Assembly (NCBI GenBank): GCA_017467445.1
Contig: JAFTSG010000012.1
Location: forward strand, 1-54,918
From: Clostridia bacterium
GTDB lineage: Bacteria; Bacillota; Clostridia; RUG12999
Direction of reading: 5' to 3'
DNA length: 54,918 bases
Shown here one piece after another: positions 1 through 54,918 of the stretch; positions within the stretch are counted from its first letter, which is position 1, and each line of letters begins with the position of its first letter. The position numbers were made by a program, and so were the translations under genes. The notes beneath the pieces are model-generated. The model saw nothing but the letters and a program-made list of their open reading frames with translations, made no database searches and was not told where the DNA came from.

Positions 1-29
1 TCGAGGGTAAGTCCATCAACATTAAAAAA

Positions 30-60
30 GAACCTGGAGTTGATTAACTCCAGGCCCAAA
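30..60 (-). terminator. Hairpin, probable intrinsic terminator
   Basis: A perfect 9-bp inverted repeat (33-41 with 46-54, 4-nt loop). Read on the minus strand it is followed by TTCTTTTTT, the form of a rho-independent terminator. No minus-strand gene is seen immediately to its right, so it may instead act for transcription entering from the left as a weak bidirectional terminator. Confidence 0.45.
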
Positions 61-205
61 AAGATTTTAAATTATCAAAAACCAGTAGATTTATTTGAGT
101 CCGAACTCAAAAAATGTTGCACTTAGTTTGACAAATCATTGAATTTTTGCAGGAGGACGCAAAAGCCCTCCGCTACGGCACAAAAATTAATATTGCCAAA
201 AGGTC

Positions 206-234
206 TTGACATTAAAAACTTAAATTTGTATAAT
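206..234 (+). promoter_or_regulatory. Consensus sigma-A promoter of the AraC-type regulator
   Basis: TTGACA (206-211), a 17-nt spacer and TATAAT (229-234). The expected transcription start, about 7 nt past the -10, falls on or next to the ATG at 241, so the mRNA would have almost no leader. Confidence 0.75.
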
Positions 235-240
235 TGGGAT

Positions 241-1104
241 ATGACCAGTAATAAAACAGAACTAAAAGATTACCAAAAACTGAATACTTTACCTCTTCAT
301 GTTGAAGTGTGGCATCCCGACACGCCCATTCCCCTTCATTACCACGACTGTGTGGAGCTTTTGCTTGTTTCAGAGGGAAGCGCTATTTGTCAGACTGACG
401 AAACAAGGCTTAAGTTTGCTAAGGGAGATTTGATTGTTATAAGCGGCGATTTGGCACATGCAATATACGAAGTTAAGAATTTTTCTGCGTACCGCCTTCT
501 TTTTGATGTAACACTTCTTGACGGACTCTGTGATGAAATCAAGAATTCCTCAGGATACAACTCAATGATTTCTATGAGTAGCATAAGCTGCAGGAAATAC
601 GGATACCATAGTTCTTTAAGAGTAAACGAGTTCTATTTCAACCGCATCTCTGCTATGTTCGAAGAAATGCTATGCGAATACGAACATGGCGAATATATGC
701 ACGAAACTTATATTGTACAATGTCTTCATGTTCTTATTACTCTTATCATAAAATGCTATGACGACCGTATACACCACAAAAAAATTACCCCTGCGGACCA
801 TGCCGTTGGAATAATACAGCGTCAGCTTAACGAAAAGATTGTGATTGCCGATATTGCCAAACATTTTGGAATAACACCTCGTTATTTCCGGCAAATTTTC
901 GAAGAAAGATGGGGCGTTACACCGACGCAATTTCTTACGGATTTGCGTCTTAGCAAAGCTAAAACCCTGCTACTTCTTACAGATATGCCAATTACTGATA
1001 TTGCAATGGCGTGCGGATTTTGCTACAACAGCCATTTTTCAAATGTATTTACAAAAAGCGAGGGGGTTTCCCCCAGAGAATACAGAAAAAACCTGCAGAA
1101 TTAA
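241..1104 (+). CDS. AraC family transcriptional regulator with N-terminal cupin sensor
   Basis: A 287-residue DNA-binding regulator. The N-terminal part is a cupin-like ligand pocket (HYHDCVELLLVSEG, then a second strand motif KGDLIVISGDLAH), and the last ~100 residues carry the paired helix-turn-helix of AraC/XylS (IADIAKHFGITPRYFRQIF and ITDIAMACGFCYNSHFSNVF, then the typical GVSPREYRK tail). The frame is open back to a TTG at 139, but the consensus promoter at 206-234 lies inside that extension, so the ATG at 241 is the better start; no Shine-Dalgarno precedes it, suggesting leaderless translation. It is convergent with the amino-acid transporter operon and may or may not regulate it. The effector is unknown. 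Confidence 0.85.
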   Translation: MTSNKTELKDYQKLNTLPLHVEVWHPDTPIPLHYHDCVELLLVSEGSAICQTDETRLKFAKGDLIVISGDLAHAIYEVKNFSAYRLLFDVTLLDGLCDEIKNSSGYNSMISMSSISCRKYGYHSSLRVNEFYFNRISAMFEEMLCEYEHGEYMHETYIVQCLHVLITLIIKCYDDRIHHKKITPADHAVGIIQRQLNEKIVIADIAKHFGITPRYFRQIFEERWGVTPTQFLTDLRLSKAKTLLLLTDMPITDIAMACGFCYNSHFSNVFTKSEGVSPREYRKNLQN

Positions 1105-1118
1105 CTGCAGGTTTTTTT
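1089..1118 (+). terminator. Intrinsic terminator of the AraC gene
   Basis: A 10-bp stem (1089-1098 with 1105-1114) with loop AATTAA that includes the stop codon at 1102-1104, followed by a run of T. The gene and its terminator therefore overlap. Confidence 0.85.
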
Positions 1119-1156
1119 ATTGTATTTATTGTGGAACACAACAAGGTTCCGGGGTT

Positions 1157-1188
1157 CCCGCCCACAATCTTCGATTGTGCTGGCGGGT
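1157..1188. repeat. GC-rich inverted repeat between convergent genes
   Basis: CCCGCC and CACAATC pair with GATTGTG and GGCGGG around a 3-nt loop, giving a long hairpin in an otherwise AT-rich context. It lies just past the stop of the minus-strand ATPase gene (stop at 1196-1198). It lacks a clear T-run on either strand, so it may be an RNA 3'-end stabiliser or a dispersed palindromic repeat rather than a simple terminator. Confidence 0.55.
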
Positions 1189-1195
1189 CGGGTTC

Positions 1196-1948
1196 TTATT
1201 TTGTTATTGTATTGATGAATGTTGCTGTTCTTTCATTTTTCGGATTTTCAAACAGCTCTTTTGCTGTTCCTTGTTCTGCAATAACGCCTTCGTCCATAAA
1301 AATAACCTTGTCCGAAACTTCTCTTGCAAAGTTCATTTCATGAGTTACTATAATCATGGTAGTATCGTGCTCGGCAAGCTGTTTTATTACCTTAAGCACC
1401 TCGCCCGTAAGCTCGGGGTCAAGTGCGGAGGTAGGCTCATCAAAGCACAGAATATCGGGACTTAAGGCAAGCGCTCTTGCAATTGCAACACGCTGTTGCT
1501 GACCGCCCGACAGCTCGCAAGGGTAACTGCTAAGCTTATCCGAAAGACCTACTTTTTCAAGAAGCTCAAGCGCATGTTTTTCAATATTTTCCGGCGTGTC
1601 CGTCTTAAGAAGCATCGGTGCAAGTGTAATGTTTTTAAGTACATTATACTGCGGAAAAAGATTAAACGACTGGAACACAAGTCCGAAATGCAGGCGCATT
1701 TCACGTATGTACTGTTCGCTCATTTTTGCTTTTTCAGAACCGTCATAAATTACCTTGTCGTTTATGGCAATTGTGCCGTTTTCTGCAAACTCAAGAAAAT
1801 TAAGACAACGAAGAAGCGTTGTTTTTCCGCTGCCGGATGAACCAATAATTGAAAGCACATCGCCTTTTTCAATTGAAAAGTCTATTCCTTTTAAAACTTC
1901 GGTTTTTCCAAAGCTTTTTACTAAATTTTTTACTTCTAATATAGGCAT
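1196..1948 (-). CDS. Polar amino-acid ABC transporter, ATP-binding protein (GlnQ/HisP family)
   Basis: A 250-residue cytoplasmic ATPase that powers uptake of an amino acid. Visible in order: Walker A GSSGSGKTTLLRC (about 36-48), Q-loop LVFQSFNLFPQYNVL, ABC signature LSGGQQQRVAIARAL, Walker B ILCFDEPTSALDP and the H-loop VTHEM. The FQSFNLFPQ and SALDPE signatures are typical of the GlnQ/ArtP/HisP branch. It is the last gene of an operon with permease and binding protein, 11 nt after the permease stop. Substrate cannot be read from sequence; glutamine, arginine, histidine or cystine are all possible. Confidence 0.93.
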   Translation of the reverse strand: MPILEVKNLVKSFGKTEVLKGIDFSIEKGDVLSIIGSSGSGKTTLLRCLNFLEFAENGTIAINDKVIYDGSEKAKMSEQYIREMRLHFGLVFQSFNLFPQYNVLKNITLAPMLLKTDTPENIEKHALELLEKVGLSDKLSSYPCELSGGQQQRVAIARALALSPDILCFDEPTSALDPELTGEVLKVIKQLAEHDTTMIIVTHEMNFAREVSDKVIFMDEGVIAEQGTAKELFENPKNERTATFINTITK

Positions 1949-1959
1949 TCTATCTCTCC

Positions 1960-2607
1960 TTAAACCTTATAATACGACAGTTTCTTTTCGAAATATCCGA
2001 AAACAAGTGTCAGAATGCCAACAAAGGCAAGGTAGAATACCGCCGTGTAGAACAAAGGCCACATAAGACCGTATCCTGCAAAGTTCTGTGCTGCCTGAAT
2101 TACTTCCACTATCATTATAACTCGTGCCAGCGCCGTATCTTTAACAAGGGTTATTACCTCGTTAGACATTGGTGCAAGGATTCTTTTTACAACCTGCATA
2201 AGTATGATTTTAAAGAAAATCTGTGACTTCGTCATACCAAGCACTTGTCCTGCTTCATACTGACCTTTTGCAATACTTTCTATACCACCACGGTATATTT
2301 CCGAAAAATAGCAGGCATAGTTTATTACAAACGCCGCTATTACGGATGCAAAACGTGATAGCACGGGTGTTCCAAGGAGGAAGCCCGGAACATAAAAGAA
2401 TATTATTACCTGAAGCATAAGCGGAACACCGCGGATAATCCATACAAATGTTTTAACCACATATCCAAGAGGCTTAAACTTTGACATCGAGCCAAATGAT
2501 ATTACCAAACCTAAAGGAAGCGCTAACACAAGTGTTAGCGCAAATATCAGGCATGTGTATTTAAGTCCGCCAATCAGGCTTAAAGTTACTTCCCAAAATC
2601 CCATCAT
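1960..2607 (-). CDS. Polar amino-acid ABC transporter, permease (HisM/GlnP family)
   Basis: A 215-residue inner-membrane permease with about five transmembrane segments. The EAA loop that docks onto the ATPase is clear (YEAGQVLGMTKSQIFFKIIL, then PMSNEVITLVKDTAL). The motif RGVPLMLQVIIFFY matches the amino-acid 3-TM permease family. It stands between the binding-protein gene (11 nt upstream) and the ATPase gene. As only one permease gene is present, the translocation pore is presumably a homodimer. Confidence 0.92.
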   Translation of the reverse strand: MMGFWEVTLSLIGGLKYTCLIFALTLVLALPLGLVISFGSMSKFKPLGYVVKTFVWIIRGVPLMLQVIIFFYVPGFLLGTPVLSRFASVIAAFVINYACYFSEIYRGGIESIAKGQYEAGQVLGMTKSQIFFKIILMQVVKRILAPMSNEVITLVKDTALARVIMIVEVIQAAQNFAGYGLMWPLFYTAVFYLAFVGILTLVFGYFEKKLSYYKV

Positions 2608-2618
2608 TATTTTCCTTA

Positions 2619-3419
2619 TTATTCAATAGTTTCTGTTATTTTAAGAACGTTTTCGAAACCGTATTTTTTAGCAAGGTTCATAAGTGTACCGTCTGCATCA
2701 AGTTCTTTTATAGCTACGTTAACTTTAGATGTAAGCTCGCTACCCTTTTTGAAACCAACAGCATAAATTTCAGAATCAAGTTCGATTGCTTCTACAATTG
2801 CAAGGTCTGCATAGTCGCCTTTGCCACAGATGTTCTGAGCAAGAAGAATGTCAACTACGATAAAGTCAACCGCACCGGATTTAACTTCTGTAAATGCGTT
2901 AATCTGTGCTGTTGTTGAGAAGATTTTATCTTTATCTGTAACAGATTCTGCATACGCTTCGCCTGCGCTTCCGCCTTCAACACAAGCTGTTTTACCTTTA
3001 AGGTCTTCTTCTGTTTTGAAAGCATTAACGTTTTCTGCTTTTGTTACGATACACTGCTGGTTAAGCATATATCCATATGAGAAATCAACAAGGTCAGAAC
3101 GTTTGATTCCGTCGTCGGAAGAGTTTGCTGTAAATCCGTTCCATACGCAATCAATAGCACCTGAGTTGAGTTCGTTGTATTTCTGTCCCCAGTCGATAAT
3201 CTGGAACTCAACATCCATACCAAGTTTTTTACCTACTGCCTGTGCAAATTCTGTTTCAAATCCTGTCCAGTTACCGTCAGCATCCTGTTCGTTCATTTTT
3301 TCAAAAATTGTTACACCACATGTAAGAACGTTGTCGCCTTTTGCTGCGTTGTTTGCACAGCCTGCCATTACTGCAACAATCATAAGTGCTGCAAGAACAA
3401 TTGTTAATAATTTTTTCAT
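2619..3419 (-). CDS. Amino-acid ABC transporter, substrate-binding lipoprotein
   Basis: A 266-residue extracellular solute-binding protein of the SBP_bac_3 family. It begins with a lipoprotein signal peptide ending in a lipobox (VAVMAGCANN), so it is anchored to the outer face of the membrane by the cysteine at about 21. The body has the usual landmarks: GFETEFAQAVGKKLGMDVEF, then a second lobe with AVDFIVVDILLAQ. A GGGG-type Shine-Dalgarno lies just upstream of the ATG at 3419. It starts 25 nt after the stop of the WG-repeat gene and is followed directly by permease and ATPase genes, which defines it as the receptor of that importer. Confidence 0.93.
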   Translation of the reverse strand: MKKLLTIVLAALMIVAVMAGCANNAAKGDNVLTCGVTIFEKMNEQDADGNWTGFETEFAQAVGKKLGMDVEFQIIDWGQKYNELNSGAIDCVWNGFTANSSDDGIKRSDLVDFSYGYMLNQQCIVTKAENVNAFKTEEDLKGKTACVEGGSAGEAYAESVTDKDKIFSTTAQINAFTEVKSGAVDFIVVDILLAQNICGKGDYADLAIVEAIELDSEIYAVGFKKGSELTSKVNVAIKELDADGTLMNLAKKYGFENVLKITETIE

Positions 3420-3444
3420 TTTTCATTTCCCCTTTTTATGTTAA

Positions 3445-4653
3445 TTATTTTTTAGGTTCCCATATTTTATTACCGTATCTGTCGGTATAAAAATACATTT
3501 TTGCATCGGTATATATTTTCACGCATGAATTATCAAGAATTTCTATTTTCTTGTATTCGGGCGGTGTGATTCTTACCCCGTCTTCTCTTATAACACCGAA
3601 TTTCCCCTGTTCGGAATATGTAGCTATACCAAATTTAAAATTGCCAAGCGATTCGTAAACCGGAGATATAACCACCGACCCGTCGATATTCATATATCCG
3701 AATTTTCCGCCGCTTTTGAATACTGTACGGTTGCCCGTTATATCTGAAATAAATTCATGTTTCGGATTTACAACATACTCACCGTCGGCATTTATGATGC
3801 CATATAATCCGTCTTTTACAACAACTGCATATCCTCCGCTAAACTTGCCCGGAACGCTGTTTGTATACGGTCCAAAATCCTCTTTTGTTATAAGATTTCC
3901 TTTTTCATCTATAAGATTCCATATTTCACCGGTTTTAACAAATGTGCGGTTTTCATAAAACGCCATACCGTAGTCATAACCATTATCAATAACCTTATTT
4001 CCGGCTTTGTCGATATAATATGATGTGCCGGCACTTCCGTCCGCGTTTATTTCAGTAACAAGGCAAAGCCCGCTTTTAAACGAATGTCTGCCGCTGGAAT
4101 GATAAATATTTGGAACAATAAGCTCCCCTTTTGTGTTTATAAAGCCTATTTTTCCGTCTTTAGAAACAGCCGCAAGCCCTTCCGAAAAATCATATACCAT
4201 ATCATACACAGCTTCAATTTTTTCACCGGTTTTTATGTTTATAAATCCGCTTTTGTTATTTCTTTTATAAATAACAAAATCTTCACTCAAGTTAGATGAA
4301 ATTGTTTCGTCCGTAATAAACACAAAATTAAGACTGCTGTTCAAAAAGCCCTGTTTGCTACCGGTTTGTGCATAATACAGTCCGTAATTCGCAAGCGAAG
4401 CAATATCGTAAATATTGTTTTTAAAAACAACCCCCGACTGATTTGCAAAACAATATCCTCCTTCAACAGGTACTATAAGCAAATCGTGAGGTGTATTTAC
4501 ATCAGCACTGTAAGTCATATCTGGGTTTGCCGTTACATTGCGGGTTTGAACCCCTTTATGCTCTATGTACTCCATAACGCCGTAAATAGCTATGCCCACG
4601 ATGCAAATTACTGCAAGCACTATAGCCAGAATTCTTATATATCTCTGATTCAT
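3445..4653 (-). CDS. Membrane-anchored WG-repeat protein
   Basis: A 402-residue protein with one N-terminal transmembrane helix (about 8-27) and a large outer domain made of WG-type repeats, recognisable as G-(K/L)-x-G-(F/Y)-(I/M)-(N/I) units followed by (V/I)xPxY: KIGFINTKGELIVPNIY, GLYGIINADGEYVVNPKH, KFGYMNIDGSVVISPVYE, KFGVIREDGVRITPPEYK. At least six units are seen, consistent with a beta-propeller-like fold. The open frame reaches back to 4719, but GGAGGG with 7-nt spacing before the ATG at 4653 sets that start. It precedes the amino-acid transporter genes by 25 nt and may be cotranscribed. WG-repeat proteins have no single established function. Confidence 0.8.
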   Translation of the reverse strand: MNQRYIRILAIVLAVICIVGIAIYGVMEYIEHKGVQTRNVTANPDMTYSADVNTPHDLLIVPVEGGYCFANQSGVVFKNNIYDIASLANYGLYYAQTGSKQGFLNSSLNFVFITDETISSNLSEDFVIYKRNNKSGFINIKTGEKIEAVYDMVYDFSEGLAAVSKDGKIGFINTKGELIVPNIYHSSGRHSFKSGLCLVTEINADGSAGTSYYIDKAGNKVIDNGYDYGMAFYENRTFVKTGEIWNLIDEKGNLITKEDFGPYTNSVPGKFSGGYAVVVKDGLYGIINADGEYVVNPKHEFISDITGNRTVFKSGGKFGYMNIDGSVVISPVYESLGNFKFGIATYSEQGKFGVIREDGVRITPPEYKKIEILDNSCVKIYTDAKMYFYTDRYGNKIWEPKK

Positions 4654-4722
4654 AATTTTCCCCTCCATACTAACCTGGGTTGTCCGGTCCTTTTTCGGGA
4701 TACAAAAATTGTGATACAATAA

Positions 4723-4751
4723 ATTTTAACATATATATATAATATTGTCAA
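4723..4751 (-). promoter_or_regulatory. Sigma-A promoter upstream of the WG-repeat gene
   Basis: On the minus strand TTGACA (4751-4746), a 17-nt AT-only spacer and TAAAAT (4728-4723). It probably drives the WG-repeat gene and perhaps the whole transporter operon. Confidence 0.7.
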
Positions 4752-4782
4752 GTTTTTATCCCTGTTTTTGCATTTTTATGCA

Positions 4783-4821
4783 ACAAAAAATGCGGAGTAT
4801 ACAGAAACGTAACTCCGCATA
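4783..4821 (-). terminator. Intrinsic terminator of the amidase operon
   Basis: A 9-bp stem (ATGCGGAGT with ACTCCGCAT) followed on the minus strand by TTTTTTG, just past the stop of the 219-residue protein gene. Confidence 0.85.
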
Positions 4822-4827
4822 TCGCCT

Positions 4828-5487
4828 CTAATACAGAAAATATTCCCCGCTTTCATCTATTACGGCACACAGTGCACGAAATCTTTTTCCGTCAAGATTC
4901 ACATTATGTGAATATTCTTCAAGCTCTCCAAAAAGGTTTTCCTCATCAGACGCTTGCAAAATTGCAATTGCAATATGTATTCCGCCGTCCTTTTTCATCC
5001 CCAGAACATAATGTCCTCTGCGGGCTATGGCTCTTCTTACACTATCCAACGACAAAACATGCATAACAATTGAATATTTATACACCGAATAATATCCGTT
5101 TATTCTTTTCCATTTAAATCCGCCGCCAAAATAATTATCCCGGGTAAGCTCGTGAGGAAAAAACTCCGAAACCTCGTCGTCGGGATAAAGCAACTTTTCT
5201 GCCGTTTTCTTTGCGTTTTCTTTTCCTCCCCAGAATTCAATTTTTTCTCCTCTTGTTATTATTACACCACTTAAATTTTCCGGTTTTCTATACGCAAACT
5301 TTTCCCTTCCGCCCGTCATACTTCCTATACGACAAAGCTTGTCGTCCGCTATGACATACACCTCAAAAACCTCATTATCACCAAGCGGTTTATGATTTTT
5401 TATATCCACATCTGCAAAGCCTTTTTCAAGTTTAACGACTCCGCCTGCTCCCGTATCAGTGTTCAGTATATAACATTTTTTATTCAT
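4828..5487 (-). CDS. Conserved-looking protein of unknown function, cotranscribed with the amidase
   Basis: A 219-residue, apparently soluble protein; I do not recognise its family. It has no signal peptide or transmembrane helix. Visible traits are an N-terminal beta-rich part (YILNTDTGAGGVVKLEKG, FEVYVIADDKLCRIGSMTGG), a central aromatic stretch (FPHELTRDNYFGGGFKWKRI) and a C-terminal part with HVLSLDSVRRAIARRGHYVL. It lies 13 nt behind the CwlD-like amidase gene and ends at a strong terminator, so the two form a short operon, hinting at a cell-envelope or spore-related role. This is inferred only from position. Confidence 0.7.
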   Translation of the reverse strand: MNKKCYILNTDTGAGGVVKLEKGFADVDIKNHKPLGDNEVFEVYVIADDKLCRIGSMTGGREKFAYRKPENLSGVIITRGEKIEFWGGKENAKKTAEKLLYPDDEVSEFFPHELTRDNYFGGGFKWKRINGYYSVYKYSIVMHVLSLDSVRRAIARRGHYVLGMKKDGGIHIAIAILQASDEENLFGELEEYSHNVNLDGKRFRALCAVIDESGEYFLY

Positions 5488-5500
5488 ATTTCACGTCCTT

Positions 5501-6199
5501 TTAGCTGTAGTATTTTGTAATTCCATTAAATATCGCTCCTGCAAGCTTGTTCTGATATTCCTCGGTTTTAAGACGTGCCAAATCCTTTTCATTGGAAAGA
5601 AATCCACATTCCACAACCACAGACGGAATAGTTGTTTCACTTAGTATAAATATGTTTTTTGACCCGTCCTTTGCCACTCTTATATTATCAGGATCTTCCT
5701 TACACACCTCACTCTGAATATAATCTGCAAGCTGTTTTGACCCGCTCGAATTAGAATAAAACACCTGTGTGCCGAAATACTGCGGGTCAGAAAATGTATT
5801 CATATGTATACTCACAAATGCTTCCACATCATATTCGTCAATCATCTTTTTTCTGTTTGCCAGGTCGGCAACCTTACGCTGACGGTTTGCATCATCTTCA
5901 GGTGTGCTTAAGGATATGTCCTCCGTTCTTGTCATAAATACCGTACATCCGCTTTGTTCCAATAGCTTTTGAAGTTTAAGTGCCACTTCAAGATTAAGGT
6001 CTTTTTCGGCGGTATTATCCGTACCAATAGCCCCGCCGTCGGGTCCGCCGTGTCCTGCATCAATTATAATTACCCTGTTCGCCGTAGGCAGTGCCGACAC
6101 CTTATCCGTTCCTCCCCCAATACCCGAAACAAGTGCAACAGCCACAAGTGCTACCACCGCTACAATTGCTACTATTTTTCGTTTTATTACAATTACCAT
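5501..6199 (-). CDS. cwlD: N-acetylmuramoyl-L-alanine amidase, CwlD-like
   Basis: A 232-residue zinc amidase (Amidase_3) that cuts the bond between N-acetylmuramic acid and L-alanine in peptidoglycan; CwlD orthologues act in making muramic-delta-lactam of the spore cortex. An N-terminal membrane anchor/signal (IVAIVAVVALVAVALVSGIG) precedes the catalytic domain. Zinc and catalytic motifs are visible: IIDAGHGGPDGGAIG, a glutamate in AEKDLNLEVA, SIHMNTFSDP and the catalytic-Glu region VVVECGFLSNEKD. The frame is open to 6226, but AAAGGA at the proper distance supports the ATG at 6199. The presence of other sporulation genes supports CwlD over a vegetative amidase, but the family is broad. Confidence 0.8.
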   Translation of the reverse strand: MVIVIKRKIVAIVAVVALVAVALVSGIGGGTDKVSALPTANRVIIIDAGHGGPDGGAIGTDNTAEKDLNLEVALKLQKLLEQSGCTVFMTRTEDISLSTPEDDANRQRKVADLANRKKMIDEYDVEAFVSIHMNTFSDPQYFGTQVFYSNSSGSKQLADYIQSEVCKEDPDNIRVAKDGSKNIFILSETTIPSVVVECGFLSNEKDLARLKTEEYQNKLAGAIFNGITKYYS

Positions 6200-6315
6200 A
6201 CCACAGATTCCTTTCATTTTTTGCAAATAAGATATTAAATTTTATTCCAAAAAATGTGCAAATATGCCCTCATTCACGCATATTTACATATGTTTCGGGA
6301 TTTTGCCAAAAACCC

Positions 6316-6344
6316 TTGACATCCACAAGATATTGTGGTATAAT
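6316..6344 (+). promoter_or_regulatory. Consensus promoter of veg with a palindromic spacer
   Basis: TTGACA (6316-6321), a 17-nt spacer and TATAAT (6339-6344). The spacer holds the inverted repeat CCACAA-GATA-TTGTGG (6323-6338), which fills the gap between -35 and -10 and could be an operator. Confidence 0.8.
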
Positions 6345-6383
6345 ATTCATATAAAGACAAGATGTAGGTAGGAGTTGGTTCCA

Positions 6384-6635
6384 ATGGGTCACAAGTTAGA
6401 GTGCATTCGTGAAAGTCTTGAAAAGGAGATTGGTAACAAAGTTCGCGTAACTACCAAAGAGGGCCGCAAAAAAATTGTAGTCCGCCGAGGTGTTATCGAA
6501 AAGACATACCCAAGCCTGTTCGTTGTTCGTTTTGAAAACAGATCTGACAGCGAAGATTGTCGTACATCATTCAGCTACATAGACGTACTTACTCATAATA
6601 TTGAACTTGCAATTTACAAACCAACAACAGCTTAA
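6384..6635 (+). CDS. veg: Veg family protein
   Basis: An 83-residue small protein of the Veg family (DUF1021), typical of Firmicutes. In Bacillus subtilis veg is very strongly transcribed and the protein stimulates biofilm matrix genes by acting on SinR. Family motifs visible: KEGRKKIVVRRGVIEKTYPS and SFSYIDVLT. The ATG at 6384 is preceded by GGAG with 9-nt spacing, which is preferred over the TTG at 6375. The consensus promoter just upstream fits high expression. Confidence 0.88.
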   Translation: MGHKLECIRESLEKEIGNKVRVTTKEGRKKIVVRRGVIEKTYPSLFVVRFENRSDSEDCRTSFSYIDVLTHNIELAIYKPTTA

Positions 6636-6645
6636 GTCGAGTGCC

Positions 6646-6682
6646 GGCCGTGTGCATTTTTGCTCACGGCTTTACTTTATTT
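6646..6682 (+). terminator. Imperfect hairpin after veg
   Basis: GCCGTGTGC and GCTCACGGC form a 9-bp stem with one mismatch and a T-rich loop, followed by TTTACTTTATTTC. Probably a leaky terminator, allowing readthrough into comM, which has no clear promoter of its own. Confidence 0.55.
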
Positions 6683-6699
6683 CTTAGGAGATGACAACA

Positions 6700-7359
6700 A
6701 TGGTTTCTACAGTCAAAAGCCTTGGAATATGGGGAATTGACGGTTATATAATTGACGTTGAATGCAGTGTTATGCCGGGAATGCCGTCGTTTGACATTGT
6801 AGGTCTTCCCGATACCGCCGTTAAAGAATCAAAAGAACGTGTAGTGTCCGCCATAAAATATATGGGATTTGATTTCCCTCTTGGCAAGGTAACAATTAAC
6901 CTTGCACCAGGGAACATCAAAAAAGAAGGTTCAGGTTTTGACCTGCCTATAGCACTGTCAATTCTTATTGCCTCAGAGCGGATAAAAGTGGCTAATATTT
7001 CAAATACCGTCTTTGTAGGCGAACTTTCACTCAAAGGCGAACTTCGACCGGTAAACGGCGTTCTTCCAATGGTTATAGGCGCTCGAAAAGGTGGATTTGA
7101 AAATGTTGTTCTTCCGATCAAAAATGCAAAAGAAGCGTGTGTAGTAAAGGATATGAACATTTTTGAAGCACCATCTTTTTATGATGTTATTGCACATATA
7201 AGCACTCAGCAGGAATTAAATAAAGTTGCCGCTACCGAAGATATGTTTTCTACAGATAATATCTACAACTGTGATTTTGCTGACGTAAAAGGTCAGGAAA
7301 CCGTAAAACGCGGTCTTGAAATTGCCGCAGCCGGCGGTCATAACTGCCTTATAGTATGA
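6700..7359 (+). pseudogene. comM: comM/yifB (Mg-chelatase-like AAA+ ATPase), 5' part, cut by the element
   Basis: N-terminal part of a YifB/ComM family ATPase. In competent Gram-negative bacteria ComM is a hexameric helicase that helps branch migration of transforming DNA; the role in Firmicutes is less clear. Family landmarks: GIDGYIIDVECSV, MPSFDIVGLPDTAVKESKER, NLAPGNIKKEGSGFDLPIAL, FVGELSLKGELRPVNGVLP and VKGQETVKRGLEIAAAGGHN. The native frame stops at codon 7345-7347; the element then adds Leu-Ile-Val and a TGA at 7357. ATG 6700 has AGGAG at 9-nt spacing. Joined to the part starting at 12890 it gives one frame of about 509 residues, the normal family length. Alone, it lacks the ATPase core. 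Confidence 0.9.
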
Positions 7360-7374
7360 TACATATACACGGTT
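7333..7374 (+). repeat. attL of the comM element
   Basis: Left junction: comM sequence up to the crossover dinucleotide CT (7348-7349), then the attP half-site, TATAGT followed by the 16-bp arm ATACATATACACGGTT (7359-7374). The arm is the exact inverse of that at 12865-12880. Confidence 0.88.
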
Positions 7375-7492
7375 AATGTAAATGCCCATAAAATAAGGGG
7401 TTTGAGAGATGATATGCTTTTAAAAATAGCCTAAATTTTGACCTTTTAAAACACCTTATTTCTGACGGATATTTAAAATTACAATGTTTTTT

Positions 7493-7528
7493 GACACCTT
7501 GATTTTTAAATCAAAGGTGTTATTTTTT
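7493..7528 (+). terminator. Hairpin with T-run at the left end of the element
   Basis: ACACCTT and GATTT pair with AAATC and AAGGTGT (one bulged base), followed by ATTTTTT on the plus strand. It could stop transcription entering from the broken comM gene. Confidence 0.6.
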
Positions 7529-7649
7529 ACTTATAGAGACATTCATAAAATAACTTAACATATATAAGCACCTAATCTAACATATACATAATTATCTTGA
7601 GGGACAAAAACCTAATTTAAAGTAAATAAGAATAAAGGGGAGATTAATT

Positions 7650-7826
7650 ATGTATGGGTTAATAGGTATGCAAAAGTTAGGAAAAAGAAATATGTATATG
7701 GTTAGTAGATTAGGAACTAATGAGGTCAAATTACTTTCAAGAGAGGCTATAAAACCAATGTTGTTAAAGAATATGATTGTTAATGCAGTTTGGGATAATA
7801 AGGTAGTTATGACCTATGAAATATGA
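7650..7826 (+). CDS. 58-residue protein of unknown function
   Basis: A small basic protein; family not recognised. It begins with Met-Tyr-Gly-Leu and contains KLGKRNMYMVSRLGTNEVKL. Support for a real gene: AAGGGGAG sits 8 nt before the ATG at 7650, and a strong terminator (7835-7866) follows the TGA at once. It is the only plus-strand gene at the left end of the element and converges with the integrase gene. Size and place would suit a recombination directionality factor, but no sequence feature shows this. Confidence 0.6.
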   Translation: MYGLIGMQKLGKRNMYMVSRLGTNEVKLLSREAIKPMLLKNMIVNAVWDNKVVMTYEI

Positions 7827-7834
7827 TTTAAAAC

Positions 7835-7866
7835 AATAAAGGACACCATTGCTGGTGTCCTTTATT
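7835..7866. terminator. Bidirectional terminator between the 58-residue gene and the integrase gene
   Basis: Perfect 14-bp inverted repeat (AATAAAGGACACCA with TGGTGTCCTTTATT) around TTGC, with A/T runs on both sides, between two convergent genes. Confidence 0.88.
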
Positions 7867-7870
7867 GATG

Positions 7871-8524
7871 TTATGAAAGCATTGATAAATACCTATTATT
7901 TAGTTTTTCAACATAGTTCTTAATTTGAGTCATTACACTTATTTTTTCAAGACCTAAATCAGGGTTAAAGCCCATTACAGCAGAAAATGTATCATTGTTT
8001 TCTATTGCTTCTTCTATCAAATTATTATCTTCAATAACATTCAGCAGAAAAGGTAATCTAACATTTCTATGTATTTCAGGTTTAACCTTTCTCTGTGCTG
8101 CTCTTATTTCATCATAGAGCATATTTTCAGTATCAAAAACACATTCTGAATTATCATCAGTAGAGTTAAAGTCAGGTAATCTATTTATAAGTGTGACAGT
8201 AGGAAGAGTAATTTTACATTCTTCCAATACTTCTAATGAGTGCTGTGTATCTTTGAGAATGGGTATTAAAACAGTTTTAGGTGGTATTCCACCTTTTGAA
8301 TTGACTGTTTCTCCTGCAACAATAATTTTATCTAATAAATTAAGTACTTCATCAGGCTTATATTTTTTCTTAATACTATCACATAAATTGATTTCCTTAT
8401 ATATACATTCAAAGATTTTATCAATTCTTTCCTTGATTTCAACAGGCAGAAGTGTAAGTTGCTTTGCCTTTTCTTTTAGGTCATTAATTCTATTTTGAAT
8501 ACTTGCAATTTCTTGGTACTTATC
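7871..8524 (-). pseudogene. C-terminal continuation of the element integrase, beyond the in-frame TAG
   Basis: Directly after the TAG at 8527-8525 the same frame stays open for 217 codons to the stop at 7871. The first part reads DKYQEIASIQNRINDLKEKA, a heptad-like coiled coil that continues the helix cut by the TAG. Further on is KPDEVLNLLDKIIVAGETVN, the type of C-terminal helix usual in large serine recombinases, then about 120 residues ending in YVEKLNNRYLSMLS. No Shine-Dalgarno or good start lies near the TAG, so this part is made only by readthrough, by suppression, or not at all. The stretch keeps protein-like codon use, so the stop is recent or tolerated. Confidence 0.8.
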
Positions 8525-9994
8525 CTATTTTTCTTCTTCACTAAACTTAACATATTTCATCATACCAATTAAGTTCTCACGTGCTGTTTCCTGATTCTCT
8601 ATTTCAGCCTTGATTTGTTTTATTTCTGCTGATTCATACATTGTTGGATTTTCAAGTAATGAAATATATTGCTCTAATACTGTAATAAGATTAGTTAGGA
8701 TGATTTCAAAATCATTTCTTATCAGCCATTGTAAATCACCTTCACATAATTGTTTTATCCAATTATTAAGTTTAGTTTTATATAAGTTATTGCAATTACA
8801 AACAGATGCTCCTTCAGACGCTTTTGTAGAACATTTGAAAAAACCAGAACCACCATTATTATCATACCTAAAAGTATTGTGACAATATCTACATTCTAAT
8901 ATATTCTTAAAACTGTGTGTAGGGATTCTTTTACCTTTTACATTATTATTTTCTTTACCACAACATTGTCTTTTCTTGATAGCTTCTTGTGCTGCATAGA
9001 ACTTTTCAGGTGGTATTAGCATAGGAATATCCTCAGTTTCAAGTAACTCATAATTTTCATTAACAACACTATATGAGAACTTTTGTGAGAGTAAAATCGA
9101 GCCTGTTGTGTATTTATTTGGTGTATTTACTCCCATATATTTTTCATTTTTCCAAATATTACGAATTGTGCTATGAGGATATGGTTGTGGTGGACCATCA
9201 TAGTCTTCGTCTTGAGGAGCATAGTAACCCTCTGAAAAGAGAATTTTACTTGTTTCTTTAGCACCATAATCAATACATAAGTCAAACATCCTTATAATGG
9301 CAGGTCCATGCACAGGATGTATGGTGTAATACGCCTTTCTCTTTTTTGTTACAGGATGATATTCATAGCCTGTTAGTTTTCCAGATACAATGTTTTCTTC
9401 TCCACGAAGTTCATTATATAATGCCATATCTCTACTTCTTGTTTCTGAAAAGGCTCTATCTTTCGCCAAGTGTGTTCTTATAGCATCCATATCACTTGGA
9501 TTTGCTGTTGATTTATCAATATCAATGAAATAGACAGTTACGCCTGCTTTCTTTAAATCTTCAAGTAATCCTTCCGCATTTGCTGTATTCCTACCGAATC
9601 GCGATGTGCTTTTTATCCAGATTTCTGTGAATTGCTTCTTCTCACTTTTCTTCTTATTAACGTGAGTAACAAGTTTTTTCTGCTTTAAGTATTCATTTTT
9701 ATACTTTTTATCAGGATGTGGTATATTCTCATAATCAATAAACTCAACATCAAGACCAGCATCTTCTAACATTCTTACAAAGTCTTTTCTGTTATAACTT
9801 GTACCACTCACACCATAATCTTTATAACCAGCAACAATTTTATATTCAACATTAGGATTTTCTCTTTGCTTTTTTGAAATTACAGACTGAAAGTACTTAG
9901 GCTGTTTCAAGAAAGAACTGATTTGAGCTTCCTTTTTCGTGGATACGCGCCAATATAGACAGATATATATAATAGTTTTCTTTACTTTACTCAT
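8525..9994 (-). CDS. Large serine recombinase (element integrase), ends at an in-frame TAG
   Basis: A 489-residue product; 707 residues if the TAG is read through. It integrates and excises the element by a phosphoserine mechanism. Domains: N-terminal resolvase domain with the nucleophile in YWRVSTKKEAQ (Ser18) and the active-site arginine region KSTSRFGRNTAN; a Recombinase domain (SGKLTGYEYHP to YMGVNTPNKY, about 205-300); and a zinc ribbon with Cys pairs in LECRYCHNTF and FFKCSTKASEGASVC (about 370-400). The coiled coil that begins near IKQIKAEIENQE is cut by the TAG. Since coiled coils in this family control synapsis and direction, the short form may be inactive or altered. AAGGGGG precedes the ATG, with a sigma-A promoter at 10045-10073. 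Confidence 0.9.
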   Translation of the reverse strand: MSKVKKTIIYICLYWRVSTKKEAQISSFLKQPKYFQSVISKKQRENPNVEYKIVAGYKDYGVSGTSYNRKDFVRMLEDAGLDVEFIDYENIPHPDKKYKNEYLKQKKLVTHVNKKKSEKKQFTEIWIKSTSRFGRNTANAEGLLEDLKKAGVTVYFIDIDKSTANPSDMDAIRTHLAKDRAFSETRSRDMALYNELRGEENIVSGKLTGYEYHPVTKKRKAYYTIHPVHGPAIIRMFDLCIDYGAKETSKILFSEGYYAPQDEDYDGPPQPYPHSTIRNIWKNEKYMGVNTPNKYTTGSILLSQKFSYSVVNENYELLETEDIPMLIPPEKFYAAQEAIKKRQCCGKENNNVKGKRIPTHSFKNILECRYCHNTFRYDNNGGSGFFKCSTKASEGASVCNCNNLYKTKLNNWIKQLCEGDLQWLIRNDFEIILTNLITVLEQYISLLENPTMYESAEIKQIKAEIENQETARENLIGMMKYVKFSEEEK

Positions 9995-10044
9995 TATATT
10001 CCCCCTTAATTTTAAGATATAGTTATCCCATTGTAGGGTTTAAA

Positions 10045-10073
10045 ATTATAACTCTTCTTTTGATATTTGCCAA
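10045..10073 (-). promoter_or_regulatory. Promoter of the element integrase
   Basis: On the minus strand TTGGCA (10073-10068), 17-nt spacer, TATAAT (10050-10045), about 50 nt before the integrase ATG. Confidence 0.65.
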
Positions 10074-10108
10074 GACATTTGACCTGTTTTCAGAAGAATG
10101 CCCAGCAG

Positions 10109-10138
10109 AAACATATACAATTTTATGCTTCTGCTGAA
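10109..10138. repeat. Hairpin upstream of the integrase promoter
   Basis: AGCAGAA-a-CATA and TATG-c-TTCTGCT form an 11-bp interrupted inverted repeat. It lies between the integrase promoter and the end of the 72-residue minus-strand ORF and could be an operator or an RNA hairpin. Confidence 0.45.
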
Positions 10139-10145
10139 AGTAGAG

Positions 10146-10364
10146 TTATATTTTGGGTTTAACATAGTAGAGTCTTGTCCCACATATTGATGCATTAGAT
10201 ATTTCATTGATATGTAGTTTAACCCAACTAAAATCTACTTTTTCTTCTGAATTGTCAGTCAAATTAACTGCAACATAATAATTATTTCTATGAAATCCAG
10301 TCTTTTCTCTTATAAAAACAGTCTTTCCATGAGGAAATGATTGCATTATCATTAGAAATTGCAA
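10146..10364 (-). CDS. Possible small protein of unknown function
   Basis: A 72-residue ORF (66 from the internal Met at 10346). It is not recognised; the sequence reads like a protein (FHRNNYYVAVNLTDNSEEKV, WVKLHINEI), with no signal peptide or membrane segment. No convincing Shine-Dalgarno precedes any of the three possible Met codons, and the 5' end overlaps, head to head, the start of the plus-strand 171-residue ORF. Either this ORF or the first codons of that one may be misassigned. Confidence 0.4.
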   Translation of the reverse strand: MQFLMIMQSFPHGKTVFIREKTGFHRNNYYVAVNLTDNSEEKVDFSWVKLHINEISNASICGTRLYYVKPKI

Positions 10365-10852
10365 ATAAGTTTGATGAAATTTATGAAAATAAAGAAACTT
10401 CTTCTTATATAGAGAAAAAGATAGATTGCTCTTGTAAGAATAGAAATAAAATGTTGGGTATAATAGACTTCTTTAATCGTCATATGCAAATCATAGAAAA
10501 TAAATTTGAGATTTATAAATCTTCTTCTGCTGATAGTTCAAATGATAAAAAGATTTGTAAATTGGATGTTTTAAAATTACAGTTGGAACTGTCTAAACAA
10601 AAGGGTTTCTATTTGATGTTTAAGGAAAAGAGTAAAATTGTAGTTCAGGAAGATTTGTTAATAGTTTTTGCTCAAGTGGTTCAGGAATTAAATAAAAAGA
10701 GAGATTTTGTGGTTAATGTTATGCATCTGCTTAAAGGGTTGAAAGAATTTTCGCAATTAGATTATGTTACAAATATGGAAGAACAAATAATTGCCTCCTG
10801 CTATTCTTTGTTATATGAGGAATTGTTAAATATATCGTTGATATGTGAGTAG
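10337..10852 (+). CDS. 171-residue protein of unknown function (element gene)
   Basis: A helical, lysine- and glutamate-rich cytoplasmic protein, family unknown. A run of predicted helices is visible (EIANKFDEIYENKETSSYIE, LDVLKLQLELSKQKGF, VVQELNKKRDFVVNVMHLLK). GAGG lies too close (2 nt) to the ATG at 10337 for good initiation, so the start is uncertain. The gene ends in TAG, which shows that TAG serves as a normal stop in this very element. It is followed 8 nt later by the 69-residue HTH-like gene, so they are probably cotranscribed. Confidence 0.65.
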   Translation: MIALSLEIANKFDEIYENKETSSYIEKKIDCSCKNRNKMLGIIDFFNRHMQIIENKFEIYKSSSADSSNDKKICKLDVLKLQLELSKQKGFYLMFKEKSKIVVQEDLLIVFAQVVQELNKKRDFVVNVMHLLKGLKEFSQLDYVTNMEEQIIASCYSLLYEELLNISLICE

Positions 10853-10860
10853 GTGGTATT

Positions 10861-11070
10861 ATGGAAAATACTAAAAAGCAGCAGATAATAGACTTATTCT
10901 TATTGGGTTATTCAAAAGGTATTATTTCTGAAATGGTGGATACAAGTGAAGGCTATGTAGGAAAGATTGTATCTATCTATTTGAAGGAAAAAGGAATTAA
11001 ATTGCAATCAGAATCAATGATAACTAAACAAAAAATCAAGTTTTATCTTAATTCAGGTATAGGTGAATAA
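10861..11070 (+). CDS. Small helix-turn-helix-like protein
   Basis: 69 residues. The segment IIDLFLLGYSKGIISEMVDTS followed by EGYVGKIVSIYLKEKGIKL has the spacing of a homeodomain-like helix-turn-helix (a first helix ending in GYS, a turn, and a recognition helix from SEGYVGKIV), as in small phage or transposon repressors and excisionases. It lies directly behind the 171-residue gene and before a strong terminator. It is a candidate regulator or excisionase for the element; this is inference from size, fold and position. Confidence 0.65.
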   Translation: MENTKKQQIIDLFLLGYSKGIISEMVDTSEGYVGKIVSIYLKEKGIKLQSESMITKQKIKFYLNSGIGE

Positions 11071-11089
11071 TGATAAGTCAAAATTATTT

Positions 11090-11125
11090 GGAATGACAAT
11101 GAGAATTGTCATTCCATTTTTTTAT
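11090..11125 (+). terminator. Intrinsic terminator after the HTH-like gene
   Basis: Perfect 10-bp stem GGAATGACAA / TTGTCATTCC with a 6-nt loop, then ATTTTTTTA. Most of the stem (GAATGACA) recurs at about 11200, before the next operon. Confidence 0.9.
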
Positions 11126-11238
11126 TTAGGCATGTGTCATTGAGAGCAGCTACAGAAAAACAAACAGTTTTAAAGGACAACTACATCAAAATATTTTAGA
11201 ATGACATAAAAAAATAATTTAAAGGAAACAGAACCTTT

Positions 11239-11514
11239 ATGGGTTGTGGTATGTTTAAGAAAAACAGGGTTGTTGGAAGAATAGAAGATGTCCTCCCTGA
11301 AACACTTAAACTTTATGATTTTTCCTTTGCTGACTTCCATTATCCTTATATGGTAAATGGCAAAGAGGAATCTTCTGACAATATTTATGATGTTTATGAA
11401 AAAGCATATAAATTTGGTAAGTTTTTTGAGGTTTTAGAATCTCGTATGATGTATAGCAGTCAACAAAAGCGCATAATTAGAAAGTTGCAAAGGTTAGGTG
11501 AAAAGAATGGGTAA
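11239..11514 (+). CDS. 91-residue protein of unknown function, first gene of the cargo operon
   Basis: A small soluble protein; family not recognised. Motifs: IEDVLPETLKLYDFSFADFH, EKAYKFGKFFEVLESRMM and a basic C-terminus QQKRIIRKLQRLGEKNG. AAAGGA lies 12 nt before the ATG at 11239; the Met at 11251 is an alternative start. The stop overlaps the start of the next gene by 8 nt, so translation is coupled. With the two following genes it forms the only multi-gene operon in the element. Confidence 0.65.
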   Translation: MGCGMFKKNRVVGRIEDVLPETLKLYDFSFADFHYPYMVNGKEESSDNIYDVYEKAYKFGKFFEVLESRMMYSSQQKRIIRKLQRLGEKNG

Positions 11515-11938
11515 GATTATTTTTATGACAGAACAGGATATAGAAAGAAAATATAACAGTCTTGTTGAAAGATTAAGTAATTCAACTGATAACATAGAAC
11601 TTAAAGGACTTAAATTGGAAGGTTTGTATGAAATATTTAAGGCAATAAATAGTTATCTGTATCAGGGATTTGATGCTTTGCTTGTTATGGGTATTCTTGA
11701 TAAAAAGTTTGAAAACTTGACTAATTCACATAATGAAGAAGAAGTCAATGAAGCAGTTAAATTAAGCACATGCCATTTCACAGAAAAAGGTGTTGAGGTT
11801 AATAAATGTCATATTCCTGCAGAAGAATTGATATTGCTGCAAATTGCAAGTAATATGCATCCACTCAACCAAAGGGCACAGAAAAGGTACAGACACTTAT
11901 ATAGACAATGCTTTGGAAGTAGATTGGTGGTGTCATAA
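11507..11938 (+). CDS. 143-residue protein of unknown function, second gene of the cargo operon
   Basis: A soluble, mainly helical protein, not recognised. It contains MTEQDIERKYNSLVERL, LKLEGLYEIFKAINSYL and a basic C-terminal patch NQRAQKRYRHLYRQC that could bind nucleic acid. The frame opens at a GTG at 11498, but AGGTG at 6-nt spacing favours the ATG at 11507, which overlaps the upstream gene's TAA region. The stop TAA shares a base with the ATG of the next gene. Function unknown. Confidence 0.65.
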   Translation: MGKIIFMTEQDIERKYNSLVERLSNSTDNIELKGLKLEGLYEIFKAINSYLYQGFDALLVMGILDKKFENLTNSHNEEEVNEAVKLSTCHFTEKGVEVNKCHIPAEELILLQIASNMHPLNQRAQKRYRHLYRQCFGSRLVVS

Positions 11939-12543
11939 TGGCACAGGAAGAAAAGGATATGTATTTTGTTTCAATTAGAAATCCTCAATTGCCTTTACAA
12001 TCAGGATATGAAGAGTATATAGCAACAGCAGAAGATTTTAAGAAATACTGTAATGAAGTATTTGAATTAGACAACAATAATGAATTGGACGATTTTCTTC
12101 TTTCTTCATATTTAAGGGCAAAGGTTAAAGTGGAGGTTATACAAGAAACATATAATGAGGATAGAACAATTGAAGGTTTTAGGAGAATTGTAGAAACTTC
12201 AAAAGGGTCAATAAAAGTTGCTTATACTGCGTATAGGGAGAATCGTGTTTATGTTAGAGCAGGAAATGTATATTTGAGGGGTTATAGAGTGTTCTTTTCA
12301 AATCTGTGTACTGATAATAGTGATGGATTTGAACCATTGAATAAACTTGATAATGGTGGAAATATTGAGGTATTACAATGGAATACAAGACCTTGTAGAA
12401 GAGGTATTCAATACATAAATAATAAACTTCAAAATATTCTTTTTATAATTGATGCAGTATATAAAAGCAAAAAACAAATGGAGTATGATATAAACCATCC
12501 TAAACCTATCAATTTAGAAAAGTTCATAATTGCCTTGTTATAA
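11938..12543 (+). CDS. 201-residue protein of unknown function, last gene of the cargo operon
   Basis: A soluble alpha/beta protein with no recognised family. Visible pieces: YEEYIATAEDFKKYCNEVF, a strand-rich centre (GSIKVAYTAYRENRVYVRAG, VYLRGYRVFFSNLC), and WNTRPCRRGIQYINNKLQNI. ATG at 11938 overlaps the previous stop (TAATG), a strong sign of coupled synthesis and perhaps of a complex. A perfect terminator follows 2 nt after its stop. No metal site, Walker motif or membrane helix is visible. Confidence 0.65.
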   Translation: MAQEEKDMYFVSIRNPQLPLQSGYEEYIATAEDFKKYCNEVFELDNNNELDDFLLSSYLRAKVKVEVIQETYNEDRTIEGFRRIVETSKGSIKVAYTAYRENRVYVRAGNVYLRGYRVFFSNLCTDNSDGFEPLNKLDNGGNIEVLQWNTRPCRRGIQYINNKLQNILFIIDAVYKSKKQMEYDINHPKPINLEKFIIALL

Positions 12544-12547
12544 ACAA

Positions 12548-12577
12548 AAAAAAGAACGGGATTTCCCGTTCTTTTTT
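12548..12577 (+). terminator. Intrinsic terminator of the cargo operon
   Basis: Perfect 13-bp inverted repeat (AAAAAAGAACGGG with CCCGTTCTTTTTT) around ATTT. Confidence 0.92.
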
Positions 12578-12651
12578 ATATACAGATTGATATATTATAC
12601 CATATTGAATGTAAAAAATCAATACAAAAATCAACTATTTTTGGTTTTCTA

Positions 12652-12680
12652 TTGCAAAATTGATATCAAGGTGCTATAAT
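12652..12680 (+). promoter_or_regulatory. Outward-facing promoter at the right end of the element
   Basis: TTGCAA (12652-12657), a 17-nt spacer and TATAAT (12675-12680), reading toward the 3' half of comM. It is followed by AAAGGACGGG and an ATG at 12743. Confidence 0.7.
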
Positions 12681-12742
12681 ATAAAGATGAAAAAGTATGA
12701 TGTATTGAGGGTTGAAAGCTGAATAGAGAAAGGACGGGTATA

Positions 12743-13771
12743 ATGATAAAAGTAAATAAAAAATTAAAATATCCGTCAGTAGTGGTCTTGTTTTGTAGTA
12801 AAAATCATATGATTTTTACATTATGTATAAATAGAAAAAAGCCTTGTAATCATAAGAAAACAACAACCGTGTATATGTATTCAACTATACTTATGATAGG
12901 TACACCCGGTTCGGGTAAATCAATGCTTGCAAGCAGGCTTCCCACCATACTCCCCGACCTCACATTCGAAGAAGCTCTTGAAGTTACAAAAATACATTCA
13001 ATTGCCGGACTTTTAAATGAAGAAAAAGCGTTTATCAATACTCGTCCGTTCCGCACACCGCATCATTCCACATCAACAATAAGTCTTGCGGGCGGTGGAA
13101 GAGTTCCAAAACCAGGCGAGGTCAGCCTTGCACATAACGGAGTTCTGTTCCTTGACGAATTTCCCGAATTCAATAAATCAGCACTTGAAATACTGCGTCA
13201 GCCTATTGAAGACAGAACTGTCACAATTTCAAGGGTAAATGCAACAATAACATATCCGTCGGACTTTATGCTTATTGCCGCAATGAACCCTTGTCCGTGC
13301 GGATATTTCGGCGATAAAAAACATCATTGTACCTGTACAACTGCACAGATACATAAATATACAAGCAAAATCAGCGGACCTATTTTAGACAGAATTGATT
13401 TGCATATTTTTGTTGAACCTGTAGAATATTCACAGCTGACAAGCAATGAAAAAGCGGAAAGCTCCGCCGAAATCAAAAAACGCGTTAACAAAGCACGTAA
13501 AATTCAGGTGGAAAGGTATAAAGAACTTGGTATTTATTCCAATGCAAGCCTTGATTCTCAGGATTTAAATACCTATTGTAAGCTTGATGACACTGCAAAG
13601 AAAATTCTCGAATCAGCATTCACAAAGCTTGGACTTTCGGCAAGAGCATATACAAGAATTGTAAAAGTGGCAAGAACAATCGCCGACCTTGCCGGCGAAG
13701 AAAATATAAGCTTTGAACACATTTCCGAAGCAATTCAGTTCCGTACACTCGACAGACAAATATTCGGATAA
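12743..13771 (+). pseudogene. comM: comM/yifB 3' part: AAA+ ATPase core with an element-encoded N-terminus
   Basis: The frame starts in element DNA (about 49 foreign residues from an ATG with AAAGGACGGG upstream) and crosses attR at 12890 into comM. From there: Walker A IGTPGSGKSMLASRLP, RTPFRTPHHSTST-type segment (RPFRTPHHSTSTISLAGGG), Walker B VLFLDEFPEF, sensor 1 LIAAMNPCPCGYFG, the cysteine-containing HHCTCT loop, and the C-terminal region LSARAYTRIVKVARTIADLA. All motifs of an Mg-chelatase-like ATPase are intact from Walker A onward. Because promoter, ribosome site and start are present, a chimeric ATPase lacking the N-terminal domain could be made; whether it is functional is unknown. 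The native protein needs excision of the element. Confidence 0.88.
12865..12905 (+). repeat. attR of the comM element
   Basis: Right junction: 16-bp arm AACCGTGTATATGTAT (12865-12880), ACTATA (12884-12889), crossover CT (12890-12891), then comM sequence TATGATAGGTACACC. Confidence 0.88.
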
Positions 13772-13806
13772 AAAAAGGGTTATCGCATATGCGATAACCC
13801 TTTTTT
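13771..13806. terminator. Bidirectional terminator between comM and the spore protein gene
   Basis: A perfect 36-nt palindrome: AAAAAAGGGTTATCGCAT followed by its exact complement, giving T-runs on both strands for two convergent genes. Confidence 0.93.
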
Positions 13807-13819
13807 AACTTTTTAAAAG

Positions 13820-14014
13820 TTATTTCATTGAATTTTCGTAAGATTCAATCATTTTTTTAACCATCTGACCACCGATAGAACCGGCCTGTCTTGATGTTAA
13901 ATCTCCGTTATAACCCTGTTTTAAGTTTACGCCAACTTCATTGGCTGCTTCCATTTTGAATCTGTCCATAGCTTCGTTAGCTTCAGGAACCATTCTACGA
14001 CTTCTACTTGCCAT
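13820..14014 (-). CDS. Alpha/beta-type small acid-soluble spore protein (SASP)
   Basis: 64 residues. Alpha/beta SASPs coat spore DNA, forcing an A-like form that resists UV and chemicals, and are degraded by the GPR protease at germination. Family motifs visible: the N-terminal half with MDRFKMEAANEVGVNL, which includes the GPR cleavage region (Glu-Ala-Ala-Asn-Glu), and the C-terminal half NGDLTSRQAGSIGGQMVKKM. GGAG precedes the ATG at 14014. Direct evidence of a spore-former. No clear sigma-G promoter could be assigned by eye. Confidence 0.93.
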   Translation of the reverse strand: MASRSRRMVPEANEAMDRFKMEAANEVGVNLKQGYNGDLTSRQAGSIGGQMVKKMIESYENSMK

Positions 14015-14132
14015 AATATAAATTCACTCCATAAATCTAAATAATTTTTTCACACTTTGTCAGTGCATTTATATTTTGCGCGAAGTTTATCGTATTATGC
14101 TGGTAATTGATTACATATTTTTAAAATTTAAA

Positions 14133-14166
14133 ACAAAGAAAGAGGACAAGCATTACGCTTATCCTC
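14133..14166 (-). terminator. Intrinsic terminator of the hom-lysC operon
   Basis: Minus strand: GAGGATAAGC pairs with GCTTGTCCTC (one G-T) around GTAAT, followed by TTTCTTTG. Confidence 0.8.
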
Positions 14167-14183
14167 AAAAGTAGTATTTTTAA

Positions 14184-15395
14184 TTACATATTTTTAAAAA
14201 ATTTATCGTGGATAACGGAAACTGCACGTTCAGAATCTTTTTCGTCGATAAGCACGGAAACTTTGATTTCTGATGTAGAAATCATTTTAATGTTGATTCC
14301 CGCTTCAAAAAGAGCTTCAAACATTGTTGCAGCAACGCCCGGATTGTTAACCATACCGGAACCTACGATTGAAACTTTGGAAACATTATCTGTATGTTTA
14401 ATTTCAGCAAAACCGATTGCTTCTTTATTGTCATTAAGAATTTCAAGTGCTTTTTCAAGATGCTTTTCAGCAACTGTAAAGCTGATATCCTTTGTGTTAT
14501 CTCTTCCGATTGACTGAAGGATTATATCAACATTGATATTTCCTTTTGCCAGAACTGAAAATACTTTAAATGCAATACCCGGTGTGTCAACAAGTCCTAC
14601 CAGAGCAATTCTTGCAACGTCATTATCTCTTGCAACGCCTTTAACCAACATTTTTTCCATTTTAACTACCTCCATCACTTTAGTTCCTTCAACTTTGCTG
14701 AAGCTTGATCTTACACTCATATTAACATTGTATTTTTTTGCCATTTCAACCGAACGGTTGTGAAGTACGTTTGCACCAAGGCTTGCAAGTTCAAGCATTT
14801 CGTCGTAAGAAACTTCTTCAAGTTTTCTTGCATCTTTAACAATTCTCGGGTCAGCTGTGTAAACGCCGTCAACGTCTGTATAGATTTCGCACAAATCTGC
14901 TTTAAGAGCTGCTGCAAGAGCAACTGCAGTTGTATCACTTCCGCCACGTCCGAGTGTTGTTATATCGTCATATTTATTGATTCCCTGGAAGCCTGCAACA
15001 ATTACAATACGTTTTTTGTCAAGCTCCATACGGATTCTTTCTGCATCAACCTTATGTATTCTTGCTTCGCTGTAGTGAGAGTCGGTTTTCATTCCAACCT
15101 GCCAGCCGGTAAGTGAAATTACAGGGTAACCAAGTTTTTCAATCGCCATTGCAAGAAGTGAAATTGTAATCTGCTCACCTGTAGAAAGGAGCATATCCAT
15201 TTCTCTTTTTGAAGCATTTTCGTTAATTTCGGCTGCTTTTTCAATAAGGTCATCTGTTGTATCGCCCTGTGCGGAAACAACTACAACAACCGAATTTCCT
15301 TCTTTATACGTATCCGTTATTCTGCCGGCTACATTAAATAGCTTTTCGGCATCGGCAACGGAACTGCCGCCAAATTTCTGAACAATTAATGACAT
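14184..15395 (-). CDS. lysC: Aspartate kinase
   Basis: 403 residues; phosphorylates aspartate, the first step to lysine, threonine and methionine. N-terminal kinase domain with KFGGSSVADAEK, VVSAQGDTTDDL, GWQVGMKTDSHYSEARI and the nucleotide loop TLGRGGSDTTAVALAAAL. C-terminal pair of ACT domains (from about 265: GLVDTPGIAFKVFSVLAKGN, and IVGSGMVNNPGVAATMFEAL) that bind the feedback inhibitor. The length matches single-function LysC-type enzymes. It lies 14 nt after hom in one operon, so the two enzymes that flank the aspartate-semialdehyde branch point are made together. Confidence 0.95.
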   Translation of the reverse strand: MSLIVQKFGGSSVADAEKLFNVAGRITDTYKEGNSVVVVVSAQGDTTDDLIEKAAEINENASKREMDMLLSTGEQITISLLAMAIEKLGYPVISLTGWQVGMKTDSHYSEARIHKVDAERIRMELDKKRIVIVAGFQGINKYDDITTLGRGGSDTTAVALAAALKADLCEIYTDVDGVYTADPRIVKDARKLEEVSYDEMLELASLGANVLHNRSVEMAKKYNVNMSVRSSFSKVEGTKVMEVVKMEKMLVKGVARDNDVARIALVGLVDTPGIAFKVFSVLAKGNINVDIILQSIGRDNTKDISFTVAEKHLEKALEILNDNKEAIGFAEIKHTDNVSKVSIVGSGMVNNPGVAATMFEALFEAGINIKMISTSEIKVSVLIDEKDSERAVSVIHDKFFKNM

Positions 15396-15409
15396 ATATT
15401 AATCCTCCC

Positions 15410-16612
15410 TTATGAATTCAAAACTCTTATAACTTTTGTTGTAATACCAAGTTTTTCGGTTTTTGCTTTTATTTCGCCAAAAGTCATTTCTCCGGTTATA
15501 AACGCCACTTCATCGCCTTCTTCAGCACATGTTATGTTACCAAATTGTGCACGAAGCGCATCTTTTTCAGACGATTTTACTTTAACAAAATATGCAGTTT
15601 TTGTTTCGTTTATATCAATTACATAATTGTCTTTTCTTTTGTCCCATACGCAAATGCTTTCAGTTCCTTCGGAAATTGCAATATCAATTACATCCGCAAC
15701 AACTGCGCTTGCAGTAGGTTCTTTTCCGGCACCTCTGCCGTAGAAAAGTGTTTCATCAACCATATTGCCTTTAACAGATATTGCATTAAATACGCCGTTT
15801 ACGCCTGCAATAAGGTGATTTTTGGAAACAAGCATCGGACTTACCCATATTTCAATTTTATCGCCCACTTTTTTACTGTGACCGATAAGTTTGATACCGT
15901 ATCCCATTTTTTCGGCAAGTACAGTATCGGAAAGTGATAGGCTTGTTATTCCCTCTACACTGATTTTATCAGGGTCAACCTCGCATCCGTATGCAAGAGA
16001 TGACAAAATTGCAATTTTACGGCAAGCATCTGTCCCCTCAACATCCGCAGCGGGATTTGCTTCCGCATATCCTTTTTCCTGTGCGCTTTTGAGTGCCACG
16101 TCAAAATCCATACCATTCTGCATCTGTGTAAGAATGTAGTTTGTTGTGCCGTTGAGAATACCCGAAATTTCGGTTATTTCGTTTCCGGCAAGACATCTCG
16201 CCATTGGTCTGATAACAGGAATTCCGCCACCTACACTTGCTTCAAACAGATACTTAACGCCATTTTTCTTTGCAAGTTCAAGAAGCTCAAACCCATGTGT
16301 TGCAACAAGCTCTTTATTTGATGTTACAACACTCTTCCCTGCGGCAAGAGCGCGTTTTGTAAACTCATACGCAATAGTTGCGCCGCCAATTACTTCCGCA
16401 ACAATATCAACTTCCGCATCGTTTACTATATCATCAAAATTTTTGGTAAACAAATTCTTTTCGGGATGGTCATCAAAATCTCTGATGTCAAGAACATATT
16501 TAATATCAAATTCTTTTCCGGTTTTACGCGAGATCTCCTTTGCGTTTGTGCGAAGTACTTCATACACGCCGGAACCGACTGTACCAAACCCCAGTATTGC
16601 TACTTTTGACAT
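15410..16612 (-). CDS. hom: Homoserine dehydrogenase
   Basis: 400 residues; reduces aspartate semialdehyde to homoserine using NAD(P)H. NAD-binding glycine motif ILGFGTVGSGVYEVL at the N-terminus, catalytic domain with SVGGGIPVIRPM, LNGTTNYILTQM and the family signature around ANPAADVEGTDACRKIAIL, then a small C-terminal ACT domain from about 325 (KTAYFVKVKSSEKDALRAQF). Its promoter is at 16649-16677. It is divergent from the apgM-like gene, a likely homoserine kinase partner. Confidence 0.95.
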   Translation of the reverse strand: MSKVAILGFGTVGSGVYEVLRTNAKEISRKTGKEFDIKYVLDIRDFDDHPEKNLFTKNFDDIVNDAEVDIVAEVIGGATIAYEFTKRALAAGKSVVTSNKELVATHGFELLELAKKNGVKYLFEASVGGGIPVIRPMARCLAGNEITEISGILNGTTNYILTQMQNGMDFDVALKSAQEKGYAEANPAADVEGTDACRKIAILSSLAYGCEVDPDKISVEGITSLSLSDTVLAEKMGYGIKLIGHSKKVGDKIEIWVSPMLVSKNHLIAGVNGVFNAISVKGNMVDETLFYGRGAGKEPTASAVVADVIDIAISEGTESICVWDKRKDNYVIDINETKTAYFVKVKSSEKDALRAQFGNITCAEEGDEVAFITGEMTFGEIKAKTEKLGITTKVIRVLNS

Positions 16613-16648
16613 AAACTTCCCTCCATTTTGTCATACGTATACTGATAT

Positions 16649-16677
16649 ATCATAACACATTCTCCCATAAATTGCAA
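16649..16677 (-). promoter_or_regulatory. Promoter of hom-lysC
   Basis: Minus strand TTGCAA (16677-16672), 17-nt spacer, TATGAT (16654-16649). Confidence 0.65.
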
Positions 16678-16695
16678 TAGTTTATTAAATAAATA

Positions 16696-16724
16696 TTGAA
16701 ATTATTAAAATAATGTGATATTAT
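16696..16724 (+). promoter_or_regulatory. Promoter of the apgM-like gene
   Basis: TTGAAA (16696-16701), 17-nt spacer, TATTAT (16719-16724). It is divergent from the hom promoter, with about 20 nt between the two -35 boxes, so one regulator could govern both. Confidence 0.65.
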
Positions 16725-16747
16725 AGTATGAAAAGGAGGAAATGAAA

Positions 16748-17956
16748 ATGAAATACTTGGTATTACTTGGCGACGGAATGGCAGATTTGCCACTTCTCGC
16801 TTATGATAATAGAACACCGCTTGAAATCGCATCTACACCGCAGTTTGACGCACTTGCCAAAAAGGGCACAGTTGGTCTTGTGAAAACTGTTCCGGCAACT
16901 CTTCCGCCGGGAAGTGACGTTGCAAACCTTGCTGTTATGGGATATAACCCCGACGAATATTACACGGGTCGTTCTCCTCTTGAAGCAGCATCAATCGGTG
17001 TTGACCTTAAACCCGACGATTATACATTCAGATGCAATCTCGTAACACTGTCAGGCGAAGAAAATTACGAAGACCGCACAATGATTGACTATTCCGCAGG
17101 CGAAATCTCAACAGCAGAAGCAGCAGAAATAATCAAAACAATAGGCGAAAAACTCGGCACGGAAATTATGGAATTCCACCGCGGAATTTCATACCGTCAT
17201 TTGCTTGTATGGCACGGTGCAAAAGAAGATTTCAATCTTACACCGCCGCACGACATTTCCGATAAAAAGATTAAGGACTACTTGCCGAATGTTCCCGCAC
17301 TTCTTGATTTAATGAAAAAAAGTGCAGAAATTTTAAAAGATCATCCAGTAAATATCGACCGCATAAAACGTGGTCTTAATCCTGCAACATCAATTTGGCT
17401 GTGGGGTGCAGGCACAAAACCGGCACTTTCTCCGTTTAAGGAAAAATACGGTCTTAACGCAAGCGTTCTTTCCGCAGTTGACCTTGTTAAAGGTATCGGT
17501 AAATGTGCCGATATGAACGTTGTTGAAGTTCCTAATGTTACAGGAACAATTGATACGGATTTTGAAGGCAAAACAAATGCCGCAATAAACGAGCTTAAAA
17601 ACGGCGCCGATTTTGTATATCTTCATTTTGAAGCGCCCGACGAATGCGGTCACCACGGCGATCCGGAAGGCAAAATCAAATCAATCGAATATCTTAACAG
17701 CCGCGTGCTTACACATATTCTTGATGCGTTTGCCGATATGGGCGAAGACTATACACTTCTTATTATGCCCGACCATCCGACACCTATCGCACTTAAAACA
17801 CATACCCGCACAGAAGTTCCGTTCCTGCTTTACAGAAGTAATAACGAAACGGACCATCCATGTTGTACATATGACGAAAAATGCGCAAAGAAATGCGGCG
17901 TGTACATAGAAGAAGGACATAAACTTCTTTCAATGATAATAAATAACGAAATATAA
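16748..17956 (+). CDS. Cofactor-independent phosphoglycerate mutase (ApgM-like), proposed homoserine kinase
   Basis: 402 residues of the alkaline-phosphatase superfamily, ApgM branch. Metal and nucleophile motifs: MKYLVLLGDGMADLP (Asp), PPGSDVANLAVMGY (nucleophile Ser), YLHFEAPDECGHHGDPE and IMPDHPTPI (metal ligands). A subfamily of ApgM-like proteins encoded beside hom has been proposed to act as homoserine kinase in organisms lacking ThrB. Here it is divergent from hom-lysC and no thrB is seen, which fits that reading; glycolytic mutase activity remains the alternative. The ATG at 16748 has GGAGG at 8-nt spacing and is preferred to that at 16742. Confidence 0.82.
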   Translation: MKYLVLLGDGMADLPLLAYDNRTPLEIASTPQFDALAKKGTVGLVKTVPATLPPGSDVANLAVMGYNPDEYYTGRSPLEAASIGVDLKPDDYTFRCNLVTLSGEENYEDRTMIDYSAGEISTAEAAEIIKTIGEKLGTEIMEFHRGISYRHLLVWHGAKEDFNLTPPHDISDKKIKDYLPNVPALLDLMKKSAEILKDHPVNIDRIKRGLNPATSIWLWGAGTKPALSPFKEKYGLNASVLSAVDLVKGIGKCADMNVVEVPNVTGTIDTDFEGKTNAAINELKNGADFVYLHFEAPDECGHHGDPEGKIKSIEYLNSRVLTHILDAFADMGEDYTLLIMPDHPTPIALKTHTRTEVPFLLYRSNNETDHPCCTYDEKCAKKCGVYIEEGHKLLSMIINNEI

Positions 17957-17959
17957 TGG

Positions 17960-17987
17960 AAAACGCAGGGAATTAACCCTGCGTTTT
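17960..17987. terminator. Bidirectional terminator between the apgM-like gene and spoIIID
   Basis: Perfect 11-bp stem AAAACGCAGGG / CCCTGCGTTTT around AATTAA; it overlaps the spoIIID stop codon. Confidence 0.88.
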
Positions 17988-18233
17988 CATATTTTCATAT
18001 TTGAGTTTTGTTGCCATACCGCCGCGTATGTGACGTTCCTGTTTGTTTTCCATAAGCACCGCCCTTGCCCGTTGCGCCAAAGACGGATTTATATTAATAA
18101 GCCGTTCCGCTATGTCTTTATGTACGGTTGATTTAGATACACAAAACTTCTTTGCGGCACTGCGTACGGTGGTTTTATTTTCAATGATATAGTTAGCAAG
18201 CGTAACGGCTCTTGTTTCGATGTAATCTTTCAT
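17973..18233 (-). CDS. spoIIID: Sporulation transcriptional regulator SpoIIID
   Basis: 86-residue DNA-binding protein that tunes sigma-E and sigma-K regulons in the mother cell. Family sequence is clear: MKDYIETRAVTLANYII, the helix-turn-helix TTVRSAAKKFCVSKSTVHKD, and the basic C-terminal part RARAVLMENKQERHIRGG that adds a second DNA contact. It stands alone, with its own candidate sigma-E promoter (18265-18294), as in other spore formers. Confidence 0.95.
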   Translation of the reverse strand: MKDYIETRAVTLANYIIENKTTVRSAAKKFCVSKSTVHKDIAERLININPSLAQRARAVLMENKQERHIRGGMATKLKYENMKTQG

Positions 18234-18264
18234 ATGAACAAATCCCCTTTTTGACTTTTTCTAC

Positions 18265-18294
18265 ATTATATGTCCGTAAGGATTTGTTTATGAA
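18265..18294 (-). promoter_or_regulatory. Candidate sigma-E promoter of spoIIID
   Basis: Minus strand CATATAAT (18272-18265) resembles the sigma-E -10 (CATACAAT-like), with TTCATAA 15 nt upstream as a possible -35. Sigma-E control of spoIIID is known in Bacillus; the match here is by eye. Confidence 0.45.
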
Positions 18295-18335
18295 AGTTAG
18301 GCTTATGCAAAACGCAATTTTGTATGACCCGTCTT

Positions 18336-19007
18336 TTACCACACAAACGGTATCAATCTATATTTTACTTTCTCTTTATATTTCGTGTATCCGCCAAGCT
18401 TTTTTTCAAGAAATTCTTCTTCATATTTAATCCTTTTTGAAATGATAAAAGGATACGCAAGAAAAACCAGAAACGAATAAACTGAGCCGAGAATTATCGG
18501 CATAGATAAAAACAAAAATATAGTAGCAGTGTACATAGGATGCCTTACAATACTGTACAGTCCCGTATCTATAACCTTTTGATTTTCCTGAACCTCTATG
18601 GTGCGAGAAAGGTATTTATTTTCCCGTATAACCTCGGCATAAAGAAGATGTGCCAGAAGAAATACCACAGTGGCTATTATCACAACGCTTTTCGGCAGAT
18701 TGCTCCAGCCAAACCTGAAGTCAAGACCGGAAGTAATAAAGCCAGCAATAAACATAAGGCTGCTTAATTTAACAACAATATTCTGCTCCTTTTGCTTTTC
18801 CTTTGCGTTTAGCCTAAGTTTTAAAAACTTCGGTGATTTAAACATCATAATAATACCTGCAATAAACATCGGCACAAATAAAACTGACATTAGAAGAATA
18901 CCGTTTGGAAAGAAAAATGTGCCTGCAGGTAAAAATATCAAAATTCCCACCAATATAATTCCGGATACTATTTTTGTTATTGCCTGAACAAATAATTTTA
19001 TTGTCAT
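18336..19007 (-). CDS. Membrane methyltransferase, isoprenylcysteine carboxyl methyltransferase family
   Basis: 223 residues with five to six transmembrane segments. The C-terminal part has the family's SAM-binding signature VIDTGLYSIVRHPMYTAT and the acidic/basic end RIKYEEEFLEKKLGGYTKYK. Bacterial members methylate lipids or small hydrophobic substrates; the substrate here is unknown. It is a lone gene between spoIIID and pyk and has no visible functional link to either. Confidence 0.85.
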   Translation of the reverse strand: MTIKLFVQAITKIVSGIILVGILIFLPAGTFFFPNGILLMSVLFVPMFIAGIIMMFKSPKFLKLRLNAKEKQKEQNIVVKLSSLMFIAGFITSGLDFRFGWSNLPKSVVIIATVVFLLAHLLYAEVIRENKYLSRTIEVQENQKVIDTGLYSIVRHPMYTATIFLFLSMPIILGSVYSFLVFLAYPFIISKRIKYEEEFLEKKLGGYTKYKEKVKYRLIPFVW

Positions 19008-19100
19008 AATTTCCTCACCGTCTCATCCAACCCAACGTTTTCTGTACTTTTGTTTTCATAATATCCTGTATTTATCATATATCATAAAAAGTAATCTTTT

Positions 19101-20513
19101 TTATATTTCTTCAACTTTAATAAGACTTGTTGTGCCGGGCTGGCCTGTTGTGTTACCCCCGGTTATTACTATTCTGTCTCCTTTATTCAGGTGCAGGACT
19201 TCTGCGGCAATTTTCTTTGCGGTATAGAAAAGCACATCAGTAGATGAAAACTGCTCGCACATTGCCGGAATTACGCCCCACGAAAGTGCAAGCTTTCTAT
19301 ATGTTTTCTCGTTTGTTGTAAGCCCGATTATCGGTACAGGCGAACGGAAACGCGACACCATTCTTGCTGTCATTCCCGACAGAGAACATGCAACAATTGC
19401 TTTTGCATCAAGGTCAATTGCCATTCCGCAGGTAGAATGTGAAATGGCATCCACTGCATTTCTTATCTGGAAATCCGCACTGTAATATCTTTTCTTATAT
19501 CTTATGTTTTGTTCTGTTGTTTCCGCTATCTTTGCCATTATTTCAAGCGAACGGACGGGGTATTTCCCTGCTGCTGTTTCACCCGAAAGCATAATTGCAC
19601 TTGTGCCGTCATACACAGCGTTTGCCACATCGGAAATTTCCGCTCTTGTAGGTCTTGGATTATTAATCATCGACTCAAGCATTTCCGTTGCTGTGATTAC
19701 CCTTTTACCAAGAAGACGGCATTTTGTAATCAGCTTTTTCTGTATTGCCGGAAGCCAGTCAAACGGAACCTCTACACCCATATCGCCACGGGCTATCATT
19801 ATACCGTCGCAATACTGACATATTTCTTCTATATTATCAAACCCTGACTGATTTTCAATTTTTGCTATAAGCTCAATGTTTTCCGCCCCGATTTCTTTCA
19901 GGTAGTTATGAACATCAATCAAATCCTGTTTGTTTGATACAAACGAGCAGGCAATATAATCCACATCATTCTGCAAGCCGAACAAAATATCCTGTTTATC
20001 TTGTTCGGACAGATATTTCTGCTTCATTACCTTACCGGGGAAACTCATACTTTTTCTGTCCGAAAGCTCGCCTCCGCAAAGAACCCTGCAGATTATATTA
20101 TTTCCTTCAATCGTTTCAATTTCAAACGACAACAGTCCGTTATTAAGCAGGATTGTATCGCCTGCTGACAGTTCTTCGGTAAGCTTAGGATAGCTTACGG
20201 ACACCACTTTTTCGTTACCTGTCACTTCTTCTGTGGTAAAAACAAACTTATCCCCGTCGGAAAGCGTAATTTTGCCGTTTTCAAACGTTTTTATTCTATA
20301 TTCCGGTCCTTTTGTATCCAGCATAATTGCAACTGGAATGTCAAGCTCTTTTCTTACCTCTTTTACTATATCTATTTTACGCTTATGGTCAGCATGTGTA
20401 TTATGGGAAAAATTAAGTCTTGCAACATTCATTCCCGCTTTACAAAGTTTGGATATAACCTCTTTTGTTTCACTTGCAGGTCCGAGCGTACAAACTATTT
20501 TTGTTTTGCGCAT
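19101..20513 (-). CDS. pyk: Pyruvate kinase
   Basis: 470 residues; converts phosphoenolpyruvate and ADP to pyruvate and ATP. Motifs: KIVCTLGPAS, GMNVARLNFSHNTHADH, the catalytic lysine in ELIAKIENQSGFDNIEEI, GIMIARGDMGVEVPFD and TATEMLESMINNPRPTRAE with the metal-binding region. The C-terminal regulatory domain ends in GDRIVITGGNTTGQPGTT. It lacks the extra PEP-utiliser-like domain of some Firmicute enzymes (about 585 residues). It is monocistronic, with a promoter at 20546-20574. Confidence 0.96.
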   Translation of the reverse strand: MRKTKIVCTLGPASETKEVISKLCKAGMNVARLNFSHNTHADHKRKIDIVKEVRKELDIPVAIMLDTKGPEYRIKTFENGKITLSDGDKFVFTTEEVTGNEKVVSVSYPKLTEELSAGDTILLNNGLLSFEIETIEGNNIICRVLCGGELSDRKSMSFPGKVMKQKYLSEQDKQDILFGLQNDVDYIACSFVSNKQDLIDVHNYLKEIGAENIELIAKIENQSGFDNIEEICQYCDGIMIARGDMGVEVPFDWLPAIQKKLITKCRLLGKRVITATEMLESMINNPRPTRAEISDVANAVYDGTSAIMLSGETAAGKYPVRSLEIMAKIAETTEQNIRYKKRYYSADFQIRNAVDAISHSTCGMAIDLDAKAIVACSLSGMTARMVSRFRSPVPIIGLTTNEKTYRKLALSWGVIPAMCEQFSSTDVLFYTAKKIAAEVLHLNKGDRIVITGGNTTGQPGTTSLIKVEEI

Positions 20514-20545
20514 TTTCTTCCTCCTCTTACTTATGTATTATTATG

Positions 20546-20574
20546 ATTATACCGCATTTTCTCTTATTTAGCAA
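20546..20574 (-). promoter_or_regulatory. Promoter of pyk
   Basis: Minus strand TTGCTA (20574-20569), 17-nt spacer, TATAAT (20551-20546), with GAGGAGGAAG before the pyk ATG. Confidence 0.75.
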
Positions 20575-20575
20575 G

Positions 20576-20609
20576 AAAAAATGTGATGCCTCAAAAGCAT
20601 CACATTTTT
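20576..20609 (-). terminator. Intrinsic terminator of the DUF378 gene
   Basis: Stem AAATGTGATGC / GCATCACATTT with a 7-nt loop and T-runs on both sides; it abuts the pyk promoter. Confidence 0.85.
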
Positions 20610-20617
20610 ACATTTGT

Positions 20618-20836
20618 TTATTTTTTTGTTGGTGCAGGGTCGTCTTCAAAGCGTTTTTCCTTGAAAAGTATAGATATTGACCAAAGTCCGGCAAGACCAA
20701 CAACAGCAAAAATAATTCTGCTGATTATGGAAAGCTGTCCGCCGAATAACCAGCCGACTGCGTCAAAACCGAAGATACCTATACTTCCCCAGTTTAAAGC
20801 ACCTATGATTACGAGTGCGAGTGCCAAATTATCCAT
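20618..20836 (-). CDS. DUF378 (YuzA-like) small membrane protein
   Basis: 72 residues with two transmembrane helices (LALALVIIGALNWGSIGIFG and IISRIIFAVVGLAGLWSISI). The pattern ALNWGxxGxFGFDxVxxLFGG is the hallmark of DUF378. GGAGG lies 9 nt before the ATG at 20836, which is chosen over the open-frame start at 20917. It lies directly downstream of the 6S RNA gene on the same strand. Function unknown. Confidence 0.85.
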   Translation of the reverse strand: MDNLALALVIIGALNWGSIGIFGFDAVGWLFGGQLSIISRIIFAVVGLAGLWSISILFKEKRFEDDPAPTKK

Positions 20837-20939
20837 AAACATTTTCCTCCGTATATACGGGAATCCGTATAGAAAAAATTTCGGGTTCTCTTTACCCTTG
20901 TTTATTATTTTCAGCACTTATACAAAATATACATAAAAA

Positions 20940-21136
20940 TAAAAACCCCGCCATGCCGTAGTGTAGGCTACTCAAACCTGCCCTAAAGCAGGTGGGTATT
21001 TCCCGTTTGCATTATAAGTCCCCTGGCACGCCAAAAGGCGCGGGGGCATTTACGCCGCAACCGGAGAGTCAATTCCCGTATTCTGAGTGTTGGTTTAAGT
21101 ACACCGTTACTACTAACATTGCAGGGATGTTTATTT
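20940..21136 (-). ncRNA. ssrS: 6S RNA
   Basis: About 197 nt, transcribed from the promoter at 21143-21171 and ending in GGCGGGG plus a T-run. The 5' end (CCCTGCAATG...TAGTAGT) pairs with the 3' end (ACTACGGCATGGCGGGG) as a closing stem. It is followed by opposed unpaired strands (a central bubble with GGTGTACTTAAACC opposite TTTGAGTAGCC) and a long GC-rich terminal arm containing ACCTGC/GGCAGGT and CCCCGCGCC/GGCGTGCC hairpins. Size, closing stem, bubble and terminal arm match 6S RNA, which mimics an open promoter and traps sigma-A RNA polymerase. No ORF explains the region. Alternative: another structured RNA of unknown class. Confidence 0.75.
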
Positions 21137-21142
21137 GTTTCT

Positions 21143-21171
21143 ATTATACTACGTTTTTTTAAGAATTACAA
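21143..21171 (-). promoter_or_regulatory. Promoter of 6S RNA
   Basis: Minus strand TTGTAA (21171-21166), 17-nt spacer, TATAAT (21148-21143); the predicted start is near 21136. Confidence 0.72.
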
Positions 21172-21180
21172 CAGGAAATA

Positions 21181-21486
21181 TCAGTCTTCTTCAAATTCAA
21201 AAACGTCTTTGTTGTTTTCTTTGAAGATTTCGTATACTGCTTCCACAACATCTTCGTCAGTTACTGTAAGAAGTGAATCTTCATCTTCTGTTTCGCCTTC
21301 TTCAAGAAGCATAATTACAACACCTGCATCTTCGTCTTCAACAGGAATCATAACAACATAAAGATTTCCTTCGTATTCTACATTGTCAAGAAACTCAAAC
21401 TCCACGTCGTTTCCGTCTTCATCTGTAAGAACTATTATAGTATCCTCTTCTTCAATATTATTCATGTCTTTTTCTTCATTAATCAT
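21181..21486 (-). CDS. DUF1292 acidic protein (YrzB-like)
   Basis: A 101-residue, strongly acidic cytoplasmic protein. DUF1292 pattern: DTIIVLTDEDGNDVEFEFLD, YEGNLYVVMIPVED and LLTVTDEDVVEAVYEIFK. AGGAG precedes the ATG at 21486, which removes the long extension (to 21600) overlapping ruvX. It follows ruvX on the same strand, as yrzB follows yrrK/ruvX in Bacillus. Function unknown. Confidence 0.88.
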   Translation of the reverse strand: MINEEKDMNNIEEEDTIIVLTDEDGNDVEFEFLDNVEYEGNLYVVMIPVEDEDAGVVIMLLEEGETEDEDSLLTVTDEDVVEAVYEIFKENNKDVFEFEED

Positions 21487-21505
21487 TGCAACTTTCTCCT
21501 TATTT

Positions 21506-21916
21506 TTAATTTTTATCCAAATAAGCCTGCAGTAAAATAACCGCCGATACTGTATCGACCACATTTTTTCGTTTTTTACTGCCGGACATAGATACATCAT
21601 TTAAAATGCGGTGCGCACTTACCGTTGAAAGACGTTCATCAATAAACTCATATTCAACATTTGTTACGGCTTTTATTTTTTCAGCAAACTCACGTACAAG
21701 AGCCGCCGTTTCACCCTCTGTGCCGTCCATATTAAGGGGCAATCCGTAAATCACTTTTTCCGCATTTTCGGACGTTATGATTTCCGCTACCTTTTCAAGC
21801 TGAACACGAAAGTTTTTTTCGTGAACTGTTCCTATCGGCGTGGCAAGCATTCCAAGAGCATCGCTTCTTGCCATACCGATTCGTGCCTTTCCGTAATCAA
21901 TGGAGACTATTTTCAT
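21506..21916 (-). CDS. ruvX: Putative pre-16S rRNA nuclease / Holliday junction resolvase-like (YqgF/RuvX)
   Basis: 136 residues with an RNase H-like fold. Motifs: MKIVSIDYGKARIGMARSD with the first catalytic Asp, VIYGLPLNMDGTEGETA, FIDERLSTVSAH with the Asp-Glu-Arg triad, and KKRKNVVDTVSAVILLQ with the last Asp. YqgF is now thought to mature the 5' end of 16S rRNA; a role in recombination was the first proposal. Its start overlaps the 3' end of the glycosyltransferase-CsaB gene by 20 nt. Confidence 0.92.
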   Translation of the reverse strand: MKIVSIDYGKARIGMARSDALGMLATPIGTVHEKNFRVQLEKVAEIITSENAEKVIYGLPLNMDGTEGETAALVREFAEKIKAVTNVEYEFIDERLSTVSAHRILNDVSMSGSKKRKNVVDTVSAVILLQAYLDKN

Positions 21917-24128
21917 TTTTACCCTCCATAAGGTCTATTGCAATTCGTGCATTTGCTTCTGCCTTTTCTTTGAATTCCTGCACTCTTTCCGCAAGGTCTT
22001 CTTTAATTTGTGCCGCATTTTCCACACATTCGTCAATCATTGCTTTATAATCTCCGCCTTCAAGGGCGCGCGGGTCAATATAATACGGCTGACCAAGATA
22101 TTTCTGGAAGCTGCTTACCTTCGGGTCGTATGCAATTCCTATACACGGAACCGCCTGCATTGTTGCATAAATAAGCATATGAAGTCTTACCGAAATTACC
22201 ATTTCACTTTTTGCAACAAGCCCAAGCATTGTTGACAGGTCAAGACGTCTGCTTATGAACACACCTTTTTTCTTCATTGCCATTACAATATTTCTGCCTA
22301 CGGACGCATCGTACGGATACTGCATCGGTATAAACAGAGGTGTAATGTTATATTTTTCGGCAATATAGTCTGCCATTTTTGCACAAAGTTCATTAAAGTT
22401 TTCGGGTGCATTTTTCCATTTGCGCACAGATATGCAGGCATAGGGTTTTCCCTCTTCTATCCCTGCTCCTTTAAGTATTTCTTCTGCTGCAAATTCGTTT
22501 ACATTATTTATTGCAAACGCAGGGTCGGCTGTAACAATAATTCTTGGAACGCCAACTCCCATATTTTTAAGTTCAATTGCTGAATCATCTTCACGCAAGG
22601 TAATAAGGTCAACGCTGTTAAGCACTTTCGCCGCATATTTTCTGTTTGCTTTTTTGAACACCGGACCTATTCCGTTGGCATAAAGCATAACCTTGCAGCC
22701 TGATTTTTTAGCAAGTTTTGTAATAAGCAGATAGTACAAAAGCGATTTTGTGCTTGTTCCGTCCTGAATAAGACTTCCGCCGCCAAGAATGAACAGTCTG
22801 CTTTGTTTTATTGCTTTTATAACTTTGAATATGTTATATCTGTTAGTAGCTTCCACTTTATAATGACGTTTTGTTTCCCTTGGATTTGAAGAAAGAACGT
22901 TTATTGAAACATCCTGTTTTTCCTTACGAAGCGAGTTTATCATTGCCTGTAAAAGAGCATCATCGCCGCTGTTGCGGAATCCGTAATATCCAAGAATTAC
23001 TATATCGCATTTTGACTTTTCAATACCCATTTTATATAATTTGAGGTTATCTTCCGTCATTTTCTCAAGCGAATATCCTGCAAGAACGGTTCTTCTTCCG
23101 TATTCGCCAAGCTTTGCGATTTCTTCCTCATCCATAGAAAGAACTTTTAAAATATCTTCTTCAAATATGGTATTATTTATTTCAAGCTGGCCTCTGCAGG
23201 TGAAATTTGTTTCAACGCATACATCATATTTTGATTCATCAAAAATACCGATATATCCTTCTGCACCGGCTACAATTACAGGTTTTTTCATTGCCATAGA
23301 TTCAAGAATTGCCCTGCCGACGCCTATACACAAATCAGCTGTGGAAACGTAATCATTTACGTTTGTTACCCCTCCCGTCAGCACAATGGCTCTTCTCTGC
23401 AGATTATTATTGATTTGTGCAGCCCTTTTGCTTACTTTTTCAAATGCGTCCCCTTCGCCTATTACAAGAAGTTCAAGACCAGGAACCTTTTCATTAAGAT
23501 TTTCAAAAATATCAAGTATTCTGAAAAGCGGCAAACAAACGTCTTCGTTAAGACGGCTTGTATAAACTATGCGTTTTGATTCCGGATTAAATCCCAGCTG
23601 TGATATAACATCGCCATAGTTATTTGCCATAGAAAACTTATCGGTATCAACACCATTTACACTTACTATTATATTGTGTTTGTCAACTTTATAATTCTTT
23701 AAAAGATACCTTTTTATATCCTCACTTACGGCAAGTGTTGCATCGCCCCAGTCGGTAAGCAGTTTTGTACCCATACCCGTAACATATGTTCCGTGCGCAG
23801 AGGTAACAAAACAGAATTTATTGGTGCGTCTTATAAGAGAGCAGATAAACGCCGGAATTCTTGCATGGGCATGCACAACATCCGGATTTTCAAGCGCAAT
23901 CGCCTGTTTAAGAATTTTATACGATTCTTTCATACAAGAAAAATCACGTTTGTTAAGAGGTGCATCATAAACTTTAACGCCGATAGCCTCAAGCTCATTT
24001 GCATAAACGCCTCTTTTTGCAACAACTGCTATTTTATGTCCTTCTCTTGCCAGTTGTTTCACAAGTTCGGTTACGTGAGTTTCTGCGCCGCCGATGTCAA
24101 GACTCATAAGAGTCATCAGTATTTTCAT
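21897..24128 (-). CDS. Fusion of a GT4 glycosyltransferase and a CsaB-type polysaccharide pyruvyl transferase
   Basis: 743 residues. Residues 1 to about 370 are a GT-B glycosyltransferase of family 4 (MSLDIGGAETHVTELVKQL, VVHAHARIPAFICSLI, RIVYTSRLNEDVCLPLFRI, GVGRAILESMAMKKPVIVAG). Residues from about 378 are a polysaccharide pyruvyl transferase (DIVILGYYGFRNSGDDALLQ, LFILGGGSLIQDGTSTKSLL, VMLYANGIGPV, ISVRLHMLIYATMQAVPCIG). CsaB adds pyruvate ketals to secondary wall polymers that hold S-layer (SLH-domain) proteins. One chain may thus transfer a sugar and pyruvylate the product. It has its own promoter (24170-24198) and overlaps ruvX by 20 nt. Confidence 0.88.
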   Translation of the reverse strand: MKILMTLMSLDIGGAETHVTELVKQLAREGHKIAVVAKRGVYANELEAIGVKVYDAPLNKRDFSCMKESYKILKQAIALENPDVVHAHARIPAFICSLIRRTNKFCFVTSAHGTYVTGMGTKLLTDWGDATLAVSEDIKRYLLKNYKVDKHNIIVSVNGVDTDKFSMANNYGDVISQLGFNPESKRIVYTSRLNEDVCLPLFRILDIFENLNEKVPGLELLVIGEGDAFEKVSKRAAQINNNLQRRAIVLTGGVTNVNDYVSTADLCIGVGRAILESMAMKKPVIVAGAEGYIGIFDESKYDVCVETNFTCRGQLEINNTIFEEDILKVLSMDEEEIAKLGEYGRRTVLAGYSLEKMTEDNLKLYKMGIEKSKCDIVILGYYGFRNSGDDALLQAMINSLRKEKQDVSINVLSSNPRETKRHYKVEATNRYNIFKVIKAIKQSRLFILGGGSLIQDGTSTKSLLYYLLITKLAKKSGCKVMLYANGIGPVFKKANRKYAAKVLNSVDLITLREDDSAIELKNMGVGVPRIIVTADPAFAINNVNEFAAEEILKGAGIEEGKPYACISVRKWKNAPENFNELCAKMADYIAEKYNITPLFIPMQYPYDASVGRNIVMAMKKKGVFISRRLDLSTMLGLVAKSEMVISVRLHMLIYATMQAVPCIGIAYDPKVSSFQKYLGQPYYIDPRALEGGDYKAMIDECVENAAQIKEDLAERVQEFKEKAEANARIAIDLMEGKNENSLH

Positions 24129-24169
24129 TCGTTTTCTCCTTAAATTTTATTTTAAAAGAGTATATATTT

Positions 24170-24198
24170 ATTATATCAATCCCGCACATATATTTCAA
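24170..24198 (-). promoter_or_regulatory. Promoter of the GT4-CsaB gene
   Basis: Minus strand TTGAAA (24198-24193), 17-nt spacer, TATAAT (24175-24170). Confidence 0.7.
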
Positions 24199-24233
24199 GT
24201 ACTTTACAAAATTTATTATATGTAAAATATCTA

Positions 24234-24262
24234 TTGACAAATTAATATAAATGCGGTATAAT
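24234..24262 (+). promoter_or_regulatory. Consensus promoter of rpmH
   Basis: TTGACA (24234-24239), 17-nt spacer, TATAAT (24257-24262). Confidence 0.85.
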
Positions 24263-24328
24263 AATTGGGTGCAGTTTGTACTTTTGGAAAATATTATATA
24301 TTTACTTTTAAGCAGGAGGTGTTTGTAA

Positions 24329-24463
24329 ATGCTCAGAACATACCAACCCAAAAAAAGACAGAGAAAAAAAGAACACGGTTTCAGAAAAAGAATGTCAACA
24401 GCTAACGGCAGAAAGGTTTTAGCACGTAGAAGATTAAAAGGCAGAAAAACCTTATCAGCATAA
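24329..24463 (+). CDS. rpmH: Ribosomal protein bL34
   Basis: 44 residues, rich in Arg and Lys, of the large ribosomal subunit. The start [18 protein letters not shown] and end [17 protein letters not shown] are diagnostic. AGGAGGT precedes the ATG. It is the first gene of the conserved rpmH-rnpA-yidD-yidC-jag order that in many bacteria lies near the replication origin; dnaA is not in this window, and the neighbour here is the GT4-CsaB gene instead. Confidence 0.97.
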
Positions 24464-24483
24464 GTGAAACTTATGTCTATACT

Positions 24484-24508
24484 AAAGCGGGACAATCCCG
24501 CTTTTTTG
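24484..24508 (+). terminator. Intrinsic terminator between rpmH and rnpA
   Basis: AAAGCGGGA / TCCCGCTTT with a 3-nt loop followed by TTTTTTG. It sits 8 nt before the rnpA ATG and probably lowers rnpA expression relative to rpmH. Confidence 0.85.
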
Positions 24509-24515
24509 TGTAATA

Positions 24516-24863
24516 ATGAAAAAAACTGTTACAATCAATAAGAATACGCTATTTCGGAAAATATATTCAAAAGGTACAAGCTATGTCAATAAATACCTTG
24601 CTGTTTATGTGCTTCCGTCAAAAGATGGGATAAGCCGGCTCGGTATTACCGTTAGTAAGAAGCTTGGCTGCGCCGTTATAAGAAACCGCGCCAAACGTCT
24701 TATCCGCGAAAGTTATCGGATTAATGAAGAAAATATTTCAGGCGGATACAACATTGTTGTAGTTGCCAGAAAAATGGTTGTCGGAACCGATTTTCATCAC
24801 GTTAATTCTGCGCTTATTCACTTGCTTAAAAAGCACTCTGTGTGGACAGCCGAAAATGAATAA
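24516..24863 (+). CDS. rnpA: Ribonuclease P protein component
   Basis: 115 residues; the protein partner of RNase P RNA in 5' maturation of tRNA. Motifs: LFRKIYSKGTSYVNKYLAVY, RLGITVSKKLGCAVIRNRAK and the RNR box IRNRAKRLIRE. The ATG follows the terminator T-run within a few bases, and no Shine-Dalgarno is visible; no better start exists in frame. Its end overlaps yidD by 8 nt. Confidence 0.94.
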   Translation: MKKTVTINKNTLFRKIYSKGTSYVNKYLAVYVLPSKDGISRLGITVSKKLGCAVIRNRAKRLIRESYRINEENISGGYNIVVVARKMVVGTDFHHVNSALIHLLKKHSVWTAENE

Positions 24864-25065
24864 GCTTTTTATACACCTGATAACTTTCTATCAGAAACAC
24901 ATTTCTCCAAATAAACGCCCGTGTTGCCGCTTTTATCCGACATGCTCGCAATACGCACTTGAAGCGTTTACGAAATACCGTTTTTTTAAAGCACTTCGTT
25001 TAAGTGTTTTAAGAATTCTTCGGTGCAATCCATGGGGCAAAAGCGGGTACGACCCACTGCCCTGA
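24856..25065 (+). CDS. yidD: Membrane protein insertion efficiency factor YidD
   Basis: 69 residues. The family core is complete: LITFYQKHISPNKRPCCRFYPTCSQYALEA and CNPWGKSGYDPLP (in pieces), with conserved cysteines and an amphipathic N-terminal helix. YidD aids YidC-dependent insertion of inner-membrane proteins. The ATG at 24856 overlaps the rnpA stop region, and yidC follows 20 nt later. Confidence 0.93.
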   Translation: MNKLFIHLITFYQKHISPNKRPCCRFYPTCSQYALEAFTKYRFFKALRLSVLRILRCNPWGKSGYDPLP

Positions 25066-25085
25066 TTTACGAAAGGTGAAGTTTT

Positions 25086-25988
25086 ATGGGAATCTTTTCA
25101 TTTATAAGTGTACCGCTCGGCTGGATAATGAGTTTTATTTACAAATTTATCCAGAACTACGGCGTTTCACTTTTAATTTTCACACTTATTACAAGGATTA
25201 TTCTGCTCCCGCTGTATATCAAACAGCAGAAATCAATGGCGCAGATTAACCTGCTCAAACCTAAAATGGATGCTTTGCAGAAACAGTATGGCGAAAATAA
25301 GGAAAAACTTGGCGAAGAAACTATGAAACTGTATAAAAAATACGGTGTAAGCCCGTTTTCAGGATGTCTTCCGCTTCTCATACAGTTTCCTCTGCTTATC
25401 GCTCTTTACGACGTTATAAGAAAACCGCTTACCTACATCTGGTATATGTCAGCGGAAAAAATTAATGAATATGCCACTGAGTTCAATATAGCAACTAGCG
25501 GATATGGTGAAATTGAAATTTCCAAACGACTTATCGGTCAGTATGGTTACACAAACTTTAATTTCCTTGGACTTGACCTTGGACAGATACCTACTTTCGA
25601 TTTCAATGCACCAATGTTCGGCATTGACTGGATATGGATTATCCCTATCCTTGCCGCTCTTACAACATACCTTTCAAGTAAGTTTATGAACATTGGTATA
25701 GTAAAAACCGAAGAAGAAAAAGAAGCGGAGGCTAACAAACGTCCTCCGAAACCGGGTGAAACCGACCCGAACCAGACTGCTAATTCTATGACTAAGTTTA
25801 TGCCGTTTTTAACCCTGTGGTTTACATTCATTATGCCGGCGGGCATAAGCATTTACTGGATTGCCGGAAATATCCTGCAGATAATTCAGCAGTTTGCAAT
25901 TAACAGATACTACGTTCCTAAAATGAAGGAAAGGATGCTACTTGAAAATGAAGAACCTAAGAACTATAGAAAAAAGCGCAAAAAGTAA
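25086..25988 (+). CDS. yidC: Membrane protein insertase YidC/Oxa1 family
   Basis: 300 residues. Five conserved membrane segments with the hydrophilic groove: GVSLLIFTLITRIILLPLYI (groove Arg), a cytoplasmic hairpin (KPKMDALQKQYGENKEKL, KKYGVSPFSGCLPLLIQFPL), and the last pair around FMPFLTLWFTFIMPAGISIY. Unlike many Gram-positive YidC proteins it shows no lipobox at the N-terminus (MGIFSFISVPLGWIM). The tail is basic (KKRKK) and its gene end overlaps jag. Confidence 0.95.
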   Translation: MGIFSFISVPLGWIMSFIYKFIQNYGVSLLIFTLITRIILLPLYIKQQKSMAQINLLKPKMDALQKQYGENKEKLGEETMKLYKKYGVSPFSGCLPLLIQFPLLIALYDVIRKPLTYIWYMSAEKINEYATEFNIATSGYGEIEISKRLIGQYGYTNFNFLGLDLGQIPTFDFNAPMFGIDWIWIIPILAALTTYLSSKFMNIGIVKTEEEKEAEANKRPPKPGETDPNQTANSMTKFMPFLTLWFTFIMPAGISIYWIAGNILQIIQQFAINRYYVPKMKERMLLENEEPKNYRKKRKK

Positions 25989-26577
25989 AGAAGAAGCTAT
26001 AAAACTGGCGCTTTTGGAACTTGGACTTGACGAAGACGACTGTGAAATAAAAGTGCTTGAAGAAGGAAGCAAAGGTTTTCTTGGTCTTGGCGGTAAAGAT
26101 GCACTTGTTCGTGTTACCGAAAACCCCAATCTTGAAAAAATTGCTGTAAAAGCACTTTCAAATATGGTTGAAAAAATTGTAAACGATGTTGAATACAAAG
26201 TAACATCTTCAGAAAAAACCATCAAAATTGAAATGAACGGTCCGGATATGGGAATATTAATTGGAAAACGCGGTGAAACACTTGATTCACTGCAGTACTT
26301 AACCTCTCTTGCGGTTAACAGAGTTTCTTCCGATTATATTAAAGTTATTCTTAATACGGAAAACTACCGTGAAAAAAGACACGACACTTTGGTGCGCCTT
26401 GCAAGAAGACTTGCTTCTCAGGTTATTAAAACCGGTAAAAGCATAACTCTTGAACCTATGCGTCCCAACGAACGCCGTATCATTCATTCTACACTTCAGA
26501 ATAACAAAATTGTTCAGACAGTAAGCGTTGGCGAAGAACCTAATAGAAAGGTTGTAATTGAAATCGCCGAAAAATAA
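25942..26577 (+). CDS. jag: RNA-binding protein KhpB/Jag
   Basis: Up to 211 residues. Jag_N domain ([20 protein letters not shown] to [13 protein letters not shown]), linker, a KH domain ([20 protein letters not shown]) and a C-terminal R3H domain ([19 protein letters not shown]). KhpB with KhpA binds many RNAs and affects cell elongation and division. The start is either the TTG at 25942 (AAAGG at 7-nt spacing) or the ATG at 25948; both lie inside the 3' end of yidC, so the two genes overlap and are probably coupled. Confidence 0.93.
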
Positions 26578-26593
26578 AGTGAGGTTTTTACCT

Positions 26594-28045
26594 ATGGAAA
26601 ACAAAAAAGTTCGTACCAGATTTGCACCAAGCCCCACAGGTTATATGCATATCGGTAACTTAAGAACAGCCCTTTATGCATATCTTCTTGCAAAGAAAGA
26701 CGGCGGCGATTTTATCCTCCGCATTGAAGATACCGACCAGGAAAGATATGTTGAAGGCGCAGTTGATATAATTTATAACACTCTTAAAGAAGCAGGCCTT
26801 AAACACGATGAAGGTCCCGACATCGGTGGCGACTTTGGTCCGTATATCCAGAGCGAAAGAAGAGCAATTTATCAGGAATATGCACACAAACTCGTTGAGC
26901 TTGGCGGCGCATACTACTGCTTCTGCGACAAGGAAAGACTTGATAATTTAAGACAGATTCAGGAAGCTTCCAAAATCCCGACAAAATACGACGGATATTG
27001 CAGAAATCTCTCTCCTGAAGAAATCAAAGAAAAGCTTGATGCCGGTGTTCCTTATGTTATAAGGCAGAAAATACCGAAAACAGGCGTTACGTCCTTTGAT
27101 GATATTATCTACGGTACAATTCATGTTGAAAACTCAACACTTGACGATAACGTGCTTCTTAAATCAGACGGACTTCCGACATATAACTTTGCAAACGTAA
27201 TTGACGACCATTTGATGGGAATTACCCACGTAATAAGAGGAAGTGAATACCTCTCCTCCACACCGAAATACAACCTTCTTTACGAAGCTTTCGGGTGGGA
27301 CATCCCCACATATGTTCACTGCCCGCCGGTAATGAAAAACGCAACTGAAAAGTTGTCTAAACGTAACGGCGACGCATCATATGATGATATTATTGCAAAA
27401 GGTTATCTTAAAGAAGCAGTAATTAACTTTATCGCACTTCTCGGTTGGAGTCCCGGCGGCGACCAAGAAGTATTCTCTCTTGAAGAGCTTGTTCAGGCAT
27501 TTGACCCGAGCGGAATAAGCAAAAGCCCGGCAATTTTTGATGATAAAAAGCTTGCGTGGATGAACGGAGAATATATCAGAAGAATGTCTCTTGAAGATTT
27601 TTGCAACCTTGCAATGCCGTATTTTAAACAGACAGTTAAAAAAGGCATTGATTTTATGGAGCTTGCAAAACTTCTGCATACACGTACGGAATTACTTACA
27701 GATATCCCTGAGCAGATTGATTTTATTGACGCTCTGCCGGATTATGATACCGAGCTTTTCGTTCATAAGAAAATGAAAACAACACTTGAAAATTCACTTG
27801 AAGCTTTGAACAGAATTCTTCCTGTTCTTGAAGGTATTGATAACTGGAGCGAGGAAACAATTCACGAAAAAATGTTTGAGCTTATAGCTGAAATGGAAGT
27901 AAAAAACGGACAGATTCTCTGGCCGCTTAGAACCGCAGTTTCCGGCAAACAGTTTACTCCGGGCGGCGGCATCGAGCTTGCAGTTCTCCTCGGAAAAGAA
28001 GAAACAATTGCAAGAATTAAAAAAGGCATTGAAAAATTATCTTAA
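26594..28045 (+). CDS. gltX: Glutamyl-tRNA synthetase
   Basis: 483 residues, class I. Signature HIGH-type motif [19 protein letters not shown] near the N-terminus and KMSKS-type motif [10 protein letters not shown] at about 252. The catalytic core has [17 protein letters not shown] and [19 protein letters not shown]; the C-terminal helical domain binds the anticodon. GAGGT at 9-nt spacing supports the ATG at 26594. Many Clostridia use a non-discriminating GluRS for tRNA-Gln; sequence alone does not decide. It follows jag by 16 nt and ends at a strong terminator. Confidence 0.95.
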
Positions 28046-28051
28046 TGACAC

Positions 28052-28085
28052 AAAAGCGATAGACAAATGTCTATCGCTTTTCTTT
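28052..28085 (+). terminator. Intrinsic terminator of gltX
   Basis: Perfect 13-bp stem AAAGCGATAGACA / TGTCTATCGCTTT, followed by TCTTTCT. Confidence 0.88.
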
Positions 28086-28165
28086 CTATAATGATTTTCC
28101 CATACACCAACCACAGCAAAACCAACCTGCATTGTTGCGAAATGTAATCCCGGAACAATTTATCA

Positions 28166-29014
28166 TCAAAAATCAATACTGTCCGGATGCAGTGGTGAGC
28201 CGCCGCAAAACGGCATTTCATTTATTATCTTCATATCGTCTGCCGATATTTCAAAATCAAAAACATCGGCATTTTCCTTTACTCTTTCAGGCGTTACAGA
28301 TTTTGGAAGAGGAACAACACCGTTTTGCAAACACCATTTTATACAAATCTGCGCTACGCTCTTTTTATACTTTTCAGCAATATCTTTAAGAATTTCATTA
28401 TCAAGCACAGCACCTCTTCCAAGCGGGCTCCACGCTTCAACAAGAATGTTGTTTTCCCGGCAGAACGAAAGCACTTCTTCCTGCATTTTTCCGGGATGAA
28501 ACTCTATCTGGTTAACCATCGGTTTTATTTCCATGTCCATAAGTGCCTCAAGATGATGCGGTAAAAAGTTTGACACACCAATAGCACGCACTCTGCCCTC
28601 TTTATACAGCTTAACAAGAGCCTGCCATGTTTCAAAATTTATTTCTTCCCAATTTTTAAACCTGTTTTTTGATGCCGGCCAGTGAATCAGATATAAATCA
28701 AGATACTCAAGACCAAGTTTCTCAATTGATTCATCAAACGCTACAAGAGTATTTTCATATCCCCTCATTGTATTCCACACTTTGCTGGTAATAAACAATT
28801 CTTCTCTCTTTATTCCACAATTTTTGACAGCTTCCCCTACTCCGATTTCGTTTCCGTATACCGCAGCCGTATCTATATGGCGATAACCCGCTTTAATTGC
28901 ATTTATAGCTGCATTTTTCGCTGTCTCGTCACCGTTTATCTGCCACGTACCAAACCCAACACAGGGAATTTCGTACCCGTTTGAAAGCTTAAATTTATCT
29001 GATACTTTTTTCAT
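28166..29014 (-). CDS. Aldo/keto reductase
   Basis: 282 residues; NADPH-dependent carbonyl reductase of the AKR5-like (2,5-diketo-gluconate reductase) group. (beta/alpha)8 barrel with the catalytic tetrad visible: Asp and Tyr in GYRHIDTAAVYGNE, Lys in ELFITSKVWN and His in DLYLIHWPASK. C-terminal cofactor motif PLPKSVTPERVKEN. The physiological substrate is unknown. GAGGAGG precedes the ATG. It follows the orphan sugar ATPase gene across a terminator, so cotranscription would need readthrough. Confidence 0.93.
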   Translation of the reverse strand: MKKVSDKFKLSNGYEIPCVGFGTWQINGDETAKNAAINAIKAGYRHIDTAAVYGNEIGVGEAVKNCGIKREELFITSKVWNTMRGYENTLVAFDESIEKLGLEYLDLYLIHWPASKNRFKNWEEINFETWQALVKLYKEGRVRAIGVSNFLPHHLEALMDMEIKPMVNQIEFHPGKMQEEVLSFCRENNILVEAWSPLGRGAVLDNEILKDIAEKYKKSVAQICIKWCLQNGVVPLPKSVTPERVKENADVFDFEISADDMKIINEMPFCGGSPLHPDSIDF

Positions 29015-29034
29015 TCTTACCTCCTCAAATTTAA

Positions 29035-29062
29035 AAAGCCTCCCAACAAGCGGGAGGCTTTG
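29035..29062 (-). terminator. Intrinsic terminator of the sugar ABC ATPase gene
   Basis: Minus strand AAAGCCTCCC / GGGAGGCTTT with a 7-nt loop, followed by TTAAATTT. Confidence 0.85.
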
Positions 29063-29074
29063 ACTGCATTATTA

Positions 29075-30184
29075 TTAGATAATGAGAAGTTCTGTTTCTT
29101 TATCAAAGAAGTGGAGACTTTCAGGTTCAAACGCAAATTTAACTGTATCTCCCATTTTAGCAGTTGTTCTTGCATTAACACGCGCAATAAATTCAGCACC
29201 GCCAAGCTGGAAGTAAAGATATGTTTCTGAACCCATTGCTTCAACAATGTCAACAGTTGCTTCAACAACACTGTCGCTTACTGCAGAAATGAACATCTGT
29301 TCATCATGTACAGATTCCGGTCTGATAGCAAGAACTACTTCTTTACCGATATAACCGCCTGCTTCAAGAGCTTTAGCCTTAGTTTCATTAAGTTTAATAG
29401 TCTGATTATCAAATGCAGCGTAGGTTCCGTCTTCTCTCTTTTCAATCATAACATCCATTGTGTTGATTCTCGGTGTTCCGATAAATCCTGCAACGAAGAG
29501 GTTAGCCGGTTTATCGTAAAGGTCCTGTGGAGAAGAAATCTGCTGGATGATACCGTCTTTCATAACAACGATCATTGTACCCATTGTAAGGGCTTCAATC
29601 TGGTCATGTGTAACATAAATAAATGTTGTATCAAGACGTTTGTGAAGTTTACTGATTTCAGCTCTCATCTGAGTTCTGAGTTTAGCGTCAAGGTTTGAAA
29701 GAGGTTCGTCCATAAGGAATACTTTAGGTTCACGAACGATAGCACGACCAAGTGCAACACGCTGACGCTGACCGCCTGACAAAGCCTTCGGCTTTCTGTC
29801 AAGAAGATGTTCTATATCAAGAATTTTAGCAGCGTCTGTAACTCTTCTTTTGATTTCATCTTTCGGTGTTCTTTTACGTTTAAGACCAAAAGCCATGTTT
29901 TCGTATACTGTCATATGAGGATAAAGTGCATAGTTCTGGAACACCATTGCTATATCTCTGTCCTTCGGCATAACATCGTTAACGATTTTATCATCAATAA
30001 GGAGTTCACCTTCTGTAATTTCTTCAAGACCTGCAATCATACGGAGAGTTGTAGATTTACCACAACCTGACGGTCCGAGAAGAACAACGAATTCCTTATC
30101 CGGGATATCAATATTGAAATCCTTAACAGCTTCAACGCCGCCGGCATATCTTTTATAAATACCTTTCAAGTTTACACTAGACAT
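29075..30184 (-). CDS. Sugar ABC transporter ATP-binding protein (MsmX/UgpC/MalK type)
   Basis: 369 residues. ATPase domain: Walker A LGPSGCGKSTTLRMIAGLE, VFQNYALYPHMTVYENMAF, signature LSGGQRQRVALGRAIVREP, Walker B FLMDEPLSNLDAKLR, H-loop YVTHDQIEALTMG. The C-terminal TOBE-like regulatory domain (ESVHDEQMF to FEPESLHFFDKET) marks the CUT1 sugar group. No permease or binding protein genes are near, so it is probably a shared ATPase serving several sugar importers, as MsmX does in Bacillus. Confidence 0.92.
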   Translation of the reverse strand: MSSVNLKGIYKRYAGGVEAVKDFNIDIPDKEFVVLLGPSGCGKSTTLRMIAGLEEITEGELLIDDKIVNDVMPKDRDIAMVFQNYALYPHMTVYENMAFGLKRKRTPKDEIKRRVTDAAKILDIEHLLDRKPKALSGGQRQRVALGRAIVREPKVFLMDEPLSNLDAKLRTQMRAEISKLHKRLDTTFIYVTHDQIEALTMGTMIVVMKDGIIQQISSPQDLYDKPANLFVAGFIGTPRINTMDVMIEKREDGTYAAFDNQTIKLNETKAKALEAGGYIGKEVVLAIRPESVHDEQMFISAVSDSVVEATVDIVEAMGSETYLYFQLGGAEFIARVNARTTAKMGDTVKFAFEPESLHFFDKETELLII

Positions 30185-30301
30185 TTTAAGTCCCCCTAAA
30201 TTCCAAAATTATCATATACTATTATTTTACCACTTTTTTTAAATTTTGCAAATAGTAAAATTTGTTGAAATACGGCACATTTAATTGGATAAATTGCATA
30301 A

Positions 30302-32449
30302 TCATTCGTCAACATTTCTCATTGAGAGAGCAATTTTCCCTTTTTTTACGTCAATATCAACAATTTTCACTTTTCGAACATCCCCAACCGATAAAATATC
30401 CATAGGATGTTTCACAAATTTTTCAGAAATTTGTGATATATGCACAAGACCATCCTGATGAACACCTATATCAACAAAGGCTCCAAAGTCCGTAATGTTT
30501 CTTACAGTGCCCGCAAGCACCATCCCCGGCTTCAGATTTTCAATTGACATAAGGTCACTTCGGAGCACCGGCTTATCAAGATTTTCACGAGGGTCGCGAC
30601 CCGGTTTTAAAAGCTCACTTATAATATCTTCAACCGTCGGCATACCAACGCCGTGTTTTTCAGCCAAAGCCTTCATCTCATCACGATTTGCACGTTTTTT
30701 AAGTTCGTGCAGATTTCCGTTTTTAACATCATCCAGAGAATATCCGCACGATTCCAGAATTTCCTTTGCAAGCTCATATGATTCAGGATGTACCGCCGTA
30801 TTATCAAGCACCATTTTCCCGCCAGTAATTCTCATAAATCCGGCGCACTGCAAAAATGCCTTATCGCCAAGCTTACTTACCTTTTTAAACTGTTTTCTGT
30901 CGGTAAACACGCCATTTTCTTCTCTGTATGCAACAATGTTTGCCGCAACGGATGAGTTAATTCCCGCAACATATGAAAGAAGATGCGGTGATGCCGTATT
31001 TACATCAACTCCGACACTGTTAACACAGTCTTCAACAACTCCGCCGAGTGCCGATTCCAGATTTTTCTGGTTCATATCGTGCTGATACTGCCCTACCCCG
31101 ATAGATTTCGGGTCAATTTTAACAAGCTCTGCAAGTGGGTCTTCAAGACGCCGCGCAATAGACACCGCACTACGAAGTGCAACATCATAATCGGGAAACT
31201 CTGCCGCACCCACTTCCGATGCGGAATAAACAGACGCACCCGCTTCACTTACCATTATATATTTAACATCTCTGTCAACCTCTCCAAGAAGTCCGGCAAC
31301 AAAAATTTCCGATTCTTTTGATGCCGTACCGTTACCGATTGCTACTATATCTACATTATGCTTGTTTATAAGATTTATTACAGTCTTCTTTGCCTTATCC
31401 TTGTCGTGATGGTCAAGTGTGCAGTAAATAACGTCCGTATCAAGTACCTTACCGGTAAAATCAACAACCGCCACTTTGCATCCTGTTCTGTATCCCGGGT
31501 CAAGTCCAAGAACATTTTTACCGCTTATCGGCGGTGCAAGCAGAAGCTGTTTCAAGTTTTTGGAGAACAGTTCAATAGATTTTTCCTGCGCTCTTTCGGT
31601 AAGAATATTTCTTATTTCACGTTCGATTGATGGTGCAATAAGTCTTTCATACGAATCCTCCACTGCAAGTGCAACCTGAGCCGACATTTCGCCGTCACCA
31701 ATTACAAGACCGGTTTTGATAAGGTTTACCACAGCCTCTTCGTCAACCTCGATTTTAACAGACAAAAATTCTTCTTTTTCGCCGCGGTTTATTGCAAGAA
31801 TTCTGTGGTTGGCAATTTTATTAACACTTTCGGAAAATTCATAATATCCGCTATATACGGATTCTTCTTCTTTTGTGGCTTTTGAAGCCACAATACCGTT
31901 TTTATATGTAAATTCACGTACAGCTTTTCTTTTATCAGCATCATCGGAAACCGACTCCGCAATAATATCTCTTGCTCCTGCAAGCGCCTCTTCTGCTGTC
32001 GGTACTTCTTCGGTAATATATTCCGACGCAAGTTCTTCAAGTGTTTTTTTACTTTCAAGCTGCATAAGAATAATCTGCGCAAGCGGTTCAAGACCTTTTT
32101 CCTTTGCCATTGTTGCCCTTGTTCTTCGTTTCGGGCGGAACGGGCGGTATATGTCTTCCATCTCCTGCATTGTAGATGCTTTTTCAATGGATGCAAGAAT
32201 TTCATCCGTCATCTTGCCCTGCTCGGTTATAATTCTTATAACATCTTCTTTTTTCTCGGCAAGATTACGTAAGTATTCAAGACGTTTACCAAGCTTACGG
32301 AGTACAGTATCATCAAGCCCGCCTGTAACCTCTTTTCTGTATCTGGCAATAAACGGAATAGTATTGCCCTCATCAATGAGGGCAACTGTATTTTCTATTT
32401 GTTTTTTTGAAATTTGAAGTTCTTCGGATAAAATCTGAATGATATCCAT
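30302..32449 (-). CDS. tex: Tex family RNA-binding transcription accessory protein
   Basis: 715 residues. N-terminal Tex domain (GNTIPFIARYRKEVTGGLDD, MQEMEDIYRPFRPKRRTRA), YqgF/RNase H-like domain (NVLGLDPGYRTGCKVAVVD), helix-hairpin-helix motifs (DVNTASPHLLSYVAGINSSV) and a C-terminal S1 domain (GMVLAGTVRNITDFGAFVDI, GLVHISQISEKFV). Tex binds nucleic acids and is thought to affect transcription or stalled polymerase; details vary by species. It starts 3 nt after nifU and so is cotranscribed with the Fe-S genes. Confidence 0.94.
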   Translation of the reverse strand: MDIIQILSEELQISKKQIENTVALIDEGNTIPFIARYRKEVTGGLDDTVLRKLGKRLEYLRNLAEKKEDVIRIITEQGKMTDEILASIEKASTMQEMEDIYRPFRPKRRTRATMAKEKGLEPLAQIILMQLESKKTLEELASEYITEEVPTAEEALAGARDIIAESVSDDADKRKAVREFTYKNGIVASKATKEEESVYSGYYEFSESVNKIANHRILAINRGEKEEFLSVKIEVDEEAVVNLIKTGLVIGDGEMSAQVALAVEDSYERLIAPSIEREIRNILTERAQEKSIELFSKNLKQLLLAPPISGKNVLGLDPGYRTGCKVAVVDFTGKVLDTDVIYCTLDHHDKDKAKKTVINLINKHNVDIVAIGNGTASKESEIFVAGLLGEVDRDVKYIMVSEAGASVYSASEVGAAEFPDYDVALRSAVSIARRLEDPLAELVKIDPKSIGVGQYQHDMNQKNLESALGGVVEDCVNSVGVDVNTASPHLLSYVAGINSSVAANIVAYREENGVFTDRKQFKKVSKLGDKAFLQCAGFMRITGGKMVLDNTAVHPESYELAKEILESCGYSLDDVKNGNLHELKKRANRDEMKALAEKHGVGMPTVEDIISELLKPGRDPRENLDKPVLRSDLMSIENLKPGMVLAGTVRNITDFGAFVDIGVHQDGLVHISQISEKFVKHPMDILSVGDVRKVKIVDIDVKKGKIALSMRNVDE

Positions 32450-32452
32450 ATC

Positions 32453-32887
32453 TTATTCCTCACCCTTACAGCATTCGCAGCATCCGTCGCAATGTTTTTT
32501 AAGTCCCGGGAGCTCTATACCTGTTGTTTCACAGTAATTTGAAATAGCCGCATGAATAGCTTCTTCTGCAAGAACGGAACAGTGGATTTTGACATCCGGA
32601 AGTCCGCCGAGCATATCAATAACCTGCTTATTTGTTACCATCAGCGCTTCTTCAAGAGTTTTTCCTTTAACAAGGTCGGTTGCAACAGAGCTTGTAGCAA
32701 TAGCAGCACCGCAGCCAAATGTTTTAAAACGTATATCTTTGATAATGCCGTCTTCAATATACATCGACATTCTCATAATATCTCCGCATTTGGCATTACC
32801 AACTTCGCCAACTGCATTAGCATTTTCAAGCTCGCCCACGTTATGAGGGTTCACAAAATGTTCCATTACTTCTTTTGTATATTCCAT
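32453..32887 (-). CDS. nifU: Fe-S cluster scaffold NifU/IscU-like
   Basis: 144 residues; scaffold on which Fe-S clusters are built from sulfur of the neighbouring cysteine desulfurase. The three cluster-binding cysteines are visible in VGNAKCGDIMRM, KTFGCGAAIATSS and IHCSVLAEEA. A short C-terminal tail CDGCCECCKGEE adds five more cysteines in eight residues, which is not part of the core scaffold; it could bind metal or serve in cluster or sulfur transfer. It starts 13 nt after nifS. Confidence 0.94.
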   Translation of the reverse strand: MEYTKEVMEHFVNPHNVGELENANAVGEVGNAKCGDIMRMSMYIEDGIIKDIRFKTFGCGAAIATSSVATDLVKGKTLEEALMVTNKQVIDMLGGLPDVKIHCSVLAEEAIHAAISNYCETTGIELPGLKKHCDGCCECCKGEE

Positions 32888-32900
32888 AGTCTCATCCTCC

Positions 32901-34076
32901 TTAGTTTTCGTGATAAAGCGGCGACATCTTACGAAGTCTGTCCACTATAGTAATAAGCTTTTCAACTAAATAATCTATCTGGTAATAAGTATTATCATCA
33001 CCAAGAGTTATACGAAGCGACCCATGTGCAATCTCGTGCGGAAGTCCGATTGAGAGTAGCACATGTGACGGGTCAAGCGAGCCCGACGTGCAGGCCGAAC
33101 CGCTTGATGCGGCAATCCCTTCAAGATCAAGCGAAAGCAGAAGTGCCTCGCCTTCGATAAACTCAAACGAAAAGTTTGCATTATTCGGAAGTCGTTTGCT
33201 TATATGACCGTTAAGTTTTACATACGGAATTTTATTCATAACCTCGGTTATGAGATAATCTCTCATCTGACCGAGTTTAAGTGCATTTTCTTCGGTATGC
33301 ATACACGCATCAAAAAGAGCTGCCGCAAATCCTACAATACCGGGCACATTTTCTGTTCCTGCTCTGCGGTTTTTCTCCTGTGCACCGCCCTGCATAAATA
33401 CCTGAGGACGCACGCCTTTTCTAACATAAAGAGCACCTATTCCTTTAGGACCGTAGAACTTATGTGCCGACATTGAAAGCATGTCAATATTCATTTCCTT
33501 AACGTTTATCGGTACCGCTCCAACAGCCTGTACCGCATCCGTATGGAATAAAATTCCCTTTTCTTTTGCCAGCTTGCCTATTTCATAAATCGGCTGGATT
33601 GTACCGATTTCGTTATTTGCAAACATTATGGTAATAAGAATAGTTTTATCGGTAATTGCTTTTTCTATATCCGAAGTGTGTATAATACCCTCACTGTCAG
33701 GTTTAATATAAGTAACCTCAAACCCCTCTTTTTCAAGCTGTTTACAGGTATGAAGCACCGCGTGGTGTTCAAATTCTGTAGTGATTATATGATTACCCTT
33801 ATTTTTATTTGCATATGCGCTTCCGCGGATAGCCCAGTTGTCGGCTTCTGTTCCTCCGGAAGTAAAATAAATTTCGTCCTTATCCGCACCGATACACTGT
33901 GCAATTGTTTCTCTTGATTCCTCAACGGCATGTCTTGCGGTTCTGCTTATGCTGTATACACTTGACGGGTTTGCATAGTCAACTGCAAAATACGGAAGCA
34001 TTTTTGCAATAACCTCGGGTTTAACCGCAGTTGTTGCCGCATGGTCAAAATATATCTGTCCTTTCATTGTCCTCAT
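32901..34076 (-). CDS. nifS: Cysteine desulfurase NifS/IscS-like
   Basis: 391 residues, PLP enzyme that takes sulfur from cysteine for Fe-S cluster assembly. Motifs: YFDHAATTAVKPEVI, ITTEFEHHAVLHTC, the PLP lysine in MSMSAHKFYGPKGIGAL, and the active-site cysteine loop SSGSACTSGSLDPSHVLL. First gene of the nifS-nifU-tex operon, with a strong promoter at 34123-34151. No iscR-type repressor gene is adjacent. Confidence 0.95.
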   Translation of the reverse strand: MRTMKGQIYFDHAATTAVKPEVIAKMLPYFAVDYANPSSVYSISRTARHAVEESRETIAQCIGADKDEIYFTSGGTEADNWAIRGSAYANKNKGNHIITTEFEHHAVLHTCKQLEKEGFEVTYIKPDSEGIIHTSDIEKAITDKTILITIMFANNEIGTIQPIYEIGKLAKEKGILFHTDAVQAVGAVPINVKEMNIDMLSMSAHKFYGPKGIGALYVRKGVRPQVFMQGGAQEKNRRAGTENVPGIVGFAAALFDACMHTEENALKLGQMRDYLITEVMNKIPYVKLNGHISKRLPNNANFSFEFIEGEALLLSLDLEGIAASSGSACTSGSLDPSHVLLSIGLPHEIAHGSLRITLGDDNTYYQIDYLVEKLITIVDRLRKMSPLYHEN

Positions 34077-34122
34077 CCTTTGCGATAATATATAAATTTC
34101 GTAAATAACATATTCACATTTA

Positions 34123-34151
34123 ATTATAACTTATTTATTATAATTTTTCAA
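34123..34151 (-). promoter_or_regulatory. Promoter of nifS-nifU-tex
   Basis: Minus strand TTGAAA (34151-34146), 17-nt spacer, TATAAT (34128-34123). Confidence 0.72.
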
Positions 34152-34210
34152 GTATATTATTATACAATTATTCATATTTAGGCACATGTTTTTTTATTTA
34201 TTAAATATAC

Positions 34211-34239
34211 TTGCTATTTTTCTCCAGTTTGGTTATAAT
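34211..34239 (+). promoter_or_regulatory. Promoter of recR
   Basis: TTGCTA (34211-34216), 17-nt spacer, TATAAT (34234-34239); AAGGAGGAG precedes the recR ATG. Confidence 0.72.
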
Positions 34240-34266
34240 TAAATTATCAACTCAAGGAGGAGAATT

Positions 34267-34863
34267 ATGTCATACATAAAACCGCTTTCAAAACTTATAG
34301 ATGAGCTTACCGCACTTCCGGGAATCGGTTCAAAAAGTGCGGCGCGTCTTGCTTTTCATATACTTAAAATACCAAAAGAAAAGGCATATGCAATTGCAAA
34401 TGCCATTACCGATGCAAAAGAAAAAGTTTTTTGCTGCAGCATATGCAAAAACTTAACTGATACAGAGCCTTGCTCAATATGCTCTTCCGAAAAGCGCGAC
34501 CGCTCAGTTATCTGCGTTGTTGAAAGTCCCAAGGACGTTGTTGCTATCGAAAAAACAAGGGAATTTAATGGGCTTTATCACGTTCTTCACGGCGCAATTT
34601 CACCCATTGACAAAATCGGTCCGGACGATATCTTCATAAAAGAACTTGTTCAGCGTATTACCCCCGAGATAAAAGAGGTTATTGCCGCAACCAACCTTAC
34701 AATTGAAGGTGAGGCTACCGCAATGTATATTTCAAGACTTCTCTCTCCTCTTGGTGTAAATGTAACACGAATTGCAAACGGCATCCCCGTTGGCGGAGAT
34801 CTTGAATATGCCGATGAAATAACGCTTTCCAAAGCTTTAGATAATAGACGTAAGATTTTATAA
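34267..34863 (+). CDS. recR: Recombination protein RecR
   Basis: 198 residues; acts with RecO and RecF in loading RecA at gaps. Helix-hairpin-helix [20 protein letters not shown], four-cysteine zinc finger ([17 protein letters not shown]), Toprim domain ([38 protein letters not shown]) and the end [13 protein letters not shown]. In many Firmicutes recR follows dnaX and ybaB; here it is about 2.2 kb upstream of dnaX on the same strand. Confidence 0.95.
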
Positions 34864-34920
34864 TAACAAGAAAATCAGTGTAAATTTAACATATTTTCAC
34901 ATAATCGCCCATTTCAGACT

Positions 34921-34949
34921 TTGACTTTATTACAACTATATAGTATATT
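34921..34949 (+). promoter_or_regulatory. Promoter of the mini-ORF transcription unit
   Basis: TTGACT (34921-34926), a 17-nt spacer and TATATT (34944-34949), about 60 nt past recR. Confidence 0.7.
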
Positions 34950-34978
34950 GTAAGTGAAAGAAGAAAGGAGTGTTACCG

Positions 34979-35008
34979 TTGGAAGAACAGTGCACAACCA
35001 AAAAGTAA
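34979..35008 (+). CDS. Possible 9-residue peptide (mini-ORF 1)
   Basis: TTG start, peptide MEEQCTTKK, TAA stop. AAAGGAG ends 8 nt before the start, an ideal distance. No known family; a real peptide product is only a possibility. Confidence 0.3.
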   Translation: MEEQCTTKK

Positions 35009-35137
35009 ATTGAAATGAGGAGATTCCGTTGAGAAAATAAGTTAAGTAAGTAAATTGAAATTGAAATTGATATAGATATAAACTTTAAGGTAACAAAATT
35101 TAAATAGAACGAAAATAAAATTTAGGAGGCGGTACCC

Positions 35138-35173
35138 ATGAATGGAGCCTCAGAATATAGAAAAGAAGAATAA
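35138..35173 (+). CDS. Possible 11-residue peptide (mini-ORF 3)
   Basis: ATG start, peptide MNGASEYRKEE, TAA stop. AGGAGG lies 8-9 nt before the ATG. It is the best-supported of the mini-ORFs because of the ATG and the full-strength ribosome site. Confidence 0.35.
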   Translation: MNGASEYRKEE

Positions 35174-35229
35174 AAGAACAAAGAATAAATTATAGAAAGA
35201 AGAGTCAAAGGAACCGAAAAGTTAAATAT

Positions 35230-35262
35230 ACCGGGCACCCTGCGGGGTGCCCGTTTCATTTT
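35230..35262 (+). terminator. Intrinsic terminator of the mini-ORF unit
   Basis: Stem CGGGCACCC / GGGTGCCCG with loop TGCG, followed by TTTCATTTTT. It may also act as the end of the convergent spoVAF transcript. Confidence 0.85.
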
Positions 35263-36656
35263 TATCTTTTTAGTTTTGGCCTTACAAGTGATTTTACAAG
35301 AACTTTAAAATCAAGCGGAATTATGGGATACATATATGGTTTTCCGCTGACGGTTTTGGTGGTTGCCGCTAAGCACAGGATTGCAATCGTTCCTATAATA
35401 AGTCCCGGCAACTTGAATATCCACGTCATCAAGATAAGAAATACTCTGAAAAATTTAATTGCATACCCCACTTCAATACTCGGTGCCGCCATAAGCGTAA
35501 TTGAGAAAAATGCCATATAAAAAACAACACTTGAGGTAAGCCATCCCGACTGCACGGCAAAATCACCCACAAGAAGAGCACCCACAATACCTATTGTAGC
35601 ACCGAGGTTCTGCGGCGAGTTAAGCGTGGATATACGCATTGCCTCAAACGTAAATTCCATAATAATCATTTGAATGGCAATAGGCACGGCAACAGCCTCT
35701 TCTTTTGACCTGAGAAAAGAAAGCCATTCGGGAATTATCTCCTGATTTTCCATAAAGTAAAGCCATATTGGCGCCCAGAACAGCGCAAGCAGTATCATAA
35801 CAGTTTTTATAATGCGGTAATATGTGCCCGTAAACGGTGGAAAATAATAATCGTTTGCCTCGCTCATAAAATCAAGAAATTTTGACGGCAGTATCATCAC
35901 CGACGGTGAATTATCAATTATAAGCACAATGCTCCCCTGCATAATCGCCGCACTTGTATAATCAGGACGCTCGCTGTATTTTACAATCGGCAGCGGATTG
36001 TACCACTTATGCGGAAACAGATTTTCCGAAATAGTTTCCTGATTCATAGCCGTTGATTCAATATCAAGATTTTCAAGCTTTTCTTTAAGTTTTTCAAGAA
36101 ACTTTTTGTCGCATTTTGTGTCCATATATGCAACAATAATGTCTGATTTGCTTTTCTTCCCCGCAATAACCCTTTCAAGCCTAAGCTCGTTTGAGCGTAT
36201 TCTTCTTCGAAGTAGTGCCGCATTAAAAATAGGAATTTCAACAAATCCATCACGCGAGCCACGTATAACCTTGTCTTTTTCAGGCTCTTCAATATTGCGT
36301 TGCGGCAGGGTTTTTGCATCAATTATAAATGCATTGTCGATTCCGTCAACAAAAAGCACTGCATTACCCATATATATATTATCAACCGCTTTTAATATAT
36401 CTTTTTCCGTACTTGCCTCAATATACGGAATCAGTTTATCCATAATAGTGTTTTCATCTATCGTTTCGCCCGATTCCATAAGATACGTAAGAATAGCCGT
36501 TGTATCAAAGGATTTTGCCGTACCTTTAATCTGGAAAATTGCACATTTTTTGTTCCCCGCATAAAATACCCTTTTGTTTATGTCAAAATTCTGTTCAATT
36601 ACTAATAACTCACAAAAATTGGCGTAGTTCTCATCAAAACTTTTTGTTATGTTCAT
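35262..36656 (-). CDS. spoVAF: Spore germination GerA family protein, SpoVAF-like
   Basis: 464 residues. A soluble N-terminal part (1 to about 270) precedes a membrane part with about five helices. Traits that fit SpoVAF more than GerAA are the NDYYFPPFTGTYYRI segment before the first helix and the end SGKPYMYPIIPLDFK. The central motif MEFTFEAMRISTLNSPQN and GALLVGDFAVQSG are shared by all GerA proteins. SpoVAF sits in the spore inner membrane and helps germination alongside germinant receptors. It stands alone: no gerB/gerC-like or other spoVA genes are adjacent. A receptor A subunit is the alternative. Confidence 0.8.
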   Translation of the reverse strand: MNITKSFDENYANFCELLVIEQNFDINKRVFYAGNKKCAIFQIKGTAKSFDTTAILTYLMESGETIDENTIMDKLIPYIEASTEKDILKAVDNIYMGNAVLFVDGIDNAFIIDAKTLPQRNIEEPEKDKVIRGSRDGFVEIPIFNAALLRRRIRSNELRLERVIAGKKSKSDIIVAYMDTKCDKKFLEKLKEKLENLDIESTAMNQETISENLFPHKWYNPLPIVKYSERPDYTSAAIMQGSIVLIIDNSPSVMILPSKFLDFMSEANDYYFPPFTGTYYRIIKTVMILLALFWAPIWLYFMENQEIIPEWLSFLRSKEEAVAVPIAIQMIIMEFTFEAMRISTLNSPQNLGATIGIVGALLVGDFAVQSGWLTSSVVFYMAFFSITLMAAPSIEVGYAIKFFRVFLILMTWIFKLPGLIIGTIAILCLAATTKTVSGKPYMYPIIPLDFKVLVKSLVRPKLKR

Positions 36657-36738
36657 ATTTATCTCCCTTCACGAAATATATGAATATTTTTAACATAAAA
36701 CCGGCAAAATATTCCTTATAAAATAGTTAAAAAAACAG

Positions 36739-36767
36739 TTGCATAACATTTAAATTTGTGGTATAAT
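36739..36767 (+). promoter_or_regulatory. Promoter of the SRP RNA
   Basis: TTGCAT (36739-36744), 17-nt spacer, TATAAT (36762-36767); predicted start near 36774. Confidence 0.78.
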
Positions 36768-36779
36768 AAATAAAATATA

Positions 36780-36816
36780 CAATTTAAGCACATGAAAGGT
36801 TTCGTGTGTTTAAATT
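36780..36816 (+). other. 5' leader hairpin of the SRP RNA precursor
   Basis: AATTTAAGCACATGAAA can pair with TTTCGTGTGTTTAAATT around GG, a 17-bp stem with a few wobble pairs, immediately upstream of the first base pair of the mature RNA. It may be a processing site, as bacterial large SRP RNA in Bacillus is trimmed from a longer precursor. Confidence 0.5.
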
Positions 36817-37090
36817 GGCCGTACTAGCCGGGGAATTAGCGGTGCCCTGTACTTGCAATCCGCTATAGCAAGGGCGAATTCCTTTTTTGAGGATTACCGA
36901 TGTGTTGTCGGTCATAAGTTATAAATGTTGATGAACGGGTCTTGCGCAATATAATGCCGTGAACCTCGTCAGGTGGGGAACCAAGCAGCGATAAGCGGAT
37001 TTTTGTATGTGCCGCAAGGGTGCCTGGTCGGAGTTTATGCTTATGATACGAACACATTTTTAATACGATTTAAAGGTGTACGGCTTTTAT
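36817..37090 (+). ncRNA. ffs: Signal recognition particle RNA, large bacterial type (scRNA)
   Basis: About 270 nt. The 5' GGCCGTAC pairs with GTACGGC at 37078-37084, closing the molecule, followed by a T-run. The Alu domain reads AGCCGGGGAATTAGCGG and GCCCTGTACTTGCAATCCGC as in Bacillus and Clostridium scRNA. The S domain has the conserved Ffh-binding helix 8: GTCAGGTGGGGAACC, then AAGCAGCGATAAGCGG with the apical tetraloop. It guides membrane proteins to FtsY/Sec together with Ffh. Placement directly before dnaX is the usual Firmicute arrangement. Confidence 0.93.
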
Positions 37091-37116
37091 TATATAAATT
37101 AAGGTGGTGAGAAGTT

Positions 37117-38685
37117 TTGGCATATCAGGCATTATACAGAAAATGGCGTCCGCTTACATTTGAAGATGTTGTAGGTCAGAGCCATATAACAACAACCCTG
37201 AAAAACGAAATTCTTTCGGGTAGAACTTCTCACGCCTATTTATTTACAGGCATAAGAGGTACGGGTAAAACCTCTATTGCAAAAATCTTAAGCCGCGCAG
37301 TAAACTGTCTTGACAGCAAAGACGGGAACCCGTGTAACGAGTGCAGCAGCTGCAAAGGCATTCTTGATGGCAGTATTCTTGATGTTGTGGAAATTGACGC
37401 CGCTTCCAACAACGGTGTTGATAACATCAGGGAACTCCGTGACGATGTTGTTTATACAGCATCTGCAGTTAAATATAAAGTTTATATCATAGACGAAGTG
37501 CATATGCTTTCTTCGGGTGCTTTCAACGCACTTTTAAAAACACTTGAAGAACCGCCAGCACACGTTATTTTTATTCTTGCAACAACGGAAGTACAAAAGC
37601 TTCCGCAAACAATTCTTTCACGTTGTCAAAGGTTTGATTTCCGCAGTATAACAAATGCGGATATCGCCGAAAGACTGAATGAAATTGCACTTGCTGACGG
37701 CACAAAGGTTGATGAGGACGCACTTATGCTTCTTTCATCGGCGGCGGAAGGCTCTATGCGTGATGCTATCAGTATTCTTGACAGATGTATTGCCTTTTCG
37801 CAGGAACATATTACTTATAACGATGCAGTAAATATCCTAGGTATTGCCGATAACAAACTCAGTCTCGGGGTGCTTGAAAATATAGCAAATTCTGACGCTT
37901 CGTCGGCAATGAAACTTATCGGCGAAGGTGTTATGGGCGGAAAAACCCCGCTCCAGATAACAAATGCGCTTATGAAATCGGCACGCAACCTTATGCTTCT
38001 TAAACTTTCGTCAGATAACAAAAATACTGTTGAAGCATCAAAAGAAGATATAGAAAAAATGCTTTCACTTTGCGAAAGCTTTACTCCCGAAAAGATTTTA
38101 AACTGTATCAAAGTCCTTTCGGAAACGGCAAACGCGGTAAAATTTGCCGCATCTCCAAGAGTATCGCTTGAACTTGGTATAATAAAACTTTGTATGCCTG
38201 TTTTTGATAACAGTGTTGAAGCAATGGCGGACCGTATGGCACAGATTGAAAAACAGCTTCAGGACGGTATCAAGGTATCGGTGGCGGCATCATCCGCACC
38301 TGCTACAGCAGCTGCACCTGCGCCGGAAGAAAAACCGCCCAAAAAGAAAGAAATTGAATTTAAAGGCAAATACAAAGATAAATGGGACGAAATTGTTACG
38401 AAAATAAAATCCGCAAATCCCGGTGTTGCCGGATTTCTTAAAAATCTCAAACCTGCCGGCGAGGGGGATGTTCTTCTTCTTATTGCAAACAGTGAAGCCG
38501 GTGCCAACGCAGTAAACTTTTTGTCCGGCAATAATCATTTTAAAGATACAATTGCAAGCGGAGTTGAAAGTGTTTGCGGCACCAGCCCCAAAAAAATCGA
38601 ATTTGAACTTAATGTAACAGACAAACAAAACGAAAAGCTTATAGATAAAATCAAGGACTTTGATTTTATTAACATACACGACTGA
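37117..38685 (+). CDS. dnaX: DNA polymerase III subunits gamma and tau
   Basis: 522 residues; clamp-loader ATPase. Walker A FTGIRGTGKTSIAKILSRA (about 43-61), zinc module with CLDSKDGNPCNECSSCKG, DEAD-like Walker B VYIIDEVHMLSSGAFNALLK, and the SRC motif ILSRCQRFDF. The region from about 375 is a Pro/Ala linker and C-terminal domain. The start is a TTG at 37117 with AAGGTGG upstream. First gene of dnaX-ybaB-citrate synthase-guaB. Confidence 0.95.
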   Translation: MAYQALYRKWRPLTFEDVVGQSHITTTLKNEILSGRTSHAYLFTGIRGTGKTSIAKILSRAVNCLDSKDGNPCNECSSCKGILDGSILDVVEIDAASNNGVDNIRELRDDVVYTASAVKYKVYIIDEVHMLSSGAFNALLKTLEEPPAHVIFILATTEVQKLPQTILSRCQRFDFRSITNADIAERLNEIALADGTKVDEDALMLLSSAAEGSMRDAISILDRCIAFSQEHITYNDAVNILGIADNKLSLGVLENIANSDASSAMKLIGEGVMGGKTPLQITNALMKSARNLMLLKLSSDNKNTVEASKEDIEKMLSLCESFTPEKILNCIKVLSETANAVKFAASPRVSLELGIIKLCMPVFDNSVEAMADRMAQIEKQLQDGIKVSVAASSAPATAAAPAPEEKPPKKKEIEFKGKYKDKWDEIVTKIKSANPGVAGFLKNLKPAGEGDVLLLIANSEAGANAVNFLSGNNHFKDTIASGVESVCGTSPKKIEFELNVTDKQNEKLIDKIKDFDFINIHD

Positions 38686-38700
38686 CAGGAGGAAAAGAAA

Positions 38701-39048
38701 ATGGCAAAAAAATTTGGTGGTTTCCCCGGTGGTGCCGGCGGAAATATGAACAATATGATTAAACAGGCTCAGAAAATGCAGCAGGATATGCTTAAAATGC
38801 AGCAGGAGCTTGAAGAACAGGAAATTGAAGCAACTGCCGGTGGCGGCATGGTAACAGTTAAAGTTACCGGCAAAAAGGTAATTACATCAATATCCATCAA
38901 ACCCGAAGCGGTTGACCCGGATGATGTTGAAATGCTTGAAGACCTTATTATGGTTGCGGTAAACGACGCACTTTCAAAGGTTGATTCCGAAACACAGTCG
39001 CAGATGAGTAAAATCACCGGCGGAATGAGCATCCCCGGACTGTTTTAA
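38701..39048 (+). CDS. ybaB: Nucleoid-associated protein YbaB/EbfC
   Basis: 115 residues; small dimeric DNA-binding protein. Family pattern: Gly-rich N-terminus with [20 protein letters not shown], core [20 protein letters not shown] and [18 protein letters not shown]. It starts 15 nt behind dnaX with AGGAGG upstream, as in most bacteria, where it is linked to dnaX and recR. Confidence 0.95.
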
Positions 39049-39068
39049 TAAAAAAGGAGTGCAGATTT

Positions 39069-40427
39069 ATGGCCAAGAACATTCTAAATGCAGAAGTTGA
39101 TGCCCTGGCTAAATTGTGTACCGAAAACAGTAATATCGACCCCGCGCTTTACATTGAGCATAAAGTAAACCGCGGACTTCGCGATATAAACGGCAAAGGA
39201 GTTTTAACAGGCCTTACCGAAATTTCCGAAATTCAGTCATCAAAAATGGTTGACGGAGAGCAGATTTCCTGCGAAGGTGAGCTGTTTTACAGAGGAATAA
39301 ATATAGAAGACATTGTAAACGGTTTTGTAGGGGAAAACCGATTCGGGTTTGAAGAAACAGTCTATCTTCTTTTGTTCGGCAACCTGCCGACCAAAGATGA
39401 GCTTTCAAACTTCAAAGCCCTGCTTTCTCATTACAGAAGCACTCTTCCCTCTTCGTTCGTAAGGGATGTTATTATGAAAGCACCCAGCACGGATATGATG
39501 AACACACTTTCCCGAAGCGTGCTTACACTCTACCCTTACGATGACAAGGCAAATCAGGGTGATGTTCCCAATGTGCTTCGTCAATGTCTGCAGCTTATTG
39601 CTCTTTTCCCAATGCTTGCGGTATACGGGTATCAGGCATACGAATATTACCATCAGAAAAACAGTTTCTTTATACATACCCCACTTCCCGAGCTTTCCAC
39701 GTCGGAAAACATTCTGTATATGCTCCGTCCGGACTCTAAATATACCGAGCTTGAATCAAAAATACTTGACCTTGCACTTGTGCTTCACGCAGAACATGGC
39801 GGCGGAAACAACTCAACATTTACAACCCATGTTGTAACCTCTTCGGGAACAGATGTATACTCGGTTATAGCCGCGGCGCTCGGTTCACTTAAAGGACCAA
39901 AACACGGCGGTGCAAATATAAAAGTTGTCCAGATGTTTGACGATATGAAGAAAAACGTATCCAACTGGACAGATGAAAAAGAGGTTGGCGAATATCTTCG
40001 GGGGCTTCTTAATAAACAGGCGTTTGATGGTGCTGGTCTTATCTACGGAATGGGCCACGCGGTATATTCACTTTCCGACCCGAGAGCAAATATTTTCAAA
40101 CGATTTGTTGAAAGCCTTTCCAAAGAAAAAGGAAAGACAAAAGAATACGAGCTTTACGCTCTTGTTGAACGTCTTGCACCGGAAATAATCGGCCAGGAAC
40201 GAAAAACCTATAAAGGCGTAAGCGCAAATATAGATTTCTACAGCGGATTTGTTTATGATATGCTTGACCTCCCGAAAGAACTCTATACACCAATTTTTGC
40301 AATGTCAAGAATTGCAGGTTGGAGCGCACATCTTATAGAAGAAAAAATAAACGCAGGTAAAATTATAAGGCCGGCATATATGAATGTTCAGCCTAGAAGA
40401 AAATATACACCAATAAACAACAGATAG
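39069..40427 (+). CDS. Citrate synthase
   Basis: 452 residues; condenses oxaloacetate and acetyl-CoA. Catalytic histidines and neighbours are visible: LVLHAEHGGGNNSTFTTHVV, LGSLKGPKHGGANIKVV, MGHAVYSLSDPRA and the catalytic Asp region in SANIDFYSGFVYDML. The extra N-terminal segment of about 60 residues and total length suit the longer Clostridial type. The gene ends in TAG, a normal stop here. It is cotranscribed with dnaX-ybaB and guaB; in a fermenting anaerobe it would support glutamate synthesis through a partial TCA path. Confidence 0.92.
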   Translation: MAKNILNAEVDALAKLCTENSNIDPALYIEHKVNRGLRDINGKGVLTGLTEISEIQSSKMVDGEQISCEGELFYRGINIEDIVNGFVGENRFGFEETVYLLLFGNLPTKDELSNFKALLSHYRSTLPSSFVRDVIMKAPSTDMMNTLSRSVLTLYPYDDKANQGDVPNVLRQCLQLIALFPMLAVYGYQAYEYYHQKNSFFIHTPLPELSTSENILYMLRPDSKYTELESKILDLALVLHAEHGGGNNSTFTTHVVTSSGTDVYSVIAAALGSLKGPKHGGANIKVVQMFDDMKKNVSNWTDEKEVGEYLRGLLNKQAFDGAGLIYGMGHAVYSLSDPRANIFKRFVESLSKEKGKTKEYELYALVERLAPEIIGQERKTYKGVSANIDFYSGFVYDMLDLPKELYTPIFAMSRIAGWSAHLIEEKINAGKIIRPAYMNVQPRRKYTPINNR

Positions 40428-40445
40428 AACAGGAGAAGATGATTT

Positions 40446-41954
40446 ATGGCATTTTATTTTGAAGAACCATCCCATACCTTTGGGGAATACTTACTTGTAC
40501 CGGGTTACTCATCAACCGAATGTATGCCCGCAAACGTAAGTCTTAAAACACCTATTGTAAAATTTAAAAAAGGTGAAGAGCCGGCACTTTCCGCTAACAT
40601 TCCGCTTGTTTCCGCAATTATGCAGTCCGTTTCCGACCATAATATGGCGGTAGCACTTGCAAAAGAAGGCGGTATATCCTTTATTTACGGCTCGCAGTCT
40701 ATTGAAAGCCAGGCTGAAATGGTACTTAAAGCTAAAAATTACAAAGCCGGTTTCGTAACAAGTGATTCAAACATAAAACCCGACCAGACACTTGCAGAAG
40801 TTATTGCAATTTCTGAAGAAACAGGTCATTCAACAGTTGCAGTAACAGATGACGGAACATGTTGCGGCAAACTTCTCGGTATCGTAACCAGCCGCGACTA
40901 CCGTGTAACAAGAATGTCTCTTGACACTAAAGTTTCCGAGTTTATGACTCCGTTTGATAAACTCATCTATGCTGAGGACGGCATCACACTCAGCGAAGCA
41001 AACGACATTATCTGGGATAACAAACTTAACAGTCTCCCTATAATTGATAAAAACGGCAACTTAAAACATATCGTTTTCAGAAAAGACTATGCTTCTCATA
41101 AAGAAAACACAAACGAGCTTCTTGATGCTTCAAAACGTTACGTTGTAGGTGCAGGCATCAACACAAGAGACTACGCAGAGCGTGTTCCTGCCCTTGTTGA
41201 AGCAGGTGCAGACGTTCTTTGTATCGACTCATCCGAAGGTTTTTCAGAATGGCAGAAAATTACTATTGATTATATAAGAGATAAATACGGCGACTGTGTT
41301 AAGGTTGGTGCCGGAAACGTAGTTGACAGAGAAGGATTTTTATACCTTGCAAAATGCGGTGCTGACTTCGTTAAAATCGGTATCGGCGGCGGTTCAATCT
41401 GTATCACACGCGAACAGAAAGGTATAGGAAGAGGTCAGGCAACTGCAGTTATTGAAGTTGCAAAAGCAAGAGATGAATACTTTGAAGAAACCGGTATTTA
41501 TATCCCGATTTGTTCTGACGGTGGCATCGTATATGACTATCATATGACACTTGCACTTGCAATGGGTGCTGACTTTATTATGCTCGGCAGATATTTCTCC
41601 AGATTTGACGAAAGCCCGACAAACAAACTCAATATCAATGGTAACTACGTTAAAGAATATTGGGGCGAAGGTTCAAACCGTGCAAGAAACTGGCAGCGTT
41701 ACGACCTCGGCGGAAGCAAAAAGCTTTCATTTGAAGAAGGTGTTGATTCCTACGTTCCTTACGCAGGAAGCCTTAAAGATAACGTAAATCTTTCTCTCAA
41801 CAAAGTACGTTCAACAATGTGTAACTGTGGCGCTCTTACAATTCCGGAACTCCGTGAAAAAGCAAAAATTACACTTGTGTCTTCGACAAGTATCGTAGAA
41901 GGCGGCGCACATGACGTAATACTTAAGGACAAACAGATGAACGTCATTAAATAA
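40446..41954 (+). CDS. guaB: Inosine-5'-monophosphate dehydrogenase
   Basis: 502 residues; oxidises IMP to XMP, the first step to GMP. The barrel holds two CBS domains at about 95-215 ([40 protein letters not shown]). The catalytic loop is [20 protein letters not shown] with the nucleophilic Cys, preceded by [14 protein letters not shown] and followed by the flap region [13 protein letters not shown]. The loop reads SICITRE rather than the usual SICTTR, and the flap differs from typical GuaB, so it belongs to a divergent GuaB branch. It ends at a perfect terminator. Confidence 0.9.
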
Positions 41955-42001
41955 GTGTGTAATTAAAATGCGCAGAGCGTACAAAGCAAAATAATTATGA
42001 A

Positions 42002-42035
42002 ACGAGGAGCATCAAAGATGCTCCTCGTCTTTTAT
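42002..42035 (+). terminator. Intrinsic terminator of guaB
   Basis: Perfect 12-bp stem ACGAGGAGCATC / GATGCTCCTCGT with loop AAA, then CTTTTATTT. Confidence 0.9.
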
Positions 42036-42130
42036 TTAATGCTTTGTGTTATAAGCAATCTTCCGACTCGAAGTACCCATGGTCAGCTTACTTATTCTGC
42101 CTCTTTTTACTTTCATTCTTTAGAAAAGCA

Positions 42131-42161
42131 ATAAAAGGAACGGTTAAACCGTTCCTTTTTA
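42131..42161 (-). terminator. Intrinsic terminator of the asnA operon
   Basis: AAAAGGAACGG / CCGTTCCTTTT around TTAAA, with T-runs on both strands. Confidence 0.85.
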
Positions 42162-42163
42162 TC

Positions 42164-42604
42164 TTAATGTTTTATTATTTTCCATCTTCCTACCATCGGA
42201 ATTTCTTTTGCATATCCTGAGGTTGCGTTATACGCACCTAATATTATAAATATAACGAAAAACAAATTACAAACCGTAAATAAAAACGCCGTAAACAAAA
42301 ACGTCGGGAATATCCAGAAATTCACCAGATTAAGCAACAGTACTATAAGGCATATTACAACATTTACGGCAATCTCGGTAAGCAGCAGCACAAGCCCCTG
42401 ATTAGCATGATATTTTGCAAATGCCGAATTAGGTTTTATCAAAAGCGGAACAAAAAATAATATTCCAAGATAAGATATAGGTGCAAAAAACGCCGAGCTA
42501 TCAACGTCATCTTCTTTAAATTTTTCTGTTTCGTCATATGTTTTAAGAAAAAAATCCTTTATTTTCTGCCATCTTGTTCGTTTATCTACTACCGGTCTTG
42601 ACAT
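42164..42604 (-). CDS. DUF4870-like small membrane protein
   Basis: 146 residues. A cytoplasmic N-terminal segment (KRTRWQKIKDFFLKTYDE) is followed by three hydrophobic segments. The arrangement AFFAPISYLGILFFVPLLI, FAKYHANQGLVLLL, then a C-terminal GYAKEIPMVGRWKII matches the DUF4870/Tic20-like family. GGAGG inside the open frame sets the ATG at 42604. It directly follows asnA. Function unknown. Confidence 0.75.
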   Translation of the reverse strand: MSRPVVDKRTRWQKIKDFFLKTYDETEKFKEDDVDSSAFFAPISYLGILFFVPLLIKPNSAFAKYHANQGLVLLLTEIAVNVVICLIVLLLNLVNFWIFPTFLFTAFLFTVCNLFFVIFIILGAYNATSGYAKEIPMVGRWKIIKH

Positions 42605-42616
42605 AATGTCCTCCAA

Positions 42617-43642
42617 TTACAGTAATGTAATTCCCTTTTCTTCACACTCTTTAATCATTTCATCGGGCCATACAGAAGCCTGCACCTCACCGACGTGTGC
42701 TTTTTCAAGCAGGAACATGCAAAGTCTTGACTGACCTATTCCCCCGCCAACTGTAAGCGGAAGCTCGTCATTAAGAAGCGCTTTATGGAACATAAATGTT
42801 TTTCTGTCCTCACAGTCTGCTTCCTTAAGCTGATTTTCAAGACTTTCTTTATCAACTCTTATTCCCATTGACGATATTTCAAAGGCTCTGCCGAGAACTT
42901 CATTATAAAGAAGTATATCCCCATTAAGATTCCAGTCATCGTAATCAGGCGCTCTTCCATCGTGTTTTTCACCGGATTTAAGTTTTCCGCCGATACCAAT
43001 TATAAAAATTGCTCCGTATTTTTTAGCTGCAAGGGATTCTCGTTCCGAAGAGGGAACTCCCGGATACATATCTTCGAGTTCCTGTGATGTAAGAAATGTA
43101 ATTTTTTCCGGCAAATAACAATCAAGCACCGGATAGAGTCCTTTTATATAACTTTCTGTTTCTTTAAGCACCGCATAAATATCACTTACGATAGCTTTAA
43201 GATAATCTACCGTTCTATCCCCTTTTGAAATCACTTTCTCCCAGTCCCACTGGTCAACGTATATGGAATGAAGGTTATCCGTAACCTCGTCACGCCTTAT
43301 AGCATTCATATCAGTATAAAGCCCTTCGCCGCTTTCAATTCCATAACGCTTAAGAGCATAACGTTTCCATTTTGCAAGCGAATGAATGATTTCCGCAACC
43401 ACGCCACCCTGATATTTAATATCAAAAGTCACAGCTCTTTCAACGCCACTTAAGTTATCATTAAGCCCTGTATCGGGAATTACGAAAAGCGGTGCCGACA
43501 CTCTTGTAAGGCGCAGTTTTTTTGCAAGTGCGGTTTCAAAATAGTCTTTAATAGCTTTGATAGCCTTTTCTGTTTCAAGAATATTAAGTTTAGATTTATA
43601 TCCTTCCGGAACAAACAATTTATATGAAGTTTCCTGTGGCAT
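42617..43642 (-). CDS. asnA: Aspartate-ammonia ligase (asparagine synthetase A)
   Basis: 341 residues; makes asparagine from aspartate, ammonia and ATP, with a class II tRNA-synthetase-like fold. Motifs: KLRLTRVSAPLFVIPDTGLN, LSGVERAVTFDIKY, SIYVDQWDWEKVI and, near the C-terminus, LPLTVGGGIGQSRLCMFLL. The ATG at 43642 is preferred over 43651 because AAAGG abuts the latter. Promoter at 43676-43704. The DUF4870-like gene follows in the same operon. Confidence 0.95.
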   Translation of the reverse strand: MPQETSYKLFVPEGYKSKLNILETEKAIKAIKDYFETALAKKLRLTRVSAPLFVIPDTGLNDNLSGVERAVTFDIKYQGGVVAEIIHSLAKWKRYALKRYGIESGEGLYTDMNAIRRDEVTDNLHSIYVDQWDWEKVISKGDRTVDYLKAIVSDIYAVLKETESYIKGLYPVLDCYLPEKITFLTSQELEDMYPGVPSSERESLAAKKYGAIFIIGIGGKLKSGEKHDGRAPDYDDWNLNGDILLYNEVLGRAFEISSMGIRVDKESLENQLKEADCEDRKTFMFHKALLNDELPLTVGGGIGQSRLCMFLLEKAHVGEVQASVWPDEMIKECEEKGITLL

Positions 43643-43675
43643 ACATATCATCCTTTCATCTATCCATTATACCCC

Positions 43676-43704
43676 AGTTCTGTCAGTTTTTCAATAGCAA
43701 AAGA
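43676..43704 (-). promoter_or_regulatory. Promoter of asnA
   Basis: Minus strand TTGAAA (43704-43699), 17-nt spacer, TATAAT (43681-43676). Confidence 0.75.
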
Positions 43705-43721
43705 AAATTTATTTTAGCCTC

Positions 43722-45428
43722 TTACCCGCCGATATACCATCCATCAAACCATGTAAGCACATTCTTTACATAGCTCTGGTCAGTTTCAACACCCGAAATT
43801 GCCGGATAAAACATTACAAAAAGTGCAATCACTATAGCAAGGTATACACCTACTCCGGCAATAACATTCTTTTTGTTTTTCGCCCGCTCATATAGCCGTT
43901 TCACTGCATATGTTATCATTAGAACAACAAATGGTACGCTCGGGAAATAGTGATATATAAACACAACTCTGCCGATAAGTGCCCACGGCAGATATTGCGA
44001 TGCATATCCAATAAGCACAAGGAACGGCAACCACTTATTTTTTTTATCCGTCATCGCATAATATGCCGTAACAGCCGCCGCCGGAATCCCCACCCACCAG
44101 ATGGCAGGATTCCCAAACGCGGATATCGTCATTATCCGCTCATCCGGAAGACGTGTTACATGATACCATATAGGTTTTGTCATAAGCGGCCATTCGTACC
44201 ACTGCGAAGAAAACGGATGTGTAGCCGAAAGGCCGGAATGGTATTTAAACATATTTTCCTGTATTCGCCATATATTCTCAAATGTAAACCCGCCCTGTTC
44301 TATAAACGCATACGGCAGATACGACAGAATATAAATACCGATTGGGATTATAACAAAAAAGAGCACACACCAAAGTAACGTTTTTATAGTGTTTTTTATG
44401 TAATTTTTCGGATTATACCTGCGATATTCAGTAAACCTTTTCACCATATATATAGCAAAAATCACCGCAAGTCCGGCTCCAGCATAAACAGAGGTCCATT
44501 TTGATGCCGCACCAAGCCCGAAACAAACTCCGGCAAAAGCCAGATATTTTAACACCTTTTTAATACCCGTCACGTTATAGTTTTCTTCATAAAACTTATA
44601 CATAAACAAATACATAAGCATTATAAAAAACGTTGCGTATACATCAATTGTTGCAATTCTGGTCTGCGCAAAATGCATAAAATCAAAGCTGAATAAAACG
44701 CAGGCAAAAGCGGCGTATGCCGTCTTTTTAAACAGCGTTTTAGCCATAACATACATTATCGGCAGCATCATTATTCCTGCAAGTGTTCCCATGATACGCC
44801 ATCCAAACGGGTTCATGCCGAAAATACTTATTCCTATCGAAATAATAAGCTTACCAAGTGGCGGATGTGTCCACTCATACGCTTCAATGCCATTTATATA
44901 TTCATATGCCGTTCTGGCATGATAAATCTCGTCAAAATATGTTCCGTTTTTAAAACTAGGCTGATATACAGCCGCATTTTGTTCATCAAAAATTTCAGGA
45001 ATACTGTCTCCATTATAATCTGTAACAGACCTTATTTCAATAAGTTCTCCGTCCTCGGAGTAAATCACAATTTCGCCGATATATCCGTTTGTTTTCAGCA
45101 AAAGCTTATTTGCCGCCGCTTTTATGTCAATACTCTCCCAGCAAAATACACTTCCAAGCGCAAAATTCACCGTGCTTGTTACCTCATCATCAACCAAAAC
45201 TTCAACTGTATGGTTTTTCTCATCCGCCGACAGTCTGCCGTTGTAGATGTTTATTCTGTCAATATAGGTAATTTCATCAAGTTCAAGCGTAATTTGTTCG
45301 CCGCTCTCATTTTCCCAAAAGGTTTCGGGCGCAATACTATCACCGAGATTTACAAAAGCAATCACGGAATAAACAAGCATAATTATTGTAAGTATAATTA
45401 TATCTTTTCTTGTGAATTTACTGCCCAT
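43722..45428 (-). CDS. Phospholipid carrier-dependent glycosyltransferase, PMT family
   Basis: 568 residues with about eleven transmembrane segments. The PMT/GT39 signature is clear: FDEIYHARTAYEYINGIEAY followed by EWTHPPLGKLIISIGISIFG, where the Asp-Glu pair is catalytic, then PFGWRIMGTLAGI. An N-terminal insert between helices 1 and 2 (about 35-130) is outside the membrane. Such enzymes transfer a mannose-like sugar from a lipid carrier to proteins or glycans at the outer face of the membrane. It overlaps the upstream glycosyltransferase gene by 11 nt, so the two probably act in one pathway. Confidence 0.88.
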   Translation of the reverse strand: MGSKFTRKDIIILTIIMLVYSVIAFVNLGDSIAPETFWENESGEQITLELDEITYIDRINIYNGRLSADEKNHTVEVLVDDEVTSTVNFALGSVFCWESIDIKAAANKLLLKTNGYIGEIVIYSEDGELIEIRSVTDYNGDSIPEIFDEQNAAVYQPSFKNGTYFDEIYHARTAYEYINGIEAYEWTHPPLGKLIISIGISIFGMNPFGWRIMGTLAGIMMLPIMYVMAKTLFKKTAYAAFACVLFSFDFMHFAQTRIATIDVYATFFIMLMYLFMYKFYEENYNVTGIKKVLKYLAFAGVCFGLGAASKWTSVYAGAGLAVIFAIYMVKRFTEYRRYNPKNYIKNTIKTLLWCVLFFVIIPIGIYILSYLPYAFIEQGGFTFENIWRIQENMFKYHSGLSATHPFSSQWYEWPLMTKPIWYHVTRLPDERIMTISAFGNPAIWWVGIPAAAVTAYYAMTDKKNKWLPFLVLIGYASQYLPWALIGRVVFIYHYFPSVPFVVLMITYAVKRLYERAKNKKNVIAGVGVYLAIVIALFVMFYPAISGVETDQSYVKNVLTWFDGWYIGG

Positions 45429-46701
45429 TTCTTTCTCCCTTAAGCATCAGATATGTCATAACAATAAATATAACTACATTTATTGCTGAAATTATGATAA
45501 ACCATAATTCATTCGCACCTATCCACGGATTCTTTCCCGTTATACTTAAGACAAGCACCTTTGCACATGCCGCAAAGGTTGTAATCGAAAATACTGTACC
45601 AATAACAGCAGGATATTTTTTCTTACTGATTGCCGTCAGTATAAGCAGAATTGCAAACATAGGAAAAATATATCTCTCGTGCATTTTTGCCGCCAGAATA
45701 TACATTCCTGCAATAAGAACGTTGCCCGACGCAAAAACACCTCCGCTGTTTTTAAAATATACAAACGCCGAAAGCACGCATATAAGCAAGATAAAACCAA
45801 ACGACCATACGGAATATGAAATACCCAGAAATGTATCTTCAATTCCCATTCCGTTTGCGCCAATCATTCCGTAAAAATTAGGTGCATTCAGCGTTGCATA
45901 AGGATATGAGGAAAGCGTATTGTAATACAGTTCAAATATCCACGAAAATCCCCTGCCTACCGAAAACGGAATAAGAAGTACAAAGAATACCGCCGCACCC
46001 GATATAGCCGAAAGAACTGCTGTTTTAACAGCCTTCAGACCTTCATTTTTTACAAAATATATTATATAAAAAATGTAAACCGGGAAAATAACAAGCGCCT
46101 GCGGCTTCACAAGAAGAGCTAGTGCATACATACATGCCGATATGATATGTTTTTTGTTATAAAGCATAATAAGTGCAATAATTATCAGAAGGGAAAACAC
46201 GCTGTCCACCTGACCCCAAAGTGCCGACGTAAGATAGACAAACGGATTAAATGCATATATAGCACACAGTGCCGCTGCCTTATTTTCGGCTATTTTTGTT
46301 TTTGCAAATTTATAAATAATCGCAGCTGTCAGCACATCGGCTATCATTGACGGGAGTTTAATTAGGAAATTATACAAAACCGATGCAGTATCTATATTAA
46401 ACACATCGGCAATAAATCCCGTAATATATAAAACATAAATATACCCCGGCGGATAATCAACAAATCCGGCCCCCGCATAAAACCTGGAAAGTCCTAGTTT
46501 GTATGCTGAATCTGCCCAGCCGGTAAAGCAGGATATATCCGTTTCGTACCCTTTGATAACCCAGAATGTTGCTATACGGAACAAGAATGCCGCTGCAAGA
46601 ATAATTACTGCATATGTACCGGCTTTTTTGTTATTTTCAGTTTTAAGAAAATACACAAGCGCAGCTACTGAAATAACTGTCGCCATAATTTCAAAAATCA
46701 T
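45418..46701 (-). CDS. Polytopic membrane glycosyltransferase (GT-C fold, mannosyltransferase-like)
   Basis: 427 residues with ten or more hydrophobic segments. The first outer loop has the acidic GT-C motif YETDISCFTGWADSAYKLG, then FVDYPPGYIYVLYITGF (the DYPPG element recurs in related GT-C enzymes). Probably uses a lipid-linked sugar outside the membrane. GGAGG at 7-nt spacing precedes the ATG at 46701. First gene of a two-gene operon with the PMT enzyme. Acceptor unknown; a wall glycopolymer or glycoprotein is possible. Confidence 0.8.
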   Translation of the reverse strand: MIFEIMATVISVAALVYFLKTENNKKAGTYAVIILAAAFLFRIATFWVIKGYETDISCFTGWADSAYKLGLSRFYAGAGFVDYPPGYIYVLYITGFIADVFNIDTASVLYNFLIKLPSMIADVLTAAIIYKFAKTKIAENKAAALCAIYAFNPFVYLTSALWGQVDSVFSLLIIIALIMLYNKKHIISACMYALALLVKPQALVIFPVYIFYIIYFVKNEGLKAVKTAVLSAISGAAVFFVLLIPFSVGRGFSWIFELYYNTLSSYPYATLNAPNFYGMIGANGMGIEDTFLGISYSVWSFGFILLICVLSAFVYFKNSGGVFASGNVLIAGMYILAAKMHERYIFPMFAILLILTAISKKKYPAVIGTVFSITTFAACAKVLVLSITGKNPWIGANELWFIIISAINVVIFIVMTYLMLKGERNGQ

Positions 46702-46729
46702 ATCATATCCTCCAAAAAAGCATATATAA

Positions 46730-46758
46730 AGTATACTACATTTTTACTTTTTTGTAAA
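46730..46758 (-). promoter_or_regulatory. Promoter of the glycosyltransferase operon
   Basis: Minus strand TTTACA (46758-46753), 17-nt spacer, TATACT (46735-46730). Confidence 0.65.
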
Positions 46759-46777
46759 GATTTTATCCTTGGTCTTT

Positions 46778-48082
46778 TTATAATATATCAATGTGTTCTC
46801 CATTTAAAGCCTTATTCATACTTCTTACTGCGCAGAATTTACCACACATAGAACAGCTTTCCTCAATTTCGGGTTTTCTGTCGACACGGATTTGCTTTGC
46901 AGATTCAGGATCAAGAGAACATTCCCACTGCATATCCCAGTCAAACGTTCTTCTGGCATCTGCCATTTTATCATCAATATCTCTTGCATGAGGAATATGT
47001 TTGGCAACATCTGCCGCATGAGCCGCAATTTTAGATGCAATGATACCCTGTTTTACATCTTCTACATTAGGAAGTGCAAGATGTTCTGCAGGTGTTACAT
47101 AGCAGAGGAACGCCGCTCCTGCCGATGCTGCGATTGCTCCCCCTATAGCAGAGGTTATATGGTCATATCCCGGCGCAATATCAGTTACAATAGGTCCGAG
47201 TACATAGAAAGGTGCACCCATACAAATGGTCTGCTGAAGCTTCATATTTGCTTCTATCTGGTCAAGTGGCATATGTCCCGGGCCTTCCACCATAACCTGT
47301 ACATCCTTTTCCCACGCTCTTTTTGTAAGCTCGCCAAGTCTTACAAGCTCTTCAATCTGACAAACATCACTTGCGTCTGCAAGACATCCCGGACGGCATG
47401 CATCGCCAAGTGAAATTGTTACATCATATTCGCGGCATATATCAAGAATTTCGTCATAGTATTCATAAAACGGATTTTCTTCTCCTGTCATACTCATCCA
47501 CGCAAACACAAGCGAGCCTCCACGGGATACAATATTCATTTTTCTCTTGTGGTTTTTAATCTGTTCTATAGTCTTTCTTGTAATACCGCAGTGTAATGTT
47601 ACAAAATCCACACCGTCCTGCGCATGAAGTCTTATTACATCAATAAAATCCTTTGCACTAAGTGTATGTAAATCTCTCTGATAATGTATAACGCTATCGT
47701 ATACCGGAACAGTACCAATCATAGCCGGACATTCGCTTGTCAGCTTTCTTCTGAAGGGCTGAGTGTTACCGTGAGAAGATAAATCCATAATAGCTTCTGC
47801 TCCCATATTTACTGCAGCCATAGCCTTTTCTATTTCTATATCATAGTCCTTGCAGTCTTTTGATACCCCCAGATTTACATTTATTTTTGTGCGAAGCATA
47901 GACCCCACTCCATTAGGCTCAACACATTTATGAAGCTTATTTGCGCAGATTGCAACCTGTCCTTTTGCAACCAAATCTCTTATTTCCTCCGGTGCTTTGT
48001 ATTCCTTTTCTGCAACTGCTTTCATTTCGGGTGTTATAATTCCTCTCTTTGCAGCATCCATTTGAGTTGCATAATTTCTCAT
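46778..48082 (-). CDS. thiC: Phosphomethylpyrimidine synthase
   Basis: 434 residues; radical-SAM enzyme that rearranges aminoimidazole ribotide into HMP-P, the pyrimidine half of thiamine. The cluster motif [11 protein letters not shown] lies near the C-terminus. Core motifs: [60 protein letters not shown] and [24 protein letters not shown] at 9-nt spacing fixes the ATG at 48082, 16 nt after thiD. It lacks the long N-terminal domain of some ThiC proteins. Confidence 0.95.
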
Positions 48083-48098
48083 CTTGTGTTTCTTCCTT

Positions 48099-48911
48099 TC
48101 AATCAGATATTTTTTCTTCGGCAAAGTAAGATTTTAGGTCAAAGTTATGGTTCATGGGACCTGAATCTTTCCCAAGATTAAGCTGTGCCAAAAGGGCACC
48201 GGTAATATATTCTTTTGCTCTTAGAACCGCCTCTTTCAGTTCAAATCCTTTTGCAAGATTTGCCGCAATAGCACTTGAAAGTGTACATCCCGTGCCATGA
48301 GTATTTGGATTATTAATACGTTTTCCGTTAAACCAGCAGAACTCCTTATTTGCATACAGAAGGTCATTTGCATCGTTTATGTTATGTCCTCCTTTTAAGA
48401 GAACGCTGCATCCGTATGTATCACCAATAGTTTTTGCCGCCACAACCATATCATCTTCATTTTTAATGGTAAGTCCCGAAATAATCTCTGCTTCCGGAAC
48501 ATTCGGCGTAATTAATGTTGCAATCGGAAAAAGCTCTTTAGTAAGCGTTTTAACCGCATCTGTTTTTATCAGCGACGAGCCACTCGTTGCCACCATAACA
48601 GGATCTACCACAATATTTTTTGCCTTATGGTATCTCAACCTTTCCGCAATGACACCTATTAGTTCGCTTGATGATACCATACCGATTTTTACGCTATCGG
48701 GAAAGATATCCTCAAACACTGCGTCAATTTGTTGTTTCAAAAATTCGGGGGTTGATTCCAAAATCCCCCTCACACCGATTGTGTTTTGCGCTGTCAGTGC
48801 AGTAATTACACTCATGGCATAAACACCATTCATCGTCATTGTTTTAATATCTGCCTGAATTCCGGCGCCTCCGCTTGAATCACTTCCCGCTATTGTCAAT
48901 GCTGTTTTCAT
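48099..48911 (-). CDS. thiD: Hydroxymethylpyrimidine/phosphomethylpyrimidine kinase
   Basis: 270 residues of the ribokinase-like family; phosphorylates HMP to HMP-PP. Motifs: [49 protein letters not shown] and [20 protein letters not shown]. The ATG at 48911 overlaps the thiE stop as ATGA, preferred over the Met at 48920. Fourth gene of the TPP-controlled operon. Confidence 0.95.
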
Positions 48912-49525
48912 TTTCTCCATCCTTTCAGTTCGCGAGCCGCCTGTTTTGGATTATCAGCCTTCATAATAGCCGACACCACGCATATTCCTGCAATTGGAAT
49001 ACCTTCAAGAACATCAATATTATCCTTATTCAGTCCGCCAATAGCATTTACGGGAATAGGCACAGCTCTACATATAGCATCAAGCGTTTCGGTAGAAGTA
49101 AGAACTGTTTTTACCTTTGTTGTGGTTGGATAAATCGCTCCCACGCCAAGATAGTCTGCGCCCTGCTCATAGGCCTCCAAAGCCCATGGTACAGTTTTTG
49201 CCGTCGCGCCAATTATCTTATCGCTGCCCAAAATTTTTCTTGCAGCATCAATGGGCATATCCTCTTTTCCAAGATGTACCCCCTCGGCATCTGCCGCAAG
49301 TGCAACATCCACACGATCATCAATAATAAGCGGGACTCCATATGATTTTGTTACCTCGTGAAGTTTTGTTGCAATATCAATCATATCACGTGTAGTTCCT
49401 CTTTTTTCACGTAATTGTATAAGGGTTACTCCTCCCTCAATTGCCTGCGCCACTTTCTTCAGCATTTCTTCCGGTTCCACCGATGAATCGGTTATCAAAT
49501 AAAGTGATGTGTCAATTTTTTTCAA
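48908..49525 (-). CDS. thiE: Thiamine-phosphate synthase
   Basis: 205 residues; joins HMP-PP and thiazole phosphate. TIM barrel with GVTLIQLREKRGTTRDMID, PLIIDDRVDVALAADAEGVH, GADYLGVGAIYPTTTK and PVNAIGGLNKDNI. The start is a TTG at 49525 inside the end of thiM (14-nt overlap), with GGGGTGG upstream. It ends in an ATGA overlap with thiD. Confidence 0.94.
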   Translation of the reverse strand: MKKIDTSLYLITDSSVEPEEMLKKVAQAIEGGVTLIQLREKRGTTRDMIDIATKLHEVTKSYGVPLIIDDRVDVALAADAEGVHLGKEDMPIDAARKILGSDKIIGATAKTVPWALEAYEQGADYLGVGAIYPTTTKVKTVLTSTETLDAICRAVPIPVNAIGGLNKDNIDVLEGIPIAGICVVSAIMKADNPKQAARELKGWRK

Positions 49526-50294
49526 TGTATTCCACCCCTTTTTTTATACTCTTTTCAATTTCTTCCTCCGTAATGTCAGACAGATTATCCATAAGCATTG
49601 CTTCAAAACTTCCGCTGCCTCCGCAGGCTTTTTCTCCACAAATCCCCCATACTGCCGCGGCATATGTTGCCGCATTAAGTGCATCCATATCCGTAAGAAA
49701 GCACGCGCACACCGCACCGAGCGCACATCCGCTACCGGTAATCCCCCCCAGCGTCGGACATCCGTTTTTTATATAAACAATCTGTCTTCCATCCGTGATA
49801 ATATCCGTTTCCCCGCTCGCCATAACAACGCAGTTGTATTTTTTTGCAAGTGCCGCCGACTCACGTTTTACACGTTCCAAATCTGCAGTTTTATCCGCAT
49901 CAACACCACTTGATTTATAGCTTTTATCAAAGATTGCAAAAATTTCGGAATAATTTCCTTTTATGACAGACACCGGATATTTTTTCAAAAGTTTCTCCGC
50001 GAAACGCCTCCTGATATGCGAGCATGCTGCTCCCACAACATCCACCACAAGCGGGATATCAAGTTTCACTGCGGTTTTTACTGAAATTTCAATTGATTTC
50101 ATCCGCACATCCGTAATGTTACCAAGGTTTACACAAACGGCAGATGCCGTTTGTGTAATTTCTTTTACTTCTTTCGGGTGTTCTGCCATAATAGGCCTTC
50201 GTCCGAGAGCAAGAATTGCGTTTGCACACATTTTTATTGAAATTGGATTCGTAATGCAGTGGACAAGCGGAACCTCATCCGTTCTTAACTTCAT
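49512..50294 (-). CDS. thiM: Hydroxyethylthiazole kinase
   Basis: 260 residues; phosphorylates the thiazole HET for salvage. Motifs: PLVHCITNPISIKMCANAIL, VVVDVVGAACSHIRRR, VIKGNYSEIFAIF and the active-site anion hole GGITGSGCALGAVCACFLT. The start overlaps the thiW stop by 20 nt. Its position right behind thiW couples thiazole uptake to its phosphorylation. Confidence 0.94.
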   Translation of the reverse strand: MKLRTDEVPLVHCITNPISIKMCANAILALGRRPIMAEHPKEVKEITQTASAVCVNLGNITDVRMKSIEISVKTAVKLDIPLVVDVVGAACSHIRRRFAEKLLKKYPVSVIKGNYSEIFAIFDKSYKSSGVDADKTADLERVKRESAALAKKYNCVVMASGETDIITDGRQIVYIKNGCPTLGGITGSGCALGAVCACFLTDMDALNAATYAAAVWGICGEKACGGSGSFEAMLMDNLSDITEEEIEKSIKKGVEYIEKN

Positions 50295-50991
50295 TTTTCT
50301 TCCCCCTTATGTATGTGGCGATGCCAAAAGCTATAAATACAATCAGCGCAGTCCAGGAAATATACGATAATTCAAATTTGAAAATCCCCGAAAGAATTTC
50401 TATAACAAGAAAAGCTATTACTCCAAGCCCGCAAACCGTAGCGGCATCCCCGATAAGACTTCCTTTATACCCGTAGCTTACGCTTGAAAGCTTCTTTTGA
50501 AAATCTTCAAGCACTTCGGCTTTTGCGATTTTGCGCAAGAATACGTATGCAATTGACCCACCGATAAGTGTGCCGCAAATAAACGACGGTACGTAAAATA
50601 CCCAGTTTAAATCTGTTCGTCCCCAGAATATTGTCATAACCGGATACGAAAGCACCGCGCCGATAATTCCTGTGCCGATAATCTCACCAAGCACCGCCAT
50701 AAGCAAATTGCCTTTTGACACCCGGTAAAATACTCCCGAAAGAAATGCGCCGAAAATTGCACCCGTAAGTGCAATTGGCGGTATTGCCATAAATATCATT
50801 CGGATTATGCCGATAAGTGTTGCACATAAAAGCGAATACCACGGTCCTAAAAGCACCGAACACAGTATGTTGATAAAATGTGCCATCGGGCACATTCCCT
50901 CAAATCGGAGCAGCGGAGAAATAACAACGCCGAGTGCAACAAGCATTGCAAGTACTACAAGTTTTAAAAGTCCTTTTGAATTTTTTAACAT
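50275..50991 (-). CDS. thiW: ThiW, ECF transporter S component for a thiazole, with C-terminal extension
   Basis: 238 residues. The first ~165 residues have the five to six helices of ThiW, with GVVISPLLRFEGMCPMAHFI, ILCSVLLGPWYSLLCATLIG and SGVFYRVSKGNLLMAVLGE. ThiW works with a shared ECF module to import hydroxyethylthiazole. The rest adds a cytoplasmic stretch and two more hydrophobic segments (VCGLGVIAFLVIEILSGIF and ISWTALIVFIAFGIATYI) that go beyond a normal S component. GAGGA precedes the ATG. First gene of the riboswitch-controlled thi operon. Confidence 0.9.
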   Translation of the reverse strand: MLKNSKGLLKLVVLAMLVALGVVISPLLRFEGMCPMAHFINILCSVLLGPWYSLLCATLIGIIRMIFMAIPPIALTGAIFGAFLSGVFYRVSKGNLLMAVLGEIIGTGIIGAVLSYPVMTIFWGRTDLNWVFYVPSFICGTLIGGSIAYVFLRKIAKAEVLEDFQKKLSSVSYGYKGSLIGDAATVCGLGVIAFLVIEILSGIFKFELSYISWTALIVFIAFGIATYIRGKKNEVKNG

Positions 50992-51144
50992 TTTTTAATT
51001 CCTCATTTCGTAAAAAGCTGCAAAACCTGAAGTTTTGCCGGTCGAGACTTTTTAGTCCCCTCTCACCCCGAAACACGGGTTCCCATCGCTTTATAAAGAT
51101 GTCAGGCGCTCCCCTGCCACCCACTGCTACCCTCCTTTCAGACA

Positions 51145-51180
51145 ACAAAAAAACGGATAGTCCTGATGGACTATCCGCAA
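51145..51180 (-). terminator. Riboswitch-linked intrinsic terminator
   Basis: Minus strand CGGATAGTCC / GGACTATCCG with a 4-nt loop and TTTTTTTG, 15 nt downstream of the TPP aptamer. It would stop thi transcription when TPP is bound. Confidence 0.9.
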
Positions 51181-51192
51181 TTAATCAAACTA

Positions 51193-51281
51193 TGACTTCC
51201 TACGGCGGCATTATCCGCATCAGGTTTAAGGGTCGAAGTTTGATTACTTCCTCTCAGCCTGCTTTAACAAGCTCCCCTACA
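51193..51281 (-). promoter_or_regulatory. TPP riboswitch (THI element)
   Basis: On the minus strand the conserved aptamer elements appear in order: GGGGAGC, GCTGAGA (pyrimidine-sensor core), a P3a hairpin GAAGT...ACTTC, ACCCTTAAACCTGATGCGG and ATAATGCCGCCGTAGGAAG (pyrophosphate helix). Placed between the promoter at 51302-51330 and the terminator at 51145-51180, it would act by premature termination. The sequence GCGGATA occurs both in the aptamer and as the terminator's 5' arm. Confidence 0.95.
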
Positions 51282-51301
51282 CAATTATATTATTTTTTTA
51301 A

Positions 51302-51330
51302 ATTATACATCTCAAAATCCGAAATGTCAA
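51302..51330 (-). promoter_or_regulatory. Consensus promoter of the thi operon
   Basis: Minus strand TTGACA (51330-51325), 17-nt spacer, TATAAT (51307-51302). It is intact, which places the boundary of the adjoining mobile island beyond 51330. Confidence 0.82.
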
Positions 51331-51368
51331 CACCAAATCTTTTTTATTTTGTCAATACTGCCACCGAT

Positions 51369-53123
51369 TCAACATGTATCGGACAACTGAAACGAAGGCA
51401 ATAATTTCGCTAATTTTTCACGTGTTTCATTTGCAAAAGAAGGCAAATTCATAAACTCTTTCGCCCTTCCATTTTTACGTTCCGGTTTATGGTTTTCACT
51501 GTTAATTTCATTGGTAAATCCGGTCTTGTAAATGAAGGTTAGCATCTTGGGGTCTGGATTACCTTCTTCATCGTATCCGCCTACAATAACTTTATCGACA
51601 ATGCTTTCGAATACACATCTGTCAAAAACTTCAAGAACTTCGTGTTCGCTGATAACTTTTCTGAAGTTGTTAAGTCGAGTCTTTATTTTCTTCGTCCTTT
51701 CGGCAGAATTTAAAAACTCAAATTTTTCATTGTTAAACTTTTCAAGTTTACCTGTAACATCAGCTAATTTCTTCTCGTAAGTTTCTTTATCAATAACATC
51801 CTCAAGGTGCATATCCAACAGTTTTTCCTTCTTTTTCTCAAGTGCATAAATCTGTTTATCCAAACGAGCAATCTCTTTAGAATTATCCGTTGAACATAAA
51901 GTTGATTCTATTCTTTCAAGCATTTCCGCAAGGACATCGCTATTATTATAACATAAAAGTTTATAACTTTCAAGGAAAGCATTTTCTAAGGTTGTTTCTT
52001 GTATTGCTTTTGAGTGCATACAATCTTTTTTACCCATACGAATTGCGGTTATACATTGCCAAATTATTTTATGATAATTTGAACCTGCGTGCCAACTTCT
52101 TCTTGAGTATCCGCTTCCACAGAACCCGCATTCAAGCATAGAACTAAAGGCATATTTTCTACTATATTTTTCTCTTGTTCCATTTGGTTGAAATCTGTTT
52201 GCAGCCCTTTTCATTCTTATCTGCTGTGCAGCTTCAAAATCTTCAGCACTAATAATGGGTTCGTGATGCTCACTCATATAAAATTGGTCTTCTTCGCCAA
52301 AATTGTCAAGTCTTCGTTTTGATATGGGGTCAACAGTAAAAGTTTTACCTTGGCGAATGTCGCCTTTATACTTTTCATTTTTTATAATACCCATAACAGT
52401 GGTGTCACACCACTTATCATAACCTCTTGGGGTTTTGTATCCAAGCTCTCCTAACTCTCTTGCAATTATACCACAACCCATCCCGCCAAGATAGCGGTCA
52501 AATATGTATCTTACAATTTCCGCTTCTTTTTCATTGACGGATATGGACTTTGTTTCCGGATTATAGTCATACCCAAGACAACCTTGGAATCCGACAAGTT
52601 CTCCACGTTGCATTTTCATTTTAAGACCCTTTTTTACATTCGCTGAAATGTTCTCAACTTCCTGCTGTGCAACTGAACTTAATATTACAAGTAAAAGTTC
52701 TCCATCCATTGTCAGAGTATTTATATTTTCTTCTTCAAAAAAGACAGCAACATTTTTTCCTTTTAAGAGTCGTACATATTTCAAAGTATCCAATGTATTT
52801 CTTGCAAATCTTGAAATGGATTTTGTGACAACCATATCAATTTCACCGTTCATAGCATCGTTAATCATTCTTTGAAAATCTTCACGCTTTGTTGTTTGCG
52901 TTCCAGTGATTGCTTCATCAGCATAAATCCCGGCAAAAACCCAATCGTGGTTTTGGTTTATGTAGTCAGTGTAGTGTTTAACCTGTGACTTATAGCTGTT
53001 TAATTGGTCTTCGCTGTCAGTGCTTACACGACAGTAAGCCGCAACTCTAAGTCTGTCAATTTTTTTTGAAAAATTCCTGTTTACTAATGTGGTATTAGCC
53101 TTGATAACTTCAACATTTTTCAT
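51369..53123 (-). CDS. Large serine recombinase (TnpX-like site-specific recombinase)
   Basis: 584 residues, all family domains present. Resolvase domain with the nucleophile in LRVAAYCRVSTDSEDQ (Ser34) and arginine region KSISRFARNTLDTL; Recombinase domain from GFQGCLGYDYNPETK to GIIKNEKYKGDI; zinc ribbon with LECGFCGSGYSRRSW and IWQCITAIRMGKKDCMH; a long coiled coil (EIARLDKQIYALEKKKEKL to LADVTGKLEKFNNEK). AGGAG at 8-nt spacing favours the ATG at 53123 over a GTG at 53129. It lies at the element edge, as usual for an integrase, and unlike the comM-element enzyme it is uninterrupted. Confidence 0.92.
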   Translation of the reverse strand: MKNVEVIKANTTLVNRNFSKKIDRLRVAAYCRVSTDSEDQLNSYKSQVKHYTDYINQNHDWVFAGIYADEAITGTQTTKREDFQRMINDAMNGEIDMVVTKSISRFARNTLDTLKYVRLLKGKNVAVFFEEENINTLTMDGELLLVILSSVAQQEVENISANVKKGLKMKMQRGELVGFQGCLGYDYNPETKSISVNEKEAEIVRYIFDRYLGGMGCGIIARELGELGYKTPRGYDKWCDTTVMGIIKNEKYKGDIRQGKTFTVDPISKRRLDNFGEEDQFYMSEHHEPIISAEDFEAAQQIRMKRAANRFQPNGTREKYSRKYAFSSMLECGFCGSGYSRRSWHAGSNYHKIIWQCITAIRMGKKDCMHSKAIQETTLENAFLESYKLLCYNNSDVLAEMLERIESTLCSTDNSKEIARLDKQIYALEKKKEKLLDMHLEDVIDKETYEKKLADVTGKLEKFNNEKFEFLNSAERTKKIKTRLNNFRKVISEHEVLEVFDRCVFESIVDKVIVGGYDEEGNPDPKMLTFIYKTGFTNEINSENHKPERKNGRAKEFMNLPSFANETREKLAKLLPSFQLSDTC

Positions 53124-53184
53124 AAGCACATCTCCTTTTTGTATTCCTATTATAGTTTTACTCTACCGCGCTTTAAAAAATAAA

Positions 53185-53349
53185 TCAAGGCTTTTCATAA
53201 CTTTTTTCAAAATGATGATAAATTTCGTAATCTTGCATAAGCCGTCTTTTTATCAGAGAGTATTCTTTGTCTGAAATGGCTTTAGCTTCCAAAAGCGTTC
53301 TCAACATAGCAAGTTGCATACTGTATCTTATTAAAGCATCATTTGTCAA
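53185..53349 (-). CDS. Small SHOCT-like protein
   Basis: 54 residues from a TTG start at 53349 with GGAGGG at 8-nt spacing. The stretch LRTLLEAKAISDKEYSLIKR resembles the SHOCT motif (a short helix pair with a 'leak/keyEY' core) often encoded just upstream of TnpX-type recombinases. It ends 62 nt before the recombinase gene. A role in excision or DNA binding is possible but unproved. Confidence 0.65.
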   Translation of the reverse strand: MTNDALIRYSMQLAMLRTLLEAKAISDKEYSLIKRRLMQDYEIYHHFEKSYEKP

Positions 53350-53399
53350 AAAAATCCCTCCAATCTTTTTAAATAATTTCTAAAATTTTATACGTTTTT

Positions 53400-53660
53400 C
53401 ATATGGCTTGGCAGGCTCCACGGGACTTTCACCCTCCGTGTGGTTCTCACACAACCGTCCAATGCAGTGACGCGTTCAAGACGGGAGTATCATTATTGCA
53501 TCTGTGTGTCGTTGCCTGTGGTGTTGCCAATACCACATAATCGGAACAAATCTTTATATAAAATTCACCGCTAAGCTCGGCACAGACTTAATGTATATGA
53601 AACAACTATACTGCGGTCAGTGCCGCTTTCTTTTTCAAGGAACAAATATGTGAGGCAATT
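53400..53660 (-). other. Non-coding, GC-richer stretch with several hairpins
   Basis: About 260 bases without an ORF, with structured RNA-like elements on the minus strand: GTGTG/CACAC, GGG-TGAAAGT-CCC (both within 53404-53455), GTGGT...ACCAC and GCGG...CCGC hairpins. The run ACGGTTGTGTGAGAACCACA and the GGTGAAAGTCCCGTGGAGCC block recall phrases found in group II intron RNAs, but a proper domain V is not seen. It could be an intron relic or an untranslated regulatory RNA of the transposon. Confidence 0.4.
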
Positions 53661-53754
53661 ATCAGCCTACAGAAATATACTTACAAAAAGTAAATATATT
53701 TTTGTAGAATGGTAATCATTGGGGTACGAATGGGTTCGCACCCCAACAACACAT

Positions 53755-53994
53755 TCAGTAAGGTTTGAATTTGTTAATAATACTCGCTCTAAGTTTTGCT
53801 TCAATGCGGTCTTGCATATCTTCATCAATAAAACTGCGTTCATTTCCGTCTTCATCTTTGCAAATTCTGATACATTGGCTCCGAGTGAATCCTCTAAAAT
53901 GTAATATAATTTGATTAAGTGCATCAGGGTCGCCATTGACAGCAGAAACTATTGTTTCATATGGTATTTTTCCATATTTACGTTTATCACTCAT
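53755..53994 (-). CDS. Helix-turn-helix protein of conjugative transposons (HTH_16 type)
   Basis: 79 residues. The segment PYETIVSAVNGDPDALNQII, then RGFTRSQCIRICKDEDGNE and ending MQDRIEAKLRASIINKFKPY, is typical of the small HTH proteins paired with a sigma-like factor in Tn916/Tn5397-type elements. Its ATG directly abuts the stop of the sigma gene (no gap), so translation is coupled. Confidence 0.85.
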   Translation of the reverse strand: MSDKRKYGKIPYETIVSAVNGDPDALNQIILHFRGFTRSQCIRICKDEDGNERSFIDEDMQDRIEAKLRASIINKFKPY

Positions 53995-54429
53995 TTAACC
54001 ACCTTCCTCGGCAATCAATTCCTTTAGTAACTCTAATATTTTTTGTCTGCGCCTGCACACTGTCGATTGAACTACTTTTGCTTCATTCGCAATTTCTTGG
54101 TCTGTTTTACCCAAAAAGTATGAATGAAGAATTATGTTGAGCTTGTCCTGTGGAAGCCGTTTCATTGCATCGTATAAATCAGAATTAACCACTACTACCT
54201 TAATTATTTCGTTCTCGTTTGTGACAATCCAAAAAGTTTGTTCGTTTAAGAAATATGTATCAGTTGTGGATAGTTGGTTCATTTCTGATTCTGTGAGGTC
54301 AGAAAAAGTTTTTTCTTTGCGCCTTCTTAAATTGATTTCTCTGTGGATATTTCGTGCTTCATTTTCGATAACTCTTATACAAAAACCAATCAGTTGAACT
54401 TCAACTCTTTCTCTGTCAGCAAGGTTCAT
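53995..54429 (-). CDS. Sigma-70-like factor of a conjugative transposon
   Basis: 144 residues. The N-terminal part resembles a short region 2 (ERVEVQLIGFCIRVIENEAR), and the C-terminal part is a sigma region 4 helix-turn-helix (MKRLPQDKLNIILHSYFLGK, then TDQEIANEAKVVQSTVCRRR). In Tn916-like elements the equivalent ORF controls recombination or transfer genes. AAAGGGGG precedes the ATG. An unusually long leader (about 300 nt) with a mini-ORF and terminator lies upstream. Confidence 0.82.
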   Translation of the reverse strand: MNLADRERVEVQLIGFCIRVIENEARNIHREINLRRRKEKTFSDLTESEMNQLSTTDTYFLNEQTFWIVTNENEIIKVVVVNSDLYDAMKRLPQDKLNIILHSYFLGKTDQEIANEAKVVQSTVCRRRQKILELLKELIAEEGG

Positions 54430-54557
54430 AAATTCACCCCCTTTGCGCTGTGCATCAAAAGATAGATTTATCTTTTCATTGAAGACACACTTGAAAATTC
54501 GTTTTTATGCACGTTTTGAAAAAAATATAAAACATCGGGGCGGTTCTCTTGCAAAAT

Positions 54558-54612
54558 AAAAAGCACATTCACTTGGCGGACATAATAAGCCCGTTGTGAA
54601 TGTGCTTTTTTG
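54558..54612 (-). terminator. Long-loop terminator in the leader of the sigma-like gene
   Basis: Perfect 15-bp stem AAAAAGCACATTCAC / GTGAATGTGCTTTTT with a 23-nt loop, T-runs on both strands. It lies between the promoter/leader peptide (54642-54760) and the sigma-like gene (start 54429), so it can act as an attenuator. Confidence 0.85.
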
Positions 54613-54641
54613 GATGTATTTAATTGTTATTGTCCGTATAT

Positions 54642-54683
54642 TTAATACAAGTCTTTTTGCTGCCTTATTTTAATTATTGTCAT
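54642..54683 (-). CDS. 13-residue leader peptide (MTIIKIRQQKDLY)
   Basis: ATG at 54683 with AAAGGAG at 8-nt spacing, TAA stop 30 nt before the terminator stem. Position between a promoter and an intrinsic terminator is what is expected of a translational attenuation leader, as known before resistance and transfer genes in other conjugative transposons. Confidence 0.5.
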   Translation of the reverse strand: MTIIKIRQQKDLY

Positions 54684-54731
54684 CGTTATTGCTCCTTTGC
54701 TGCTGTCATTGCTTGAAATATCAGTACTATA

Positions 54732-54760
54732 ATTATATCATATATTGGTTATGCCATCAA
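54732..54760 (-). promoter_or_regulatory. Promoter of the leader and sigma-like gene
   Basis: Minus strand TTGATG (54760-54755), 17-nt spacer, TATAAT (54737-54732). Confidence 0.65.
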
Positions 54761-54792
54761 TCGGATGTACCAAGAATTGTACATCGTGACAA

Positions 54793-54826
54793 TAAAAATG
54801 AACCTCCCAGAGTGAGAGGTTCAAAT
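54793..54826 (-). terminator. Intrinsic terminator of the partial gene at the right edge
   Basis: Minus strand GAACCTC / GAGGTTC-type stem with an internal loop, followed by ATTTTTATT. Confidence 0.75.
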
Positions 54827-54850
54827 GATATGTACTTTATTCAATTTACA

Positions 54851-54918
54851 TTATTCATTTAAAACAAGTTCTTTAGAAACTTCATCACCGTTTGCATCTT
54901 TAACATAAACTTTAAAAA
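54851..54918 (-). CDS. Partial gene, C-terminal 22 residues only
   Basis: The frame entering from the right edge reads KVYVKDANGDEVSKELVLNE and stops with TAA at 54851, 25 nt before a terminator. The gene's start and most of its body are outside the window; the fragment is too short to identify. Confidence 0.55.
   Translation of the reverse strand, partial: FKVYVKDANGDEVSKELVLNE

Follow-up and report, generated by a model that had tools for sequence, protein, structure and literature searches.

An in-frame TAG in the large serine integrase of a small element inserted in comM of a Clostridia bacterium

Results

The element and its insertion site

The DNA analysed here (the window) is a stretch of 54,918 nt, contig JAFTSG010000012.1, from the MAG of an uncultured gut Clostridia bacterium that is 61% complete and consists of 16 contigs. 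It carries an element of 5,542 bp which is inserted precisely inside comM/yifB (Table 1). Joining the flanks at a shared CTTAT gives a 512-codon ComM frame reading GGHNCLMIGTPGSGK. The exact empty site was found in a genome of the same genus (G001), whose intact comM (L084) has 96% amino acid identity; a blastn search of the window against L084 returned 5194-7349 and 12890-13738 as directly adjoining matches that overlap by 2 bp, CT. The comM gene is also intact in all eight other family genomes. Among the inverted repeats of the element, the longest (30 nt, 83%) has its arms adjoining a CT on either side, as would be expected for attP half-sites, and as the empty-site junction and the position of these arms beside the CT both define the ends, we set the bounds of the element at 7348-12889.

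Near copies of the attB left half with its core, GGTCATAACTGCCTTAT, occur inside the element at 7798-7814 on the minus strand (16/17) and at 12522-12538 on the plus strand (14/17), while 0.07 matches to this sequence are expected in the whole window. They are possibly internal attB-like sites; similarity to the P arm is absent beside the copy at 7798-7814.

Besides the integrase the element holds a few small ORFs. A possible terminator hairpin (7834-7867) lies between the 58-aa ORF and the end of the integrase. None of the five ORFs between 10337 and 12543 had an accepted match in PHROGs, NCBIfam or PADLOC, and the four that were scanned against Pfam had none there. No recognised phage, conjugation or defence genes were found in the 5.5-kb element, and no RDF was identified.

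Table 1. Features of the element and of the comM gene that it interrupts (positions in the window)
Feature	Positions	Strand	Basis
Disrupted comM/yifB, N-terminal part	6691..7359	+	Pfam ChlI 3.4e-46
Integrated element, 5,542 bp, in comM/yifB	7348..12889	.	restored ComM frame; blastn against L084
P' arm of attL, next to core CT 7348-7349	7350..7379	+	30-nt inverted repeat
58-aa ORF, convergent with the integrase	7650..7826	+	translation
Large serine recombinase (integrase) frame, interrupted at codon 490	7871..9994	-	PF00239, PF07508, PHROG 95; catalytic residues
217 open codons: second coiled-coil helix, zinc-domain closing strands 554-560 and 575-580, low-confidence C-terminal tail	7874..8524	-	homologue profile, model
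In-frame TAG, near the start of the second coiled-coil hairpin helix	8525..8527	-	sequence; AlphaFold helices
171-aa ORF, no known family, ends in TAG	10337..10852	+	database scans
69-aa ORF, no known family in PHROGs, NCBIfam or PADLOC	10861..11070	+	database scans
Three ORFs (91, 146 and 201 aa), no known family	11239..12543	+	database scans
Disrupted comM/yifB, C-terminal part (native from 12890)	12743..13771	+	Pfam Mg_chelatase 1.5e-84
P arm of attR, next to core CT 12890-12891	12860..12889	+	30-nt inverted repeat

The integrase frame continues across the TAG

The integrase frame comprises 708 codons and closes with a TAA at 7871. Codon 490 is a TAG, preceded by AAA and followed by GAT, with 489 codons 5' of it and 217 open codons 3' of it. 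The 217-codon tail has a coding score of 0.605 bits per dicodon in the integrase frame, against -1.6 and -3.1 bits per dicodon in the other two frames of the same strand, which are non-coding values. In its codon statistics it matches the front part, it bears no further decay, and with this composition a run of 217 open codons would arise by chance with a probability of about 2e-10. No ATG, GTG or TTG occurs in the tail before codon 99, which leaves it without a start close to the TAG. A scan of the genome for same-frame ORF pairs, each of at least 100 codons and split by a single stop, gave 93 pairs, among which the integrase is the extreme case as the sole pair without a start codon for 99 codons; the next-longest start-free runs were 53, 47 and 33 codons. 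Most of the other in-frame-stop candidates that it yielded proved to be genuine ends of genes or antisense artefacts and were discarded.

The protein is a large serine recombinase of the A118/SPbeta/phiC31 kind. It matches PF00239 (3.1e-13) and the recombinase domain PF07508 (1.5e-7) in Pfam along with PHROG 95, integrase (2.7e-40), and all catalytic positions that we checked are present (R16, S18, Q24, Q31, R69, R132 and R135). The zinc ribbon cysteines C368, C371, C388 and C399 are invariant in our alignment (A4), and both these ligands and the catalytic residues lie upstream of the stop. Identity to the aligned homologues is 22-25%, and no relative with a long match at more than about 30% identity was found in genome_contigs, IMG/VR, the phage and plasmid sets or the genus, family, class and phylum genome sets. 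A second large serine recombinase, uninterrupted and of another branch, is encoded elsewhere in the window (51372-53129, minus strand).

A profile built from 20 homologues scored 135.5 bits for the first 489 residues and 153.5 bits for the whole integrase, the match crossing the TAG column in register and reaching residue 561. The tail alone beat 500 shuffles of itself in profile score, by a narrow margin, and its match to the homologues extends to the closing strand DKIIVAG...IPPKTVLI. Various residues (E, N, K, Q, D, A and others) occupy the TAG column itself, and a stop was found there in none of about 40 aligned homologues. Two relatives from viral contigs, L111 and L114, which have a shorter form of the roughly 40-residue insert in the catalytic domain of this integrase, are open at the TAG column. 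No copy of the exact pattern around the TAG was found in IMG/VR.

For structure prediction with AlphaFold the TAG was read as glutamine, an arbitrary residue. The modelled coiled-coil hairpin consists of helices 456-481 and 486-514, with the TAG in the second helix, and the closing strands of the zinc domain are placed downstream of it. In the model both the hairpin and these strands are complete only if the TAG is read through, and would be incomplete in the 489-residue product. The confidence of the model is moderate (mean pLDDT 68.6, pTM 0.36), the last 110 residues being largely unreliable; the best Foldseek matches were the SPbeta, phiC31 and Bxb1 integrases. These results bear out the original prediction that a serine integrase of a mobile element is cut within its coiled coil by a TAG with 489 codons before it and 217 after it, the rest following in frame, and that homologues would have sense codons rather than natural ends at this place. 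The usual C-terminal helix that was also predicted did not hold up as well, as the tail after residue ~597 is of low confidence in the model.

TAG is an ordinary stop codon in this genome

TAG terminates 85 of the 658 long ORFs (13%), and the sequence 3' of these terminal TAGs is on average non-coding. Citrate synthase (39069-40427) stops with TAG where the second citrate synthase of the genome stops with TAA, and in the element itself a TAG closes the 171-aa gene, 8 bases ahead of the next gene. As first proposed from the same two genes, general recoding of TAG is unlikely, and we reject it on this stop usage; the avoidance of TAG that would be expected of a UAG-recoded system is not seen.

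Readthrough confined to the integrase was also considered. Leaky readthrough or suppression of UAG would yield a short and a long integrase, and their ratio might tune integration versus excision. The stop does sit in the directionality-setting part of the protein, ahead of a tail that is intact and homologous, and the apparent purifying selection on comM described below would look as if the element were often excised. We know of no readthrough hexamer that matches the sequence at the integrase TAG, and the base after it is a G. The structure 3' of the stop is nothing unusual (z 0.18), no RNA families were found, and neither a CUA tRNA nor a PylS/PylRS-like protein was detected in the 61%-complete genome. 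RF1 was likewise not found in this incomplete genome, probably through its incompleteness, and the release-factor match that is present (C2:99921-100955, L222) is RF2, carrying the SPF motif; RF2 seen without RF1 would suit readthrough or suppression. The absence of a stop from the TAG column in the relatives aligned, the missing stable structure and the 13% of long ORFs that end in TAG with non-coding sequence beyond them argue against both. Programmed readthrough is not supported, as neither a 3' stimulatory structure nor a stop conserved in relatives was found. We regard leaky readthrough or suppression as very unlikely, and likewise its more specific form, in which partial readthrough gives truncated and full-length integrase in a ratio that decides whether the element stays in comM or exits.

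Other in-frame stops and the possibility of an error

In-frame stops of this kind number three in about 1.05 Mb of the MAG. In polA (G000:C2:20911, L076) a TAA lies between the 5' nuclease and polymerase parts, at a position that is open in seven family genomes. The third (G000:C13:112925, L220) is a TAG that splits a 1,405-codon ORF with a transposase-like gene beside it. A distant homologue has no stop at this position, and the split ORF looks like a remnant.

Because single-base stops occur outside the element too, as in polA, a consensus or assembly error, or a collapsed minority strain variant, is a live alternative for the integrase, in which case the real gene would be intact. The genome is an uncultured MAG with the completeness and contig number given above, and the undamaged tail with codon statistics equal to those of the front part is what an error would leave. 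On the other hand, three such stops in about 1.05 Mb indicate that errors are rare, one of these three resembles a remnant ORF, and mobile elements are the expected place of real pseudogenes. The searches gave no other copy of the element by which a fixed TAG could be told from an error. On balance we hold an error to be unlikely, though well worth keeping in mind.

Timing of the insertion and of the stop

Both halves of comM are free of lesions and show a dN/dS of 0.03-0.04 against G001, comparable to the 0.03-0.19 of neighbouring intact genes. The dS of comM is about 0.4-0.75, and a long period as a pseudogene is unlikely because at such dS the dN would well exceed 0.02. From these comparisons it seems that the disruption of comM is recent, or that excision regularly gives back the intact gene. 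Without an active integrase the element could not have inserted, so the TAG is probably younger than the insertion, and we infer that it most likely arose after it.

Discussion

Our preferred reading, to which we assign a probability of roughly 0.7, is that the large serine integrase gene carries one nonsense codon, a recent inactivating allele that strands the element in comM. The element would have inserted into comM through a normal attP x attB recombination, crossing over at CT, carried out by a working integrase, and the TAG would have been acquired afterwards. Ribosomes would then halt at codon 490 and release a protein of 489 residues. In this protein the catalytic and recombinase domains and the zinc-binding cysteines would be retained, and the second helix of the coiled coil, the strands that close the zinc domain and the tail would be missing. 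Such a protein would probably be unable to synapse sites normally, and the element would be stranded and comM disrupted unless integrase were supplied in trans. Two observations speak against inactivation: the tail shows no decay, and an element that is still excising would be equally compatible with the low dN/dS of comM.

LI integrase without its coiled coil has about 2% activity in both directions in a single-molecule assay and retains intramolecular recombination in vivo, while phiC31 integrase without it is inactive (PMC10754689, PMC5814800). According to the model the stop in the present integrase removes more than these published deletions, namely the second coiled-coil helix together with the closing strands of the zinc domain. 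As the published deletions cripple the enzymes and the stop removes more, loss of function of the 489-residue form is likely. The partial activity of LI integrase in both directions, along with the catalytic residues and zinc-ligand cysteines upstream of the stop, could suggest instead that the 489-residue form is a working, direction-relaxed recombinase that has been selected as such. The loss of the closing zinc strands leaves a lone coiled-coil helix, unlike in the clean deletions that were tested, and full-length homologues extend beyond the TAG column; we find this the least probable explanation of all. A short form that behaves differently, as had been suggested, is accordingly not favoured, and of the three options raised at the outset an inactivating mutation fits best, whereas leaky readthrough and suppression fared poorly, with no structure after the stop and no CUA tRNA or PylS in the 61%-complete genome.

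If the stop is real, this integrative element would have lost its integrase a short time ago and would now be stranded within a gene of its host, which makes it a dated example of how mobile elements decay and not a new mechanism. Only if readthrough were true, so that the directionality of the integrase was tied to translation termination, would the case change ideas. Taken as a whole, the observation is confirmed yet ordinary: the integrase allele of a small LSR element, sitting in a gene that is often targeted, bears a nonsense codon.

AbaR islands insert by a Tn7-like transposition system and not by a serine integrase. They disrupt comM in Acinetobacter (PMC7508600), and here comM is likewise disrupted by a mobile island. 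Among serine recombinases, the magnesium chelatase gene comM/yifB is the target of 12.4% of predicted site-specific LSRs (PMC10083194), and the sr1WO prophages of Wolbachia insert in the magnesium chelatase gene (PMC9203015). The insertion site is ordinary since this is a known LSR target gene, interrupted in the present genome by an LSR element as in those cases, although the element is small at 5.5 kb and lacks recognised phage, conjugation or defence genes. With the integrases of SPbeta (YokA, 9dxh), A118/LI (4kis), phiC31 and Bxb1 the protein shares the catalytic, recombinase and zinc-ribbon domains with a coiled-coil hairpin, and as in those four systems the P arms are inverted repeats flanking a 2-bp crossover core. 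It differs from all four in the insert of about 40 residues in the catalytic domain, in a longer C-terminal tail and in the in-frame TAG.
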